Source of the DNA: Acidobacteriota bacterium
Lineage (GTDB): Bacteria > Acidobacteriota > Terriglobia > Terriglobales > Acidobacteriaceae
DNA: 64,000 bases
Direction: 5' to 3'
NCBI GenBank assembly: GCA_013289765.1
Contig: JABCZI010000007.1
Location: 1 to 64,000 of the forward strand
Part shown: positions 1-64,000 of the stretch, one piece after another
Layout: each line of letters starts with the position of its first letter
Position numbering within the stretch: position 1 is the stretch's first letter
Notes under the pieces: generated by a model
What the model saw: the letters and a program-made list of their open reading frames with translations, nothing else
Databases searched by the model: none
Told to the model about the DNA's origin: nothing
Position numbers and translations under genes: made by a program

Positions 1-131
1 ATTCGCTCCTCGAGAGTGCGGATGGAAGCATGGCGACAGTGGCCACTCGGCGGGAGAAAAACCTTTGTTCAACGAAGCCAAACAAGAATCGACTTGACTC
101 CGACCGGCCTTCTCATGGAAGGCCATTTCGC
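1..131. other. Left edge, no gene seen
   Basis: I see no convincing coding frame or RNA structure in this short edge stretch. It lies downstream of the leftward EF-Tu-like fragment. Confidence 0.4.
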
Positions 132-353
132 TCATTGAGGTTGTGCCACTGGCAACGGAAAAGATTCCATTCCGCGTGACGGGATGACACCGTACCCGAT
201 GATCAACGGCCCTTCCCGCACTGTGAATGTCACTCCCGGCTGAACCTCTTCATAGGGGTATTCGGGAAAATACATGAGAGCCAGCTTGACGTTGGCAGCG
301 TCTCCGGGTTCGCTGCTATAACTCATTCCCACATCGGTAAACTTTCTAACTTA
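132..353 (-). pseudogene. Remnant of a small EF-Tu domain-3-like protein
   Basis: The readable part (GTG at 332, 66 codons) ends in a segment containing PGVTFTVREG followed by IIGYGVI. This resembles the last strand pair of the EF-Tu C-terminal barrel (FxxREGxxxVGxGxV) and the small stand-alone proteins of about 100 residues that carry it. The N-terminal half of such proteins is missing. The same frame upstream is closed by stops at 351-353 and at two further nearby positions, although stop-broken text beyond them (a GGR, then YNGGISWNC) might be a decayed N-terminus. No ribosome-binding site is evident. The family assignment comes from memory of the motif. Alternatives are a genuinely short protein or a chance open frame. 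Confidence 0.4.
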
Positions 354-647
354 ACTTCAAACAGTGTGCAATTAGGAACAGTTCCAAGATATCCCACCGT
401 TGTAAGTTGGTTCCAAGGAGTCGGGTGCTAAAGGAACTGACGCGGCCCTCCCCCCCGTCGTCCGCTGTTTTCCTCTGATGGCGCAGTGTAGGGAGGTACT
501 GCGCCAACTTTTCGGATAGTAGCGTTAACGGTGATGACTTACAAACGCATACCAACACTGTCGTGAGGACGCAGGACTAGCTTTGTTGCAGCCCGTCTCG
601 CGATTGCAAAGCTGTATGCTTCCGACTTAAAAAAGAAAGGCTACGGT
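354..647. other. Intergenic region before PilZ gene
   Basis: About 290 bases separate the EF-Tu-like remnant from the PilZ gene. They contain a run of seven C at about 450-456 and possible decayed coding text of the remnant on the minus strand. No clear promoter was recognised. Confidence 0.3.
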
Positions 648-1091
648 TTGGAGAAGCCAAGCGAAATGTCTGCTCTTTCGAGATTCCCATGGGGGCATCG
701 CATCGATAAACCGACAGAATTGGAACCGGAAGATAAGAATCACTCCGCAGTCACCTCCGTTCGCACAATCCCCGATCCCCGTCGCCAGCCTCGATTTAAG
801 ATTGAGATTCACATTACAATCAACTCCCGAACATCCGGTTTGCTGAATGGGACCACCGTGGACATTAGCGAATCCGGGATCGCAGCGATACTGCCAATTG
901 AAGTCCCCTTAGGCGAGAACGTCGAATTGAACTTCACGCTGCCAGGCAGCCCTGTAACGATCTCCGCGATGGTCCGCCAAAGGAACGCTTTTCGCTACGG
1001 TTTCGAATTCGTTTATTCAGACTCGATGCACGAGTTCATTCGTCGCACATGCCGTGACCTTGCTATTGACCAATCTCTGACATTGGTCTGA
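648..1091 (+). CDS. PilZ-domain protein (probable c-di-GMP receptor)
   Basis: The 147-residue protein consists of a ~45-residue leader and one PilZ domain. Both c-di-GMP contact motifs are visible: an RRQPR box (RxxxR) near residue 45, and DISESG (DxSxxG) near residue 73. The domain continues as a short beta barrel with hydrophobic strands to about residue 130. There is no signal peptide or second domain, so it is a cytoplasmic single-domain receptor. A TTG at 648 lies about 7 bases after an AGAAAGG box and is taken as start; the ATG at 666 is an alternative. PilZ proteins bind c-di-GMP and often tune motility or exopolysaccharide. A link to the EPS locus 35 kb away is only a guess. Confidence 0.85.
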   Translation: MEKPSEMSALSRFPWGHRIDKPTELEPEDKNHSAVTSVRTIPDPRRQPRFKIEIHITINSRTSGLLNGTTVDISESGIAAILPIEVPLGENVELNFTLPGSPVTISAMVRQRNAFRYGFEFVYSDSMHEFIRRTCRDLAIDQSLTLV

Positions 1092-1400
1092 TCGTGCGGC
1101 AGAGCGAACGCGGAGCCGAACGAAAAGAGCAGAACCCGCAGGCGATGGCTCTTGGCAAGAACAGTCCAACGAAGTTCACGGTGCAGTAGAGTCAGGAACT
1201 GGCGTCCCGGAAACTACGGAGCCGTTGGGGGAATGCTCCATGGGTGCCGAGACCTTACCTCGTCGCGTTTCGGCCCGGATTGGACAATTTTTTCCCGCAC
1301 AGAATATTGAGGCGGTCCCAGAAACTCAGCTGATTCAAGCACGCCCCGCGGCAGAGCGGTTCACGTCTGGTAATGCGCTTTTGGCCAGTGTTCAGTAGTA
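1092..1400. other. Intergenic region, no gene seen
   Basis: About 310 bases lie between convergent genes. Beyond the terminator hairpin at the right end, I find no conserved coding frame or structured RNA. Confidence 0.4.
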
Positions 1401-1442
1401 GCAAGAAAACGAACAGCCGAAGCGTTTGGCTCCAGCTGTTCG
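1401..1442 (-). terminator. Intrinsic terminator of the small secreted protein gene
   Basis: An 8-bp perfect stem (CGAACAGC at 1410-1417 with GCTGTTCG at 1435-1442) has a smaller inner AGCC/GGCT pairing. On the minus strand it is followed directly by TTTTCTTGC (1409-1401). It lies just after the leftward gene that ends at 1460, as expected for a Rho-independent terminator. Confidence 0.8.
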
Positions 1443-1459
1443 AATGGGTTAGCCACCTT

Positions 1460-1882
1460 TCAGTTGAGAGCGATCAAGACTTGCTCGCTTTTCGATGGGC
1501 CAGTGGCGAGCCGCCACTCTTTCTCGAGGCTCCTCTCCTGTTTGGATGGCGCGATCACCATACCATTGGTACCCGTACCTCTCCAGATTTCCGCCAGGAA
1601 ATACTGGCCGGCTACATGATGGAAGACCAGTTTGGCGCCCGACTTGCTTTGATGCTCGCGCCTGACCAACGACAACGCGCACGCGCCTGTCTGACCGTTC
1701 CGGATCTCGATTGCGCTCATGCCAGCGGTGGTGATTACATAGGTGCCGGCTGGAAGCTGCGCCGAGCCTACACTGAAGGCGAACGGCACATTAGCTTGGG
1801 CAGCAGACTGAGCTTGGGCCGCGGCGTTGAGCATCAGCGACATCACCACCAGCGACAGGATCCCGATCAAGTTGCGTTTCAT
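1460..1882 (-). CDS. Small exported protein of an acidobacterial family
   Basis: The protein has 140 residues. The first ~25 form a clear Sec signal peptide (MKRN, hydrophobic run, then AAAQAQ as a likely signal peptidase I site). The mature part carries the pattern NVPFAFSVGSAQLPAGTYVI, later LVFHHVAGQYFLAEIW and a basic-acidic tail. I recognise this pattern from a family of small exported proteins that is numerous in Acidobacteria and has no assigned function. The start is the ATG at 1882 because a strong AGGAGGA box lies at 1887-1893; an in-frame codon 18 residues upstream has no such support. A terminator follows at 1401-1442, so the gene is probably monocistronic. Confidence 0.75.
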   Translation of the reverse strand: MKRNLIGILSLVVMSLMLNAAAQAQSAAQANVPFAFSVGSAQLPAGTYVITTAGMSAIEIRNGQTGACALSLVRREHQSKSGAKLVFHHVAGQYFLAEIWRGTGTNGMVIAPSKQERSLEKEWRLATGPSKSEQVLIALN

Positions 1883-2200
1883 AACATCCTCCTTGGGGCT
1901 CCTCGCAGTGGAACCCAAACTGAATTTGTCATTCAAGCTCGTCTGCGCTATCGCTGGAAGCTTGCGGTGACGGACAGAGATATTGCATGTGTCGTGCCAA
2001 GCCCAATCGAGCTTCGTTCCCCCTCATTCTGCTGTTTTTGCAATCACATAAGCCCCGGTTCCCTCGCCGGAATTCTCGGCGGGTGGGCCAAGTAGTAGTT
2101 GAAAGGCTACCCGCGAGTAGCCGTTTGGTTCCGCAGAAACGGATCGATTCGACGATGCTTCTCCTGCAGTTTCGACTACACTGGACAACCGGAGAATGAG
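1883..2200. other. Divergent intergenic region
   Basis: This ~318-base spacer lies between the leftward secreted-protein gene and the rightward sigma54 activator and should hold promoters for both. A GC-rich imperfect inverted repeat lies around 2062-2088. No clear -35/-10 or -24/-12 pair was recognised by eye. Confidence 0.4.
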
Positions 2201-4054
2201 TTGATCAACCCGAGACTGATCTCGATTTCCGGATTCCCCAGGAAAATTGTTCGGGTCGTGAAGGATGGCCCGCTGGTTCTGGGTAGGGATCCCTCCAACC
2301 AATTGGAGGTGGGCGACCCTGCGGTCTCACGAAAACATTGCTCGGTGAGCGAGGTCTCTGCTGATGTTTTTGAGGTCACCGATCTCGACAGTCACAATGG
2401 AACTTTCGTCAACGAAGCACGAGTGAGCCGCCAGACCATCCAGCACGGAGACCGGATTCGTATCGGCAACAGCGAGTTTGTGTTCTTTACCGGCCCTGAC
2501 GAGCATACCGACCCGCTGTCGTCGCGCTCCGGCACCGCGGAATTGAGAACGATGTCCCTCGATCGCTCGGGCCTGCCGACTGGTGACTCATGGGTAGGCC
2601 GAATGGCGCGCGATCTGACTGCTTTTTTCAAAATCGCCAATATGATCAATTCCACTCGCGATGCGCACGCATTGCAGAGCGAATTGCTGGAGCTTATTTG
2701 CGAAGTCATCCCAGCTTCGGGGGCTGCAATCCTGCTCCAGCCGAACGCGAGTGAAGAACCCAGTCCGCCCTGTAAGTGGAATCGAAAGGATTTCGCTCCG
2801 CAGGACATGGTTATCCGGGATGAGTTGGTGCAGCAGGCGATCTGGGAACATTGCGCCGTCGTTGCAGAAACTGCCGGCGAAACTGCTTCCGCTCAGCATG
2901 TGTTGTGTGTGCCTTTGGTGGCAGTTGAGAGAATCCTCGGGGTGATCTATCTGAGCTCGCCCGCCTCCTCACTCACGTTTGGAGATGACCACGCAGATTT
3001 CCTCAGCGCGGTTGCCCGCATCGCAGCGGTCACGCTAGAGAACTTGTCAAAGCTGGATTCCCTGAAGGCAGAGAACCAGCGCCTCCAGGCGGAGGCGAAA
3101 GCCGACCGTTCCTTTATCGGGGAGAGCAGAGCGATGCGACGGGTTAGTGAGTTCATCGGGCGAGTGGCGAGGGGCGATTCGACGGTACTCATTCGCGGCG
3201 AAAGTGGAACCGGCAAGGAACTCGTTGCCCGCGCCATTCACGCCAACAGTGAGCGGCTCGACAAACCATTCGTCGCTGTCAATTGCGCCGCTATCCCGGA
3301 AGCCTTGTTGGAGAGCGAGCTCTTCGGCCACGAAAAGGGAGCTTTCACTGGCGCGGTCGGAATTAAGAAGGGCAAGTTCGACGTAGCCGGGGAGGGGACG
3401 CTGTTCCTCGACGAAATCGGGGAGCTGGCGCCGCTATTACAGGCGAAGCTCTTGCGGGTGTTGCAGCAGCGCGAATTTGAACGGCTCGGTGGAAACCGCT
3501 TGCTGCCGTTTAACGCGCGCGTCCTGGCTGCGACGAACAAGAACTTGGAGGAGGCAATCAAAATGGGTGAGTTCAGGCAGGATTTGTATTACCGCCTGAA
3601 TGTGGTTTCCATAGCTATGCCTCCACTACGGGAGCATCGCGAGGATATTCCGTTACTAGCTCTGCATTTCACGAATAAATATGCGGAGAAGTGCCATCGT
3701 AGCTTCAAAGGAATCTCTGCAGAGGCACGTGAGTTGCTGATGAAATATAGCTGGCCCGGAAACGTTCGCGAATTAGAGAACGCCATCGAACATGCGATCG
3801 TGCTGGGACTGACCGACGAAATTCTCGCAGAAGACTTGCCGAACGCACTGCTGGAGGAAGAGTCGGCAGGTTTGGCCGCGGCGCGATACCACAACACTTT
3901 GAGCCAGACGAAAAAACAGCTCGTTCTCACGGCGCTGGACGAAACCAACGGCAATCACGTCGAAGCCGCCCGCCTCCTGGGAATTCACCCCAAGTATTTG
4001 CACCGGCTGATCCGGAATCTGAATTTGAAATGCGACGTAAAGAGACAGGGGTAA
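2201..4054 (+). CDS. FHA-GAF sigma54-dependent transcriptional activator
   Basis: This 617-residue cytoplasmic regulator has three parts. An N-terminal FHA domain (about 20-95, with GRDPSNQL and SRKHC) binds phosphothreonine peptides. A GAF-type sensor spans about 130-290. The sigma54 AAA+ domain shows Walker A GESGTGKE (333-340), the sigma54-contacting GAFTGA loop (380-385) and Walker B LFLDE (401-405). A Fis-type helix-turn-helix (about 570-612, [10 protein letters not shown]) ends the protein. The start is TTG at 2201, six bases after GGAG; the open frame extends 34 codons upstream without a good ribosome site. An FHA sensor suggests input from a Ser/Thr kinase, and one is encoded immediately downstream. 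That pairing is inference. Targets cannot be read from the window. Confidence 0.93.
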
Positions 4055-4436
4055 ACAGTAGGGCGGGTGTCCCGAGGCCTTAGGCGTCGCCCCCTCAGGT
4101 CCGTCGCTAGTGCCGCCGCTCTCTTTATCAATGTAACCATTGCCTCCCGAAACGCACTACTCAATATGAAGTGATGCCTGGTCATCCCATCGCAGAAACG
4201 AGAACGCCAGAATAAAGAGGACAGGCGGTCGGGTGCGGCGAGGTAAAACGCTGCGGATGATCTAATTGCGGGCGGGGCGTAGCTACTTGCGGGATTACAC
4301 AAATCGAGAGCCTGGGCGCGGCCATTGTTCATGGCCGAATTTCTGAATCCACATTGTTCTGTGCCTCTCCGGGCTGCGTTGACTTGCTCCTAGCGGCGGC
4401 CTACCATGCTCCCCATCCACGCCAGAATGGGCTTAG
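4055..4436. other. Intergenic region between activator and kinase genes
   Basis: About 380 bases contain no supported gene. No convincing terminator for the upstream gene or promoter for the kinase was recognised, although this is where the kinase promoter should lie. Confidence 0.35.
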
Positions 4437-7085
4437 ATGATCGGCCAAACCATCTCGCATTACCACATCGTTGAGAAACTCGGCGGTGGCGGGATGGGTG
4501 TGGTTTACAAAGCCGAGGACACCGACCTTGGGCGCTTCGTCGCCCTGAAATTCCTTCCTGACAACGTTGCCCAGAACCCGCAGGCCCTGGAGCGTTTTCG
4601 TCGGGAGGCGCGGGCCGCGTCGGCTTTGAATCACCCGAACATCTGCACCATCTACGAAATTGGCAAGCAAGCGGATCAGTCTTTCATCGTTATGGAGTTT
4701 CTGGATGGCGTGACGCTGAAGCATCGCATCGGCGGCCGTCCGATGGAGACAGAGCAGGTTCTGTCGTTGGGAATCGAAATCGCCGATGCGCTCGACGCCG
4801 CGCACGTGGCCGGAATTATCCACCGCGACATCAAGCCAGCAAATATTTTTGTCACTCAGGGAGGCCACGCCAAGATCCTCGACTTCGGACTGGCAAAGAT
4901 GCTAGCTAAACCCGCCTCGGCCGGAAGCGATTCGGTAACAGTCACGCTTGACTCCGACGCCTCCCAACTGACGAGCGAAGGCGCTTTGTTGGGGACGGTG
5001 GCCTACATGTCGCCGGAGCAGGTGCGAGCCAAGGAACTGGACTCCAGAACAGATTTGTTCTCGTTCGGCGCGGTTCTTTATGAGATGGCGACGGGCACGC
5101 TGCCGTTTCGCGGCGAAAGCTCGGGCGTGATCTTCGACGGCATCATGAACCGCGATCCTGCGCCGGTCACAGAACTGAACCGCCACCTTCCGGCCAAGCT
5201 GCAAGAGATCATCCAGAAAGCGCTGGAGAAAGACCGCGACCTGCGCTATCAGAGCTCATCAGAAATCCGCGCCGATTTGAAGCGTCTCAATCGTGACACG
5301 CAATCAGGCACAGGCGCTGCCGGCAGCGTTCCAGCAAGGCGCACCAAACATTTGTCTCTCTGGTTGGCAGCCGCTTTCGTGGGAATTGCCATCATCGGAG
5401 CTGGTCTGTACTTCCTGAAGTGGCGTGGAAACTCAACGGTTCCCAAGAAGCAATTGGCGCAACTGGAACTCACCAGCAACGCGGTTGACGACCCGGTTTT
5501 ATCCTCGCTGATTTCACCCGATGGACGGCAGCTTGCCTACACCGATCACAGCGAAGGCCTGGTGTTATTGCAGATTGACACTGGCGAAAAGCGCCGGTTC
5601 TCCAGCGTTGGTAACGTGAGTGTGCTGGGGTGGTATCCCGACGGCTCCCATCTCCTGGTGCGGCCTCCGAGTTTTAATGGTCTGCTCCGCATGTCAACGG
5701 TCGACGGCTCCACGCGAACGCTAATAGATGGCAACGTTGTGGTCGCGAGTGCCGCGGTCTCGCCAGATGGCGCACGCATAGCGTGGACAGACGTGCCCTC
5801 GAATACCGCCTCAAAGTTGCGCGTGATGAGCGCGGACGGCGAAAACTCCCACGAGATTTTGTCGGGTGAAGACTTGGCCCAAGTGGACTGGTCTCCCACC
5901 TCCCGCAGGATTGTGGTGTCTTCGACAAATAGCGCTCTCACATCAGGTTCGCTCCGTACCTGCGATCCGGAAGGCCACGACTGCTCAGTTTTTTTGTCGG
6001 ATGCAAAACTCATGACGAGCGAGGGGACCTCGGATGTAGTCTGGGCCGCCGACGGACGCGTTGTTTATCGGTTTCACGGATCGGGCGTAGGTAACGAGAA
6101 CCTCTGGTCGATTCCGCTGGATCCCGACACGGGGCGCGTCAAAGAAACGCCAACTCAGATTACCGCCTGGGCGGGATACCAGATGGAAGGCATCAGCAAA
6201 TCCCTGGACGGGAAGCGGCTTGCCGTTGAGCGGATGCGCGCCAACCAGGCCATTCGCTTGCTCGATCTTCGCAGCCCGAGTCAGACCGTGGCAGCAGCGC
6301 GAGAACTGGGAGCAGACAGTTGGCCGAAGTCGTACCCTGTGTGGACTCCAGACGGATCGTCCGTCATCTACGTTTCCTACCCACAGGAACGATTCAGCAT
6401 TTTTCGCCAGGACCTACGCACAAAAGAAACCGTTCCGTTGGTAACGGGGCAGAGCAATTACGGCTATCCAGTCATAAGCCCGAATGGGAAGTGGCTATTA
6501 TTCATCAAGCACGACTCCAAAGATTCCCCCAGACAAATCATGCGCATGCCGCTTGAGGGCGGCCCGGCAACTCTCGTACTGTCCGGAGACATGGATTTGC
6601 AATGTGCGGTTACGGCCAACGTCTGTGTGATGGTGGAGCGCGGGAAGGACGGTCAAGAGTTGCTCAAGTTCGACCCAGTTGAGGGGCGTGGTCAGCACAT
6701 CACGCATACAAAGGAAATCGTCACAAGCGACTATTGGAGTCTCTCTTTTGACGGAAAGAAGATCGCCGTGCGCTTCGATTCCGCGCCGCACCATATTGAG
6801 ATTCTCGACCTTGAGAATGGCGGCAAAAGTGAAATCGAATTAAAAGATTGGTTGGTGCAATTTGCCGCCTGGGCCGCTGACAATCAACACCTTTATGTCT
6901 CTGGTTCCGTTGGGGATAATTTCCAAATTGCCTCCGTTAGTCTGGATGGCAAGGTGAAAACCATACTTAGCGGGCCAGTCGGTCCCGCATGGATTTTTGA
7001 TCCGCGTCCATCCCGGGATGGAAGGTATCTGGCGTTTGGATTAAGACGGTACGAAAGCAATGTGGTCATGCTTGAGAATTTCTGA
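4437..7085 (+). CDS. Membrane Ser/Thr protein kinase with TolB/PD40-like propeller
   Basis: The 882-residue protein begins with a complete Hanks-type kinase domain (about 8-285): glycine loop GGGGMG near 16-21, catalytic Lys38 in VALK, HRD at 129-131 (HRDIKPAN), DFG at 149-151, and a downstream APE-like MSPEQ. A single membrane span lies near 307-326. The rest (about 335-882) is a series of repeats such as [24 protein letters not shown] and [12 protein letters not shown], typical of PD40/TolB-like beta-propellers, and would face the periplasm. This architecture is common in Acidobacteria. It probably senses an envelope signal and phosphorylates cytoplasmic targets. The FHA-containing activator just upstream is an obvious candidate partner, though unproven. 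Confidence 0.93.
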
Positions 7086-7831
7086 AATTGCAAGCCAAGG
7101 CTGAGCTCGCGAAACTGCAATCGTCAACTGACGCTACCAGTCGATACCGGTCATCACCGCGAGTGGCTGGGGTCGGATTCCGGTTGGATCACTGGCAAAC
7201 CGGAAGTTGATTGAAAAACGACTTACCGGCCGTAAGTTATTGAACTTGTGGTCTGCTACACGGCTCACCGCGAAAGAGCGATGCACGTGGTCGGCCCGAC
7301 GGAGGCTCGCGCACAAGCAGGGAAGATCGAACGTGGTCGGCTTACTCGTACCGCCAATAGATGCATATACATCTAGTTTGATTCAGGAAAAATAGTTCTC
7401 GATCCCCTATCGCTGGACTCCGCTCCTCGAAGGATTGCCGAGCTGCGACAAGTTGCGAGAAACGTGGCCTCGAACTCAACAGAATATTAGAGCGGTGCCA
7501 GCGTGGGGAGCCATTTGCTCATTCTCGCGTGACAGCAGTGTTGAGTTTTCGTGAAAATCGCGGCACTCTACTTGACAAGGCCCTGCGCACAACCTAGAGT
7601 CGTCTCCACTTTCACTCAGAGGAGAAGCAACAGCCCCCACAAGTTTGCTCATTCGAGCGAACTCTATAGACGATGCATGGTTAGCTGACAGGCGGATTTC
7701 CCTTTCCAGGCTATGTGTTTGATTTAGAACGCCGCTCGATGCGGACAATGAAAAAAGCGACTCGCATGTCTATATCGGTTGTTGCCACTGGGACTGCCCG
7801 CACTTTTGCTGGGACTTCTATTAGGACATCT
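7086..7831. other. Long intergenic region before the repeat lipoprotein
   Basis: About 745 bases hold no supported gene. The visible elements are a short hairpin (ACTTAC/GTAAGT, 7221-7237) downstream of the kinase and a sigma70-like promoter at 7572-7600. The lipoprotein frame is open from 7715, but its signal peptide begins at 7832, so the mRNA leader would be about 225 bases. Confidence 0.45.
7572..7600 (+). promoter_or_regulatory. Sigma70-like promoter for the repeat lipoprotein
   Basis: A perfect TTGACA (7572-7577) is followed after 17 bases by TAGAGT (7595-7600), which matches four of six positions of TATAAT. It faces the 7832 gene, leaving a leader of about 225 bases. Assigned by eye. 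Confidence 0.5.
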
Positions 7832-10800
7832 ATGAATTACAAAGCTTGCTGGACCCTACTCGTCGCGATCTGCCTGATGGGACTCGCGGCGTGTACCTCA
7901 GGAGATCGTACCGCTCTGACAGGTTCGTCGACCGAAGCGATGGCAGCGGCGGGTGGAACGCCGCAAAGCCATGCAATCAGTGGCGCTTTTGCCTCGCCCC
8001 TGGTCGTGGCGGTGACTAATAACGGGGCCCCAGTGGGCGGAGTTGCAGTGACCTTCGCGGCTCCAACAACCGGAGCCAGCGGCACGTTTGCCGACACCGG
8101 CACCAATACAACCACGGCAACGACCAACGCCAGCGGATTCGCGACCTCTACGGTGTTCATTGCGAATGGAGTCGTTGGAGCTTATACAGTCACGGCCTCG
8201 GCTCCATCGGCACAGTCGAGCGCTACTTTCAATTTGTCAAACACCTCCGCAGCCCCGGCCGCGGTCATCGCCACAAGCGGTACGCCTCAGAGCACAAATC
8301 CCATTTCGCTCTTTCCATCGCCTTTGGTAGCTACTGTCGTAGATGCCGGCCAAAATCCGGTGCAAAATGCAGTCGTAACCTTTCAAGCGCCGGCTACGGG
8401 AGCTAGCGGAATTTTTCCCTCAGCAGCCGCTAACACAACCGCCACCGCAATTACCAATGCGAGCGGTGTAGCTTCTCTTCCGTTCTTCGCGAACGCATCT
8501 TCGGGCTCTTATATAGTCACCGCGACAGTCGCTGGAGTTACGGCTCCGGCCAATTTTAATCTAACCAACCTCGGAGGCGCCGCCGCGACGATCACCGCTA
8601 CCAGCGGGACTCCACAAAGTACGCTAATCAGCACAGAGTTCCCCTTGCCATTGGTTGCCACGGTAACCGACAGTAATTCGAATCCGGTAAGCGGCGTAGC
8701 GGTGACATTTACCGCACCTACAACCCCGGCGAGCGGTACATTCGTGAATGGCGCGACTGAAACCGATACGACCGATGCTAACGGCAGGGCAACTTCATCG
8801 GCATTTACAGCTAACGCCACAGCCGGTGGACCCTACATAGTTACGGCTACAGCTGCTGGGGTTACAACGCCGGCCAGTTTCAGTCTGACCAACACGTCGA
8901 CTGTTGTTACAAGCAAGACTTATGTGTTCTATTTGAGTGGCGAAGAAAACCCTAGCACGTTTCCTTACGGCCTCGCCGGTGCGGTTCAGATCAATTCGGC
9001 TGGTACTGTCGTTGGAGGGGAGCAAGATTATAACGATGGTTCCGGAGTTCCATCCAACGACACAATTACTGGCGGAACCCTAAGTGTGAGCTCGACCACT
9101 GGTCAGGGAACACTGACGCTAGTTACAAACAACCTTAATCGAGGGGTCCAAGGTACCGAAACACTCGGTGTCCAATTTGTAAACGCGAGCCATGCGCTGA
9201 TCATTCAGTTCGACGGAACGGCAACTTCCAGCGGTAGCATGGACGTGCAGACTCTGCCCGCTACCCTCAGCGGGGGCTATGCCTTCAGTCTCGCAGGAAT
9301 GGATCCCACCCAATTGCCGATTGCGTTCGGGGGCGTGTTCACGATCAGCGGTACTGCTTTAACTGGAAATTTCGACACCAATGATGATGGCGTTCCAACG
9401 TTAAACGCTTCTCTGAGCGCTACGCTTACACCAGTAGACCTTTATGGGCGAGGCACAATCACCACGAACAGTATCTACAGCTCTGGAGGTACCCCGGTTG
9501 TCTTTAGTTATTACGTCGTCGGACCGGAAGTATTAAGAATCATCGACGTGGATACTACCGACTCGGCCATCGGTTCCGCATTCGGCCAGGGAGTAAACGC
9601 TACCGCCGCCACAAACGCATCCCTCCAGAGTTCTGTCTTCGGCATCGCTGGCGACTTACCATTCGTCTCCATCGCGTACGCGACCGCCGGCATGTTTTCG
9701 ACTAACGCCTCAGCCGGCACGTTCTCGGGAATCGGAGATGACAACGAAATTTACAATCAAAACTACGCACCGGATGCCACCATATCGGGCACCTATAACA
9801 TTGCCAGCAATGGATATGGCAGCCTGACATTCACTGGAGGCTTCGGAAACATCAACACACTCGGGATTTACTTGACCGACCCGAATCTCAACCTAAGCGA
9901 TCCCAATAATACGACCCCCGGATTGGGTGGTGGGGCGATAGCGGTCGACATGGACGGCAACGTTCAAGTCTGTGGCGGTATTGGGGTTTTGATTCCGCAA
10001 ACGGCTCCTTCCAGTTCCAGTTTTGCTGGGACTTACACCTTCGGAGCTCAAGGCTTCAACGTCAGTCCACCCAATCCAACCGGCGAGTTTGACTTTGCGG
10101 GAGTAGGTAGCGTTACGAACTTATCTCTTTCTGGAACCGGTTTTCTGGCCGATCCATTTCTTATATTCGGCGCTCAACCCACAAACACCCCGGTTCAGTT
10201 CTCAGGGACTGCGGTTCCCGACACCATCAATCCCAATCCCGGACGCTACATCATGTCTCCGCTTCAACTTACACTCGGCATCAATCCAGCCTTGAATGTC
10301 GTCGTCTACCAGGCGAATGGGGGGCAGTTACTCTGGCTTGATACCGATTCCACTACTGAATTCCTTGGATCATTGCAGCAACAGGGATCGCTAGCTGGCA
10401 TACCCGGCACTAACGTATTGACAGAAACGATCACAGCTACCAGCGGAACGGGGCAGAGCGCGCCGATCAACACAGCATTTGCCGCGCCTCTGGTGGCGAC
10501 CGTAACGACTGGTGGATCGCCGACGAGCGGCGTGGCAGTAACCTTCACCGCTCCTCCGACAACAGGAGCCAGCGGCACCTTCGCCGGCGGCATCAACACG
10601 GCAACGACCAATGCGCTTGGGGTAGCGACTTCGCAAGTGTTTACCGCGAATGGAACTGCGGGTAGTTACACCGTGACGGCCGCAGCGGCGGGAGTTCCGA
10701 CTCCAGTCAGCTTCTCCCTTACAAATACGGCGGCGGCAGTAGAAACGATTACGGCTACCAGCGGAACGCCGCAGAGCGCAGTGGTCAGCACGGCATTTGC

Positions 10801-13222
10801 CGCTCCCTTGGTGGCGACCGTTATGACGGGGTCATCTCCGACGAGCGGCGTGGTGGTGACCTTCAGCGCTCCTCCGACAACAGGAGCCAGCGGCACCTTC
10901 GCCGGCGGCATCAACACGGCAACGACCAATGCGCTTGGGGTAGCGACTTCGCAAGTGTTTACCGCGAATGCGACCGCAGGTAGTTACGCGGTGACGGCCG
11001 CAGCGCCGGGAGTCCTGACTTCGGCCAGCTTCAGTCTTACGAACACAGCGGCAGCGGTAGAAACGATCACCGCGACCAGCGGCACGCCGCAAAGCGCAAC
11101 GGTCAGCACAGCATTTGCCGCTCCATTGGTGGCCACCGTGATGAACGGGTCATCGCCGGCGAGCGGGGTGCTGGTGACCTTCACCCCTCCGACAACGGGC
11201 GCCAGCGGCACCTTCGCCGGCGGCATCAACACGGCGACGACCGATGCGCTTGGCGTAGCGACTTCGCCAGTGTTTACCGCGAATGCGACCGCAGGTACTT
11301 ACGCGGTGACGGCCGCAGCGCCGGGAGTCCTGACTTCGGCCAGCTTCGGTCTTACGAATACAGCGGTAGCGGTCGAAACGATCACGGCTACCAGCGGAAC
11401 AGCGCAGAGCGCGACCGTGAGCACCGCATTTGCGCTGCCGCTAGTAGCCACAGTCACAACCGGCGGAACGGGAACCAGTGGTGTGGTGGTTACGTTCACC
11501 GCTCCAGCCTCGGGAGCCAGCGGCACATTCACTGGGGGCAGCAGGACAGCGACGGCGACGACCAACGCGAGTGGCATAGCCACCTCGCCGACCTTCACTG
11601 CGAATGGAACCGCAGGTGGACCTTACACCGTGGCGGCCACTGTCGCGGGGGTTGCGACGCCAGCGGATTTTAGCCTGACCAACACGCCGGCGGTGGTGAC
11701 TTCTAAGACCTACGTGTTCTATTTGAGTGGCGAAGAGCTTAGCACGTTTTCTTACGGCTTGGCCGGTGCGGTTCAGATTGATTCGACTGGCAAGGTCATT
11801 ACAGGGGAGCAAGACTATAACGACGGTGCCGGAGTCGTCTCCAGCGACACAATTACTGATGGAACTCTTAGTGTGGATCCGACCACTGGCCAGGGGACAC
11901 TGACGCTGGTAAGGGTCCAAGGTACCGAAAAGCTCGGCGTCCAATTTGTGAACGCGAACCATGCGCTCATCATTCAGTTCGACGGGACGGCAACTTCCAG
12001 CGGGAGCCTAGACCTGCAGACTCTGCCCGCTACGCTGAGCGGAGGGTATGCCTTCACTCTCGCGGGACTGGATCCCACCCAATTGCCGGTTGCGCTGGGG
12101 GGGGTGTTCACCATCAGTGGGACCACCTTAACTGGAAGTCTCGACACCAATGATAACGGCGCTGTGGCGTTGAACGCTTCTCTGACCGGAACGCTGACAG
12201 CAGTAGACTCTTTCGGGCGAGGCACGATCACCACGAACAGTATCTACAGCACCCCGGTCTCCCTAAATTATTACGTTGTAGGACCAAAAGTATTAAGAAT
12301 CATCGACGTGGATACTAGCACCAACGATTCGGCCATCGGTTCGGCGTTCGGCCAGGGAGTAAATGCTAGCGGCGCCACGAACGCATCTCTCGGAAGCTCT
12401 GTGTTTGGCATCATGGGCGATGCGGTTAACCCAGGCACCTTCCCCGAATTCGGGGTCGTTGGCATGTTTTCTACGAACCCCTCAGCCGGCACGTTCTCGG
12501 GAGTCGCGGATGATAACGAACTCTTCCTCCAGGGTGAGTTCCCAGCGTCCTCGATCTCTGGCAGCTATACCATAGCGAGCAATGGATACGGCAGCCTGAC
12601 CATTCCTTCGGGAAGCTTGGGAAGTATAAGCGCCCTTGGCGTCTACATGACCGACCCGACCCTCAACCTCCTCGATCCGAATAATACAAGCGGGTTAGGG
12701 GGCGCGCTTCTGGCCGACATGGATGCCAACTCCGGCCTTGCTGGCGGGATCGGGCTTGTGATTCCGCAAACCGCTCCTTCCAATTCCAGCTTTACCGGGC
12801 CTTACGCCTTCGGAGGTCAGGACTTCTACACTCTCAACGGAACCGTCGAGTTTGACTTTGTTGGACTGGGAACGGTTACGGGAACGGCTCCGAACCTATC
12901 TTTCTCCGGAACTGGTCTAGTTAGCGATCCATTCTTGACCTTGGGTGCTCAGCCAACGAACCCGGGAGTTCCGTTCTCAGGGAATCCGGTTCCTGACGGA
13001 AGCAATCCAGGACGTTACACCATGTCTCCGCTTCAACTTACAGTCGGCGTCAATCCAGCCTTGAATGTGGTCATCTACCAGGCAAGTGGCGGGCAGTTAC
13101 TCTGGCTCAACAACGATCCTAGCAGCGTATTCCTTGGGACGTTGCAGCAACAAGGGTCGCTGACAGGACTACCGGCAGCCAGAAGAGCGCCAGCCAAGGC
13201 CAGCGTGAAGCGATACAAGTAG
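7832..13222 (+). CDS. Giant Ig-repeat lipoprotein with duplicated C-terminal module
   Basis: This 1796-residue protein starts with a lipoprotein signal (hydrophobic run ending LAAC), giving a lipid-anchored Cys near residue 20. It is built as two similar halves. Residues ~36-355 hold three Ig-like (Big_1/invasin-like) domains with the recurring SGTPQS...PLVATV...GVAVTF...GASGTF text, followed by a ~500-residue module starting KTYVFYLSGEE. Residues ~864-1285 hold four more Ig domains, and a second copy of the module (from ~1290) ends the protein. The start is ATG 7832, because AGGA precedes it by five bases and the signal peptide begins there; 39 codons of open frame upstream look non-native. 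Related module text occurs in the lipoprotein at 26352-28370. A surface or adhesion role is inferred from Ig-repeat lipoproteins generally. Confidence 0.85.
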   Translation: MNYKACWTLLVAICLMGLAACTSGDRTALTGSSTEAMAAAGGTPQSHAISGAFASPLVVAVTNNGAPVGGVAVTFAAPTTGASGTFADTGTNTTTATTNASGFATSTVFIANGVVGAYTVTASAPSAQSSATFNLSNTSAAPAAVIATSGTPQSTNPISLFPSPLVATVVDAGQNPVQNAVVTFQAPATGASGIFPSAAANTTATAITNASGVASLPFFANASSGSYIVTATVAGVTAPANFNLTNLGGAAATITATSGTPQSTLISTEFPLPLVATVTDSNSNPVSGVAVTFTAPTTPASGTFVNGATETDTTDANGRATSSAFTANATAGGPYIVTATAAGVTTPASFSLTNTSTVVTSKTYVFYLSGEENPSTFPYGLAGAVQINSAGTVVGGEQDYNDGSGVPSNDTITGGTLSVSSTTGQGTLTLVTNNLNRGVQGTETLGVQFVNASHALIIQFDGTATSSGSMDVQTLPATLSGGYAFSLAGMDPTQLPIAFGGVFTISGTALTGNFDTNDDGVPTLNASLSATLTPVDLYGRGTITTNSIYSSGGTPVVFSYYVVGPEVLRIIDVDTTDSAIGSAFGQGVNATAATNASLQSSVFGIAGDLPFVSIAYATAGMFSTNASAGTFSGIGDDNEIYNQNYAPDATISGTYNIASNGYGSLTFTGGFGNINTLGIYLTDPNLNLSDPNNTTPGLGGGAIAVDMDGNVQVCGGIGVLIPQTAPSSSSFAGTYTFGAQGFNVSPPNPTGEFDFAGVGSVTNLSLSGTGFLADPFLIFGAQPTNTPVQFSGTAVPDTINPNPGRYIMSPLQLTLGINPALNVVVYQANGGQLLWLDTDSTTEFLGSLQQQGSLAGIPGTNVLTETITATSGTGQSAPINTAFAAPLVATVTTGGSPTSGVAVTFTAPPTTGASGTFAGGINTATTNALGVATSQVFTANGTAGSYTVTAAAAGVPTPVSFSLTNTAAAVETITATSGTPQSAVVSTAFAAPLVATVMTGSSPTSGVVVTFSAPPTTGASGTFAGGINTATTNALGVATSQVFTANATAGSYAVTAAAPGVLTSASFSLTNTAAAVETITATSGTPQSATVSTAFAAPLVATVMNGSSPASGVLVTFTPPTTGASGTFAGGINTATTDALGVATSPVFTANATAGTYAVTAAAPGVLTSASFGLTNTAVAVETITATSGTAQSATVSTAFALPLVATVTTGGTGTSGVVVTFTAPASGASGTFTGGSRTATATTNASGIATSPTFTANGTAGGPYTVAATVAGVATPADFSLTNTPAVVTSKTYVFYLSGEELSTFSYGLAGAVQIDSTGKVITGEQDYNDGAGVVSSDTITDGTLSVDPTTGQGTLTLVRVQGTEKLGVQFVNANHALIIQFDGTATSSGSLDLQTLPATLSGGYAFTLAGLDPTQLPVALGGVFTISGTTLTGSLDTNDNGAVALNASLTGTLTAVDSFGRGTITTNSIYSTPVSLNYYVVGPKVLRIIDVDTSTNDSAIGSAFGQGVNASGATNASLGSSVFGIMGDAVNPGTFPEFGVVGMFSTNPSAGTFSGVADDNELFLQGEFPASSISGSYTIASNGYGSLTIPSGSLGSISALGVYMTDPTLNLLDPNNTSGLGGALLADMDANSGLAGGIGLVIPQTAPSNSSFTGPYAFGGQDFYTLNGTVEFDFVGLGTVTGTAPNLSFSGTGLVSDPFLTLGAQPTNPGVPFSGNPVPDGSNPGRYTMSPLQLTVGVNPALNVVIYQASGGQLLWLNNDPSSVFLGTLQQQGSLTGLPAARRAPAKASVKRYK
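10424..11699 (+). repeat. Four tandem ~318-bp coding repeats
   Basis: Units begin at 10424, 10742, 11060 and 11375 (periods 318, 318 and 315 bases), each encoding one Ig-like domain of about 106 residues. The first two units share an apparently identical stretch of about 100 bases (from ~10549 and ~10867), and the third is also very close. The fourth and the three repeats near the N-terminus (about 7950-8900) are more diverged. Such DNA identity points to recent duplication or gene conversion. Confidence 0.9.
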
Positions 13223-13436
13223 TGGCAGAAGATGCAGCCGGGTGCATTGCCTTTGAGTTATGGGAAGCATCTCGGCTAAGCTAATCGCGCGTCTTACCGT
13301 AGTTAGCTCTAGCTTCGCAAGGCGGGCGAATATCACAATGCCAAACATCAAACGGAAGATATAGGTGCCTGCAAACGTGTAGGTCTGGACACCTTCGTGT
13401 AGTTATCCGACTTAGACGTCCGACGGAGTCGTTCCT

Positions 13437-14276
13437 TCACTTCTGCGCGGGATTCATTCCCGAATCCTGAGTTGAGCCTTGGGCAGGCTGCTGCGGCGCA
13501 GTACTTGCCGCCCCTTTCAGAAGGGGTTGGTTTGGCCCCGTCATTATTCCAGAGTCAGTGCTCGGATCATAGACGAACTGCCATTGGTTGTAGTGGTCTT
13601 TCTTATTAAATACGCGGATCGACTTACGCTTGCTATAACTCGCAACACCAATTACCGCGACACCGCCTGTATCCTCGGTGGGGGCGGGTTCGGCTTCGCC
13701 CGGTGGCTGTGTTGCTGGATCGGTCCCGCCCAAAGCAGAGGCGGCCTGTTCAGGCTGGGCTGCGCCGCTCGGATCGTTCGTTGGTGACCCTTGAGTCACT
13801 GCGTTTTCGGTCGGTGAACCGTCGGCGGCGCTGGCTTCGTTGGGTCGCTGCCCCTCTGGGGGCCCCATGGCATTGGCTTGCCCGGTTGGCGCACTTGGCT
13901 TTGGAGAGGCAGTGTTCGTGTTAGGAAGCGGGGAAGCGATCGCATTGAAGGTCAGCAGATCCCCGTAATGCAAGACTTCGAAGTCTTTGCCTGTAATCGG
14001 ATCTTTGTAGCGCTTTCGCAGGAAGCGCATGTTGTTGGAACTCACAAGCTGCTCCATACTCGTGGGATAGCGGCCGTATGCTTTTACATACTTGCGCACC
14101 GCGCGCGAATATTCCAAGCCGCGATGGATAAGCTCCTGCTCGCGATCGCGCTTGATTTGAAAAGTAATGCCCTCGATCATCGTCAGAAGGCCAATTGAAA
14201 GCAATGTCGCAGACAGGAGCAAGACCAGGAGAACATAACCCCGCTCACCACGACTTTTATGGAAAGTGCAATTCAT
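13437..14276 (-). CDS. Pseudopilin-like type II secretion/type IV pilus protein
   Basis: The 279-residue protein has a short basic leader (ending RGERG), then a tyrosine-started hydrophobic helix (residues ~14-34), like a prepilin peptidase site. The usual Glu at +5 is absent, as in GspK-type minor pseudopilins. The region after the helix (DREQELIHRGLEYSRAVRKY, then GRYPTSMEQLV and the KDPITGKDF strand) matches pseudopilin-like proteins of Acidobacteria. From about residue 110 to 195 the chain is a low-complexity Pro/Ala/Gln/Thr-rich linker, followed by a short strand-rich piece (VAVIGVASYSKRKSIRVFN). No other secretion genes are adjacent. It probably assembles into a pseudopilus encoded elsewhere. 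The lack of Glu5 could instead mean it is a stand-alone membrane protein. Confidence 0.7.
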   Translation of the reverse strand: MNCTFHKSRGERGYVLLVLLLSATLLSIGLLTMIEGITFQIKRDREQELIHRGLEYSRAVRKYVKAYGRYPTSMEQLVSSNNMRFLRKRYKDPITGKDFEVLHYGDLLTFNAIASPLPNTNTASPKPSAPTGQANAMGPPEGQRPNEASAADGSPTENAVTQGSPTNDPSGAAQPEQAASALGGTDPATQPPGEAEPAPTEDTGGVAVIGVASYSKRKSIRVFNKKDHYNQWQFVYDPSTDSGIMTGPNQPLLKGAASTAPQQPAQGSTQDSGMNPAQK

Positions 14277-14372
14277 AAGTGGCTTTTCGCGATCGCCTAT
14301 AGCCCAGGCAGAGTGTTTTCATGAAGCCGTAAGCGTGGGAGCTTTCTAACGCCAGGTAAGTGTCTTTCCACG

Positions 14373-14405
14373 CGTCCATAGTTAACTTGGAAGTTAACTT
14401 GGACG
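14373..14405 (-). terminator. Strong hairpin overlapping a stop codon
   Basis: CGTCCA and AGTTAACTT (14373-14378, 14380-14388) pair with AAGTTAACT and TGGACG (14391-14399, 14400-14405), leaving a GG loop and one unpaired T. The TAA stop of the leftward TMTC-like gene (14394-14396) lies inside. No long T run follows, so it may act as a stop-proximal stabiliser rather than a classic terminator. Confidence 0.5.
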
Positions 14406-16304
14406 CTGTGGGGCGCCGGCAGCCCCCGATAAATACTCCTTTGCTTTTGGCTGGGTATTCAAGTAGTTCAACAAGTCTCTGCAGTTCACGTACTCGGGAT
14501 TGTCCTTAACAGCATCTTCCAATATCGATGTAGCTTGGGCGTCCCTTCCCCGAGCTCGGAGTAATAAAGAGAGCGTTAGGTAAGAGTGCTCCGGGGGCGT
14601 GTTGCTCACGGAGCGCTCAAAATCCGCTATGATTTTGTCAACCATCGACGCGTCAAAGTCGCTTGCTCCGCGAAAATTAATCAGAGCCTTGGGGTAATCC
14701 TTCGAGCGCGTATATGCAAATCCGAGATTGAGAAAAGCGGATGTCCGGAACTTCCGGGCATCAGGGCCAAGACCGTCGTGATCCGTTAATTGCACAACCT
14801 TTGCAAACTCCTGCGTCGCCTCCTGAATCCGCCCTTGAGATGCATAGCACGCGCCCAAATTTACGTGCGTCGTGATGTCTTCCGGATCGAGACGCGCAAT
14901 ATTGATCAGGTGAGGCACGGCTTGATCTGCTTCACTTGACGTGATAAAGGCATTAGCAAGCTGCTTCTCTACTTGGAGGTTGCCATTTGTGATGCGCAGT
15001 GCTTCCGACCAAATCGTTCCGCTGTTTTGCCAGTAACTGAGTTGTTGCAAAGTTATCAGGCAAAATGCTACCAACGCGATCACGGGGATGAACCAGCGCC
15101 CTGCCCCTACACGGTGCAGATCGAAGAAATCAAAAGAGCCCCAAACGACCACTCCGAATAATCCTATTAACGGCAGATAGGCGTAGCGATCCGCCATCGC
15201 CTGGTCTCCGACCTGGACGATGCCAATCACGGGGATTAAAGTGCCGATGAACCAAAGCCATCCAACGAGGAGATATGGATGAGTGATTCGCTGCCTCCAA
15301 ACCCAGATGCTAACGGCGCATAGCAATACCAGAGCTGCCACAGGCTTCCACAAAGAGATCGAAATCCCAGCAAGTGGATAAAACACCGAAAATCCGGTAG
15401 GCCAAAAAGTCCTCGTTACATAGAGGCCGTAGGACTGCAACGCGTTCTCTATTCGCGTAGCGGGCGAGAAGGTTTGCAGAGATCGTAGTGCTCCTCCCGA
15501 TCTTTGTGCCCACACAGTGATGACACAACTGGCCGCGGACAAAACAAACAGCGGCACTTTTTCTGCCAGGAGGCGCCAAAGTGGGCGCTGCGGATTGCCA
15601 AGTCGTGAAGACTCGGGAGTCCACCCCGCGATGCGCTGAAGCGGCCAATAGTCAAGCAGCAAAAGCACGAAAGGCAAACTAACTGCCATTGGCTTGGACG
15701 CCAAAGCCAGCATAAAGACACCAATTACTGCGGCTAGCCGCTTTAATTGGGGCTTTCGAGCGTACCAGGCGTAAGCGCCCAGTGTCAGCAAATAAAAAAG
15801 AGTGCTCAATAAGTTTTTGCGCTCTGCCACCCACGCGACTGACTGCACGTTGAAGGGATGCCACGCAAATAGCGCGGCGACCAGGAAACTCCGCCCTAAC
15901 ATTCCTGTAGCTCGTTGGAGCAACCAAAACAAGAGCAGCACGTTCAAAGCGTGAATGAGCAAATTGCTGAGGTGGTGATAGCCCGCGTCCAAGCCGAAAA
16001 GTTGGCAATCTGTGGCATGTGAGAGCCATGTCAGTGGATGCCAGTTAGCTTGTTCATTTGCGGTAAGAGACCATCGGACGGTTTCCCAGTTCAGGCCCGC
16101 GGTCACATGTGGATTGCCGACAACGTAATCCTTGTCGTCGTAATTGATGAAGTCATGAGTGCGCACTGCACCGTAAAGAAGAAAAGTGCCCAGAACGAGC
16201 ACCAAACTAAGCGCGACCGCTGTGCGGAGTGTGTTCGGCGGCTGGCTGACCAGTTCCGCCTTGGCTGTCCGCTCGCGGCGCCGCCGTATTGTTCGTTGCC
16301 GCAT
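14394..16304 (-). CDS. TMTC-like multi-span membrane protein with TPR repeats
   Basis: The 636-residue protein has a basic N-terminus, then about 11 hydrophobic segments up to roughly residue 420, followed by TPR-like helices (about 430-610, including DITTHVNLGACYASQGR). The first periplasmic loop carries INYDDKDYVVGNPHV and, later, NWHPLTWLSHA. These match the acidic motif and loop of bacterial relatives of TMTC-type O-mannosyltransferases, which use lipid-linked sugars. Function in bacteria is largely inferred: a membrane glycosyltransferase acting outside the cytoplasmic membrane. The start is ATG at 16304. It lies 56 bases downstream of the exported hydrolase-like gene on the same strand and may be co-transcribed with it. 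A strong hairpin overlaps its stop codon. Confidence 0.75.
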   Translation of the reverse strand: MRQRTIRRRRERTAKAELVSQPPNTLRTAVALSLVLVLGTFLLYGAVRTHDFINYDDKDYVVGNPHVTAGLNWETVRWSLTANEQANWHPLTWLSHATDCQLFGLDAGYHHLSNLLIHALNVLLLFWLLQRATGMLGRSFLVAALFAWHPFNVQSVAWVAERKNLLSTLFYLLTLGAYAWYARKPQLKRLAAVIGVFMLALASKPMAVSLPFVLLLLDYWPLQRIAGWTPESSRLGNPQRPLWRLLAEKVPLFVLSAASCVITVWAQRSGGALRSLQTFSPATRIENALQSYGLYVTRTFWPTGFSVFYPLAGISISLWKPVAALVLLCAVSIWVWRQRITHPYLLVGWLWFIGTLIPVIGIVQVGDQAMADRYAYLPLIGLFGVVVWGSFDFFDLHRVGAGRWFIPVIALVAFCLITLQQLSYWQNSGTIWSEALRITNGNLQVEKQLANAFITSSEADQAVPHLINIARLDPEDITTHVNLGACYASQGRIQEATQEFAKVVQLTDHDGLGPDARKFRTSAFLNLGFAYTRSKDYPKALINFRGASDFDASMVDKIIADFERSVSNTPPEHSYLTLSLLLRARGRDAQATSILEDAVKDNPEYVNCRDLLNYLNTQPKAKEYLSGAAGAPQRPS

Positions 16305-16360
16305 GGTTAACTCGGTTCCGTTACGCTTCGATCAGGGACACGCTCCGGCTAGTGATCGAT

Positions 16361-17392
16361 TCACTTTTTCGCTGCAACGCTGGTAGCCGGGCCGACTTCT
16401 GGCAATGCCCGAAGGGCATCGTACGTCCATTCCATCACCTTATTGTGGTTTCTGGCTGCATTGAACTCTTCGGGAGTGTTGTAGATCGCTACCGAGGCGC
16501 TTGCGGGAGCGGCCTTTCGCAGCTTTTCCTTGGCCGCTTTCGGCGTTGTGGTGTCAAAAGTCGCATCTTGCAGGCGAATTTTCTTCGCCTGCACCTTCGG
16601 CAGCCAGTCCACCGGATCCAGGGCGGCTACTTTTTGTAGAAATTCGGGCTTCACATAGTCGGCGCGCTCTTCTTTGGGCACGAACGGAGAGTCTGCGAAC
16701 CAGGTCGGCCAATCGCCCCACGGAGCAACTATGTCAAGTACCTTGATGCGCGAATCGACTGCCGAAGTCAGGATTGCTACGCTCGCTCCGGAGCCCTCTG
16801 CGAACATGCCCACACGATTCATATCGAGATCATCGCGGGTGGCGAGATAATTCAATACCATCTGGACGTCGTGAGCTGAAGTTGCCAAACACTCCTGCAG
16901 TTCGCTCAGGAACCATTCACGCATTGGGCGGTCATGATATCGGTGCCCAGTCAGCGCCGTCACAAAACCAATCGCCGCAAAGCCTTCTTTTGTTACCGCC
17001 CTTTGCCAGGCTTCGCTCTTGAAGTCGTCCGTGTCTGTGGGATAACTGTAAAGATAGATGATGACAGGAGGCCTCTTTATTCCTTTCGGCTTTATCACAT
17101 ACAAATCGAGGGGATCGCCAAAACGCCACTGCACCTGCGACAGTTCCACCGTGTATCCGGGATAATCGGTAATGTACCCGATGAGCGGAGGCGCAGGCAT
17201 GAGCTTGCTCGTGCTTAGCGCGGGTGTAGTCCAATCTTCGGAAGCGCCTACGAACCGTTTGTCAGCGGGATTGGCGATTGGCGGGGACGCCGGCACAAAC
17301 TGTGCCGTGCAGACTTGCGCTACGGACAATAGGATAACCCCCAGGGCCAATCTCCTTACGCGGATAAACCAAGAAAGCTTGCCGTACATCAA
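16361..17392 (-). CDS. Exported alpha/beta-hydrolase-fold protein with altered nucleophile elbow
   Basis: The 343-residue protein has a signal peptide (to about residue 31, ending VCTAQ). The body reads as an alpha/beta hydrolase related to acetyl xylan esterase or dienelactone hydrolase types: PVIIYLYSYP strand, then DLDMNRVGMFAEGSGAS at the nucleophile elbow. The usual GxSxG would be GESMG or similar; here the elbow is AEGSG, so the nucleophile Ser position appears to be Gly, with a Ser one residue later. A late NHNKVMEWTYDAL contains a possible catalytic-type His. It may be an inactive or unconventional hydrolase. Its substrate is unknown. It lies between the PBP-like gene and the TMTC-like gene, with a terminator upstream at 17500-17527. 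Confidence 0.7.
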   Translation of the reverse strand: MMYGKLSWFIRVRRLALGVILLSVAQVCTAQFVPASPPIANPADKRFVGASEDWTTPALSTSKLMPAPPLIGYITDYPGYTVELSQVQWRFGDPLDLYVIKPKGIKRPPVIIYLYSYPTDTDDFKSEAWQRAVTKEGFAAIGFVTALTGHRYHDRPMREWFLSELQECLATSAHDVQMVLNYLATRDDLDMNRVGMFAEGSGASVAILTSAVDSRIKVLDIVAPWGDWPTWFADSPFVPKEERADYVKPEFLQKVAALDPVDWLPKVQAKKIRLQDATFDTTTPKAAKEKLRKAAPASASVAIYNTPEEFNAARNHNKVMEWTYDALRALPEVGPATSVAAKK

Positions 17393-17499
17393 TTTTTCTC
17401 CAGATGTCGAACTTTGCTGGTTAAACTTTCGGTGGGAGTTTCTCAGTCGATCAAGTTGTACGTCTGCATCCTGCAGGAAAACTCAAGGAACAAGAATAA

Positions 17500-17531
17500 G
17501 GGCGGACCATTAAAACTTGGTCCGCCCTTTG
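17500..17531 (-). terminator. Intrinsic terminator after the PBP-like gene
   Basis: A perfect 10-bp stem GGGCGGACCA (17500-17509) with TGGTCCGCCC (17518-17527) encloses an 8-base loop. On the minus strand it is followed by a pyrimidine tail (TTATTCTTG). It lies 22 bases beyond the leftward stop at 17549 and would separate that gene from the hydrolase-like gene. Confidence 0.75.
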
Positions 17532-17548
17532 TTAATTTTTGGTTAACG

Positions 17549-19423
17549 TCAGTGGCTTGTGGGGGCGAAAGCGCACTCGACCCCAGGAGCCGCCTTAATC
17601 AGGCCAGTGGTGCTGTCGCTCTCCTTGATATCGTTCGCGGTGATACCAGGCAGTGCGTGCAGGACGCAACCAGCTACGTCGCCGCCCAGATCACCGGTGG
17701 TTGAGTCGTTTACTGGGGCCTTTCCAAGGAGGGCTCCAGCGTTGTCAACCTGCTGATAGTGCGAACGCAGCAGCTGCAACCCGGGATCGCCAGGGAAGCC
17801 AGTTGTGGTGTTTGCTGCAATCACGACGACCGGAACGAAGTCAGGCGTGACGTTGACCGCGTAAGCCTGCGACGACAATGCCAGGTTCTTTACGTTGGCC
17901 AGAGCAACTCCGTCGCTAAACATGCGAAGGACGGACCAAGCCTTGTACGCACCGTTGCGCAGGTTCGGGAAGGACAGACCACCTTTCCAAATCTGGTCTT
18001 CGCGGCAAGGGAACTTGTTGGCGCAAGGCGTCAGCGGTGTGTCGGCAGCGCTGGGGATTTGGCCAACGAGCGTGTTCGGTTGTCCAGGATCAATCGCGGT
18101 TTGCCCGGCGGTCGCGATGTACTTGTGGAAAATTGCATCCACACCATTCATCGTCAGGTAGCGGCAAGCGCCCGGGGTGCATTTAGTGTCGGACGCTGCT
18201 TTTACGTTACCGTAGCTGAAGAAAGTGAAAGCGATCGAGTCGTTGGTGGTGTCCAAGACCACGCCTTTGTCGATCACGTGGCTGGTTCCAACACCGCGGA
18301 TTCGCTTACCGCCGCCGGCAGGGCAAGTCTGGCTCAGCGGATTGCCGCCAGCGCTGGTGGGATCGAGATAGCCTTCCTGACTGGTGCCAGAGAAGTCCGG
18401 GTAGATGAAGATGTTGTACTCGGTGGTGTTATAGGTACCGGACAGAGGCTCGCGGACCCAAGAATCGATGCTTCCCGCCGTTCCGCCGAGAGTGGTTCCA
18501 TCGCATCCCGCGCCAGTATTTGCGTACAGGGCTTGTGCCTGGGCATCGCTGATGTCGGTTACGTTGGAAAGAGGGCTGCTGCTGCTCAGCGTGTGTACAA
18601 CAGGAACGATCGGCGCAGCGCCAAATGCCACCGTGGTGGGCGATACTACTGTTTTACCGCTGAATGGATCGGTTCCGGTTACGTTGAAGGCCAGTACGTG
18701 CGCCGTGGAACCGGTCAGGTCAGTAATGTCGCCGCCGGAAAGATGGGCGAGGTCAAGAGTTGTCGGGCACACGCCGGAGGCGTTGTTGGTGTTATAGCCC
18801 AAGCCATGCATTTTTGCGTCGACTGGGCTCGGAGCCGCCGAGTTGGCGCGGCACATGGCGAACATGCCGTCTTCCGCACGGACATCGGTGGCAGCTGCAC
18901 TCACCAACGGGCCGGTGGCGGCTGTGAACAGGGTTTGGATGTTGGCGGTAGGCGTGGAATCCGAGCTACTGTCGGGCCAAACCGAAATTGCATTTGCAGC
19001 AACTGGGAAAGCTGCGCCGCCGGTGTTCACGTTGCAACGTGGCTGAGCGAAGTAGCAACGATCTCCGATGACCGAATCTACTTTGATGTAAGCGATAAAG
19101 TTAGGAGCAGCGCCGGCTGTCGTGGTGTGGCTATCCCAGACGATCCAAACGGAGTTGACATCGACTGCGGTAACTCCGCCCTTCAAGGTTGGGCGTGTAT
19201 CGTTGGTTTGGAATCCATTGGCGGAAGTGTAGTGGAAGCACGGCTTAACCAACCCAACCATGCAATTTCCGCTGTTGTATGCTCCCAACGCTGAAGCTTG
19301 CCACATGGCCGAAGACCCGGCAATGATGGCTTTCACGGTAGCAACCTGCCCCTGTGCCGACGGCACAATGGCTGCAATCGCGCTCAACAGACAGATCGTG
19401 AATAATGATCGAATGTGCGACAT
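17549..19423 (-). CDS. Large exported PBP-like (PstS-like) protein, tentative
   Basis: The 624-residue protein has a clean signal peptide (to about residue 26, ending SAQGQ). The start is ATG 19423, with AAAGGA upstream; the frame is open 21 codons further up, but without a signal-like start. The mature N-terminus, VKAIIAGSSAMWQASALGAY, and a later VREPLSGTYNTTEYNIF resemble the first strand and the anion-binding SGT loop of phosphate-binding (PstS-like) periplasmic proteins. Several Cys residues (PCFHY, DRCYFAQPRC, TCPAGGGKR, TKCTPGACRY) suggest disulphides outside the cytoplasm. It is longer than a standard PBP (~330 residues). No ABC transporter genes are nearby. I am confident that it is exported and large; the fold assignment is tentative. 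Confidence 0.55.
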   Translation of the reverse strand: MSHIRSLFTICLLSAIAAIVPSAQGQVATVKAIIAGSSAMWQASALGAYNSGNCMVGLVKPCFHYTSANGFQTNDTRPTLKGGVTAVDVNSVWIVWDSHTTTAGAAPNFIAYIKVDSVIGDRCYFAQPRCNVNTGGAAFPVAANAISVWPDSSSDSTPTANIQTLFTAATGPLVSAAATDVRAEDGMFAMCRANSAAPSPVDAKMHGLGYNTNNASGVCPTTLDLAHLSGGDITDLTGSTAHVLAFNVTGTDPFSGKTVVSPTTVAFGAAPIVPVVHTLSSSSPLSNVTDISDAQAQALYANTGAGCDGTTLGGTAGSIDSWVREPLSGTYNTTEYNIFIYPDFSGTSQEGYLDPTSAGGNPLSQTCPAGGGKRIRGVGTSHVIDKGVVLDTTNDSIAFTFFSYGNVKAASDTKCTPGACRYLTMNGVDAIFHKYIATAGQTAIDPGQPNTLVGQIPSAADTPLTPCANKFPCREDQIWKGGLSFPNLRNGAYKAWSVLRMFSDGVALANVKNLALSSQAYAVNVTPDFVPVVVIAANTTTGFPGDPGLQLLRSHYQQVDNAGALLGKAPVNDSTTGDLGGDVAGCVLHALPGITANDIKESDSTTGLIKAAPGVECAFAPTSH

Positions 19424-19741
19424 AAACGATGTTCCTTTCGTGGTAATTGGATTACGTGATCTGGGAACACGTGCAGGTGGCCGCACGCGCAGGATACGGA
19501 CTCGTGATGCAGGCTGGTGTCTTTGTCGTCCGCATGAAACCAGTCTGCGTAGGAAATTTTCCCTTCGAATATCACCAAAAGCAGTTGGACTATAGGGCCC
19601 TGCTACCCTGAAGTCAAATTAAGATTCGAAGACAATTCCGTACAGGTTTTTTCACGATCTATTAATACCGACGGGCTTAATCGTCCTGTAGTATCTCCGT
19701 TCTCGACCCAAACCCAGGTTTCCCAAGTCTCAATCGTTGAG
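19424..19741. other. Divergent intergenic region
   Basis: This ~318-base spacer separates the leftward PBP-like gene from the rightward Oar-like receptor and should carry both promoters. The half nearer the receptor is AT-rich (around 19615-19690). I could not assign a confident -35/-10 pair. Confidence 0.4.
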
Positions 19742-22700
19742 GTGAATGTGCTGCATCGTCGCGTACCTTTGTTCGCGGTCTCGGTCCGTGGCCTGATCGT
19801 ATTTCTTGTGCTCTTGCAAGTTCATGCCAGCGGCCAGGAATCGACAAAGGTGGCTGCAGCCCAAGGTTCCATCTCGGGCGCGGTGATGGATCAGACTGGC
19901 GCTGTCATACCCGATGCAAAAGTAGTGTTGAGCAACGGAACAGTGCTGGCGCGTGAAACAAAAACCGACGACAAAGGCGTTTATTCCTTTGCTGGACTTG
20001 ACGCCGGAACCTATAACGTCACGGTAACGGCTCCAAATTTTGCCGTGCAGAATTTGACCTACATTGCCTTGGCCTCCGGCCAAAGCCTGACTCTCGACGC
20101 CACGCTTACCCCGCAAAGTGCCCAGAACCAGGTGAATGTGGAAGCTCAGGGAGCGGCCCAAGTCGAGGTGGAGAATGCTTCGGTTTCCGGAACGATTACT
20201 GAAAAAGAAGTAGTTCAAACCCCCCTGAACGGGCGGAACTTTACCCAGCTCGTCGCACTCGCTCCCGGTGTGAGCAATCAGACCGGCCAGGACGAAGCGA
20301 AAGTGGGCGTGCAGGGCAGCGTGAAGTACAGCGTGAACGGCGGGCGTGTCGAATACAACACGTTCGAAGTGGATGGCAGCGATGTTCTCAACACCGGGCT
20401 AAACGGCGCCGCCAGCACTCTGATGGTGTATCCGAGCCTGGATGCGATCCAGGAAGTCAAGGTGTTGACCTCAAACTACGGCGCTCAATACGGGCGGACA
20501 GCATCGGGCACGGTGCAGGTTACGACAAAATCCGGCGGCGCTGCGCTGCACGGAAACGTTTACGATTTCATCCGCAACGAAGCCTTTAACTCGCGGAATT
20601 ATTTTGATATCACCAGTTCCAAGGCTCCGCTATATCGCCGCCAGGATTTCGGAGGCACAATCGGTGGGCCGCTGACCATTCCCCACGTCTACAACACCGA
20701 TAAGAGCAAGACTTTTTTCTTCTTCTCCGAAGAGTTTCGTCTGGAGAAGACGCCGACCGCATATAACCAGGCCGTGCCTTCGCTCAAGGAGCGCGGGCTG
20801 ATCATGACGCCGCAGGGAGTGCGTCCGAACCTGGTCGCTGGAGCCGGACCACTGGGACCGGCTACTTATCAGGCCTTCGACTTTAGCGACTTGTGCCCAC
20901 TGCTGGGGGGCGCCTTTAGCCGCCAGCAATATCCCGATTGCCCTTCGATTAACCCTGTCGGCTCCGGTCAGTACGATACGCTTTCCCACAACCAGTTGGT
21001 CGCTACGTCGGCTTTATCCAATGGCGTCGACAAGAATGCATTGACTATCCTGAATGCGAACCTGATTCCACTTCCAAACTCGCCAGTCGGCTGCAATTAT
21101 AGCGTCCCAAATCCCGACCCTACCGATCCTAACCATTGCTACGACGCGACAGTTTCGCCTTCCACCTACTGGCGTGAGGAGTTATTTCGCATTGACCACA
21201 ACTTAACCTCGAAGCTGAAGGTTTCGTTTCGTTATGTTCATGACGCATGGGACACGACTGTATTGACGCCGCAATGGGCCATCTTGCGTACCACGAACCC
21301 GAGTGCAGGCACGTTTCCCACAATACAAAACCGTTTCACAGGTCCGGGTACAAACCTGGTAGCAAGATTTACGCATGCGATTTCGTCCACTTTATTGAAT
21401 GATCTTGTTCTCAGCTACACAAATTCGACCATAACCCTCATCGATCGGAATGGCCCCGGCGGTGCCGTGTTCCAGCGGAATAGCTCGCTGGACCAACCGC
21501 TTGTTACTGATCCTTCAAACCCCGGCCAGTGCAACCCGACAATCAGCGCCGACCCAATAACCAGCATTCCGCAATGCGCGATGGGCTACATCTTTAACAA
21601 CGGTTTTGGCGGAAAAATGCCCGGAGTCGAAATTCTGGGAACGAATGCCGCGTACGGTGGCCGCGGCTTTGCGACTGACCCCGCCTATATGCCATGGGGT
21701 CATACCAATCCCACTTACTCCTTTCGCGACGATGTTTTCAAGTCAATCGGCCATCACACGTTGCAGTTTGGAACACAATACGTCTACTCGCAGCGTAACC
21801 AGACCAACAATGCTATTGGCGCGGCCTCCGGTGAACTGCAGGGCTTCCTAACGTTTAGCAATCTGACTCACAGTACGGGAAATGCATTTGCCGATTTCCT
21901 GCTGCAAACTTCTTTGAACGGCGCTCCGCAGTCGTTCATTCAAAGTTTTACTCAGGATTCGGCGCAGCACCGTTATTACCAACGCTTTCAGATCGGCGAA
22001 CCTTACTTCCAGGACGACTGGAAAGTCACCAGCCGGCTCACGCTCAATCTGGGCTTGCGAGTCAGCCTGTTCGGCACGTTTTATGAGAAAAACAAGAACG
22101 CCTGGAACTGGGTAGGCTCAAAGTTCAACGCATCGCGATTTGCGGTGGATCCCTGGTCGGGAGTGCTCATCGACAAGACCGCTCAAGGGGTGTTTGCACC
22201 TGGCTCAGGGCCGAGTGGAGCGGTGGTCTCATTTAATCCCAGCACGTTTTCGCTCGATCCAGGTGTTGTAAGTGATTTGGGCTTGGTGCAATGCGGCGTT
22301 AACGGTACGCCCGCAAGCTGCATGACAGGACACTTATTCAATCCGGCGCCTCGCGTTGGTTTTGCCTGGGATCCCAAAGGCGACGGCAAAACTTCCATTC
22401 GCGGCGGCTACGGCATCTTCTTTGAACACGGCACCGGTAACGAATCCAACACCGGGTCACTCGAAGCGAGCGCGCCGCTGGTGTTGAGCATGACTCAACC
22501 GCTTCCGCTGAGTTATCCGTGTATCGGGAATGTGGGGTATGGGCCTGCATCCAATCCCGCCTACAACCCGTGTGCCAACCCCCAAGTCAACACTCCGCCG
22601 CCGCCGGCGGGATCAGCTTTTCCTCTTAACGTCACGGCCATTCCGACCAAAGCCGTCTGGCCCTACGCGCAGCAGTGGAGCTTCGGAATTCAGCGCCAAA

Positions 22701-23959
22701 TCCCCGGCAATATTCTTACCACTATTGCCTATGTTGGAAGCAGGGGGACGCACCTGACGTTGGAACGCAATCTCAACCAACTGCACGCATTGCCTTTGAG
22801 CGAGAACCCCTTTGGTCCGAACGAGCCCCTAACTTTGGCCGATTGCACCGCTATTCCGACAGGTTTTTCGGGAGGTACAGGTGTTCCCGCTCCTGGAAAC
22901 GGCAGTGTGCCGTTCCTTCTGCAAAGTGGAACTCTCGTCACCCCGCAGAGTCCAGCTTATGTGTATCTGCAGGCGGCTTGCGCCAACCCGAATATCCCCA
23001 ATGTGAACTCCCTGCCGCATCCGTACCAGGGTCTGGGACAAGTGCTTTCTTTGGAGAATGTGGCCGTTTCCACCTATCACGCTTTACAGGCAACTATGCG
23101 GCGAACCAGTGGGCCGCTGACTCTTGGTGTCTCCTACTCCTACAGCCACTCGATCGATAACTCTTCAGATCGCAGCGACCCTGTGCTGGTTGACTCGTAC
23201 AATCTGGCTGGGAATAGGGCAAGTTCTAATTTCGATGAGCGACATCTTCTCAACGTAAGTTACATCTATAACTTAACTGAGTTAGGCAAGCGCGCCCAAA
23301 TGTGGGCCAATGGCCATTCCGGCGACCCTACCGGCGATGGACAAGATACCGCTGAAGCCCCATCTCGCGTAGTTCGCGTTCTCACCGAAGGCTGGCAACT
23401 GGAAGGAGTAACTCTCTACCAATCGGGTACGCCATTTACGGTTATTAACAGCGCTGGTAATACCGGTATTTCGCTAACCGACAATGCTGGAGTGGATAGT
23501 AACTTTGGCATCGCGGCTTCCTACCCGGACGTTTTGCGCGGACAACCGAAGGCATTCGACAATCCTCAAAGCTTTGGCCCACTTCTGGGCAATCCTGCGC
23601 AGTTTGTAGCGCCGCGCGGACTTACTTTCGGCGATGCCGGCCGGAATTTCCTGAATAATCCCAGCCGTTTGAACTTTGACTTGTCCCTCTTAAAGAATTT
23701 CAAGCCGACTGAATCCAGTGAGTTGCAGTTCCGGGCTGAGGCATTCAATATTTTCAATCACACCGAGTACCGGATCTACGACTCGGACAATCCCGGAGGC
23801 ACTGGCAATAACGTGATCAGTTGTTACGGTGGCCCCCTAAATTCGGCAGGATTTATCGGGAAGGGCGGGGCTGATTGCATCACGGGTGCCAGCTTCCTGC
23901 ACCCCATCGATGCGCATCGCCCCCGTACCATACAGTTCGGCCTGAAATGGAGCTTTTAG
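19742..23959 (+). CDS. Oar-like TonB-dependent outer-membrane receptor
   Basis: The 1405-residue protein has a signal peptide (about 1-33, ending HASGQ). A carboxypeptidase-regulatory/CNA-B-like domain (about 38-125: GSISGAVMDQTGAVIPDAKV ... GVYSFAGLDAGTYNVTV) precedes a TonB plug (from about 150, with TPLNGRNFTQLVALAPGV) and a long beta barrel that ends in an aromatic residue (GLKWSF), the outer-membrane insertion signal. This architecture is typical of the expanded Oar/CarboxypepD_reg receptor family of Acidobacteria, which probably import or bind large oligomeric nutrients. Start is GTG 19742, with a weak purine-rich region before it. Only 13 bases separate it from the lipoprotein gene that follows, implying a shared transcript through to 30508. 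The substrate cannot be told from sequence. Confidence 0.92.
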   Translation: MNVLHRRVPLFAVSVRGLIVFLVLLQVHASGQESTKVAAAQGSISGAVMDQTGAVIPDAKVVLSNGTVLARETKTDDKGVYSFAGLDAGTYNVTVTAPNFAVQNLTYIALASGQSLTLDATLTPQSAQNQVNVEAQGAAQVEVENASVSGTITEKEVVQTPLNGRNFTQLVALAPGVSNQTGQDEAKVGVQGSVKYSVNGGRVEYNTFEVDGSDVLNTGLNGAASTLMVYPSLDAIQEVKVLTSNYGAQYGRTASGTVQVTTKSGGAALHGNVYDFIRNEAFNSRNYFDITSSKAPLYRRQDFGGTIGGPLTIPHVYNTDKSKTFFFFSEEFRLEKTPTAYNQAVPSLKERGLIMTPQGVRPNLVAGAGPLGPATYQAFDFSDLCPLLGGAFSRQQYPDCPSINPVGSGQYDTLSHNQLVATSALSNGVDKNALTILNANLIPLPNSPVGCNYSVPNPDPTDPNHCYDATVSPSTYWREELFRIDHNLTSKLKVSFRYVHDAWDTTVLTPQWAILRTTNPSAGTFPTIQNRFTGPGTNLVARFTHAISSTLLNDLVLSYTNSTITLIDRNGPGGAVFQRNSSLDQPLVTDPSNPGQCNPTISADPITSIPQCAMGYIFNNGFGGKMPGVEILGTNAAYGGRGFATDPAYMPWGHTNPTYSFRDDVFKSIGHHTLQFGTQYVYSQRNQTNNAIGAASGELQGFLTFSNLTHSTGNAFADFLLQTSLNGAPQSFIQSFTQDSAQHRYYQRFQIGEPYFQDDWKVTSRLTLNLGLRVSLFGTFYEKNKNAWNWVGSKFNASRFAVDPWSGVLIDKTAQGVFAPGSGPSGAVVSFNPSTFSLDPGVVSDLGLVQCGVNGTPASCMTGHLFNPAPRVGFAWDPKGDGKTSIRGGYGIFFEHGTGNESNTGSLEASAPLVLSMTQPLPLSYPCIGNVGYGPASNPAYNPCANPQVNTPPPPAGSAFPLNVTAIPTKAVWPYAQQWSFGIQRQIPGNILTTIAYVGSRGTHLTLERNLNQLHALPLSENPFGPNEPLTLADCTAIPTGFSGGTGVPAPGNGSVPFLLQSGTLVTPQSPAYVYLQAACANPNIPNVNSLPHPYQGLGQVLSLENVAVSTYHALQATMRRTSGPLTLGVSYSYSHSIDNSSDRSDPVLVDSYNLAGNRASSNFDERHLLNVSYIYNLTELGKRAQMWANGHSGDPTGDGQDTAEAPSRVVRVLTEGWQLEGVTLYQSGTPFTVINSAGNTGISLTDNAGVDSNFGIAASYPDVLRGQPKAFDNPQSFGPLLGNPAQFVAPRGLTFGDAGRNFLNNPSRLNFDLSLLKNFKPTESSELQFRAEAFNIFNHTEYRIYDSDNPGGTGNNVISCYGGPLNSAGFIGKGGADCITGASFLHPIDAHRPRTIQFGLKWSF

Positions 23960-23972
23960 GAAACGCGGACTC

Positions 23973-26294
23973 ATGAGTAAAACAAATAGAAATCCAAGCC
24001 GCGATCGACGTCATCATCCCCTCACTGCAGAGCTTCTATGCGTGTGGAGTGTCGGGGCGGGATTCGTTCTCTTATTAGTCAGCTTAGTAGGACTTTTGGG
24101 CTGTGGAGGGAGTTCTTCGAATAACTCCTCCGGCAACAACGGAGCGCTTGCCGGAAACTGGCAATTCACGTTAACCGCCCCGGCAGACAAATCGTTTGCG
24201 GGTGCTGCGAACGATTCGGCTTGTGCACCGTCGACGACAGGAGCGCCGATTCCTGTGTGTTTTAGCGGATTTCTGTTGCAGAACAAGACTTCGGTAAGCG
24301 GGCAGGTTGCCTATTCCATATTAATTCCAGGTGCCATCAGCCCGATTCCGTGCGGTGGCTCGGCAGTAACTACCGGAACCGTGAGCGCCCAAAACGTGAC
24401 ACTGACTGTCGGGGCCGCGTCGCAGACGTTTAGTCTGAGCGGAACTCTTAGCGCCGATGGTTCTAGCATGACGGGCACCTATAACACGGTTGCTACCCCA
24501 GATTGCGGCACCGCTCAAACTGGCTTGCCATGGAGTGCAAGCCTTGTTCCGCCACTTACCGGAACGGTCAACGGCTGGATTCACGGCGGTACGAATACTG
24601 GAGATCCTGCTGCGGGTCAAGAGTTTGCGGTAACAGGCGTTCTTAACCAAGGACCCAATACAGGAGCTAATGATGCTACTGTCACCGGCACCCTGAATTT
24701 CCAGGGATATCCATGCCTGGATACGGCTTCAGTCAATGGTCAAATCAGCGGTAGTTCCGTCATTCTGCAATTGATCGCTGCGAATGGGTTGAATGTGGGC
24801 CAGATTGGTTCGGCCCCCGATAGCCCAACCACTCCCACAAATCAAGGACCTGTAACCTTTCAGAGTTCGACAGCCGGCGGTTATATTCTGCAGGGACAGT
24901 CAGGCTATGGAGTGAGTACGCCCGCGTGCCCGAGCGGCGCATCCGCTTCTTCAGACTCTGGCTACATCTGCCTGGGGTTGGGAAGTTCGACTGCATGCGC
25001 GCAGCCACTTTTGATAACTCCCGCCCTGCTTACGTTCCCCGCGCAGCCCGTTGGATCCCCGGCAACCAGCCAGACGATCAAGCTCACAAACCCCGGAGCC
25101 TCCGGCGCAACCTTGAATAACCTCACGGTAAATTTGCCGTTCATTAAGAGCGATTTCAATGGCGTACCGAATTTCACTGAGCAGGACAACTGTAGTTCAA
25201 CCCCTGGAGCGCCGTTCTCGCTCGCGCCGCAACAAAGCTGCACAAGCACAATATCTTTTTCGCCGCAGGAAAGCTGTCCTTGGATTCCGTTATCAGCGGG
25301 GGGAACTGAGGTGCCTTCCAAGTGTCCGCCCTTCATCTCTCTTCAATCTGCTTTGCAGGCTTCGCCGTCTACGCTACCGGCAACGCTAGTAATTAATTGT
25401 CCGGACTGCAAGAACATCACGAATGATTCTCAGCCAGCATTTGATGTCCGTGTCACCGGACTCGGCGAAAGCGCGATTCACCCTTCCACACCCGAGCTTG
25501 ACTTCGGGTCCGAGGATGCTGGCTTGAATGAGGTAAGCCCACCTCAATCGGTTACATTTACCAACCAAGGCAGCTCCCCGGTTCAGATTCTGCCGGCGAT
25601 GGCTACACCTCCATGTGGGAGCCCGGCCTCATCCGTTAATATCATCCACCCCTCGAGCCCAGGCACTATTCCAGGAATTCAGGTCGTGAGCGGCATCAGT
25701 GGTACGGCCCCGTCCGTACAGTACATTTGTGACGTCGACATTAAGAGCGATAAGCCGAATTTCAACATAGTCTCGGACGGTTGTTCTGGCACATTGTTGA
25801 CTCCGCAACAGTCCTGCACCGTTGCCATTACTTATGCTCCGCAGCCGAATGAATCAAACGGCAATCTTGATTATTTTTTGCAACTGAACACATTGCAGTG
25901 CACCAGTACGATAACCACGGATTGCGAGATTGACAGTGGACGGTTTCCGGTTGAGTTAAAGTCCGCTTTGCCGAGTCCGCTGAGATTGTCGCCAGGCGCG
26001 GGCCTGGATTTCGGCACTTGGCCCACCGGCCAAACCGCCTACCCGCCAATGAACATCACGCTATCGAATGATAATCAGATCGCGAATCCGCAGCCGATCA
26101 TTATTCAAACGATATTGCCGAAAGGCGACTACGCCGAGACCGACAATTGCGGATTTTCTTTGGCTCCGGGCAGCAGTTGCATCATGACGATCACGTTTAC
26201 TCCGAAAGTCACTGGTTTCGATCCGGGGTCAATCACGATTACTTACAACAGTTCGTTCTTCCAAGTTATCTCTCTCCATGGTTTCGGGCAGTAG
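23973..26294 (+). CDS. Large lipoprotein with choice-of-anchor-like repeats
   Basis: The 773-residue protein has a hydrophobic segment ending LVGLLGC, a lipobox giving a lipidated Cys near residue 47, followed by a Ser/Asn-rich tether. An N-terminal strand-rich domain (GNWQFTLTAP ... GFLLQ) is followed, from about residue 345, by three or so ASH/choice-of-anchor D-like domains with the recurring pattern LTFPAQPVGSPATSQTIKLTN ... SCTSTISFSP, ELDFGSEDAG ... VTFTNQGSSPVQI and LDFGTWPTGQ ... SCIMTITFTP. Such domains are Ig-like folds found in exported proteins. It is encoded 13 bases after the Oar-like receptor, so it may work at the outer membrane with it. Partner and ligand are unknown. The n-region (~28 residues) is long for a lipoprotein signal, but no better start was seen. 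Confidence 0.75.
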   Translation: MSKTNRNPSRDRRHHPLTAELLCVWSVGAGFVLLLVSLVGLLGCGGSSSNNSSGNNGALAGNWQFTLTAPADKSFAGAANDSACAPSTTGAPIPVCFSGFLLQNKTSVSGQVAYSILIPGAISPIPCGGSAVTTGTVSAQNVTLTVGAASQTFSLSGTLSADGSSMTGTYNTVATPDCGTAQTGLPWSASLVPPLTGTVNGWIHGGTNTGDPAAGQEFAVTGVLNQGPNTGANDATVTGTLNFQGYPCLDTASVNGQISGSSVILQLIAANGLNVGQIGSAPDSPTTPTNQGPVTFQSSTAGGYILQGQSGYGVSTPACPSGASASSDSGYICLGLGSSTACAQPLLITPALLTFPAQPVGSPATSQTIKLTNPGASGATLNNLTVNLPFIKSDFNGVPNFTEQDNCSSTPGAPFSLAPQQSCTSTISFSPQESCPWIPLSAGGTEVPSKCPPFISLQSALQASPSTLPATLVINCPDCKNITNDSQPAFDVRVTGLGESAIHPSTPELDFGSEDAGLNEVSPPQSVTFTNQGSSPVQILPAMATPPCGSPASSVNIIHPSSPGTIPGIQVVSGISGTAPSVQYICDVDIKSDKPNFNIVSDGCSGTLLTPQQSCTVAITYAPQPNESNGNLDYFLQLNTLQCTSTITTDCEIDSGRFPVELKSALPSPLRLSPGAGLDFGTWPTGQTAYPPMNITLSNDNQIANPQPIIIQTILPKGDYAETDNCGFSLAPGSSCIMTITFTPKVTGFDPGSITITYNSSFFQVISLHGFGQ

Positions 26295-26351
26295 CGCGGG
26301 GGATTATCTTGGATGGGGTATTTCAGTTTTAGGCTAAGAAGGAGACTGGTT

Positions 26352-28370
26352 GTGGCAATCAGGCGATGGAGTCTGTTCCTTATTTCGGCAGCGACATCAT
26401 TTCTGGCTGGATGCGGGGGCGGTACGACCGTTAACGTACAAAATCCACCTGCGCCATCGACGCCGTCCATCTCTATTGCCTTTCAATCTGCACCGCCCAG
26501 CTCGCTTGCTTTTGGAGTAACTATTCCTGTCACTGCGGTTGTGACCAATGACCCTACTAACTCCGGAGTAGACTGGACTCTCACCTGTCAGAATCCCGGG
26601 AGTTGCGGCTCCCTAGTCGTGAAGGACGCAAACGAAAAGGTACTAAGCTCTCAGCACACGGCTAGCGGCCAAGCTATAACCTATTCACCACCCGCGTCGC
26701 TATCTTCCAACACACAAGGCATTAACATTTTCGCTTTCGCTACTGCGGACCACACTAAGAACGTGAATGCGCCGATGACGCTTACCGCGTTCGACAGTTT
26801 CCTCAAGGCAGGCACTTACATTATCGAGACGGCTGGTTTTGTTAACACCAATCCGTGCCAGCGTGTTGCCGCGATCATCCTCGATGGTAACGGCGTCATT
26901 ACGGGGGGCGAGGAGACAGTCAACTGTGTGACTTCAAGCCCCCTTTCGTCAATCTCCGCTACGGTTACCGGCGGGAGTTACTTTATCGGACCCGATGGAC
27001 GCGGCACCCTCACCATCAATACGCCGCCAAGCCTGAACCTCGGGCAGCAAGGTATCGAACTATTCAGTCTGGTGGATCTCTCCGGTTCGCAGGCGCTGCT
27101 TACGAAAACGGATAACATTAATATTTCCCCGTTTAGTAACGAATCATCGGTCGGAACCATGGATCTCCAAGCCTCAGGGACACAAACGATCACTGGTGGT
27201 TATGCATTCGTTGCCAGGGGCGTTGACCTGAACAGTTCGCCGATAGCGTTTGGCGGAGTTTTGAACGTCGGGGCATCTCAGAGTATCTCTGGAACCGGCA
27301 GCAAATTCGATGAAGTACTTAGCGGTAGCGGCATCGTGACTCCCAGTTCATCAGCTTCTGGCTCGGTATCGGTTCCGGACAAGTTCGGCACTGTGCAAAT
27401 CAGCCTAAACACCGATTTCGGATTACCTTCTGGATCGCCTCAGTTGTTCACCGCGTACGTAATTGATGCCTCCCATCTGAAACTCATAGAGACCGACGGC
27501 ACGACTGCCCTCACAGGAGGTGTCGCGATCGGCCAGGGATCCTCGACCGGGACATTTTCAACCTTTTCGGGCAGTTATACATTCGGAGTCGTGGGTCAGG
27601 ATTCGAATCCTAACTCAATTTCCTACACTACATTGGCTGCCGCGGGAAGTTTCACCGCTGGTAGTGGTTCCCTGAACAACGGGAGCATTGATGAACTGCA
27701 GTCTGGATTTTCGACTCAGGTAAGCGACGGATTTAGCGCCACCTATACCGTAGATCCGAGCGGCCGGGTCGACACTGCATCGTCGTTCACGTTTGCGAAT
27801 CCAAACAACGGCACCGGGCCGGAGTTGGTTTTTTATCTGACGGGCGGCGGGAACCCAGTATTAGTCCTCGATGCTGACACAACACCTACCCTCAATTCGT
27901 TCGAAATGGGAGTCGCGACGGGCTTGGCTTATCCAAGCACCGCCGGCGCGACATTCTCAGGAGACTACGGGCTGAGCTTTACGCAGAACTTCAGTGGAAC
28001 CGAAGGTGATGCCACTGGGCAGATCTGTGTGAACGGGAGTTCGGTGACATGCCCGCTATCTAACGGTACTGTCGGAGCTCCCAGTACTCTCGTTGGAACA
28101 GTAGACGAAACCTTGTCATTCTCCCCGACTGGCGCCAGTGCTCTGACGGACGGCTTTCAGGCCTCTACTACCAGTGGACGTCTGACAGGCACATTGTCCG
28201 ATGCAAACGCTTTCAATACTAATAGTACCCTCTCCGTGGCGTACTACCTTATTGATTCCGACCACGGCTTCTTCGTAGAAACTGACGGCGGGACGGGTAA
28301 GACGAATCCTGGGTTTCTGACTTTCGGGTACCTCGCGCGTCGTACGCCCGTTTGTACAGGGTGTCCGTAA
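26352..28370 (+). CDS. Lipoprotein with repeated beta-module
   Basis: The 672-residue protein begins, in this reading, at GTG 26352, which follows AAGGAG by seven bases and gives a compact lipoprotein signal (MAIRRWSLFL ... FLAGC). An ATG 13 codons upstream is also open but has no ribosome site. An Ig-like N-terminal part (about 30-150) is followed by modules containing GTYIIETAGF, GGYAFVARGVDLNSSPIAFGG, YVIDASHLKLIETDG and GSYTFGVVGQD. These align by eye with the KTYVFYLSGEE module of the giant lipoprotein at 7832-13222 (GGYAFSLAGMDPTQLPIAFGG, YVVGPEVLRIIDVDT). The ending is short and Cys-containing (TGCP). It is the third gene of the set starting with the Oar-like receptor. The function of the module is not known to me. 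Confidence 0.75.
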   Translation: MAIRRWSLFLISAATSFLAGCGGGTTVNVQNPPAPSTPSISIAFQSAPPSSLAFGVTIPVTAVVTNDPTNSGVDWTLTCQNPGSCGSLVVKDANEKVLSSQHTASGQAITYSPPASLSSNTQGINIFAFATADHTKNVNAPMTLTAFDSFLKAGTYIIETAGFVNTNPCQRVAAIILDGNGVITGGEETVNCVTSSPLSSISATVTGGSYFIGPDGRGTLTINTPPSLNLGQQGIELFSLVDLSGSQALLTKTDNINISPFSNESSVGTMDLQASGTQTITGGYAFVARGVDLNSSPIAFGGVLNVGASQSISGTGSKFDEVLSGSGIVTPSSSASGSVSVPDKFGTVQISLNTDFGLPSGSPQLFTAYVIDASHLKLIETDGTTALTGGVAIGQGSSTGTFSTFSGSYTFGVVGQDSNPNSISYTTLAAAGSFTAGSGSLNNGSIDELQSGFSTQVSDGFSATYTVDPSGRVDTASSFTFANPNNGTGPELVFYLTGGGNPVLVLDADTTPTLNSFEMGVATGLAYPSTAGATFSGDYGLSFTQNFSGTEGDATGQICVNGSSVTCPLSNGTVGAPSTLVGTVDETLSFSPTGASALTDGFQASTTSGRLTGTLSDANAFNTNSTLSVAYYLIDSDHGFFVETDGGTGKTNPGFLTFGYLARRTPVCTGCP

Positions 28371-28462
28371 ATATCTTGCGTGTTTTCTTCCTCGTTGTCG
28401 TGTGGGGAGCGGCGGCGCTTATAGCAATGGCTGAATTGAACGAATTCATTTTGAGGAGATCC

Positions 28463-30508
28463 ATGATGAAGCAAGTGACGGCATTAGTGCTGTTTCTATT
28501 CCTGACGGGCATATTGTCGGCGCAGACTCAGCAGAATAAAACAACGTCTGCCACGACGACGCCACGAAAAAAAGCGGCGAGCGGAAACAGCCAATCGGTT
28601 GCCGCTCAGCTTGAGCTTTTGAGAAAGGCGATGCAGGCGCAGGAGCAGCAGATTCTGCATCTAAACGACCAAGTTCAGATCCGCGACCAGCAAATTCAGC
28701 AACTGCAACAGGCCGTGCTACAGACACAACAGCAGAGCCAGGCTGCGGTTTCTCAAGCGCAGTCCAAGGCAGATGCGGCGGTGGCTCAGTCTACCGATCA
28801 AGCGCAGACAGTCAGTGCTCTTAAAACTGATGTTGCGGATCTGAAGACGAACTCAACGAATTCCGCCTTGAGCCTTCAGGAAACCCAAAAATCTATTCAG
28901 GATGTAGCCAATCCAACAGCGCTTCACTACAAAGGCGTAACGATCACGCCAGGTGGATACGCAGCGGCAGAAACTGTGACGCGGACACGGGCTAACAGCG
29001 CGGACATCAATACCCCGTTCAATAGTATTCCCTATCCCGGCAATTCGCTTTCCACGGTCCCCGAGAGCAACTTCACCTCTCGCCAAAGCCGTCTCAGCCT
29101 TTTGGCCGAAAGCAAAGTCGGCAGCGCCAAGCTGACCGGTTATTGGGAAGCGGATTTCCTCGGCACGGGGGTCACCTCGAACAACCGGCAGAGCAATAGT
29201 TACGTTATGCGCCAGCGTGTCATTTACGGGCAAGCCGCCTTCGACAACGGTTGGAGCTTCACTGGTGGACAGCAATGGTCCCTTCTGACGGAAGACCGGA
29301 AGGGAATTCAAAACCGCACGGAAGCGCCGCCTTTAACGATCGATCCACAATACAATGTCGGTTTCTCATGGGCTCGGCAATACGGTTTTCGAGTCGTCAA
29401 GGACTTTGGAGGTAAGTTTGCCCTCGGCGTTTCTGTGGAAGGGCCGCAGGCAACAATCGGCGGACGTGGCTTCTCGAGTTTGACGACGAATAACATCGCC
29501 ACAAGTTCGGTCACAACAACTGGGAACAGCTTTGTGGATGCGCCCGGTTCCGGCGGCGGCCTATTCAATTTCGTCGACACTACTGGATACTCGATCAACA
29601 AGGCGCCTGATTTCATCGTCAAAGCGGCACTGGATCCAGGTTGGGGTCACTACGAAGTGTATGGAGTTCTTAGCGAATTTGGCAGCCGCGTTTATCCCTG
29701 CGGAGTTGTAGGCACGAATAAGAACGACACGGTGGCTCCAGCTTCGCCGACGAGCATTCTCTGCCCAGTGGACGGCTCCACTTCGTCTAGCGCCCTCGGC
29801 GCGTTTAACCAAACTCGAACGGGCGGCGGAGTCGGCGCTAATTTCCGCCTGCCGATCATCAGCAAAAAGTTAGAGTTCGAGCTGCAAGGACTTGCCGGCG
29901 ATGGAGTGGGCCGTTACGGTTCAGCCCAACTGGCTGATGCAACGTTCCGCCCAGATGGTACCGAAGCTTTGATTCGCACCGCTCACGGGCTTACGGGCCT
30001 CGAGTTCCATTCGGCGAAGTTGGATGCCTACGTCTACGGCGGCGCCGAATACGCCGCGCGCGCTGCTTACAACGGCTATAACAATATCACCGTCACCCGA
30101 ACACCAGCGTTCCCCGCAACTGCCACCACCCCCGCGATTCCCGCCACAGTGACGACGTTATTTTCTCCGAACCATACGGGTGGTTACGGGTCGCCATTTG
30201 CTAATAACAGCGGCTGCACCACGGAAAGACCGCCCAGCAATTCGATTGGTGTCTCACCGGTTCTCACGCCCTCTAGCGGTGGCACCTGCGCAGGTGACAC
30301 TCGCGCGATTATGGAGGGCTCTCTTGGATTCTGGTACAAGTTTTATCAGGGACCGAAGGGCGGCTTCCGCTGGGGAATTCAGTACTCTTACTTTTCGAAA
30401 AATGGATGGTCCGGCAACAACAACAATAGCGTACCTGGGCTACCTGGTTTTGCGCCCAAAGCAATTGACAACATGGTTTGGACCTCGGTTCGCTACTACC
30501 TCCCATAG
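28463..30508 (+). CDS. Porin-like outer-membrane protein with coiled-coil N-terminus
   Basis: The 681-residue protein has a signal peptide (MMKQ, hydrophobic run, ILSAQ). Then comes a Gln-rich coiled coil (about 35-125: LELLRKAMQAQEQQILHLNDQVQIRDQQIQQLQQ and on), which I would expect to trimerise or bind peptidoglycan. The rest (about 150-681) is a beta barrel with alternating strands (GYWEADFLGTG, ESKVGSAKLTGYWEA, GFRWGIQYSYFSKNGW) and a final WTSVRYYLP. This layout resembles the trimeric Gln/Ala coiled-coil porins of several phyla. The start is ATG 28463 (or 28466), because GAGGAG lies just upstream; the open frame extends into the previous gene and is ignored. It sits 92 bases after the lipoprotein gene, and a strong hairpin follows at 30519-30550. 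Confidence 0.8.
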   Translation: MMKQVTALVLFLFLTGILSAQTQQNKTTSATTTPRKKAASGNSQSVAAQLELLRKAMQAQEQQILHLNDQVQIRDQQIQQLQQAVLQTQQQSQAAVSQAQSKADAAVAQSTDQAQTVSALKTDVADLKTNSTNSALSLQETQKSIQDVANPTALHYKGVTITPGGYAAAETVTRTRANSADINTPFNSIPYPGNSLSTVPESNFTSRQSRLSLLAESKVGSAKLTGYWEADFLGTGVTSNNRQSNSYVMRQRVIYGQAAFDNGWSFTGGQQWSLLTEDRKGIQNRTEAPPLTIDPQYNVGFSWARQYGFRVVKDFGGKFALGVSVEGPQATIGGRGFSSLTTNNIATSSVTTTGNSFVDAPGSGGGLFNFVDTTGYSINKAPDFIVKAALDPGWGHYEVYGVLSEFGSRVYPCGVVGTNKNDTVAPASPTSILCPVDGSTSSSALGAFNQTRTGGGVGANFRLPIISKKLEFELQGLAGDGVGRYGSAQLADATFRPDGTEALIRTAHGLTGLEFHSAKLDAYVYGGAEYAARAAYNGYNNITVTRTPAFPATATTPAIPATVTTLFSPNHTGGYGSPFANNSGCTTERPPSNSIGVSPVLTPSSGGTCAGDTRAIMEGSLGFWYKFYQGPKGGFRWGIQYSYFSKNGWSGNNNNSVPGLPGFAPKAIDNMVWTSVRYYLP

Positions 30509-30518
30509 AACGCTTATC

Positions 30519-30550
30519 CCCGGCTTCAGCGCTTCCGTGCTGAAGCCGGG
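30519..30550. terminator. Perfect 12-bp hairpin between convergent genes
   Basis: CCCGGCTTCAGC (30519-30530) pairs perfectly with GCTGAAGCCGGG (30539-30550) around an 8-base loop. It lies between the rightward porin gene (ends 30508) and the leftward giant gene (ends 30579), so it could terminate both. There is no T tract, which leaves a Rho-independent role unsure. It could equally be a REP-like element. Confidence 0.6.
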
Positions 30551-30578
30551 TCGACAGCACGAGTGGTGCAAAGCAGAG

Positions 30579-33500
30579 CTATTTAATGCTCGTCCCAGGC
30601 AGTTCCCACGCATACAGTACGTATGCTAAAGGTCCTAATTCCGTGGCTACAAATGTGTCAGTCAGAGAATCGTAAGCAACCGACAGACGGCCGTGACATA
30701 CCGGATTGGTTGTTTCTGTCGTTGGGATAGGACCGCCGGCGACCGACGTGAGCGTCCACACGTTGCTCCCGGCATCGTACAGGTACAAACCGCCAGGAAT
30801 GCCATCCGTCACGACGCCAAGCGGACCTTCATAAAGGACCGAAACATGGCGCGTTGAGTCGTACGTCATCGCCGGACGGCGGAAGGCGGAGGGAATGCTT
30901 CCCGAAGGATTTGAATTGATCCAGGTTCGAGTAGCTGGACTGTAAAGCCACGTCGTGTTCGGGTCGATCTTGGATCCATCGTTCCCTCCAAACAACACCA
31001 CCTTCTTATGGTAGGAATCGTAAACCAGGGTGTGGAACTGACGCAGTCCGGCCCCGTCGGCCGGAATCGTCGACACTTGAATCCAATCGGGATAACTGTG
31101 TCCGGCGGGGCAGCCGACATTGTTGCCGCTTGTTTGCGGATCAGCATGGAAGCAAAGTAACCACGTGTCATCGGTGGGGCTGCCGGTGGTTTGTCCGCCG
31201 TACACGATCATCACATCGTCATCCGAGTCGTACACCATGGCGCCGTCGGCTTTCTCTGCTATGCGGGTTGAGGTCTGCAGCCGATGCCATACTTTGACGT
31301 CCGCTTGGGGGCAATATGTATTCTGCTGCATGCAGAGGTACCAGGTGTCGCTTAACTTGTTAAGCTCCACAATGCCTGCAACCTGAAACAATTGAGAGCG
31401 TCGCGTGTCATAGGCGGAGAATAGAAAAGGATGACGGTCAGGAATGTGATCGACGACTGGCGTCAATGCGCCTCCGATCCGGCTCTGCGGGTAGGGAGCG
31501 CCACCGGTCACTCTGCTGCTAATGACGTGGCTCGCCGCTGTGGTTCTGCGGATTCCCCGCGTGACGCCAGTAAAAATATCCCCGGAAAGATCCGCCGAGG
31601 TGTAACCGATCTCTTCATCGTCTATGACCACAACACCACCGTGAACTGGATCAGGATGAAACGTTGCCCCTTGGCCCGGTTGCAGCGTGATGGTCGTATC
31701 GGTCGGCCGCAGAGCTTGATTCAGGAATCCTTTCGAGTTGTCAGTGACCGTTGATTGAATGGTTCCGCTGGTAGTCTCCTCCACCCACGGATTAGTGTCA
31801 GCCACGTTTTTTAAGACTCCATAAGACCACCACGAATTCGCAAACGTCCAGATGCCGTCTGAGGTGTAAATGAAAAACCTGCCGGCGTCGGGAATGTAGT
31901 TCAGCTTGTTCCACGCCGAAGATCCAAATGGCGGCTTCAGCTCGCCGCTCACCACTCCCGTAACGGGGAACGTATTGCACCACCCTTGGCCGCAGCTTGA
32001 CGAGTGCGAAGTGAAAATCGCCTCCGACGCCACAGTGCTTTTGCCCGCGGTGTCATACGCCACGACGCTGATGCTATGAGTACCATCGGTACTGCTGGAG
32101 GAACTCCAGGTCACCGAGAACGGCGGCGCCGTCAGTTTTCCGGAGATTGAAATACCATCCACGGAAAACTGAACATACGAAATTCCAGAACTCGCAGTAA
32201 CGCTAGCTGAAATATTCACGCTTCCAACGATCGTCGTATTAGCTACCGGAGAGGTAATCGATACAGAGGGATTGGTGCTGATCACATTGCTCACTGTGAC
32301 TGCCACAGCGGTCGAGTTAACTGCGTTTCCGGATACGTCAGTGGCCTGCGCAATCAAAGTGTGCGCGCCGTTCGTTGCGGAGTTTGTGTTCCAGGCAAGC
32401 GTGTACGGCGTTCTTGTTAACAGAGAACCGAGCGGCGCGCCATCAAGGAGCAACTGCACGCCGGACACAGTCGTGTTACTGGAAGCATTTACCGAGACGG
32501 TAACGGTCCCGGTTAATGCGGCGCCCGATTGCGGTGTCGTGATTGAAGCGCTTAGCGATCCGGCGGAACTCGACGCAAACTTCACCTTCATTGCGAAGTG
32601 CCAGCTCTGCTTCGGATCGAGCCCGCTGATTGTGCAAGATTGATGCGTGCCCGCGGCCGCAGGTGCCGGAGGGCATGTGCTTTGATTCCCGAGTGTGACT
32701 TCATTAGCTGCGAACCAGTTGACACTAGTTGCGGGATTGCCGACAAAGGCGTTCGTCTTAGGATTGAAACCAATCCAGTCGACAACAGGTTGGCTCGCCT
32801 GTTTCATTCGATACAGCTGCGCTCCAGACGGCGCGGTCCAGGACAAAGAGTAGCTGCCGGCTCCCGTGTTGGTCACGTTCAACGGAACGTCGCTCAACGA
32901 TCCCCACGGGTGCAGCATCGACTGAAGCAGCGCCGAAGTGATGTACATGTCGTGGTCATCGATATTCGTGGCGTTGAATGAAGTGCCGGCCGCCATGTGC
33001 AAGTAGGTCTCTTCAAATTGCTGCTGCTGTGCCGCCGTCAAGCCGCCCTTGTACTGACTGAGCAAGAAATAATTGAATTCAAACTGCTCTAAATTATCGG
33101 TGCCGGCAGTAGGCGTAGCCATGGCATTCGGATAATCCATGGCGAGGTCATACTTCAAACTCGAGTTGCCGTAATTTGTCCCACTCACGAAGTCTTCGTT
33201 AGAGGTCCAATTGGCCATTCCATAGGCCAAGTCGAGGGTAAGCTGATACGGATTCGTGACGCCGGTTTTATTGTTCGGCCAGTTCGTCCCCCGTGCCTGT
33301 GCGATCTCCCACATCCCTTCCTCTTGGATCGCCATCATCCAGGGTTTGGCGCAGCGAATATTCAATCCTTTCCCGACAGCGCAATTGTTATCGCTGCCAA
33401 CGTCGTTGCCGCTATCGGCAATGCCTCTGGTTCGACTGACTCCGCGAGACGGCGCCACTACGGAAGTGCAGCCCGCGGGATAGCCCGAGACGCAGAGCTC

Positions 33501-35630
33501 AGGAAAAATCGAGACACTTAAAGTTGAGTCCGCCACCAAGTCCAACGGTATGATATCCACTGTGTCGCCGATCGCATTCAGGAACCGCCGATATCGGGCG
33601 AGGCCCATCAATTGGGCCCCCACCGCGCGTGTGTTCCATAAGTGCCCAGTTCCAACAATGGTCGAGGTGTTAAGGAAACGATCGCCTATGCCATCAAGCA
33701 TTTGATCTTTGACGGTCTCGTCGCCGGTCATGAAATAGTAGTCGCCCATTCCGTACCAGTGCGCATGCTCCTCGTCGATCCAGGTACGGTTTACATAGGC
33801 AGTGTTTGCCGATTTAACGTTCGACGGGAAACCGTAGCCATCCAGATCGCCTGCGGGAGCATGCGTACGCCAGCGGAAAGCAGCAGTGCCGGAAGCATTC
33901 ATGTCGGAGCGTGGGAAGGCCTGTTCCGCCTGGTATCTATAGAAGTGCGATGCGGTTAAATATCTTCCGGTCAAACCTCGGGTGAGCCACTGCTCAATGT
34001 ATCCCCATCGAACCTCGGATTGGTTCGAGCCGCCCGGCGATCTCCAGGCATAAAGCCGGAATGCTTTTGGCGTCAGATCAGAAATCGCAGGCGTGTTTCC
34101 ATTCCACCGGAAACCGTAACGCGTGCTTGCGCCAGACCAGTAGCTGTCTTCTTCGGCGGGATCGAGCAAGGAATAGAAAAATACGTTGGCATTGTTGTAA
34201 TAAGCAATTGGGGCGCGAGCCATTAAGTAATGCTGGAATTTCAAGAACTCTGAACCTGGTGAACTCAACGGTAGAGAATGAAAATTAAGGTAGACATCGT
34301 GAACGCTGTACTGTGGCCAGGCTTGATAATAAGGAATCGCTGCCTTTGGATTAACCGGAGAAAGAGACTGGTCGGGCCAAATGCCGACACGGATCTCGCT
34401 GCCTCCGTTTTGAAACTGTAGAGACTTGGGCCAGTAGGAGCTCATCTGGTAAATCCCAACTTCGATTCCTGCACCCGTGCCATCGGTCAGATCCGCCCAG
34501 CCCGCGGGGTAGTGGCTGTGGTCAGCATTCGCCAGTGTGTTCTGGCCCTGCACAATTTGATATCCGTCTTGTGAATATGTGAATGGTGCGGCGGTTCCGG
34601 TCCGAGTGATAAACGGAGCGACACATCGCGGAACGATCGATCCATAGGGACAAGTCGCGCCATTCCAGTGCGGGTGCTCCATGTCATTCGAATATGCCTG
34701 ATATAGGTATGCATTCTCGGAACCGGTGAATTTGCCGGAAGTTGTTCCCGAATCTTTGCCAAAAGCAAAAGCTCTGCCGGAGCTCAACGCTGAGCTAAGA
34801 CGCAGCTCATAACTGGTAAATCCCTTCGCTGCGGAATTGAATGTGTTGGAGGAACCTTCGTCGGCGTTGCGCAAAATCGTTGTCAGCTTCACAAACGTCT
34901 TGTTCTTGTAGAAGTGCATGCGCACCGTAAAACGCATATAACCGTTACCCGCCGCATCGCGGTGAATGCCGTCGGCGCGAATGACCGCGCGGACTGGTCC
35001 GTTCTCTTCGATAACCGCAGTCGAGGTGCCGTCATTACTTGATAAATATTGGGTCGTGCAGGGCCCTTGATTGCACGAAGTCTGCGGGTTGACGGGCCCG
35101 AGAACCGCAAGCCCCTGGCTGCTTCCGCTCGAGACCAAAGTCTTACCACCAGACACCACTTGGTCGAAAATGTTGAAATTCGCCTTGTGGATCGTGAATT
35201 GCGCCACACCCGTATTCACGGTAATGGTGGAACCGTTGTCCGTAGCTAGCGAAGATCCGCCAAAATTTCCAGTCCCTTGAGTGAGACTGATGCCAGTATT
35301 CTTGCCGCCAGCGTGAAGATCAGCCTGTGTATCAACCAGCACCCACTGAATGTTTCCCGAAGGCCAGCGTCCGAGCACGCGAAACTGCCCCACGGACGCG
35401 CCCTGCAAGCCCAATTGAGAAATGTTGTTGATTCCGGCGCTGTCCGCTAAAGGCATACCGACCGTAACCGGATCTTGCGCCCGATCAATGCCGCTGGTTG
35501 AAGCGCCCGGATAAAGCGCTTCCTGGACTGTAAGCTGGGCCGGAAGCTGTGCGACCAACCACGTCGAGGCGAATACGATTATTAAAAGTGCGACTAACCG
35601 GCAAACCAGAGAAATGCGTGCGAACTTCAT
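30579..35630 (-). CDS. Giant exported YetA/rhamnogalacturonan-lyase-like protein with Ig and Kelch-like parts
   Basis: The 1683-residue protein has a signal peptide (MKFARISLVCRLVALL ... LVAQ). Residues ~30-1000 resemble the PcRGLX/YetA-like family (N-terminal beta barrel with DPVTVGMPLADSAGI and GRWPSGNIQWVLVD, then a large central domain with many aromatic residues). Residues ~1045-1240 hold two Ig-like repeats (GVQLLLDGAPLGS ... TNGAHTLIAQATD; SISVVAYDTAGKS). The C-terminus (~1260-1683) has Kelch-like repeats (VYDSDDDVMIVYGGQTTG, VYDSYHKKVVLFGGNDG). This would make an extracellular or periplasmic polysaccharide-binding or cleaving enzyme. Start is ATG 35630, with GGAGGG five bases before; ATG 35642 is an alternative. 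It lies next to the EPS locus, transcribed the same way but ~250 bases from it. The enzyme family call is moderate. Confidence 0.6.
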   Translation of the reverse strand: MKFARISLVCRLVALLIIVFASTWLVAQLPAQLTVQEALYPGASTSGIDRAQDPVTVGMPLADSAGINNISQLGLQGASVGQFRVLGRWPSGNIQWVLVDTQADLHAGGKNTGISLTQGTGNFGGSSLATDNGSTITVNTGVAQFTIHKANFNIFDQVVSGGKTLVSSGSSQGLAVLGPVNPQTSCNQGPCTTQYLSSNDGTSTAVIEENGPVRAVIRADGIHRDAAGNGYMRFTVRMHFYKNKTFVKLTTILRNADEGSSNTFNSAAKGFTSYELRLSSALSSGRAFAFGKDSGTTSGKFTGSENAYLYQAYSNDMEHPHWNGATCPYGSIVPRCVAPFITRTGTAAPFTYSQDGYQIVQGQNTLANADHSHYPAGWADLTDGTGAGIEVGIYQMSSYWPKSLQFQNGGSEIRVGIWPDQSLSPVNPKAAIPYYQAWPQYSVHDVYLNFHSLPLSSPGSEFLKFQHYLMARAPIAYYNNANVFFYSLLDPAEEDSYWSGASTRYGFRWNGNTPAISDLTPKAFRLYAWRSPGGSNQSEVRWGYIEQWLTRGLTGRYLTASHFYRYQAEQAFPRSDMNASGTAAFRWRTHAPAGDLDGYGFPSNVKSANTAYVNRTWIDEEHAHWYGMGDYYFMTGDETVKDQMLDGIGDRFLNTSTIVGTGHLWNTRAVGAQLMGLARYRRFLNAIGDTVDIIPLDLVADSTLSVSIFPELCVSGYPAGCTSVVAPSRGVSRTRGIADSGNDVGSDNNCAVGKGLNIRCAKPWMMAIQEEGMWEIAQARGTNWPNNKTGVTNPYQLTLDLAYGMANWTSNEDFVSGTNYGNSSLKYDLAMDYPNAMATPTAGTDNLEQFEFNYFLLSQYKGGLTAAQQQQFEETYLHMAAGTSFNATNIDDHDMYITSALLQSMLHPWGSLSDVPLNVTNTGAGSYSLSWTAPSGAQLYRMKQASQPVVDWIGFNPKTNAFVGNPATSVNWFAANEVTLGNQSTCPPAPAAAGTHQSCTISGLDPKQSWHFAMKVKFASSSAGSLSASITTPQSGAALTGTVTVSVNASSNTTVSGVQLLLDGAPLGSLLTRTPYTLAWNTNSATNGAHTLIAQATDVSGNAVNSTAVAVTVSNVISTNPSVSITSPVANTTIVGSVNISASVTASSGISYVQFSVDGISISGKLTAPPFSVTWSSSSSTDGTHSISVVAYDTAGKSTVASEAIFTSHSSSCGQGWCNTFPVTGVVSGELKPPFGSSAWNKLNYIPDAGRFFIYTSDGIWTFANSWWSYGVLKNVADTNPWVEETTSGTIQSTVTDNSKGFLNQALRPTDTTITLQPGQGATFHPDPVHGGVVVIDDEEIGYTSADLSGDIFTGVTRGIRRTTAASHVISSRVTGGAPYPQSRIGGALTPVVDHIPDRHPFLFSAYDTRRSQLFQVAGIVELNKLSDTWYLCMQQNTYCPQADVKVWHRLQTSTRIAEKADGAMVYDSDDDVMIVYGGQTTGSPTDDTWLLCFHADPQTSGNNVGCPAGHSYPDWIQVSTIPADGAGLRQFHTLVYDSYHKKVVLFGGNDGSKIDPNTTWLYSPATRTWINSNPSGSIPSAFRRPAMTYDSTRHVSVLYEGPLGVVTDGIPGGLYLYDAGSNVWTLTSVAGGPIPTTETTNPVCHGRLSVAYDSLTDTFVATELGPLAYVLYAWELPGTSIK

Positions 35631-35883
35631 TCTGCCCTCCATCGTGCGGAGACAGATTGCTTACCGCCGGCAGCTAACGGTTGGGGGAAGCAATCTTAGG
35701 AATCGTTGTTGGGGGTCTATTGCATGCGCATAAAGAACCTAAGGGTAAGCACCGAATAGCGCAACATCCCACAAGTACGATACCGGCAAGGCGAATCCCA
35801 TGTGCCGGATCACGAAACTGCCAGCTCATGGCATGTACTACCTTTGCGAGCCGAGGGGATTTCAGAATCCCGATTCGCTTTTC
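35631..35883. other. Intergenic region between the giant gene and asnB
   Basis: About 250 bases downstream of the EPS locus carry no supported gene. No terminator-like hairpin with a T tract was recognised, so whether the 22-kb operon ends here is undecided. Confidence 0.35.
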
Positions 35884-37806
35884 TTAAGGGAGAGACGTCT
35901 CCACTTGCTGTAGCGGCACGCCGGCAGCCTGCGTCCATTCCGGTGCGGAAAGCAAGAAACTGAGAGTGATCGAGAGGATGTCAGCGTAATGGGACTGGCC
36001 GCGCGAAAAACCGTCCCACATTTGCTGCACTCCGCGAGCATTGAGGAATTGGCTCGCGCCCGACTTACTCGTCAATATTTCCTCAGTCCAGTTGCGCAAT
36101 CCTCCCCGCATCCAAGGCACGAGGGGTACGCGGAATCCCTTTTTCTTTCGGGCCAAATGATTGGGAGGAAGAAAAGTTCCAAGCACTTTGCGCAATAGAT
36201 ATTTGCGCTGATCTCCGCGAAGTTTCATGTGAAGTGGAAGCGAGTAGGCAAACTCAACCACGCGGTGATCAAGAAGCGGCACGCGAACTTCGAGAGAGTT
36301 AGCCATGCTGGCGCGATCGACCTTGGTCAGGATGTCGTCCACCAAATTTGTTTTCAAGTCTAAATAGAAGATTTTCGCCAGCGGGTCGCTGGCCGGAGCT
36401 CGGTCGTAAATCTCGCGAAATAGATCCAACGGATCGTATCCCGCAAGTTCGTGTTTAAGATCGGAGGAGAACAGGCGCGAGCGCATCGCCCCATCCGTAA
36501 TCGTCATCCCGTGCAGATAGGCCTCGCGGGATCCAATCGACAACTGATGCATCACCCGCTGCAGGCGCGCGGGCAGGGAATTATGCTGCCGGTCGCCACT
36601 TGCCTTTTGGAACGGTGATAACAGGGGGCCCCGCGCCAACTCCGGAATGCGACGCCGAATATTTTCCAGCTTCTGCATGCGCACGTAGCGGCTATACCCG
36701 CCGAAATTCTCGTCCCCACCGTCTCCCGACAGAACTACTTTTACTTTCTGACGTGCCAACTGCGACACATAATAGGTAGGAATCGCCGAATGGTCCGGAA
36801 AGGGCTGGTCGTAATAATGCACTAACTGCTCAAGAATCTTGGCTGGCTCTGGAGTAACCACTTGCTGCCTGTGATCCGTCTTGAACAAGCGAGCAACGGA
36901 CAGCGCCTCCGGTAATTCGTTGTATTCCTGCTCATCGAAGCCGATCGAACAGGTGAAGACAGGATCCTTTAGCCTTTCGCTCATCAGAGCGACGACCGTC
37001 GCAGAATCGACACCCCCGCTTAGAAAAGCTCCGAGCGGAACATCGCTCAGTAAGTGGCATTGCACGCTGTCGCGCAAAAGATCGAGTAGCTGCTCCTCGT
37101 ATTCCTTCTCGGTGCGCAAGTCGAGAGTGTGCCCGGTGAGATCCCAGTACTTTTGTTTGCGCACTCCGTTCTTGCCGACGACAAGGCAATGGCCCGGTTC
37201 AAGCGAGTATGCGTTCTGGTAAATTGTCTTTGGTCCAGGAATGTAGAAATAGGTGAACAGATCGGCAATAGCTGTCGGATCTACATCAAGCGCTATCTGA
37301 CCCGACTCGCGGACGCATTTCAGTTCCGACCCGAAAGCGATGCCATCTTTTCCCAAGCCGTAAAAGAGCGGCTTGATGCCGATTCGATCCCGTGCCAGCA
37401 CCAATTGCTGTTTGCGTTGATCCCATATGGCAAGGGCAAACATTCCACGCAATTTTTCAAAGCAATCCTCACCATAATCTTCATACAGGTGAACAATCGC
37501 CTCTGTATCAGATTTTGTACGAAGTATGTGTCCGCGCTGTTCGAGTTCGTGGCGAAGTTGGGGAAAGTTGTAAATCTCGCCGTTAAACACGATCCAGATC
37601 GTGCCATCTTCATTACACATCGGCTGATGGCCGCCCTCGAGATCGATAATGCTGAGCCGCCGGTGTCCGAGCCCCGGGCCTGGCCCCCAATAAAAACCTT
37701 CGCCGTCAGGCCCACGATGCGCGATGAGGCGCGTGATGTGGGTCAGGCGCTCGCGATTCGCCGCACTTCCCGTTTTGTAGTTCCAAATTCCTGAAATTCC
37801 GCACAT
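35884..37806 (-). CDS. asnB: Glutamine-hydrolysing asparagine synthase-type amidotransferase
   Basis: The 640-residue enzyme is complete. It starts MCGISGIWNY, so the catalytic Cys2 of the class II glutaminase domain is present, followed by HRGPDGEG and LGHRRLSIIDLEGG. The synthetase half has the ATP-pyrophosphate loop SGGVDSATVVAL near residue 264, and GDGGDENFGGYSRY. The C-terminus ends with the usual helical part (FRVPLVPWMRGGL onward). It transfers glutamine-derived ammonia to a carboxylate. Within EPS loci such enzymes are thought to amidate an uronic acid or amino-acid substituent rather than to make free asparagine. The gene is the last of the leftward EPS operon, 37 bases downstream of the CapK-like gene. 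It is the only one of three asparagine-synthase relatives here that has all motifs. Confidence 0.92.
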   Translation of the reverse strand: MCGISGIWNYKTGSAANRERLTHITRLIAHRGPDGEGFYWGPGPGLGHRRLSIIDLEGGHQPMCNEDGTIWIVFNGEIYNFPQLRHELEQRGHILRTKSDTEAIVHLYEDYGEDCFEKLRGMFALAIWDQRKQQLVLARDRIGIKPLFYGLGKDGIAFGSELKCVRESGQIALDVDPTAIADLFTYFYIPGPKTIYQNAYSLEPGHCLVVGKNGVRKQKYWDLTGHTLDLRTEKEYEEQLLDLLRDSVQCHLLSDVPLGAFLSGGVDSATVVALMSERLKDPVFTCSIGFDEQEYNELPEALSVARLFKTDHRQQVVTPEPAKILEQLVHYYDQPFPDHSAIPTYYVSQLARQKVKVVLSGDGGDENFGGYSRYVRMQKLENIRRRIPELARGPLLSPFQKASGDRQHNSLPARLQRVMHQLSIGSREAYLHGMTITDGAMRSRLFSSDLKHELAGYDPLDLFREIYDRAPASDPLAKIFYLDLKTNLVDDILTKVDRASMANSLEVRVPLLDHRVVEFAYSLPLHMKLRGDQRKYLLRKVLGTFLPPNHLARKKKGFRVPLVPWMRGGLRNWTEEILTSKSGASQFLNARGVQQMWDGFSRGQSHYADILSITLSFLLSAPEWTQAAGVPLQQVETSLP

Positions 37807-37843
37807 TCGAAAAATATCCTGGGCTCAGCAGAGTAGCGCCGGT

Positions 37844-39235
37844 TCAATTGACTCGCGCAATTTCAGTGTGTTGTTCGGCCACTTCGGAAATCACATAACG
37901 AAACTTGCCATTCTTGCTTGCCGGCATCGTTGACGAATATTGAATACGTACGTTAACCGCCGCGCGCAATCGCTGCTCAAACTCGCTGCGAATAATCGCT
38001 TCACTGCTTCGTGCAAAGTCGCTGCCGGTCACCAGTTCCAGCTGAAAGTCGTCAACCGCTTTTTGCGTGATGCGAAATTGTTCAATGCCGGCAATCTTCC
38101 GCAGCACGTAAATAAGGGAAAGCCCATGCATCAGGCGGCCATCCGGCGCCACGATGAAGTCTGATTTCCTTCCTTCAATTCTTTCCAGCAACGGCAGCGT
38201 ACGCCCACAACGGCAAAGTTCGGAGCTCAAGGCGCCCATGTCGCCGGTGCGGTAACGAATAAATGGCATTTCTGGTGTATCGAAGTGAGTGACGACGATT
38301 TCACCCAACTCTCCGGGACACACACGCTGACCCTTGTCTCCAACAATCTCCACGATCATGCGATCGGCGGTAATGTGCATTCCTCCGTGAGGACATTCGT
38401 GAGCCACGAAGCCGCTATCGCGGCCTCCATAGCCATTGACGACCGGGCACCCGAAGGTTTGAGCAATGACTTGCCGCCAGTGGTCCCACAAATATTCTGC
38501 GGTAACGAACACCGTTCGCACTCCCAGCCTGGAAAGGTCTCTGCCTTGACGGTGGGCGTGTTCGCACAGGAGAGCGATCGAGCTTGGATATCCAAAAATC
38601 CGCCGGCACCCGGTGCGCTTCATCTCATCCAAATAGCGGTCCATCGTGCCCGGATTCACTTCAAAGGCTGACATGAGTCGGGTGCGTAGAACCCAATCGC
38701 GCATTTCGCGGAATCGATCTTGCTTGGTAAGTTCCAGCGGCGACCCCCAAAGCACATACTCGCGGTCACCGATCCTCGATCCCCACCAGCCTTCCGCGCG
38801 GCAACGTGCCGCCACATCGCTGCTGATGCGCGTCGGGCCAAGATAGAAAGTTAGCGGCACTCCGGTGGATCCACCGGTCGAAAAAGGCTGGATACCTTTA
38901 GCATCCGAACTTTTCAGATTATCGATGTTGCTGCGAATGATCTTCTTATCCAGGAGAGGCAGCTTCTCAAGATCAGCTTCGCTCTGAAAATCATTGGCGG
39001 ACAAGCCAAGGTCGCGCACCAGTTCCCGATAATATTTAACCGTTGTAAATGCGTGCTTCAAGAGCTGTCGCAGCCTTTGATTTTGAAGTTGCCGCAACTG
39101 CGCCACATCCATCCATTGGTCGTTTTCCATCTCGCGAAGCATGCGCGTGGTGGAGTGGCCCTTCAATCGCTCGTGCAGCGGGAAAACTGCGCGCCGAATC
39201 AGTGAAACGTATGCCCTTTCGTAGAATCCTGCCAT
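37844..39235 (-). CDS. CapK/phenylacetate-CoA ligase-like adenylate-forming enzyme
   Basis: The 463-residue protein has the AMP-binding loop STGGSTGVPLTFY (about residues 120-132) and later motifs typical of the CapK/PaaK family (GYPSSIALLCEH, VNGYGGRDSGF, ELGEIVVTHFDTPEMPFIRYRTGD). CapK-type proteins in capsule and EPS loci are thought to activate a carboxylic acid as an acyl-adenylate, perhaps to attach it to a sugar. No carrier-protein gene is visible here. The start is ATG 39235, with GGAG six bases before it; a GTG one codon up is less well placed. The gene follows the GT4 gene by 14 bases and precedes asnB by 37, so all three are likely in one transcript. Confidence 0.87.
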   Translation of the reverse strand: MAGFYERAYVSLIRRAVFPLHERLKGHSTTRMLREMENDQWMDVAQLRQLQNQRLRQLLKHAFTTVKYYRELVRDLGLSANDFQSEADLEKLPLLDKKIIRSNIDNLKSSDAKGIQPFSTGGSTGVPLTFYLGPTRISSDVAARCRAEGWWGSRIGDREYVLWGSPLELTKQDRFREMRDWVLRTRLMSAFEVNPGTMDRYLDEMKRTGCRRIFGYPSSIALLCEHAHRQGRDLSRLGVRTVFVTAEYLWDHWRQVIAQTFGCPVVNGYGGRDSGFVAHECPHGGMHITADRMIVEIVGDKGQRVCPGELGEIVVTHFDTPEMPFIRYRTGDMGALSSELCRCGRTLPLLERIEGRKSDFIVAPDGRLMHGLSLIYVLRKIAGIEQFRITQKAVDDFQLELVTGSDFARSSEAIIRSEFEQRLRAAVNVRIQYSSTMPASKNGKFRYVISEVAEQHTEIARVN

Positions 39236-39249
39236 CACGATCTCCAGCC

Positions 39250-40380
39250 TTACTGAATCAAGGCTTCAGCCTCCGGAATGCTGGGTTCAATAGCCCCGCT
39301 GGGACTCCCATAACATGCCAACAACCTCGGCAAAACTTCCTTCCACGAAAACTGTTCCGCCCAGGTACGGGCTTGCCGCGCAAGGCTGCGCCCGAATTCC
39401 GGATGCTCAATAATCTCGATTACACCCGCTGCCAGCGCCTTGTCGTCGTTCAGCCCAACTACAATGCCACTCTCGCGATGCTTAATCATCGACGGAATGC
39501 CGCCGGCGCCCGTGGTTACAATCGGTAAGCCACAAGAAGCGGCCTCCACCAGTGCTCCCGGAAAATTGTCGACGTTCGACGAATTTACGTAAATGTCGTG
39601 CGATGCGTATAATGCTGGGAGTTCGCGATGGGCGACCCGCCCCAGGAATTTAACTCCAGCAAGTTTCCACTTCGCGACGAGTTCCTGAAGGCGCTTTGCC
39701 TCGCTTCCATCTCCGGCCACACTTAGCTTTGCTTCCGGAAAACGCGCTTTGATAATCCGGAACGCCCGCAGCAGGCACTCGATGTTGTACATAGGATCCA
39801 AGTGGCGCGTCACCAGCAGGGAAAAAGCGAAACGCTCGCGTTTTTTCCAGGAGAACATCTCCGTCTGCGCGATGTTCGGCAATAACGTCGAGGCGAGCTT
39901 ATATTCGCCAAATATTTGCTGCAGGAACTCCGAGGGCACGCAGATCGATGTTGCCCTTCGCATCAGTGGCGCCGCGAACCAAGCCCAACTTCTAAGAAAC
40001 TCGGCCGCGTTCCCCCCTCTGTAATTGAGGATCATTCTTTTTTTCAACCACGGGCAGATGAGCAGCAAAGGGCCGGAATATGCGAAGAAATATAGTCCGG
40101 AAGCCGAAAAATGATGAACGATCTCGCACTTTGGGACTATCCTTATTATTAGGGTCAGAAACTGCAGTTCCCGGATTACCGTCCGCAGCCCTGGTACGTC
40201 TCGCGCCCATGACAAAATTCCCGGCTCATCCGGATTCACAGGAATCACCCGGACGGAGACACCCTCCTGTTTCAGGCGCGCGACCAGCGTCTCGGCCTGC
40301 AAGCTCATGCCACCATAGGGCGGGGACATGGGAGCTACAATACAAACTCTCTCACTGGATGTAGAAGCGCCGGCAGTCAT
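39250..40380 (-). CDS. GT4-family glycosyltransferase
   Basis: The 376-residue protein has two Rossmann-like halves. The N-half begins CIVAPMSPPYGGMSLQAETLV, with the usual glycine-rich acceptor-side loop. The C-half contains SVAGDGSEAKRLQELV, FLGRVAHRELPALYASHDIYV and NFPGALVEAASCGLPIVTTGAGG, the EX7E-type nucleotide-sugar site of GT4 retaining enzymes. The start is ATG 40380, because it overlaps the upstream stop as ATGA (stop at 40377) with a GGAGAG box before it; longer open sequence upstream is not used. This overlap indicates translational coupling to the propeller gene. It probably adds one sugar of the EPS repeat unit on the cytoplasmic side. Donor and acceptor are unknown. Confidence 0.9.
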   Translation of the reverse strand: MTAGASTSSERVCIVAPMSPPYGGMSLQAETLVARLKQEGVSVRVIPVNPDEPGILSWARDVPGLRTVIRELQFLTLIIRIVPKCEIVHHFSASGLYFFAYSGPLLLICPWLKKRMILNYRGGNAAEFLRSWAWFAAPLMRRATSICVPSEFLQQIFGEYKLASTLLPNIAQTEMFSWKKRERFAFSLLVTRHLDPMYNIECLLRAFRIIKARFPEAKLSVAGDGSEAKRLQELVAKWKLAGVKFLGRVAHRELPALYASHDIYVNSSNVDNFPGALVEAASCGLPIVTTGAGGIPSMIKHRESGIVVGLNDDKALAAGVIEIIEHPEFGRSLARQARTWAEQFSWKEVLPRLLACYGSPSGAIEPSIPEAEALIQ

Positions 40381-41531
40381 TTTCTCTCCGCGACCGCGGT
40401 GGTTCTCAAGTGCGCGATCCTCAACGAGCCGTCGTCGAGAGCATAGTAGGCGATATAGGGCTGTTCGTCGGTGTCGAGACATAAGGATGGATACTTGCCG
40501 ACGTTACCGTCATTGTCTACGACCTGAGTGTGCCAGACCTTGTCATCCCGCACACCATACTTGAGCACTCCACGGCCACCGTCATAGTAGGCGACGTGCA
40601 CCCGATTCTGCCGATCCACCTGCACCGAAACGTGATCCACTTCGCCTCGACCCGCGAGTTCTTCCACGACCTCAGTTTTCCAGCGCCCATCCTGCCGCCA
40701 TGCGTACTTCACGAAGTTTTTTGTGGAATCGAAGTATGCGATGTGAGGATTGTCGGAACCGTCGAGGGCGATGCTGTTCCCGATGCCCACATAGTCGTTG
40801 TGCGTGCGCCGTGAATCGACATCGCCAAAGTTCCAGCGGGAACCGTCCCACGCGGCATAAAGCAGATCCCCCCACGCAACGTGGGAATAAGCGATGTGTG
40901 GATGACCCTGGGCGTCGAGTGCGACGGAATTAAACTTGCCGGTTTCTATTCGTTTGTCAACCGTCTCAATCGTCCACTGATGGCCGTCAAAGGACGCAAA
41001 CTTGAGATGCAACAGATAACTCTTATCGGGCGCGTGGTAAAGGTAATAACTGATTCTCGGGTGATCATCCTTATCAAGTCGGATTGACGTGTAGTAATTA
41101 GTATGTTCCGGATCGATGATCTGACGATTCCATTTGTGTCCGTTCCATGTGGCGTAGTGCAAGCCATCTTCGAACAGCGAATTATAGGCAAGGTGGGGTT
41201 CGCCGGCGGAGTCAACGGCCAAAGAGACGTAGGTGCCTGCGGACTTGCCTTCCACTTGGGTGGTATACCATTTACTCTCGCCCTTCGCACGGAAGGAATA
41301 CAGCAACGCGTGGTGGGAATAATCGTAATAAGCCACGTGAAAGCTTCCAGTAGCATCAATCGCCAGGGCGGCATATCCACCCACATCAGCCGAGCTGCCG
41401 CCATTAATCGTTTCGATTTCCCAAACGCGATCCGACTGAGCGGCAACAGCAAGGCACAGACAAGCGCTCGCGCAGGATAGAGCAACTGCGAAAATCACAC
41501 CCCTTGCTAGCAGTTGCAGTAGCCGAATCAT
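40377..41531 (-). CDS. Exported beta-propeller-like protein in EPS operon
   Basis: The 384-residue protein has a signal peptide (to about residue 32, ending AVAAQS). The body consists of roughly seven repeats of ~50 residues with patterns such as YAALAIDATGSFHVAYYD, YVSLAVDSAGEPHLAYNS, FNSVALDAQGHPHIAYSH, SIALDGSDNPHIAYFD and VSVQVDRQNRVHVAYYD, which suggest a seven-bladed propeller. I do not recognise a catalytic motif. Both ends are coupled by ATGA overlaps (4 bases with the ATP-grasp gene upstream and the GT4 gene downstream), so it is made with cytoplasmic EPS enzymes, yet it is exported. A role in holding or trimming the finished polymer is inference. It is not a usual member of XrtA-type EPS loci as I know them. 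Confidence 0.75.
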   Translation of the reverse strand: MIRLLQLLARGVIFAVALSCASACLCLAVAAQSDRVWEIETINGGSSADVGGYAALAIDATGSFHVAYYDYSHHALLYSFRAKGESKWYTTQVEGKSAGTYVSLAVDSAGEPHLAYNSLFEDGLHYATWNGHKWNRQIIDPEHTNYYTSIRLDKDDHPRISYYLYHAPDKSYLLHLKFASFDGHQWTIETVDKRIETGKFNSVALDAQGHPHIAYSHVAWGDLLYAAWDGSRWNFGDVDSRRTHNDYVGIGNSIALDGSDNPHIAYFDSTKNFVKYAWRQDGRWKTEVVEELAGRGEVDHVSVQVDRQNRVHVAYYDGGRGVLKYGVRDDKVWHTQVVDNDGNVGKYPSLCLDTDEQPYIAYYALDDGSLRIAHLRTTAVAERK

Positions 41532-42805
41532 GACAACCCTCCCGGAGTGATTCGCAGGAATGACTTCGCGAGGTTAGGCAGGAATTCTCTTAAGCCGTAG
41601 CGGAACCCCGGCCAAGGGTCGTTCCAATCCGAGATGCCGTACACTCGGCGGCCGGAGAGCTTTTTCCAAACATCGCCAACACGAAGCCTACGTCGGTATA
41701 GCCCACGCAGCATATAAATAAGGAGAGCGTCTTCGGCAATCCATTTCGCACGCGCGACCGGCTTCGCCTGAGAATCGAGTGAATGTCCGGTCCAGTCACA
41801 GTATGCGGTCCAGGAAAGATTAATCCCGCTGGCGCTTCCCAGGCGGTGCCAATCCCAATGGCGAGTATTGATCTCAATCAGGCGGAACTCGCGGGATTCG
41901 CGATCGTACTTGTACTCAATCTCCGCCATACCCTGGTATTCGAGCGCCCGGCACAAACGTTTACTGAGCTCAATAATTTCGGGGATCGGTTCGCTTGCGA
42001 CCAGGCACCCGGTGCCGCAATCATCCGGCGACTGCACCAATTTGCGGGCGGTGAAATAGTCGAGCAGTTCACCCCCCTTCCGAACATGTCCTCCCAGGAT
42101 GACAATCTCGTCCGAAGAGCCCGAAATCCACTGCTGCACCAATACTTCGCCATCAATCTCTGACAGCACCTCGTACTCGCGTTTCAGTTCGTCCCTGTCA
42201 TTGACCCGAATCGCTTTGCGCGCACCGACTTTTTCCCAGTTCTCGGTTCCGCGCCAGTCCGCTGCAACGACCGGCTTAAGAACGCAGGGAAAGCCCACCT
42301 CGCTCTCAACTCGATCGAGATCGGCTCGCGAAGAAACCAGCGCGGTGCGCGGAACCGGAATTCCCGCGCCTAGCGCAGCAACAGCCAATGCGTGCTTATT
42401 CATCACCCGCAACAAACAGTCGCTCGGCGGAATTGCCAGCCGGTAATGCGGCGACAAGACATCACGAAATCGATCAAGCAGCAACACATCTGCGTCGCGG
42501 GTAGGAAAAATCACCGCGCCGCCCAGTTCCGAAGATAACTTCAGCAACATCGCCGCTAAGTCGCCGGGTTCTTCTTGCGAGTTCGGCGCCCAGCGCACTT
42601 CGCACAAACGTGTAAAATTCCCGTAGATCTTGCGATCTGAGGAGAGTCCTACGACCCGAACTCCCTTGCCCGCCATATCCCGTGCAATTCCGAGTCCGGA
42701 ATAAAACATATTGAGGATAATCACCGGCGGCGGCGCCAGTGGCGCAGCCGAACCGTTCGCAGACCCAGCGGGCACCTGCACTTTCACTGCAGACAGGGTC
42801 GCCAT
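41528..42805 (-). CDS. ATP-grasp carboxylate-amine ligase-like protein
   Basis: The 425-residue protein has an N-terminal Rossmann-like part (PPVIILNMFYSGLGIARDMAGKGVRVVGLS), a central ATP-grasp lid (VGFPCVLKPVVAADWRG, with the Lys that binds ATP; EVLVQQWISGSSDEIVI) and the metal-binding C-terminal part (FRLIEINTRHWDWHRLG, acidic EIN). ATP-grasp enzymes make an acyl-phosphate and couple it to an amine. In EPS loci they may ligate amino acids or related groups to amino sugars. The start is ATG 42805, which shares one base with the upstream TGA stop (TGATG) and has AGGAGG at about nine bases; the TTG one codon earlier is less likely. It lies between the fused GNAT-deacetylase gene and the propeller gene. 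Confidence 0.87.
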   Translation of the reverse strand: MATLSAVKVQVPAGSANGSAAPLAPPPVIILNMFYSGLGIARDMAGKGVRVVGLSSDRKIYGNFTRLCEVRWAPNSQEEPGDLAAMLLKLSSELGGAVIFPTRDADVLLLDRFRDVLSPHYRLAIPPSDCLLRVMNKHALAVAALGAGIPVPRTALVSSRADLDRVESEVGFPCVLKPVVAADWRGTENWEKVGARKAIRVNDRDELKREYEVLSEIDGEVLVQQWISGSSDEIVILGGHVRKGGELLDYFTARKLVQSPDDCGTGCLVASEPIPEIIELSKRLCRALEYQGMAEIEYKYDRESREFRLIEINTRHWDWHRLGSASGINLSWTAYCDWTGHSLDSQAKPVARAKWIAEDALLIYMLRGLYRRRLRVGDVWKKLSGRRVYGISDWNDPWPGFRYGLREFLPNLAKSFLRITPGGLS

Positions 42806-45114
42806 CAAACGCGCGCCTCCTGCGTCAAAGTGGGTGAGGCAGCTTTCCTTCGGCTATCATCACGTACTTTCTGCGGTTGGCGGAAGCGAAACCAATCCAG
42901 CTTCAGTCTGAATTCAGCCAGGTTGGTTTCCCAGGGAGTGAAGCGCTTGAGAAGCAACGGATCATCTCCCGGTTCGTTGAGACCCCAGATAGTGGTCACA
43001 GCGGTTTTGAAACCGGCGTCCTGAACCGCATGTGTTGCCTCGCTGTTAAAGTCCCCAGCTTGTCCGAACGGATAGGCGAAGTGCGCAACAGGTTGCTGAA
43101 GGCGCTTTTCGATCGTTCGCTTCGAACCCTCGATTTCGGGTCTGAGCGCGGAGGCAGGAATCTGCGAAAGCACAGGATGAGTAATGGTATGAGCTCCAAA
43201 GCTGACGCCATGTTTGCTCATTAGCCGAACATCTTCCCAGCGCAGCATAAGATTCGGAAGATTCAAATCGGAATCAACTCCGAGTTCGCAGAACACTTGA
43301 TCGAGCGCCGACTTCCGGTTCGCGTCGGGCATTTCCCGCAGCCAGCGTAGAGTGCGCTCCATCAATGCCAACCGCTCGGAATGACCTTTCAAGCCGCCTC
43401 CCGGGCCACAACGATCCACGTAAAAATGCGCACGCGTCGTCAGCTTGAATGCGAGTCTTACCTGGTCGTACCAAGGTAACTGACCGGAATCCATGTATTC
43501 AGTGGCGAGGAATATCGTGGCCGGAATGCCCAATTTCTTTAGGATCGGGAACGCACAAACAAAATTATCCCGGTATCCATCATCAAAGGTAATCGCGATG
43601 CAATATTGATGTTGATCGTAAACTGCACCTTGGGCGACCTGATCCATGGTGACGATCTGGAAGTTTTTTGCAACGTATTCCATCTGAGCGCGGAATGACT
43701 CAATGTCGAGACCTCCCAAGAAAGGATCGCGATCATTATTCACACGGTGATACTGGAAAATGTGTAGCACCGGCTGCTCGCGGCGGCGAAATGGGAGCGG
43801 CGACCTTCGACGGACAGGACTCCATGTATATTTCGTCGCAATTGTCCTTCCCGCCTCTGCGAGCGAAGACGAATAGGCGGAAGCGGCGACTTGGCGTGCA
43901 ATCCGGCGGAAGCGCGAAGGGTGCTCAGCTACGCATTCGGAAGCCTGCGTCGATTGTTTTTTTCTTGCTGCCTTCATCAGAATCTGTTTTCGCCAAGTAA
44001 GCACGGGCTCGGGGGTAGCCTTCGCGAACCTTTCCCGCAACTGAGTGCGTAATTGTGGGAGGCTCAGCGCCACGGCTTGACCACTCGAACTAGCAGACAT
44101 CAGCAGGCGAGTGCTCGATACTGCAGTAGCGCCCCAATCGAGTTTGTAAGTTGCTGCGCCGGCCAGAAAGTCATACTCGCTCAATTCAGCCTCAATCCAA
44201 TGCCGCATCAGCCAAGCTCGGAGAGCAACTCCGGGTCGTATTGTCGAAAAGTCAGGATCGTAACCTTCTTGAAGGAGGTGAAAGGAGTTGTTGTAAATCA
44301 ATCCGTATTGCAGTGCGAGTGGGCGCTCTCCCCAATCCAGCCGATGAAACGCCAACCAGCCTTGTTCCAACGAGGCACGGGAGATGTCATGATAGAAATT
44401 GCGCTTTGCGGGATCGCGAAACACCCCGGGCAGATCTTCGCCAGCCCACCTTCGCGTGTGCAAATCAAACAATAATGGGAGCCACTCTTCAAGCTCACGC
44501 TCGGAACTGCATCGCGTGGGGTTAACTTTTACGGACTTGCTCAAAAGCGCGAGTGACGATCGAACCTTCGTCCTGAATCTTGGCTCGAGAATACTAAGGT
44601 AATTGTCCCAACTATCTGGCAGACCCAGGGTGGCACAAGGAATCGGTACAGTGCTGAACTTCCATTTCTTTTCGCGGGCATACTCGACTAAAGCCGCAAG
44701 GCAGCTCGACTTTTGCCGCGGGCCATTCATCTCCATCCAGTCCCAGGATTCGCGATCATTCCCAAGATAATCGGCAAACGCCGCAATCGATTCGGCTTCG
44801 CGACCGTGCAGCGCAAAGCAATCCAGGTAATCCGAATCGTGAGAACCGTCACCGATGAGGCGGAGCCGCTTCCAAGTTATGCCATAGAGGCGAACCGGCT
44901 CCCGATAAATCGGAGCAATCCCTACTAATTCCTCTTTATCCCATGCGGCCAGGACAAAAATCTCACGCCCAGTGCCGTAGTTCCTCCACCACGCCTCGCA
45001 CCACTGCCATGTGAGAAACACTGTGTCGCTCGAACTGCGCGAGAGCAGGCCGTTCCATCGCAATCGCAGATCTCGGACTTCCTGCCATGTCCGATATCGC
45101 TCTACGTGCAGCAT
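42805..45114 (-). CDS. GNAT-type acyltransferase fused to polysaccharide deacetylase
   Basis: The 769-residue protein carries two enzymes. Residues ~1-365 are a GNAT/FemAB-like (BioF2/Acetyltransf_6) acyltransferase (VFLTWQWCEAWWRNYG, then YNNSFHLLQEGYDPDFSTIRPGV). A basic linker of ~75 residues follows. Residues ~455-745 are a NodB-type deacetylase with TFDDGY (metal-binding Asp) near 520, HTITHP near 640, and AYPFG. Fusion suggests that deacetylation and re-acylation of an amino sugar happen on one chain, which is an inference. There is no signal peptide, so it would act in the cytoplasm on a lipid-linked or nucleotide sugar. The start ATG overlaps the upstream gene by 13 bases, and GAGGTGG lies five bases before it. 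The gene is in the middle of the EPS operon. Confidence 0.85.
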   Translation of the reverse strand: MLHVERYRTWQEVRDLRLRWNGLLSRSSSDTVFLTWQWCEAWWRNYGTGREIFVLAAWDKEELVGIAPIYREPVRLYGITWKRLRLIGDGSHDSDYLDCFALHGREAESIAAFADYLGNDRESWDWMEMNGPRQKSSCLAALVEYAREKKWKFSTVPIPCATLGLPDSWDNYLSILEPRFRTKVRSSLALLSKSVKVNPTRCSSERELEEWLPLLFDLHTRRWAGEDLPGVFRDPAKRNFYHDISRASLEQGWLAFHRLDWGERPLALQYGLIYNNSFHLLQEGYDPDFSTIRPGVALRAWLMRHWIEAELSEYDFLAGAATYKLDWGATAVSSTRLLMSASSSGQAVALSLPQLRTQLRERFAKATPEPVLTWRKQILMKAARKKQSTQASECVAEHPSRFRRIARQVAASAYSSSLAEAGRTIATKYTWSPVRRRSPLPFRRREQPVLHIFQYHRVNNDRDPFLGGLDIESFRAQMEYVAKNFQIVTMDQVAQGAVYDQHQYCIAITFDDGYRDNFVCAFPILKKLGIPATIFLATEYMDSGQLPWYDQVRLAFKLTTRAHFYVDRCGPGGGLKGHSERLALMERTLRWLREMPDANRKSALDQVFCELGVDSDLNLPNLMLRWEDVRLMSKHGVSFGAHTITHPVLSQIPASALRPEIEGSKRTIEKRLQQPVAHFAYPFGQAGDFNSEATHAVQDAGFKTAVTTIWGLNEPGDDPLLLKRFTPWETNLAEFRLKLDWFRFRQPQKVRDDSRRKAASPTLTQEARV

Positions 45115-46952
45115 GCTGCCACCTCAACATGCTGACGGTGCCACAGTTCAAGCACAAGAAACACCCACAACAAGTCTCCAAAATATGGAGTCTCATCCTG
45201 CTGCATGTCGGAAAATAATTGTTCCACGAATTCCCGGCGGAAATATCCGCGCTGATAAGTTCTGGGATCGTACAGAACCTCTTTCGCCCAAGCGTGCCAA
45301 TGAGGATCGCTCTTCAGCCAGAACCCAATCGGCAGACCGAAGCCATGCTTCTTTTTCTTTAGGATCGCCTCGGGCAGCAGATTGCGAGTGGCGCGTTTGA
45401 AGAGATAGCGCTTTTCCAGAAGACGCACTTTCAGGGCCGCCGGTAATCTTCCACTAAACTCGGCGAGTTCGTGATCAAGGTATGGAAAGCGGACGCGAAT
45501 GCCGGCCATTTCGGCGGTTTGGGTGACTTTGGGGAGGTCGTCGTCGCCGAGCGTCATTTTGACGTCCACGTATAAAAGCCGATTCAGTTCTGTCTTCGCA
45601 GGCGCGGACCCATAGTGCAGACGCGCAGTGGTTAACAGATCAGAATGACCGTTGCGGAACGGCATGTCACTGCCCAACACCAAGTCCGGCGAGAACCTTC
45701 GCAGCAGGCGCCAACGAAAATAGCGATCGGGATTACCGGTGTTGCAGCGGCGAATATAATTTTTGGCCTTGCCAAACGGGCCGACGGTCAATGAACTCCC
45801 GAATACGGCTGGCTCGATCAGCCATCGGCGAGCGGAGTTCGGGATCCGTTGGTAAAAATCGAAAATCTGCTCCTCTCGATATCGCTCGTTCCCGCCAAAC
45901 AATTCGTCTCCTCCGTCTCCAGCCAGCAACACTTCCATCCCGCGTTCGCGGGCGAGTTTTGCGCACCAGTAAGTAGGAATTGCCGAGGAGTTTCCAAAGG
46001 GCTCATCGTAGGTAGAGACAATTTTATCGACTGAATTTCGGGCTTCAACTGGTCCCAGTTTGTCTTCGAAGTGCTGCGCTTGGAAATGCTTCGCTGCCAG
46101 GTGAGCATACTGCAGCTCGTTGAACCGGTCCTCGGAAAATCCAATCGAAAACGCATTCACCGGCGCTGAGTAGAGACGCGTCAGAAGACCGAGGATGGAA
46201 CTGCTATCAGTGCCGCCGCTCAGAAAACAACCAGTGGTCGAAAGATTCAAGTCAGCAGAAGTGACCCTTACAGCCGCCTCCATTCGAGAAAGGAGTTCTT
46301 CGGACAATGCATGGTTCGATCGGCGATCGTCCTCCGGATACCGCATATCCCAATAGCGCGTCTTGCTTGCGCCTTTTTCCGTCCACAGAACATATTCTCC
46401 GGGCGCAACGCGGGCAATGCCTGCAAAAGCTGTCCTGGGGATCGGAACCACGTTGTAGACCAGGTATTCCGTGATGGCTGACAAATCAACATTCTTCTGC
46501 ACCCTGTTGCTAGCGAAGATAGCGCTCGGACGGGTAGCGAATATGATTTCCGAATCGGTTTTCGCGTAACAGATGCGCTTGATTCCAAAGCGATCTACGG
46601 CCAACATCAAGGTCCCGGTTTTGACATCCCAAATGGCGAGCGCAAACGCCCCACTGAGCTTATGCAGAAACAAGGGGCCTTCCGATAGATAAAGGCGAGC
46701 AATTGCTTCCGCAGCACTCGTTTCATTCGAAATCACCGGGCTGTAAAGGTCTGAGTCGCAAGCCACGAGCAAATGTTCGTACGAGCTGAATGCGGCCGAA
46801 GGCGCAACCGCAACGGAGCCGACGCCCACGTGTGGCAAAACTAGACTGTCTGCCGGAGCCTTGTGCGGAGCAAGGCAAGAGCGCATGGCCTCCAGGTCGC
46901 GCCCGGTCACGGGCATCCCGTCGTTAGTTGTTGCTATGCCGTAAATCGCCAT
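45102..46952 (-). CDS. Asparagine synthase-like protein lacking glutaminase cysteine
   Basis: The 616-residue protein has a recognisable class II glutaminase-like N-domain and a complete synthetase half with SGGTDSSSILGL near residue 245, GDGGDELFGGNERY and a C-terminal helical region ending LWVFLVLELWHRQHV. However it starts MAIYGIATTNDG instead of MCGI, so the catalytic Cys2 is replaced and the HRGPDG segment is also changed (PHKAPAD). Glutamine hydrolysis should be lost. It may use free ammonia, take ammonia or an amine from a partner, or ligate something else. A remnant of a second synthetase that keeps MCGI lies 26 bases upstream. It overlaps the next gene by 13 bases. A start further upstream with a Cys was looked for and not found in frame. 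Confidence 0.88.
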   Translation of the reverse strand: MAIYGIATTNDGMPVTGRDLEAMRSCLAPHKAPADSLVLPHVGVGSVAVAPSAAFSSYEHLLVACDSDLYSPVISNETSAAEAIARLYLSEGPLFLHKLSGAFALAIWDVKTGTLMLAVDRFGIKRICYAKTDSEIIFATRPSAIFASNRVQKNVDLSAITEYLVYNVVPIPRTAFAGIARVAPGEYVLWTEKGASKTRYWDMRYPEDDRRSNHALSEELLSRMEAAVRVTSADLNLSTTGCFLSGGTDSSSILGLLTRLYSAPVNAFSIGFSEDRFNELQYAHLAAKHFQAQHFEDKLGPVEARNSVDKIVSTYDEPFGNSSAIPTYWCAKLARERGMEVLLAGDGGDELFGGNERYREEQIFDFYQRIPNSARRWLIEPAVFGSSLTVGPFGKAKNYIRRCNTGNPDRYFRWRLLRRFSPDLVLGSDMPFRNGHSDLLTTARLHYGSAPAKTELNRLLYVDVKMTLGDDDLPKVTQTAEMAGIRVRFPYLDHELAEFSGRLPAALKVRLLEKRYLFKRATRNLLPEAILKKKKHGFGLPIGFWLKSDPHWHAWAKEVLYDPRTYQRGYFRREFVEQLFSDMQQDETPYFGDLLWVFLVLELWHRQHVEVAACCT

Positions 46953-46978
46953 GGGCTACTCAAGCTAACACTCGCGTG

Positions 46979-47335
46979 TTACGCCTTTGTAAATGCATTG
47001 TTACGGTCGCTCGAAGCTTCAGGTTGGTGCCGGAAAGTCCTTGCCATTGCCTGAACATACACACTCCCCCACAGAATGGCTGAATGGTCCTGGATTTTAT
47101 TGTGGTGACGATTCCAGAGGAGGCGCAAGTACGGCACGTTGAGCCACTCATTGGATTCAAACATCAACTCGTGCGCCCGTTCCAGCAAATCGCTCCTGAA
47201 CCATTCCACGGCGGGCTCGAAGTGATAGCCCGCGTCATCAGGACCGCGGTGCCAGAGCGAATCGGCCATCTTTTCGATGGATTGGCGGCGCACAGGTGCA
47301 CCGTTAAAATCAATAATTCCGCAGATCCCGCACAT
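46979..47335 (-). pseudogene. Asparagine synthetase with large in-frame internal deletion
   Basis: This 118-codon frame is intact but carries only the two ends of an asparagine synthetase. Residues 1-42 (MCGICGIIDFNG ... HRGPDDAGYHF) are the start of the glutaminase domain, including Cys2. From about residue 43 (VEWFRSDLLERAHELMF ... YLRLLWNRHHNKIQDHS ... LWGSVYVQ) it matches the last ~60 residues of such enzymes, as seen in the neighbours at 35884 and 45102 (for example VPWMRGGLRNWTEEIL and FWLKSDPHWHAWAKEVL). About 500 residues between them are absent, while the frame is retained. The junction lies near PAVEWF. It overlaps the glycosyltransferase stop upstream by 26 bases. It could still make a small protein; a new function is possible but unsupported. 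Confidence 0.8.
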
Positions 47336-48533
47336 AACTATCTCGCTTTACGCTGCTGTGGGCCGACGAATGCGCCCGCTCTGAATCCATCAGACCGCTG
47401 TACATCTCGCTGTAGCGGTTCACCATTCGCTCAATGCTGAATTGCGTTACGATACGCTCGCGGGCCCTTTTTCCAAGCGATTCTAGCCATTCGGGTGAGG
47501 CTGCGAGCTGCACGATAAACTCAGAAATCTGCTTCGCATCCCCTGATGGGACCAGCAATCCCGAAAGCTCATGTTCCACAACTTCCCGGTTTCCACCAAC
47601 CGCTGTGGCGATTGGTGTAATTCCGACAGCCATGGCCTCGAGCAGAGTGTTCGACATCCCTTCTGATACGGAGGGCAGTACGAAAAGGTCAAAGCTGTTG
47701 AGCCAATCGGCCACATTCTTCGATTCGCCGGTAAATACTGTCCTGCGCGCTAAATGAGGTGTGCGCGACAATTGATTCTCCAAAGCGGCTCGTTGTGGGC
47801 CCTCGCCAACAATCACAAGCTTCAAATCCACGCCCTTCCTGAGAGCCACCTCGGCAGCGCGCAAGAGCGTAATGTGGTCTTTAACCGGATCGAGGCGTCC
47901 CACCGTTCCGACTACCATCGTGTGAGGGCCGGCTGCCAGCTTCGCTCGGACCTGGGAGCGCATCCGCGGATTCGGAGAGAATTGTCTGACATCCACCCCG
48001 TTTGGAATGACGTCAAAAAAGTCGGGTTTCATCCCGAGTTGCTCGCAGTAGAATTCCCGCAATTCTTCGGAAACGCAGAAGACTCGGTCAGCACAGGCGT
48101 AGGAAATTCTTCGGAATATACGCCTTCGCCGGGGCTGAGGTCCCATGGTTTGGAGATCGCGGCCATGCTCGCTATGCACGATGGCGCGGATTCCTGCAAG
48201 TTTTGCAGCTAGAGTAGCTTCGATGGTCGCCCAATTCCTGGAATGAATGATGTCCGGGCGCTCGCGGCGAAACAATCTCGTCAGTTGCGGAACCAAGAAC
48301 GCTGCCTTTTCCGCCGAGCGTTCGAGACAAATAGTGTGCGGCGGTTGCGAGACAGGAGCCGCCACCAATGTGCATACACTCTGCTGGAACCGAGTTGGAT
48401 CCAAGGCACAGATGAGCCTGCGCACAACCATTTCCGTACCACCGGTTGCCAACGTTCGTACAACGTGCATCACACGGATTGGTTTCGCCGCTCGGTGGTT
48501 CCCCGACGTCACTGATTTCTGAGACCAGTTCAC
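47310..48533 (-). CDS. XrtA-type GT4 glycosyltransferase (TIGR03088-like)
   Basis: The 407-residue protein is a GT4 enzyme. It starts with VMHVVRTLATGGTEMVVRRL, carries SRNWATIEATLAAKLAGIRAIVHSEHGRD (the signature text of the XrtA/PEP-CTERM-associated TIGR03088 group), and ends with the C-half motifs VIPNGVDVRQF, VGTVGRLDPVKDH, LPSVSEGMSNTLLEAMA (EX7E). It is likely to transfer one sugar during assembly of the EPS repeat on the inner face of the membrane. The start GTG at 48533 has a GGAGAG box about eight bases upstream. It overlaps the downstream asparagine-synthetase remnant by 26 bases and follows the other XrtA-type transferase by 79 bases. Family membership is assigned from the motif, not from a profile search. 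Confidence 0.88.
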   Translation of the reverse strand: MNWSQKSVTSGNHRAAKPIRVMHVVRTLATGGTEMVVRRLICALDPTRFQQSVCTLVAAPVSQPPHTICLERSAEKAAFLVPQLTRLFRRERPDIIHSRNWATIEATLAAKLAGIRAIVHSEHGRDLQTMGPQPRRRRIFRRISYACADRVFCVSEELREFYCEQLGMKPDFFDVIPNGVDVRQFSPNPRMRSQVRAKLAAGPHTMVVGTVGRLDPVKDHITLLRAAEVALRKGVDLKLVIVGEGPQRAALENQLSRTPHLARRTVFTGESKNVADWLNSFDLFVLPSVSEGMSNTLLEAMAVGITPIATAVGGNREVVEHELSGLLVPSGDAKQISEFIVQLAASPEWLESLGKRARERIVTQFSIERMVNRYSEMYSGLMDSERAHSSAHSSVKRDSYVRDLRNY

Positions 48534-48612
48534 TTAACAACTCTCCTGCCTACTCGTTTCCGAAGTACTCCGTAGGTGGACCACCCATCAGACAAGATGC
48601 AATAACGTGTGC

Positions 48613-49842
48613 CTATCTGATCTGTTGTATCTCTTGCTTCTTTTCTGCGCTTTCGGTCGGATCAGCTACGATCCGGTGCAGTTGTGAACGGAGGTCTAAG
48701 TGATCGATATAAGTTTTTAACGTTGTGCGGAGCTCTTGCGATGTAGTGTCGGATCTGTTTCTCAATAACCTGATCGTCGCCGCCGCAATTGCTTGGGGAG
48801 TATCAGCCACCGTTAGCAGATTACTGAGAGCCTGCGGCAGCGCTGCCGCAGCTGTACTACTGCTAACTACAGGGATACCGCTGGCGAGGGCCTCAAGAAT
48901 CTTGTTCTGAACGCCGCGCGCAATTCGCATCGGTGCGATCGCTGCCGCAGCTCCCCACAAGTAGGGCCTCATATCGGACACACTGCCCGTCACAAGCACG
49001 GCAGAGTCTGCCTGCAGAGCCAGAACCGAGCGGTGCGGATTTCTGCCCGCGATTACGAGGCGGGCCTCTGGTACTTCGCGCCGAATCAGGGGAAACACAT
49101 CCTTGCAAAAGAATTTCACCGCATCGATGTTCGGACGGTAATCCATGGATCCGGAAAAAACGAGATAGGGCTGCCAGGCTTGAATGGAATCCGGAATGGT
49201 GCCCCGAGCGGGGTTGTACGCATGCGCATCGAGAAAGTTCTGAAGCACCTCGATCCGGCCGGTGGGCGCCTTCGCTCTAAGCAGCTTCGCCTCTGCGGCG
49301 GTGCAGACCACTGTGGTTGAAAAATCTCGCACCAGGGACGATTCGTACATTCCCAAAAGATTAGCTTCTCGGCGCCACAACCAAGACCACGGCCATGAAC
49401 TGTTCTTTGCGTATTGCAGCCACTTGTCGGAATCTACGTCGACCAGATCGAGTATTCGGGGAATGTTCCCGGCGGCTTCTGCGTACTTCGCCATCGACGA
49501 ACTGAACACCACGATCCTATCGTAGAGTCCGGAACGCAAAGCCGAATCAATTTGCCTCGACATGCGAGGCGAACGGAAAAACGCAATCGTAAAAGGTTGC
49601 CCCCGCAACAACGCACTGAAAGATTGCACGCGGCTGCGGAAAAAGGAAAGTTCCTCCAGGTAGTAAGAATTGCAGTACTGACTCAACTCCTTAACGTGCT
49701 TCTTGTCCTCGGGGTCATCGTAGAAGCAAAATAAATCCACCGTGTGCTGTCGCGAAAGTTCGCGCAATTCCCAAAAAGCACGCAGCTTGTCGCCCTTATT
49801 TGGCGGATAGGGAACGCGGTGGGCAATGAAGAGGATTCGCAT
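48613..49842 (-). CDS. XrtA-type glycosyltransferase (TIGR03087-like)
   Basis: The 409-residue protein has the layout of the TIGR03087 sugar transferases: MRILFIAHRVPYPPNKGDKLRAF at the start, ILDLVDVDSDKW and WREANLLGMYESSLVRDF in the middle, then LVFSGSMDYRPNIDAVKFF and IAPMRIARGVQNKILEALASGIPVV near the C-terminus. These are GT4-like enzymes found almost only in loci with the XrtA exosortase. It should act on a lipid-linked EPS intermediate. The start is ATG 49842, with a weak ribosome site. It lies 37 bases downstream of the FemAB-like gene. Confidence 0.9.
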   Translation of the reverse strand: MRILFIAHRVPYPPNKGDKLRAFWELRELSRQHTVDLFCFYDDPEDKKHVKELSQYCNSYYLEELSFFRSRVQSFSALLRGQPFTIAFFRSPRMSRQIDSALRSGLYDRIVVFSSSMAKYAEAAGNIPRILDLVDVDSDKWLQYAKNSSWPWSWLWRREANLLGMYESSLVRDFSTTVVCTAAEAKLLRAKAPTGRIEVLQNFLDAHAYNPARGTIPDSIQAWQPYLVFSGSMDYRPNIDAVKFFCKDVFPLIRREVPEARLVIAGRNPHRSVLALQADSAVLVTGSVSDMRPYLWGAAAAIAPMRIARGVQNKILEALASGIPVVSSSTAAAALPQALSNLLTVADTPQAIAAATIRLLRNRSDTTSQELRTTLKTYIDHLDLRSQLHRIVADPTESAEKKQEIQQIR

Positions 49843-49879
49843 GACTGTCTAATTATTCCCGCGCGATTGCGGCAACCGT

Positions 49880-50920
49880 CTAAGGAAATAGGTGCACTAC
49901 TGCCGGGCCGATTACTTTGGTCAATTCGAACGGCATTGACTTCCAAAGTGAAATTGCTAACTTGAACTTTGGGTTGGCGGGAGAGAAGTTCGGCAGACTT
50001 TTCCTCCGCACCAATGCAAATTGATATGGGAGTGGACGCTCACGCATGTTCCATTGGGTCTTGAACGTGTACGAACCGGACCCAAGCTTGCTGCGCCCGA
50101 AATCAAAATGACGGATTCCCATTTCCAACGCCCGTTTCATTACTTCCCAGTACATGAAGTTGTTAGCTGCATACTGTCGTCCTTCGATCAGAGAGCCGCC
50201 GAAGTAGGGCAGTATCCAATCCTTGAATCGAAAGCTGAGCACGGAAGCAAGGGCCTTTCCCTCTCGCCAGACGGTCGTAATCTCGCATCGTTCGCCGAAC
50301 TCCTCGAGAAGGATTTGAAACAAACGTTTGGAAAAAACCGGAGTCCCTAAGTTGTGAAAACTGCGAGAGTAGACTTCGTAAAAGGTATCAATCGCTTGAT
50401 TGTCCACGATTGCCTGCATGCCGTTCTTTTGCGCCTTCCGAATCATGTACCGAGTATCTCTGGGAAAGATCCTTTGCAATTTCTCCGCAGATTCGGGTAA
50501 TTCCAAATCGAAAGTGACGTACAATTCTTTTGTCACAAAGCCTTCATCCGCGATAGGCCGCTGCTCTCGGAGTTCCAGGTACTGAACCTGCTCGTACTGT
50601 GCCATCTGGCGCGCGCTTTCGCGCAGAAGACTTTCCACCTCTGGATCGTCTGCGCACGGACCTCCATATACGGCATACGGAGTCGAGATCAAGCTTCGTC
50701 CCTGCAAGATGTTCCGTACCAGGAACAATGGCAGCACGCCGCGAATTTGTCCGTGTTCTTCGGCGAAAAGATATCGGGATTCGAATCCAAAACACTTTTC
50801 GACGACTCGCTTCCACCCACTCAAATGGAACATCGATCCCAACGGATGACGGAGGACATATTCGTCCCACTTGCTCGGATCTGTATCTCCATAAGTTCGT
50901 ATCGCAACTGCAGTACTCAT
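49880..50920 (-). CDS. FemAB-family XrtA/PEP-CTERM-associated protein
   Basis: The 346-residue protein belongs to the GNAT/FemAB group seen in XrtA-type EPS loci (TIGR03019-like). Visible features are HPLGSMFHLSGWKRVVEKCFGF at the N-terminus, STPYAVYGGPCADD, LELREQRP and, in the second half, YFGGSLIEGRQYAANNFMYWEVMKRALEMGIRHFDFGRSK. FemAB proteins add amino acids from aminoacyl-tRNA to peptidoglycan precursors. Here the acceptor is assumed to be an EPS sugar, which is inference. The start ATG 50920 is taken; a GTG four codons upstream is possible, and neither has a clear ribosome site. It sits ~200 bases after the kinase gene, with a hairpin between them, so it may begin a second transcriptional block. 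Confidence 0.87.
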   Translation of the reverse strand: MSTAVAIRTYGDTDPSKWDEYVLRHPLGSMFHLSGWKRVVEKCFGFESRYLFAEEHGQIRGVLPLFLVRNILQGRSLISTPYAVYGGPCADDPEVESLLRESARQMAQYEQVQYLELREQRPIADEGFVTKELYVTFDLELPESAEKLQRIFPRDTRYMIRKAQKNGMQAIVDNQAIDTFYEVYSRSFHNLGTPVFSKRLFQILLEEFGERCEITTVWREGKALASVLSFRFKDWILPYFGGSLIEGRQYAANNFMYWEVMKRALEMGIRHFDFGRSKLGSGSYTFKTQWNMRERPLPYQFALVRRKSLPNFSPANPKFKLAISLWKSMPFELTKVIGPAVVHLFP

Positions 50921-50980
50921 TATTGATTGCACGAGTCACCATTAAACAAATGTTGCAACTGCACTAAGAGGGAACTTTCC

Positions 50981-51015
50981 CCGCGAAAAATAGAGCTTAG
51001 CCTATTTGTCCGCGG
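50981..51015. other. Intercistronic hairpin
   Basis: CCGCG (50981-50985) pairs with CGCGG (51011-51015), and inside it AAATAG (50988-50993) pairs with CTATTT (51002-51007). There is no T run on the minus strand. It may terminate part of the upstream EPS transcripts or protect their ends. A second short GC hairpin lies at 51072-51088. Confidence 0.45.
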
Positions 51016-51129
51016 AGACAAGCGACGAGTGATTGATATAAGTTTCTGTTTGCCGCGCTAAGAATGAGGACCGCCGCCACCGGCGGCGAGCCTAATTCCG
51101 ATTGACCAATCTGGCCCGCGTGTGGTCTC

Positions 51130-51906
51130 CTACTTTCCGCGGGAATAAGGGTAATGGTCGAAATCAAGAGGTGGATCGCTATTGTTGACCACCAATCCCA
51201 ACAACTTGCCATTCATGCGGCTCGATACAAGCTCTAGCGCCTCCCACTTGGTCTTTCGCAGTTGAACTACCAGGAGTGCTGCGTCGCAACTTGCGAGCAA
51301 CAACTCAAAGTCGGCGATGGGGGCCGACACCGGAACCGAATCGACAATAATGAGACCAAATTCGCGCTTTGCCTGCTCAATAAATTCAAGCCATCGAGGT
51401 CCCTCCAATATCGTAGGGAGGCTCTCCTCTTTCGCGCCTCCGGCGGCAACAATGGATAGATGACGTAAGCTTGTAGATCTTAGACACGCATCGAACGAAG
51501 CGCACCCCTGCAAGAACTCGCTCAAACCTAATTTCCCTTGCAAGCTCAGGAGACGCGTGATGCCTTGCATTCGGAGGTCACCATCGACCAACAGTACCCG
51601 GTCTCGCGCCAAGCTTGCCAGACTTACCGCCAGGTTCATGCAGATCAGACTCTTGCCCTCTTGCTTCTGCGCGCTAGTAACCAGAACTGAGCAAAATCCG
51701 GACTTCGCTCGAGCGTTAAGCAGGCGAGTCCTAAGAATGCTAAAGCTCTCAGCCACGTCTTTGTGCTCGGAGTCAATAATTAATGGGTATTGGGCGTGCG
51801 CGCTCAACTCAACCACATCCTCATCATGTAACTGCGAAGGCACAGGTAGATTGTCCACGTTTACTGGAATTCGTTCTTCTTTGTGTAACTCGGGAGACAT
51901 TTTCAT
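51130..51906 (-). CDS. CpsD/CapB-type tyrosine-protein kinase
   Basis: The 258-residue cytoplasmic protein is a bacterial tyrosine kinase of the P-loop type. It has Walker A in TSAQKQEGKSLICMNLAVSLA (about 78-98), Walker A' VLLVDGDLRMQ and Walker B GLIIVDSVPVSAPIADF. In this family the kinase works with the Wzz-like partner and autophosphorylates a C-terminal tyrosine cluster. Here the tail is short (FDHYPYSRGK) with only two Tyr, so autophosphorylation capacity may be reduced. The gene lies 34 bases downstream of the GNVR/Wzz gene, which is the natural partner. The start is ATG 51906 (or 51900). Together they would set EPS chain length and the polymerisation/export cycle. Confidence 0.9.
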   Translation of the reverse strand: MKMSPELHKEERIPVNVDNLPVPSQLHDEDVVELSAHAQYPLIIDSEHKDVAESFSILRTRLLNARAKSGFCSVLVTSAQKQEGKSLICMNLAVSLASLARDRVLLVDGDLRMQGITRLLSLQGKLGLSEFLQGCASFDACLRSTSLRHLSIVAAGGAKEESLPTILEGPRWLEFIEQAKREFGLIIVDSVPVSAPIADFELLLASCDAALLVVQLRKTKWEALELVSSRMNGKLLGLVVNNSDPPLDFDHYPYSRGK

Positions 51907-51940
51907 CTGTTTTCTTCTCGTTGAGCCCCCGACCGCCTTC

Positions 51941-53506
51941 TCATCGCAAAGCCTTCAATAACAGGCCGCTATAAGCAAATGCCAGAACGGAATTCACGGC
52001 GAAGGCAAGGGCCGACAGAGCCCAGTCCCATCGATGCTCCCGCTTGGTTGCACGCCATGGAATTTCCCCGAAAATTGGAGCCTTAAGCCGCTCAGCGAGT
52101 TCACGCTGTGTCTTGATAGTTCGGTCGACAACCTCGAGGATGAACACAAGCACAAGCGCCAAGATGAATCCGGCACCTAACCCTAAGGCGTCAAGCAACG
52201 GCCGATTGGGCGAGGATGGATGCGCCGGAGTTTGGGCTGGTTCCAAAACAATGAAACGCTCCCCCTTCTGACGCGTCTCCACATCTGAAGACATATCTGC
52301 AGAAAACTTGTGATCCTCAAGACGCTTGAAATGATCCGCAGCGTAGTTGTAGTCGTTGGTTGCAGTCGTAAGCTCCTGTTCTGCTCCGGGAGCTTTTTCC
52401 AGGACCGCCTCATGGTATGTAATCTGATCTTTCAGCTTTGTCTGGCGGGCCCGGCGTTCCTGAATCTCGTTATCAATCTGAGCAATCTGACTTTCAATCA
52501 CCGGATTATGATGTTTGCGATTGGTGTTGGATAAAGGCTTGACCGTTGCGCCGGTGGCGCTCTGCTGCTTAATCTGTTTCTGCAGTTGTTCGATGTCTGC
52601 CGCTTTGGCGACAACATCTGGATAACTTGGACCATATCGCGCGCGAAGCTGGTCCATTTCCTGCTCTGAGCGCTCGAGCTGTTCGTCCAGTTCGGCGCTG
52701 GCACCCGAGCCGCTGTCGAGATTCGAAATGCTGGGCGTGTCCGCCAAAATAGATTCCAAATATACTTTCTGCTGCTGTGCAGCACCGACCGCATCAATTT
52801 CCGACCGCATCTCGATCTGCAAGGAGGTGAGCGCCTGAGCGTGCCAAGCCTGGGATTCTGGAAGCTCGGCGAAGTACTGGGCCTTTAGTCGAGCTAGTTT
52901 TTGACCTTTCTGATCTAAATCCTGTTTTGCCGTTTCCAATTCGTGATCAAAAAAATCGACCGTTCCCAAGACCTGCTGCTCCCTTACCTTCATGTTTTGT
53001 TCGATGAACAGAGACGCCAAGCGATCCGCAACTCGAGCTGCCACCGCCGGACTATGAGAGGTATACGAGATCTCGAATGCCCGCAAATCTTTACCTGGCG
53101 CGGCAAGAGCCGCAGCATTAACGATCACGTCCTTCCTCATTCGTGTGACAATTTCCGCGCGGCTCAAGGTTTGTTTCAATTCTTCGTAAAGATGCAACTC
53201 GTCGACGACCTGGCTCAGGCGTGTTGTGGATAGAATCTGTTCTTGCAATAACGATAATCGCTCGGTGGCATCAATCGTGGCCGTTGATTTTACGTAGCTG
53301 TCGGGTACTTTGCCCGGGTCGACCATGATCGTGGTCTTGGCCTCGTAGAGACTGGGAGCCCGATAGGCGGCGAAGGACACTACACATGCCACAGTTAAGG
53401 TGACAAAGACGATCAGCCACTTACGGCTCCAAAGCAACTTCCGGTAGTCGCGGAGAGAGTAAAATTCAAGACCGGAAATTCGAACGCCGGCGGTTTCTTT
53501 GTTCAT
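51941..53506 (-). CDS. Wzz/GNVR-type EPS chain-length determinant
   Basis: The 521-residue inner-membrane protein has a first span at about 29-48 (KWLIVFVTLTVACVVSFAAY), a long periplasmic coiled coil (about 60-420, with LSLLQEQILSTTRLSQVVDELHLYEEL and QLQKQIKQQ), then a second span near 430-452 (LGLGAGFILALVLVFILEVVD) and a short cytoplasmic tail. A third hydrophobic stretch (about 491-516, WALSALAFAVNSVLAFAYSGLL) ends the chain. This is the polysaccharide co-polymerase class that controls chain length and links to the tyrosine kinase next door. It is similar to GumC/Wzz proteins of XrtA-type loci. The extra C-terminal hydrophobic segment is seen in some members. Confidence 0.92.
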   Translation of the reverse strand: MNKETAGVRISGLEFYSLRDYRKLLWSRKWLIVFVTLTVACVVSFAAYRAPSLYEAKTTIMVDPGKVPDSYVKSTATIDATERLSLLQEQILSTTRLSQVVDELHLYEELKQTLSRAEIVTRMRKDVIVNAAALAAPGKDLRAFEISYTSHSPAVAARVADRLASLFIEQNMKVREQQVLGTVDFFDHELETAKQDLDQKGQKLARLKAQYFAELPESQAWHAQALTSLQIEMRSEIDAVGAAQQQKVYLESILADTPSISNLDSGSGASAELDEQLERSEQEMDQLRARYGPSYPDVVAKAADIEQLQKQIKQQSATGATVKPLSNTNRKHHNPVIESQIAQIDNEIQERRARQTKLKDQITYHEAVLEKAPGAEQELTTATNDYNYAADHFKRLEDHKFSADMSSDVETRQKGERFIVLEPAQTPAHPSSPNRPLLDALGLGAGFILALVLVFILEVVDRTIKTQRELAERLKAPIFGEIPWRATKREHRWDWALSALAFAVNSVLAFAYSGLLLKALR

Positions 53507-53595
53507 CTTCGTTATACCTGTGTCATGCAGCGGAGTCTATAAGCTGCACCATGCTAGGCGTCTTTCATTACGGGAGCGTTAACTTTGAATTTAGT

Positions 53596-55968
53596 TTAGT
53601 TTTTCAGCGAGACCAACATCTTCTTCGCATCCGCCGCATAAGACGAATTCGGCTCCAAGGTCAATGCCGACTCCAAATATTGCCGTGCTTCCGCCGTTTT
53701 ACCCGCCCGAAAATAAGCCAGTCCGAGGTGATAGGTGTACTCGGCATTCTTCGGTCCTTTGGCAACACTTCCTTTCAACACCTGAATTGCATTTTCTGGA
53801 GTGTTTTTTCGAAGATAGATCCAGCCCAGAGTGTCGGATATCTCAGGATCCTCCGGCATGGCTTGAGTGGCCTCCTGCGCTAAGCGCAGAGCGATGTCGA
53901 TGTTCCCACCGTGCTCGGCATAGTCCCAAGCCAGGTTATTCTTCGCCAGCGCATTTTCGGGTTCGATTTCCAGCACCTTGCCGTACGCTTGCTCGGCATC
54001 GTCCCATTCGTCACGCTGGTCTCTCAGTTGGCCCACGTGCATGTACGCTGACACGGACTTCGGCGATCGTTGGACTGTGTTCTTGAAGGCATCCAAGGCT
54101 TCATCGTATTTCCCTTCCCGCGACAACGCTTCGCCCAGGCCTTGCCATTCTGCCGCCGATTGCGGATCGATTGCGATTGCTCGCCGGAAAAATGTTTCAG
54201 CGAGGTCGTATCGCTTGGCCACATTCATCAGGCTTCCAGCCGCGGCGTAACCTTCAGTCCACTTGGGGTTCTCTCGCAAACGCGTATTTACCAGAGAAAG
54301 GGCAGCGTCGACTTTGTTCTCATCGATGTACGTAAGTCCCAGCATGTAGAAGGTCTCGCGAGAGGAGGGCTGCGCCTTGTCAGCTTGACGCAAAAACGTG
54401 CGCGCTTGTTCGTACTTCCTCTGATTAAGACTCACCCACCCTAAGGCACGATAAGTAGCTGCGCGCGCCGATGGTTCTGTGAACACGTTGAGCAGTGGCA
54501 GCAGGTCTTTCTCGGCGCGCGCTCCTTCGCCATGTTGTGCCAGAATCATTGATTGCATGAGATAGGGATCAATCGTGCCCGGTTTTGCCGCAAGCACTTT
54601 GTCCAGATCTGATAGTGACTCCTTTACTTCCCCCGCATCTAACTCAATGCCCGCTAAGAGCGTCCTCGCTTCGCCGAAATCCTGTTGTAACTCCAGCGCA
54701 CCGCGCAATTCGGCTTCAGCCAGCTTGATCTCACCCTTTTGAAGAAGCGCTGTCGCCAGGTAGTAACGAGGAGGCGCGAGACTTGGCTGGGCGCGAGTGG
54801 CATGTCGCAAGTCTGCGACTGCCTCGTCATAGCGCGTCTGCTGAATCCGCAACTGGCCGCGCAGAACCAGAGCCTCTACAAAATCAGGTTGCGTAGCTAA
54901 GATTTGGTTCAGCAAACCCTCCGCTTCAGTCTGCCGATCCGTCGCTAAGTAAAGAGAAGCCAATGCGCTGCGATTAAACGAATCGTCCTTATGCTTCGCA
55001 AGAATCTCGGAATACTCCTTTTCCGCAAGATCAAATCTCTTGGTGGATACGTAGAAGTTAGCCAGCGCTGCACGCTGCTGGGGATCAGTTTCTCCAATCG
55101 TCGCGAGTGTTTTGAAGGCAGACTCAGCCTCGGGAACGCGCTTTTCCTGCCAAAAGAATGCTGCCAACACGTAGTGCGCACTGACACTCGTGGGGTTTTT
55201 GGAGACACACTCTCGAATGACGCTCTCCGCTTCTGCGTCTCTATGTTGCTGTAGCAGCAAGACCGTAAAAGCCGCTACCGCCGCTACCTGGGAAGGGTTG
55301 TATTCGATCGCTTGGCGAAAGCTATGCTCGCTGGCTGCGAGGTCCTTCGCTTGAAACTGTAATCCTGCTTGGAGTAACCAGGCATCTGCGTTCGAGGGTC
55401 GGAGCTTCAAGACTTCTTGGGCGTCAGCCCTGGCCTCACCGCCTTGGCCCAGCCCCGCATGGCTTTTCGCGAGCACCAGCAAGGCCGCGGGATCGTCCGG
55501 ATGGCGCGACAATACTTCGTCGGCTTGCGTCTTAGCGTCGACGTAATTTCGCGCGAGAAGGAAAATGTCCGCCAGTGCCAGCCGCGCCTCGGAATTGGAT
55601 CCGTCGAGCTCAACTGCGGCTGTCATTTGTCTCGTCCCGTTCAAATACTCTCCGGCGTTAATGTAAAGCTGTCCCAGTTCGTAGTGTGCAGCGGCCATCG
55701 ACGGATCGGCCTGAAGCGCCCGGCGGTATTCGATAATGGCTTCCGGGGTTTTTCCGTGCTTTACATCCTCCCGTGCGGCCGCCAGTTGCTGCTGCGCTTT
55801 TTGAGCGGGAGTGACTTGGTTGCAAGCTGAGATGACGGCCAATGCCAACAGACATACCAGACCTGTCAAAATTCTGCGCCCAGGCAAAGATATTCTGTGC
55901 ATTCCATATCGCTGATCGCGCGAACAAGACGCGTTTTGTACGTAGCTCAAGAGCTGTTCCTTCGTCAT
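53596..55968 (-). CDS. prsT: PrsT-like TPR lipoprotein of XrtA-type EPS locus
   Basis: The 790-residue protein has a lipobox (LALAVISAC) near residue 48, so it is probably lipid-anchored. About 20 tandem TPRs fill the rest (for example AIIEYRRALQADPSMAAAHYELGQLYINAGEY, AEQAYGKVLEIEPENALAKNNLAWDYAEHG). The protein matches the TIGR02917-type TPR lipoproteins of XrtA/PEP-CTERM EPS loci. TPRs should scaffold the periplasmic EPS machine between Wzz and Wza. The start ATG 55968 overlaps the upstream stop as ATGA (55965), which supports it, although it leaves a ~35-residue stretch before the hydrophobic segment; an ATG at 55902 would give a normal signal length but has only a weak ribosome site. Confidence 0.88.
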   Translation of the reverse strand: MTKEQLLSYVQNASCSRDQRYGMHRISLPGRRILTGLVCLLALAVISACNQVTPAQKAQQQLAAAREDVKHGKTPEAIIEYRRALQADPSMAAAHYELGQLYINAGEYLNGTRQMTAAVELDGSNSEARLALADIFLLARNYVDAKTQADEVLSRHPDDPAALLVLAKSHAGLGQGGEARADAQEVLKLRPSNADAWLLQAGLQFQAKDLAASEHSFRQAIEYNPSQVAAVAAFTVLLLQQHRDAEAESVIRECVSKNPTSVSAHYVLAAFFWQEKRVPEAESAFKTLATIGETDPQQRAALANFYVSTKRFDLAEKEYSEILAKHKDDSFNRSALASLYLATDRQTEAEGLLNQILATQPDFVEALVLRGQLRIQQTRYDEAVADLRHATRAQPSLAPPRYYLATALLQKGEIKLAEAELRGALELQQDFGEARTLLAGIELDAGEVKESLSDLDKVLAAKPGTIDPYLMQSMILAQHGEGARAEKDLLPLLNVFTEPSARAATYRALGWVSLNQRKYEQARTFLRQADKAQPSSRETFYMLGLTYIDENKVDAALSLVNTRLRENPKWTEGYAAAGSLMNVAKRYDLAETFFRRAIAIDPQSAAEWQGLGEALSREGKYDEALDAFKNTVQRSPKSVSAYMHVGQLRDQRDEWDDAEQAYGKVLEIEPENALAKNNLAWDYAEHGGNIDIALRLAQEATQAMPEDPEISDTLGWIYLRKNTPENAIQVLKGSVAKGPKNAEYTYHLGLAYFRAGKTAEARQYLESALTLEPNSSYAADAKKMLVSLKN

Positions 55969-57344
55969 GGCTTTTCCGGCACCCAGGACCAACGGAAACC
56001 TACGGTTACTACCTTCTGTGGAGCAATAGTGATGGCGCTTCCGTGAGTTTCCAGGTAGCGAAACTGTCCGAAGACGGACAAATTTCGAGTAGTAGACCAG
56101 GCTGCTTCAAATGAGGCCATTTCTCCCGACAAATTCTGCGCACCAAAAAATTGCTGTTGGAGATAGCTACCGGTCGCAGTCAGGTTAAGACGGGTTCCAA
56201 GCTTTCTATCGACGCGCAGGTTGTAATGATTATTGAAACCGTTCCCGATTACTCCCGCGAAAACATCGCTGCGGTTAAACGAAAAAGCGACTCCTCCGTT
56301 GCGCGTCTCCCGTGCCACTTGTACAGAGCCCTGCGCGGTCGTTCGCCACGGCCCGGATCTCGTACCAGGATTCGACCAACCGGGACCAGCCGAGACGGAA
56401 AGCCTCAGGCTCTGCGCGAGCGTGTGCGACCATCCGAAGCTAGCTGTATGAAATGTGGCAATGCCCAATGCATTGTCCGATGCAAATTGCGCACGATAGT
56501 CGTACTTTGCTTCGATAGAGTCCCGCGGCCCAAGGACTCGATTGAAACCGACGCCGGCAGTTGCGCTCTCACTATTTTCGACCGGAATTTGTGTAGCCTG
56601 CCCGGCTGTAACCGAACCCGAGAGCCGCACGAAACTGTCCTCAGCGTGAAACTCCATGGTGGAGTGCTCGCTGACGCGGTGGTGCAGCGAACCACTGATG
56701 GTGTTCAGCAACAGACTTCGGCTCTGCGAGAGAAATGGTGTCGAAAGCGCCACCCCGCCCGCCTCATTCACTGACAATGAATTTCCCTGAATAGAGCTCT
56801 GCAAGTTAGGTGAGTATCGGAAGTGCTCGGAAATATTGAGGCTCCAACTCGCGCTCAGGCGGCGCTGAGCTTGAAAGTCGGTCGCATTCCCGGTCCAATT
56901 CTGGAACGTAGATTTCGGGCTCACAAAAATCGAAGGCTGATACTGTAAATCCAGGTTCCACCTGGAGCCGCGCAGCGAATACACAACCAGGCCACTGAAA
57001 GAGGTGAATTCCGTGCCCTGCGCCGACGATGTCAGCCCCGGATTGCTGTCGTACCCCTGAAACCCGCTGAATGAAAGCAGCGAAAAACGACCGATCCGAA
57101 ACGGACTAGTCACCACTCGTAGCGGCAGATTGGAATCAAGGCTTAGCGGCAAAGGCATGAGTGCATCGTCGGCCGACGGAACGGAGGAATCGACTTGCCC
57201 CCGGAGATCGATCTCGCCCTCCTGGCCTTTGGAATACACCGCGAGTGCCATTACCGTTAACAGTCCGCCCACGAACCACCCTCTCGTCCCTCGAAGGAAT
57301 CTCTTGATCAACTCGTCCGCGATATTTCTTTTCTGCTGGTGCAT
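55965..57344 (-). CDS. XrtA-type outer-membrane beta-barrel protein
   Basis: The 459-residue protein has a signal-like N-terminus (hydrophobic segment about 23-40 after a basic stretch), then about 14-16 amphipathic strands with the outer-membrane pattern (FSGLVVYSLRGSRWNLDLQYQPSIFV, LSWSLNISEHFRYSPNL, LNLTATGSYLQQQFF, LSVFGQFRYLETHG) and ends WVPEKP. It resembles the outer-membrane barrel commonly found in XrtA-type EPS loci (TIGR03016-like). It may be the outer-membrane conduit for the polymer beside Wza. The gene lies 21 bases after the Wza-like gene and overlaps the TPR lipoprotein gene by 4 bases. Confidence 0.78.
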   Translation of the reverse strand: MHQQKRNIADELIKRFLRGTRGWFVGGLLTVMALAVYSKGQEGEIDLRGQVDSSVPSADDALMPLPLSLDSNLPLRVVTSPFRIGRFSLLSFSGFQGYDSNPGLTSSAQGTEFTSFSGLVVYSLRGSRWNLDLQYQPSIFVSPKSTFQNWTGNATDFQAQRRLSASWSLNISEHFRYSPNLQSSIQGNSLSVNEAGGVALSTPFLSQSRSLLLNTISGSLHHRVSEHSTMEFHAEDSFVRLSGSVTAGQATQIPVENSESATAGVGFNRVLGPRDSIEAKYDYRAQFASDNALGIATFHTASFGWSHTLAQSLRLSVSAGPGWSNPGTRSGPWRTTAQGSVQVARETRNGGVAFSFNRSDVFAGVIGNGFNNHYNLRVDRKLGTRLNLTATGSYLQQQFFGAQNLSGEMASFEAAWSTTRNLSVFGQFRYLETHGSAITIAPQKVVTVGFRWSWVPEKP

Positions 57345-57365
57345 TGCAGGATACGGAAGCCACCC

Positions 57366-58271
57366 CTAAGGGACGACAATCGTATCTCCGGGTTCAACTC
57401 GGATATTCTGTTCTGTCTTCCTGCCTCGAATCGCTGCATCGTAATCAAAAGGAAATCGAATCTCCTGGTCTCCACGTTTGCGAAGCAGGTAGATTTTTTT
57501 TCGTTTCGCGAAGTCCCTCAGTCCACCCGCGCCGGCTAGAACTTGCAGAACAGTCATCGAACCATTGATCGGTACCGTACCCTCTCTCACCACTTGGCCG
57601 ATCAGATAAATCTTGCGGCTGTTGATCTGGTTCACAGTAACGGAAACCTGCGCCATCGTGATGAACGGCCTGAATTTCTCCTCCAGCAGTTTCTGCAGTT
57701 GAGCCGGTTTCATTCCGACAACATTGATCTCCCCCACTAACGGGACAGTAATTTTGCCGTCCGGGCGAACAACCGCAGTGCCGGAAAGATCCTTTTCTTT
57801 CCAAACGGTGACGGTTAAAACGTCTTCCTCGCCGATTATGTAGTCTTCTGGAGTGGGTTGGATATCTTCTCGCCTCACCAAGCGGTCGAGATTCGGAGAG
57901 TTTGGATTCAAAAGGACAGGAAGAGCGCCGCGTGGCCGAACAGCTAGTTCTTCGTTGGAGTCAGGTGGAAAATCTTCAAGCGCAGGTGGGAAAGTAGAAA
58001 CGCGATCGTTGAGTTGAGTTGCAGCCCTAACCTCAGGCTGGTTCGCCGGTAGATCGGAAGTATGATCGGAGGTAGGACCCTCGTTCGGCGCGGCGCTGCC
58101 GGACGTTGCCGGAGGATTCTCCGTCCTCCCTCGGTTCGCATTCTTTGCAACTTCGGTCTGGCCGCCTGTCGGAGCTTTCGCAGGGTCGTTATCATGGTCG
58201 TGATTTTGCGCGACTGCTACGTTGAGAAGCAGCACCAAGAAAACTGGACTCAATGACTTTTTCCCGCGCAT
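57366..58271 (-). CDS. Wza-like polysaccharide export protein
   Basis: The 301-residue protein has a short signal peptide (to about residue 21, ending NVAVAQ; no lipobox Cys, unlike E. coli Wza). A ~110-residue Pro/Asn/Glu-rich spacer follows. The polysaccharide-export domain (about 142-215: DYIIGEEDVLTVTVWKEKDLSGTAVVRPDGKITVPLVGEINV) is followed by one SLBB domain (about 222-290: KIYLIGQVVREGTVPINGSMTVLQVLAGAGGL). A single SLBB is the XrtA-type form. It should form the periplasmic/outer-membrane export ring. It is the first gene of the leftward EPS operon, with GGAAGG just before ATG 58271 and a promoter candidate ~235 bases upstream. Confidence 0.93.
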   Translation of the reverse strand: MRGKKSLSPVFLVLLLNVAVAQNHDHDNDPAKAPTGGQTEVAKNANRGRTENPPATSGSAAPNEGPTSDHTSDLPANQPEVRAATQLNDRVSTFPPALEDFPPDSNEELAVRPRGALPVLLNPNSPNLDRLVRREDIQPTPEDYIIGEEDVLTVTVWKEKDLSGTAVVRPDGKITVPLVGEINVVGMKPAQLQKLLEEKFRPFITMAQVSVTVNQINSRKIYLIGQVVREGTVPINGSMTVLQVLAGAGGLRDFAKRKKIYLLRKRGDQEIRFPFDYDAAIRGRKTEQNIRVEPGDTIVVP

Positions 58272-59004
58272 AGACCTTCCAAACTACCAAACGGAATTAC
58301 TTTTCCCGGGCGGCTGACGTGCCGCACGGATCAGAATCGGGCAATTCAAATTGAAAAACGTTCTCGACTTTCATACACTCAGCCGCAAATGAGTCCTCTC
58401 TTGATACGACTGCTATTTATCGAGCCATACTTTCGAGAGGGATTGGTGACTTCTGAGAGCTAGACGCCCAAATCATTGTTCGTCCAAATGCCTTTAGCAG
58501 CGGCCATTTTCGAGGAGCCGCGTGCTGATGTCAAGCTTCTCCATTTTTTCATCCGCATAAGAGATCTAGCAGAATCTCAATGGTTCTTCGCAATCTCACT
58601 TGTCGCTAAGTGCTTGTGGCGCTGGCAGCTAACGTGAACTTGGCATCGATTTCCGATGCCCCTTTTCCTGCATTTTCAAGCCTGGATGTCCGAGCCCAGT
58701 CGTCATCTTTTGATCTGGCGTTCACGCACTGTTAATACAAACGTCGTCGCACCTTCTGTTTTTCCCTCGCTGCTCCATTTCATCGTCGCTGTCTCACCCT
58801 TCTTTCCGAATCGGTGATCAAGGCGGTCATCGCGGCCAACAAATCTGAATTTACAGAACGCTTCTGCGTAAGAAACGCGGAAAGTATATCCATTTGTTCA
58901 TTTGACGGTGGCGTGGTTGTAACAGCGGAATGCTAGAGTCGCTGCACTCTTAAATCAGACCAAGATGTTATTGGATACGAGACTTATCCCAGAGGTGTCG
59001 CCCA
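58272..59004. other. Long divergent regulatory region of the EPS locus
   Basis: This 733-base non-coding stretch separates the Wza-like gene from the divergent deacetylase gene. It must contain promoters for both. The only candidate seen is the minus-strand pair at 58506-58534. No CRISPR, tRNA or convincing open frame was found. The length leaves room for regulator sites, such as those of a response regulator or sigma54 activator, but none could be identified. Confidence 0.5.
58506..58534 (-). promoter_or_regulatory. Candidate promoter of the EPS operon
   Basis: On the minus strand a perfect TTGACA (58534-58529) is followed by 17 bases and GAAAAT (58511-58506), which matches four of six of the -10 consensus. 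It would give a ~235-base leader before the Wza-like gene. Assigned by eye, with no experimental support. Confidence 0.35.
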
Positions 59005-60093
59005 ATGAACTCTGAAACCGCTACGCGCTCAAGCCTAGGGTCTTCCTGTTTGGCTGGCGCGATGGAGCAAAGAGAAGTTCCCAGGCACGAATACGATGAC
59101 TTTCAGGCTTCCGCAGCCGGAGTTGATGGTGCCGTTGTAGACGCCGTCAGCGTGGATTTAGAGGACTATTACCACGTTGAGGCTTTTGCTTCTCGAATCT
59201 GTCGGGCGGGATGGGGAACCTTTGCTTCGCGCATCCGGCAAAATACGAAGCTTACTCTGGATGTTTTGGATCGAAGTAAGTGTCGCGCCACCTTTTTCAT
59301 TTTGGGCTGGATTGCCGAGCGCGAACCAAAGCTGATCCGCGAATTGGCTCATGCGGGTCATGAACTGGCCTGCCATAGCCACTTTCATCGTCCGCTTCAT
59401 ACGCTGCGCCCGTCGGAATTTCGCGCCGATTTGGTGCGATCACGTGATGCAATCGAAAATGCGACGGGTGTCCGCGTAGTGGGGTTCCGTGCCCCGACTT
59501 TTTCAATCACGAACAAATCACTTTGGGCGCTTGAAATCCTCGCGGAAGAGGGATTTCTGTACGATTCCAGCATCTTTCCGATTCACCACGATCTCTATGG
59601 AATGCCGGAAGCTCCGCGCTGGGGTCATCGGATGCGCCTGCCCTCCGGCCAGGCCATCTGGGAGATTCCTCCCTCAACCGTGCGCATAGGGAAGATGAAT
59701 ATCCCATTTGGTGGCGGCGGTTACTTAAGATTGCTGCCGATGCCATTCACCCGCTGGGCAATCCGCAGAACTCATCGCCAAGACAGACAGCCGGTCGTAG
59801 TCTATTTCCACCCTTGGGAGCTTGATCCGGATCAACCTAGGCTCACTGGTAGTTGGAAATCCAGGCTGCGCCATTACACGGGCTTACACAAGACAGAGAA
59901 TCGGTTGCATGAGATCCTGTCGCGAGGGCGATTCCAGCCCATGATTAATCTGGTGCGGCGACTCGAAACACAAGTGCGGCCGCTGGTTGAATCCGTCGCC
60001 GATGTGGTCCTGCCTCGTTTTGAACACGGTGTGGCTGAACATTTACATATACCAGCGACCGAGGAAATGCTCAAGATGGGCCAGTCAGCCTAG
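59005..60093 (+). CDS. XrtA-type polysaccharide deacetylase (TIGR03006-like)
   Basis: The 362-residue protein is a NodB-type deacetylase. It carries VDLEDYYHVE near residues 50-59 (first metal-binding Asp), CRATFFILGWIAEREP, LACHSHFHRPLH (His pair) and APTFSITNKSLWALEILAEEGFLYDSSIFP. The C-terminal third (FGGGGYLRLLPMPFTRW, VVVYFHPWELDPDQPRL) is the DUF3473 extension of the XrtA-associated group. It probably removes acetyl groups from EPS amino sugars. The N-terminus has ~45 residues before the first motif, longer than usual, so translation could start further in (ATG codon 20). AGAGGTG lies nine bases before ATG 59005. The gene is divergent from the EPS operon and is the only typical XrtA gene on this strand. 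Confidence 0.88.
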   Translation: MNSETATRSSLGSSCLAGAMEQREVPRHEYDDFQASAAGVDGAVVDAVSVDLEDYYHVEAFASRICRAGWGTFASRIRQNTKLTLDVLDRSKCRATFFILGWIAEREPKLIRELAHAGHELACHSHFHRPLHTLRPSEFRADLVRSRDAIENATGVRVVGFRAPTFSITNKSLWALEILAEEGFLYDSSIFPIHHDLYGMPEAPRWGHRMRLPSGQAIWEIPPSTVRIGKMNIPFGGGGYLRLLPMPFTRWAIRRTHRQDRQPVVVYFHPWELDPDQPRLTGSWKSRLRHYTGLHKTENRLHEILSRGRFQPMINLVRRLETQVRPLVESVADVVLPRFEHGVAEHLHIPATEEMLKMGQSA

Positions 60094-60372
60094 CGTTTTA
60101 CCCTTGCGTTCGATTCAAGTGTGCAAGTCTGAGTAACTGAGGAAAAACGGGACCTTGATCGGTTCAAATTTACATTTTGTTTATCTTGTTGTCATCGTAG
60201 CACTACATAACATAATTTAAGCTCCGCCTCGCGTTGGTTCGCACTCGTCGTTCCCAGACTGGCAGATCAGACAATTCTATTTGTGACATGAATTGAGGGT
60301 TGGCTAATTCTGTAAGTGTGCCTTGTAAATCAGACTCATCCAGTTTAGTAGAAGGGCAAGAAAGGAGCCATC
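60094..60372. other. Intergenic region before response regulator gene
   Basis: About 280 AT-rich bases contain the promoter candidate at 60189-60216 and the ribosome-binding site AAAGGAG at 60361-60367. No other feature was recognised. Confidence 0.4.
60189..60216 (+). promoter_or_regulatory. Sigma70-like promoter for response regulator gene
   Basis: TTGTCA (60189-60194) and CATAAT (60211-60216) are 16 bases apart and match five of six consensus positions each. It would leave a leader of about 155 bases. Assigned by eye. Confidence 0.5.
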
Positions 60373-61110
60373 TTGGGATTAGTTTTCGTTGTAGAAGGTG
60401 GAACCGATGTTGGGCGAGTCGCACAACGTTGTTTGGAATCCGCAAACTTTGCGGTCCGCGTGCTTTCCGTTGAAAGGAACGTCATTCAGCAGGCTGCGCA
60501 GGTTCGTCCAGCGGCGATTTTGATCGATGCGTTAGCATCGAAAGGTCGCGGGCTAGAACTCTGCACCCAGATTCGGGCGAATTTCTCGCTGGCGAGAACC
60601 CCGGTGATTCTGCTTGCAGTCCACGCTTCGGAAGAGCAACGGATACAGGGTCTAGAGTTGGGTGCCGACGACTACATCACGGGCCTCCACAGCGCGCCCG
60701 AGCTTGTGGCACGCGTGCAGGCGGTGATCCGTCGTTTCGCGCGCACACTCCCCTGGCAAAACGAATCTTCCCTTGGGACCCTTTCCTCTTTTTCCTCTTT
60801 CTTGCCGGGGACGGGTTCGATTAAGACCGGAGACATCGAGATCGACCCTTCAGCCATGAGGTTTATGATTCGCGGAGGCGAGATCGAAGTTACAAGTCTG
60901 GAATTCCGTCTAATATATTACCTTAGCTTCAACCGCTCCAGGGTCTTCTCCCGCGACCAGCTTCTGGATGCAGTCTGGGGCACACAATTTGGGAGCCCGC
61001 GATGTGTCGACGCGTGCGTTCGGCGACTCCGGCGAAAGATTGAACCGAATTTGACCAAGCCCACCTATCTGAAGACGGTCCGAGGAGCGGGATACTGCCT
61101 GGCAGCATAA
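60373..61110 (+). CDS. OmpR-family response regulator with degenerate receiver domain
   Basis: The 245-residue protein has a receiver-like domain (about 1-120) and a C-terminal OmpR/PhoB winged helix (about 145-245: FRLIYYLSFNRSRVFSRDQLLDAVWG and RRKIEPNLTKPTYLKTVRGAGYCL). The receiver keeps Asp52 (ILIDALAS), the usual phosphoacceptor. It lacks other key residues: the second acidic residue near the N-terminus is Gly9 (VVEGG), the Thr/Ser switch position is Ala82 (LLAVHA), and the invariant Lys is Gly104 (DDYITGLHS). Regulation by phosphorylation is therefore doubtful, as in other atypical receivers. No histidine kinase gene is nearby. Start is TTG 60373, five bases after AAAGGAG. It may regulate the EPS genes around it, an inference from position. 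Confidence 0.88.
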   Translation: MGLVFVVEGGTDVGRVAQRCLESANFAVRVLSVERNVIQQAAQVRPAAILIDALASKGRGLELCTQIRANFSLARTPVILLAVHASEEQRIQGLELGADDYITGLHSAPELVARVQAVIRRFARTLPWQNESSLGTLSSFSSFLPGTGSIKTGDIEIDPSAMRFMIRGGEIEVTSLEFRLIYYLSFNRSRVFSRDQLLDAVWGTQFGSPRCVDACVRRLRRKIEPNLTKPTYLKTVRGAGYCLAA

Positions 61111-61153
61111 AACTGCAAGGACATCATTCAGCGTCGAAAGGGAAGTGTGGCTA

Positions 61154-62164
61154 CTAATTTCCCGTCGAGTGCCAACGCGCCGATGCGTTCCCAGCATCAC
61201 CTCGCGGAATATCGCCAGGACGACTTCTGTTGTAAACGGCTCTTAACCCCGCTAGCATTCGCGGCGAAAGACAACTCATTGCATAGTAGCGCAGATATCC
61301 CAAGTTAGTCGGCCATTGCCGGAGCGCTTGTCGCATAAGACGACGCGCATTCTCATGGTCCCCTTCGGCAAAGCAGGCATACGCCAGCGCTACATAAGGT
61401 TTGGAGAGTCGCTGGCGAACCCTGTGACTGCCTAGCTCTTCAAATATTTCAGGATACAAATCCACAATTTTCTTGAGCACCAAAAATTCCCACGGTACAC
61501 CTTGTTGCAGTTGCTTGCCCCATGTCCTCGTGCCTTGAGCTGAATGCTGCCGGTAAAGCACAAGCGGTTCGTCAACATAGCCTAATTCGAAATTACGGGC
61601 GAGACGTAGGAAGAGGTCATAGTCGTCCCCCATCCGTAGGGTTTCGTCGAAGCCACCGACAGTATCAAGGCACGACTTTCGAATCAGAACCGCACTAGTC
61701 TGAAACAATGTCTCGGCAAACATTTGTGGAAAGATTCGACCGCTTGGCATCGTTAGATTGCGGGAAACCTTCACACTCTCCTCGATGATCCCGGTGTCAT
61801 CGAATGTCTTCATGTCGGTATAAACCAATCCGCAAGCCGGATGGTTTTCTAGATAGTCCATTTGCCGCTCAGTCTTGGTTCGAACCCACAGATCATCAGA
61901 GTCGAGCAAGGCGATCCAGTCGCCCGTTGCGCGCGCCAGGCCGGTGTTGCGCGCCACAGGAGGACCGGCATTTGTTTGCCGTATATATCGAATCCGTCCC
62001 GCATAGCGAGCCAAGGCCTGTTCCGTACCGTCGGTGGAACCATCGTCCACAACGATCACCTCATGAACGGGGTAGGTCTGTGTCAGCACGCTTTCTACGG
62101 TGTCCCTAATATAGTGTTCGCTATTGAAGGTCGGGACGATTGCCGTGATCCGGGCGGACGCCAT
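61154..62164 (-). CDS. GT2-family glycosyltransferase
   Basis: The 336-residue protein has the GT-A fold of family 2. It starts ITAIVPTFNSEHYIRDTVESVLTQTYPVHEVIVVDDGSTDGTE and carries GPPVARNTGLARATGDWIALLDSDD, the DxD-type metal/donor site. A later FDETLRMGDDYDLFLRLARNFELGY is the usual acceptor-side (ED-type) motif. The C-terminal ~90 residues are helical with no motif I know. It probably adds a sugar to a lipid-linked or extracellular glycan precursor. The ATG overlaps the upstream TAA by one base (TAATG), so it is coupled to the flippase gene. With the flippase and the partial phosphatase-fold gene it forms a second leftward set, converging on the response regulator gene. Confidence 0.92.
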   Translation of the reverse strand: MASARITAIVPTFNSEHYIRDTVESVLTQTYPVHEVIVVDDGSTDGTEQALARYAGRIRYIRQTNAGPPVARNTGLARATGDWIALLDSDDLWVRTKTERQMDYLENHPACGLVYTDMKTFDDTGIIEESVKVSRNLTMPSGRIFPQMFAETLFQTSAVLIRKSCLDTVGGFDETLRMGDDYDLFLRLARNFELGYVDEPLVLYRQHSAQGTRTWGKQLQQGVPWEFLVLKKIVDLYPEIFEELGSHRVRQRLSKPYVALAYACFAEGDHENARRLMRQALRQWPTNLGYLRYYAMSCLSPRMLAGLRAVYNRSRPGDIPRGDAGNASARWHSTGN

Positions 62165-63660
62165 TACTCAATCGTCCTTCCCTGAGCGTTTTCCGCCCAG
62201 CCAAATCTTCCCCACACGCTTCCTGCGACTTGCCGCAACCGGCTGGTCTCGGACTTGTCGAGATATCCAGACACCAGAATTAGAAGTACAAATCCGACGA
62301 GAACGAATCCTTTCAGCAGGATCGCCACAGGCACCGAACCAGCGCTAATAAGAGTAGACAAACAATAGGCAACAATGGCAGCACCGAGTGGAACTAGAAC
62401 CTTAGACAACATATACGGGATGTGATAGGCATGTTGTGAAAAGACATACGCGAGAACTGCCATCAGTAAGAAGCTTAAAGCCGTGGCCCAAGCCGCCCCC
62501 ATCGCGGCGAAGCGTGGGATTAACAAGACATTCAACCCAATGTTCGCAACGGCGCATATCGCTCCCATAAGACCGAGATAGTATGTCTTCTTGCTGATAT
62601 AGATGCCACTTTGAAAGTAATAGCCTATTCCGTAGAACAGATAAGATAGTGCAACCACCGGAACAACTTTGTAGGCGTTATGAAACTGGAGTGGGGCAAT
62701 CACAGAAATGACTTCTTTTATGACAAGAGACATGCCCAGAGCAACCGCGCACATCAGCAGAGTGAAATACCCGGCAATTCTGGAAAAGACAGGGCCGGCG
62801 TCTTCGCGCTTGGCAACTTCATACATTCTCGCGCCCCATATCATCATGAACGGCTGAATCAGCAGGAAGCTCAACATGTAGCCGAATTTGTAGCCTAGCG
62901 CGTACACTCCCACGGTGGCTAGGTTGCTGTAGTGTTGCAGGAAAAAACGGTCTGCGAAGTTCAGCTCGAACGCAGAAAAGCTCGTCACAATCAGCGGTAG
63001 TCCAAACGCAGCGAGCGCCCTGAATTTGATCAAGTTAAAATGGAATCCGACCTGGCTTACGGTGAGAACGGTCAAGACGGTCGTCACCAGGATGTTTGAT
63101 ATCAGACTGCCGAGGAGAATGCCGATGACTCCGGTCTTCATGACCGCCAGGAGATAAATGTTGAGAGCCAGTCCAACTACCAGAGACACAGTATTCATCG
63201 TCACGATCGAAGAAGACCGCTGGCGTGCACGCAGATAGCTGAACGATACACTGTTGATGCAGGTGAAGAACAAATTGCATGCGATTACCTGTACAAGGCG
63301 GAAGAACTCGGGAGACTTCAGAATTAGGCGCGAAACATCACGCGCCCATATTAGCCCGAAGACAGAGACAACTGCGGCTGCCGCTGAGGTAGCAATCAAC
63401 GCGGTACTGACTGCCTCATTGCGGTTCTTGGAATCTTCGTACTCGTAGTAGTGGCGAACGAGGGAAGCGTTCATCCACATGTTCAAAAGCAAACCTATCA
63501 GCGAGACGCTTAAGTCCAACAGTTCCAAAGTGCCGTAATCCGCGGTCGTCAGGTAATGCGTATAAAAAGGAATGAGCAGGAAGCCCACAGCCTTGTTTAG
63601 GATGTTTCCCAGGCTGTATACGGACCCGTGCTTCAGGAGTTTTTTAATTTCTTCCAACAC
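62164..63660 (-). CDS. Wzx-like oligosaccharide flippase (MATE/MVF superfamily)
   Basis: The 498-residue protein has 12 or more hydrophobic helices and the typical Wzx/polysaccharide-biosynthesis start (KHGSVYSLGNILNKAVGFLLIPFYTHYLTTADYGTLELLD). It is a member of the multidrug/oligosaccharidyl-lipid/polysaccharide flippase superfamily, and would move undecaprenyl-linked repeat units to the periplasmic face. No Wzy polymerase is recognised in the window. Start is GTG 63660 with a weak ribosome site. It follows the partial gene at the right edge by 32 bases and overlaps the GT2 gene by one base. It could serve the EPS locus or a separate glycan. Confidence 0.9.
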   Translation of the reverse strand: MLEEIKKLLKHGSVYSLGNILNKAVGFLLIPFYTHYLTTADYGTLELLDLSVSLIGLLLNMWMNASLVRHYYEYEDSKNRNEAVSTALIATSAAAAVVSVFGLIWARDVSRLILKSPEFFRLVQVIACNLFFTCINSVSFSYLRARQRSSSIVTMNTVSLVVGLALNIYLLAVMKTGVIGILLGSLISNILVTTVLTVLTVSQVGFHFNLIKFRALAAFGLPLIVTSFSAFELNFADRFFLQHYSNLATVGVYALGYKFGYMLSFLLIQPFMMIWGARMYEVAKREDAGPVFSRIAGYFTLLMCAVALGMSLVIKEVISVIAPLQFHNAYKVVPVVALSYLFYGIGYYFQSGIYISKKTYYLGLMGAICAVANIGLNVLLIPRFAAMGAAWATALSFLLMAVLAYVFSQHAYHIPYMLSKVLVPLGAAIVAYCLSTLISAGSVPVAILLKGFVLVGFVLLILVSGYLDKSETSRLRQVAGSVWGRFGWAENAQGRTIE

Positions 63661-63692
63661 TGAGGTCTCACGCGAGTCTCAATCAGGACTTG

Positions 63693-64000
63693 CTACTCCA
63701 CGTAGCCAAGATCCCTGAGACGCTGTTCAATCATTTCGGCTTCGGATTCCAGATACTGCACGGGTTCGTGCGAGACCGTGTTATCAACCTCTTCATATTG
63801 GATTTTTCGGGAAACTAAGAAGATTTCCTCCAAAACCCGACCATCCATATCGGTCGGAACGGGAAGGCCAAGAGAGTGCAACACGGTAGGGGCCATATCG
63901 ATCAGGAAGGGAGAGAACTTCGGGAGCGTTGTCTTCACGCCCTCTCCTTTCAGGAAAACCACACCATTATGACGGTGCACGCCTTCGCTGGTGGCTTGAG
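63693..64000 (-). CDS. C-terminal part of an alkaline-phosphatase-superfamily phosphodiesterase (partial)
   Basis: This is the last ~102 codons of a leftward gene whose start lies beyond the right edge; the frame is still open at 64000. The text EGVHRHNGVVFLKGEGVKTTLPKFSPFLIDMAPTVLHSLGLPVPTDMDGRVLEEIF matches the end of type I phosphodiesterase/nucleotide pyrophosphatase-like proteins (alkaline phosphatase superfamily), including the late metal-binding His-x-His-type segment and the DMAPTVL helix. The substrate cannot be told from this end. It lies 32 bases upstream of the flippase gene and is probably the first visible gene of that leftward set. Confidence 0.75.
   Translation of the reverse strand, partial: QATSEGVHRHNGVVFLKGEGVKTTLPKFSPFLIDMAPTVLHSLGLPVPTDMDGRVLEEIFLVSRKIQYEEVDNTVSHEPVQYLESEAEMIEQRLRDLGYVE

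Follow-up and report, generated by a model that had tools for sequence, protein, structure and literature searches.

The 118-codon open reading frame (ORF) that adjoins stp2 in a cluster of XrtA exopolysaccharide genes is very probably a pseudogene, the remnant of an XrtA/PEP-CTERM-like amidotransferase gene (asnA) that has undergone an in-frame deletion and a frame slip. We regard this reading as well supported because a whole orthologue occupies the same slot in a relative, because a second lesion accompanies the deletion, and because the C-terminal half appears to be unconstrained. It makes a clear case of gene death in a packed operon that retains two paralogues. The first-pass annotation of the window (the whole stretch of DNA analyzed, 64,000 nucleotides) had described a 118-codon frame with its start codon, and this frame is indeed present, without internal stop, on the minus strand (Table 1).

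Table 1. Positions in the window of the ORF, its parts, and the related genes of the cluster
Feature	Position	Strand	Match or remark
118-codon ORF, ATG to TAA	46979-47335	minus (47335 down to 46979)	
Remnant 5' end, residues 1-41 (MCGICGI ... HRGPDDAGYHFEP), start codon retained	47213..47335	-	TIGR03108 positions 1-44; 29/43 identity with G356 asnA over residues 1-43
Deletion junction, codons 41-43, P-A-V	47207..47215	-	
Remnant 3' part, residues 42-89 (AVEWFR ... DHSAILW)	47069..47212	-	Homologous to G356 asnA 555-602; relatives' profile 561-622; 21/46 identity over residues 44-89
Interval of the frame slip relative to the whole gene	47059..47068	-	
Out-of-frame remnant MFRQWQG, next frame	47038..47058	-	7/7 residues and 17/21 bases as in G356 asnA
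ORF stop TAA	46979..46981	-	Reached because of the frame slip
Ancestral-frame stop TGA	46960..46962	-	7 bases before asn2 start; gap in G356 is 3 bases
stp2-type XrtA-system glycosyltransferase, upstream neighbor	47310..48533	-	TIGR03088, 299.4 bits, under the cut-off of 409.05
asn2, full-length AsnB-type paralogue without Cys at position 2	45102..46952	-	
asn1, full-length AsnB-type paralogue, far end of the cluster	35884..37806	-	TIGR03108, 705.9 bits, under the cut-off of 816.9

Both ends of the ORF were placed by profile, in agreement with the earlier description of a synthetase reduced to its two ends, and the loss then put at about 500 residues amounts to about 512 codons relative to the asnA gene of G356, a genome of the same family. 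The NCBIfam model TIGR03108 matched residues 1-43 (44.8 bits, E 6.9e-12, in two stretches of which only the best was located), and this whole-protein score lies under the curated cut-off of 816.9. A profile that we made from eight full-length relatives, with the window excluded, and searched against six short frames placed the ends of the ORF at positions 1-44 (i-E 4.4e-13) and 561-622 (i-E 1.3e-9) of its 624 positions, so that the C-terminal part, up to residue 89, does fall in the synthetase C terminus. A Pfam search of the 118 residues found neither a glutaminase nor a synthetase domain. The comparison with AsnB family profiles that had been proposed as a check was thus positive for TIGR03108 on the N-terminal 43 residues and for the relatives' profile on both ends, and negative for Pfam.

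In pairwise alignments with G356 asnA, the N part (residues 1-43) scored 158 against a shuffle maximum of 38, and the C part 118 against 51. The ends had also been said to align with the paralogues at 35884 and 45102. The alignment stands for the N part with the former (score 78, shuffle maximum 41), is marginal with the latter (score 38, shuffle maximum 39), and fails for the C part with both (score 35 and shuffle mean 28.8 for 35884; score 30 and shuffle mean 30.4 for 45102). We rejected these two paralogues as the parent, since they belong to two other clades and their match to the C part does not rise above shuffles.

The search for a full-length gene at orthologous loci, which the first-pass annotation had recommended, succeeded: G356 carries a whole 639-residue asnA in the slot between stp2 and asn2 (L085:10100-12016), and of all sequences found, its product comes closest to the N terminus of the remnant (66-69 % identity over residues 1-43). 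The G356 cluster is collinear with that of the window, as tested with 14 other proteins of the window: 13 match in the same order, and only stp1 has its match elsewhere. TIGR03108 gave 753.4 bits for G356 asnA, under its cut-off of 816.9, and 830.1 for the asnA-type protein of G200. A tree of 23 proteins resolved three types, namely, asnA (8 rows, support 96/94), asn1 (window and G356, 100/100), and asn2 (9 rows, 100/100), and the remnant and G356 asnA grouped together on the 89 joined columns (92/83) and on the N segment (86.4/87). On the C segment (48 columns), the remnant was placed not with G356 but near paralogues, with a support of only 43.6/37. Our view that both ends probably descend from one gene rests on the N-segment and joined trees, on the pairwise scores, and on the shared slot.

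We read the order of genes around the slot in the 10 relatives that had an stp2 match and fetched surroundings. The order stp2-asnA-asn2 was found in six of them (G356, G362, G397, G143, G133, and G219), and asn2 directly follows stp2 in G200 and G476, where the slot is empty (about 35 and 60 bases between matches); the order differs in G077, and the contig of G344 ends inside asnA. More broadly, stp2-type matches occurred in 33 genomes, only some of whose loci were viewed beyond flanks of 1.5 kb; of the loci viewed with short flanks, three (L045, L047, and L050) contain an asn-type gene that is arranged differently, and in L046 and L048 no such gene appears. The stp2-asnA-asn2 order therefore does not hold throughout the class. 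G200 possesses an asnA-type gene (L082:151-2025) elsewhere in the cluster and in the opposite orientation, which groups with other lineages and not with G356 (100/99), possibly as a replacement by transfer.

About 1.5 kb has been lost from the interior of the gene, or 512 codons as measured on G356 asnA, with the junction in frame, and a frame slip after residue 89 replaces the native end. The two points of G356 asnA that match the junction each carry a proline codon (P42 and P554, 512 codons apart). The deletion may have occurred by slippage or by illegitimate recombination between short matching sequences; only the shared proline codon is visible at its sides because the parent sequence is lost. 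Queried with G356 asnA, the window's own genome did not yield the missing middle as a separate copy: the matches were to asn1, asn2, three more full-length paralogues (two on C1 and one on C3), the two ends of the remnant, and one locus on C2. The idea that the middle had moved elsewhere was rejected, as the C2 locus, the only match that starts inside the missing stretch (residues 44-148 of the query), is a purF gene (539.3 bits, cut-off 350).

The second lesion lies near the end of the ORF. The frame had been reported as kept, and it is kept to residue 89, but beyond LW the ancestral reading continues in the next frame, and the C-terminal end LWGSVYVQ, quoted as synthetase, is homologous only as far as LW. 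After LW, the ORF reads GSVYVQAMARTF, and translation in the next frame gives GVCMFRQWQG, to which AVFMFRQWQG corresponds in G356; at the place of the slipped frame, the six other relatives in the comparison show LM[FY]xKW or LMYRKW. Against the end of G356, the slipped frame scored 47 (maximum of 3000 shuffles, 39) and the ORF's own frame of the tail scored 16, under the shuffle mean of 19.9, and the next frame outscored the ORF frame in 7 of the 7 relatives compared. The slipped stretch was not significant by itself in the profile search (model positions 611-620, -4.3 bits, E 1.5), and the case for the frame slip rests on its position together with its likeness to G356. On these alignments, the last 29 residues of the ORF are an out-of-frame reading.

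In proteins of this type, the N-terminal Cys and the LGHRRLSIID, NGEIYN, and SDTE motifs form the glutaminase site, and SGGxDS is the ATP-pyrophosphatase loop of the synthetase domain. Glutaminase activity needs residues far beyond the first 41, and synthetase activity needs the SGGxDS loop. The remnant retains the MCG start (MCGICGI, with the N-terminal Cys) and HRGPDD. LGHRRLSIID, NGEIYN, and SDTE, all present in G356 asnA, are within the stretch deleted from the remnant, as is SGGxDS. Most residues needed for catalysis are thus predicted to fall in the deleted part. Any peptide produced would be expected to lack both glutaminase and synthetase activity, because the rest of the glutaminase site and the SGGxDS loop are gone.

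Since third positions are near saturation, we did not use dN/dS and instead counted the changes specific to each lineage over 41 and 48 codons with six outgroups, which are related to each other, so that the tests are not independent. Over residues 42-89, the window showed 10 to 13 changes of its own and G356 showed 0 to 2 (six outgroups, binomial p 0.0002-0.039). Over residues 1-41, the corresponding counts were 3 to 5 and 0 to 4, without a clear excess (chi2 0.00-4.00), and 10 of 11 positions that are invariant in eight relatives are retained. For stp2, femAB, and asn2, window and G356 were balanced in 12 of 12 tests (chi2 <= 1.85). Identity with G356 at the three codon positions was flat for residues 42-89 (0.65/0.65/0.54; G356 against seven others averages about 0.60/0.74/0.38) and was 0.76/0.88/0.41 for residues 1-41. 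The contrast between the halves reached p < 0.05 with one of the six outgroups (0.025; the others, 0.077-0.27). These counts suggest that residues 42-89 evolve without visible constraint and faster than in the orthologue. Because residues 1-41 look constrained, they count against the pseudogene reading; there may be a reason for their conservation, or too little time may have passed for decay to show. The earlier phrase "a pseudogene caught early" is borne out as regards the pseudogene, by the orthologue, the lesions, and the decay of the C-terminal half, and "early" is only partly apt given the frame slip and the many replacements.

A reading compatible with a pseudogene is that of a translational relay, in which the peptide is useless and the open frame is selected so that ribosomes coming off stp2 are carried on to asn2 without polarity. 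The genes of the cluster are tightly packed with overlapping ends (45102/45114, 42805/42808, and 41528/41531), the 3' end of stp2 and the start of the ORF overlap by 26 bases, and 26 bases separate the ORF stop from the asn2 ATG (46952). The in-frame junction also favors a relay, but a deletion has one chance in three of being in frame, and G200 and G476 do without any gene in the slot; we consider selection for such a relay unlikely. The more specific proposal that a catalytically dead frame is kept open as a relay coupling stp2 to asn2, with selection acting on its first 41 codons, strikes us as quite improbable. If true, it would mean that a gene has been reduced to a spacer ORF in which the passage of ribosomes matters and the product does not.

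The alternative offered by the first-pass annotation, a retained mini-protein in which the joined ends would form a small functional fold, for instance as a binding partner of the asn1 or asn2 protein, found little support, and we hold it to be very improbable. The start codon is retained and the ORF is open, and only the well-kept first 41 residues favor it, against which stand the out-of-frame reading of the last 29 residues, the relaxed constraint in the C-terminal part, and the failure to see a short form in any relative. Across 398 genomes of the family, the window's own included, no second mini-form was found at E 1e-7 or better: 20 genomes had a match, and among the 22 matches listed, the 21 others lie in frames of 388 to 754 codons except that of G421, whose 253-codon frame runs off its contig. 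In the genus (45 genomes, own included), only the window's own match covers both ends among the matches listed. A wider scan of titled public contigs from 80 of 203 relatives, which may omit the window's own genome or a very near one and is not a strain-level comparison, revealed none with N and C matches close together; 6 of its 84 N-end matches lie in frames of less than 400 codons, five of which run off the end of the locus, and the sixth, a stretch of 76 codons in L108, has no C-terminal match within 600 bases.

We checked 14 short or suspicious frames, 13 from the genus search (one of them, G017:C188, also from the family search) plus that of G421; the short frames listed at G001:C178, G044:C16, and G000:C2, whose matches are confined to other parts of the query, were outside this check. 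Thirteen of the 14 run off contig ends. The exception, L040, was rejected as a second mini-form, as it is a different broken gene. This locus (L040:1298-2765, on G017:C77, from the same genus) contains an AsnB-type gene broken into fragments that are read in different frames, with glycosyltransferase-like and FemAB-like matches nearby. Among the papers listed by full-text searches of the literature, no title concerns the remnant.

That the gene is full length in the organism and was broken by assembly or base calling is scarcely credible: the slip does adjoin a G run, where base-calling errors are frequent, but the C-terminal half has replacements unexpected in a living gene, the junction sides of G356 asnA share little beyond one codon, no other part of the assembly yielded the missing middle, and the contig measures 295,598 bases in a genome that is 97.63 % complete in 18 contigs.

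We return to the pseudogene and to the genes that outlive it. XrtA/PEP-CTERM exopolysaccharide genes surround the ORF, with stp1 and femAB above their curated NCBIfam cut-offs. AsnB proteins with and without the Cys recur as pairs in these clusters. The asn2 protein of the window retains its synthetase domain (SGGTDS), and MCG begins none of the nine asn2 proteins compared (MAIYGI in the window, MAICGI in G356, MAVAGI in G200, MSGICG in five, and a start without MCG in G077); because of this, a glutamine-using partner may still be wanted. That partner could be asn1, which retains the glutaminase and synthetase motifs named earlier and has an orthologue at the far end of the G356 cluster (66-67 % identity). 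The loss of asnA may have been tolerated because asn1 and asn2 remain. An open frame left in the slot may also do little harm, as it would bring ribosomes from stp2 to within 26 bases of the asn2 start and would thereby preserve downstream expression. The cluster (35884-57344) has a patchy distribution: an stp2 match of E 1e-70 or better was found in 6 of 398 family genomes, among which the window's genome is the only one of its genus, and among 61 relatives, two genus-mates show only 30-35 % matches near E 1e-43. Transfer of the cluster between genera is possible.

Our results describe a gene that is decaying in an ordinary way rather than a new mini-protein, and they alter nothing fundamental. 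They call for caution in two respects, as an ORF that runs from start to stop with recognizable ends can be a pseudogene, and matching by eye can extend homology past a frame slip. Among known families, the remnant best matches TIGR03108 (eps_aminotran_1, XrtA/PEP-CTERM system amidotransferase) and has XrtA-system neighbors; unlike members of that family, it is without about 512 codons, its frame has slipped near the end, and it scores 44.8 bits against a cut-off of 816.9. It has its slot and neighbors in common with the G356 orthologue, whereas the G356 copy is full length. Bacterial pseudogenes formed by internal deletion are a known general kind, and with them the remnant shares the deletion, the frame slip, the relaxed constraint seen over residues 42-89, and the surviving paralogues. 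Unlike such pseudogenes in general, its deletion is in frame, and it is therefore still an ORF that a gene caller lists.
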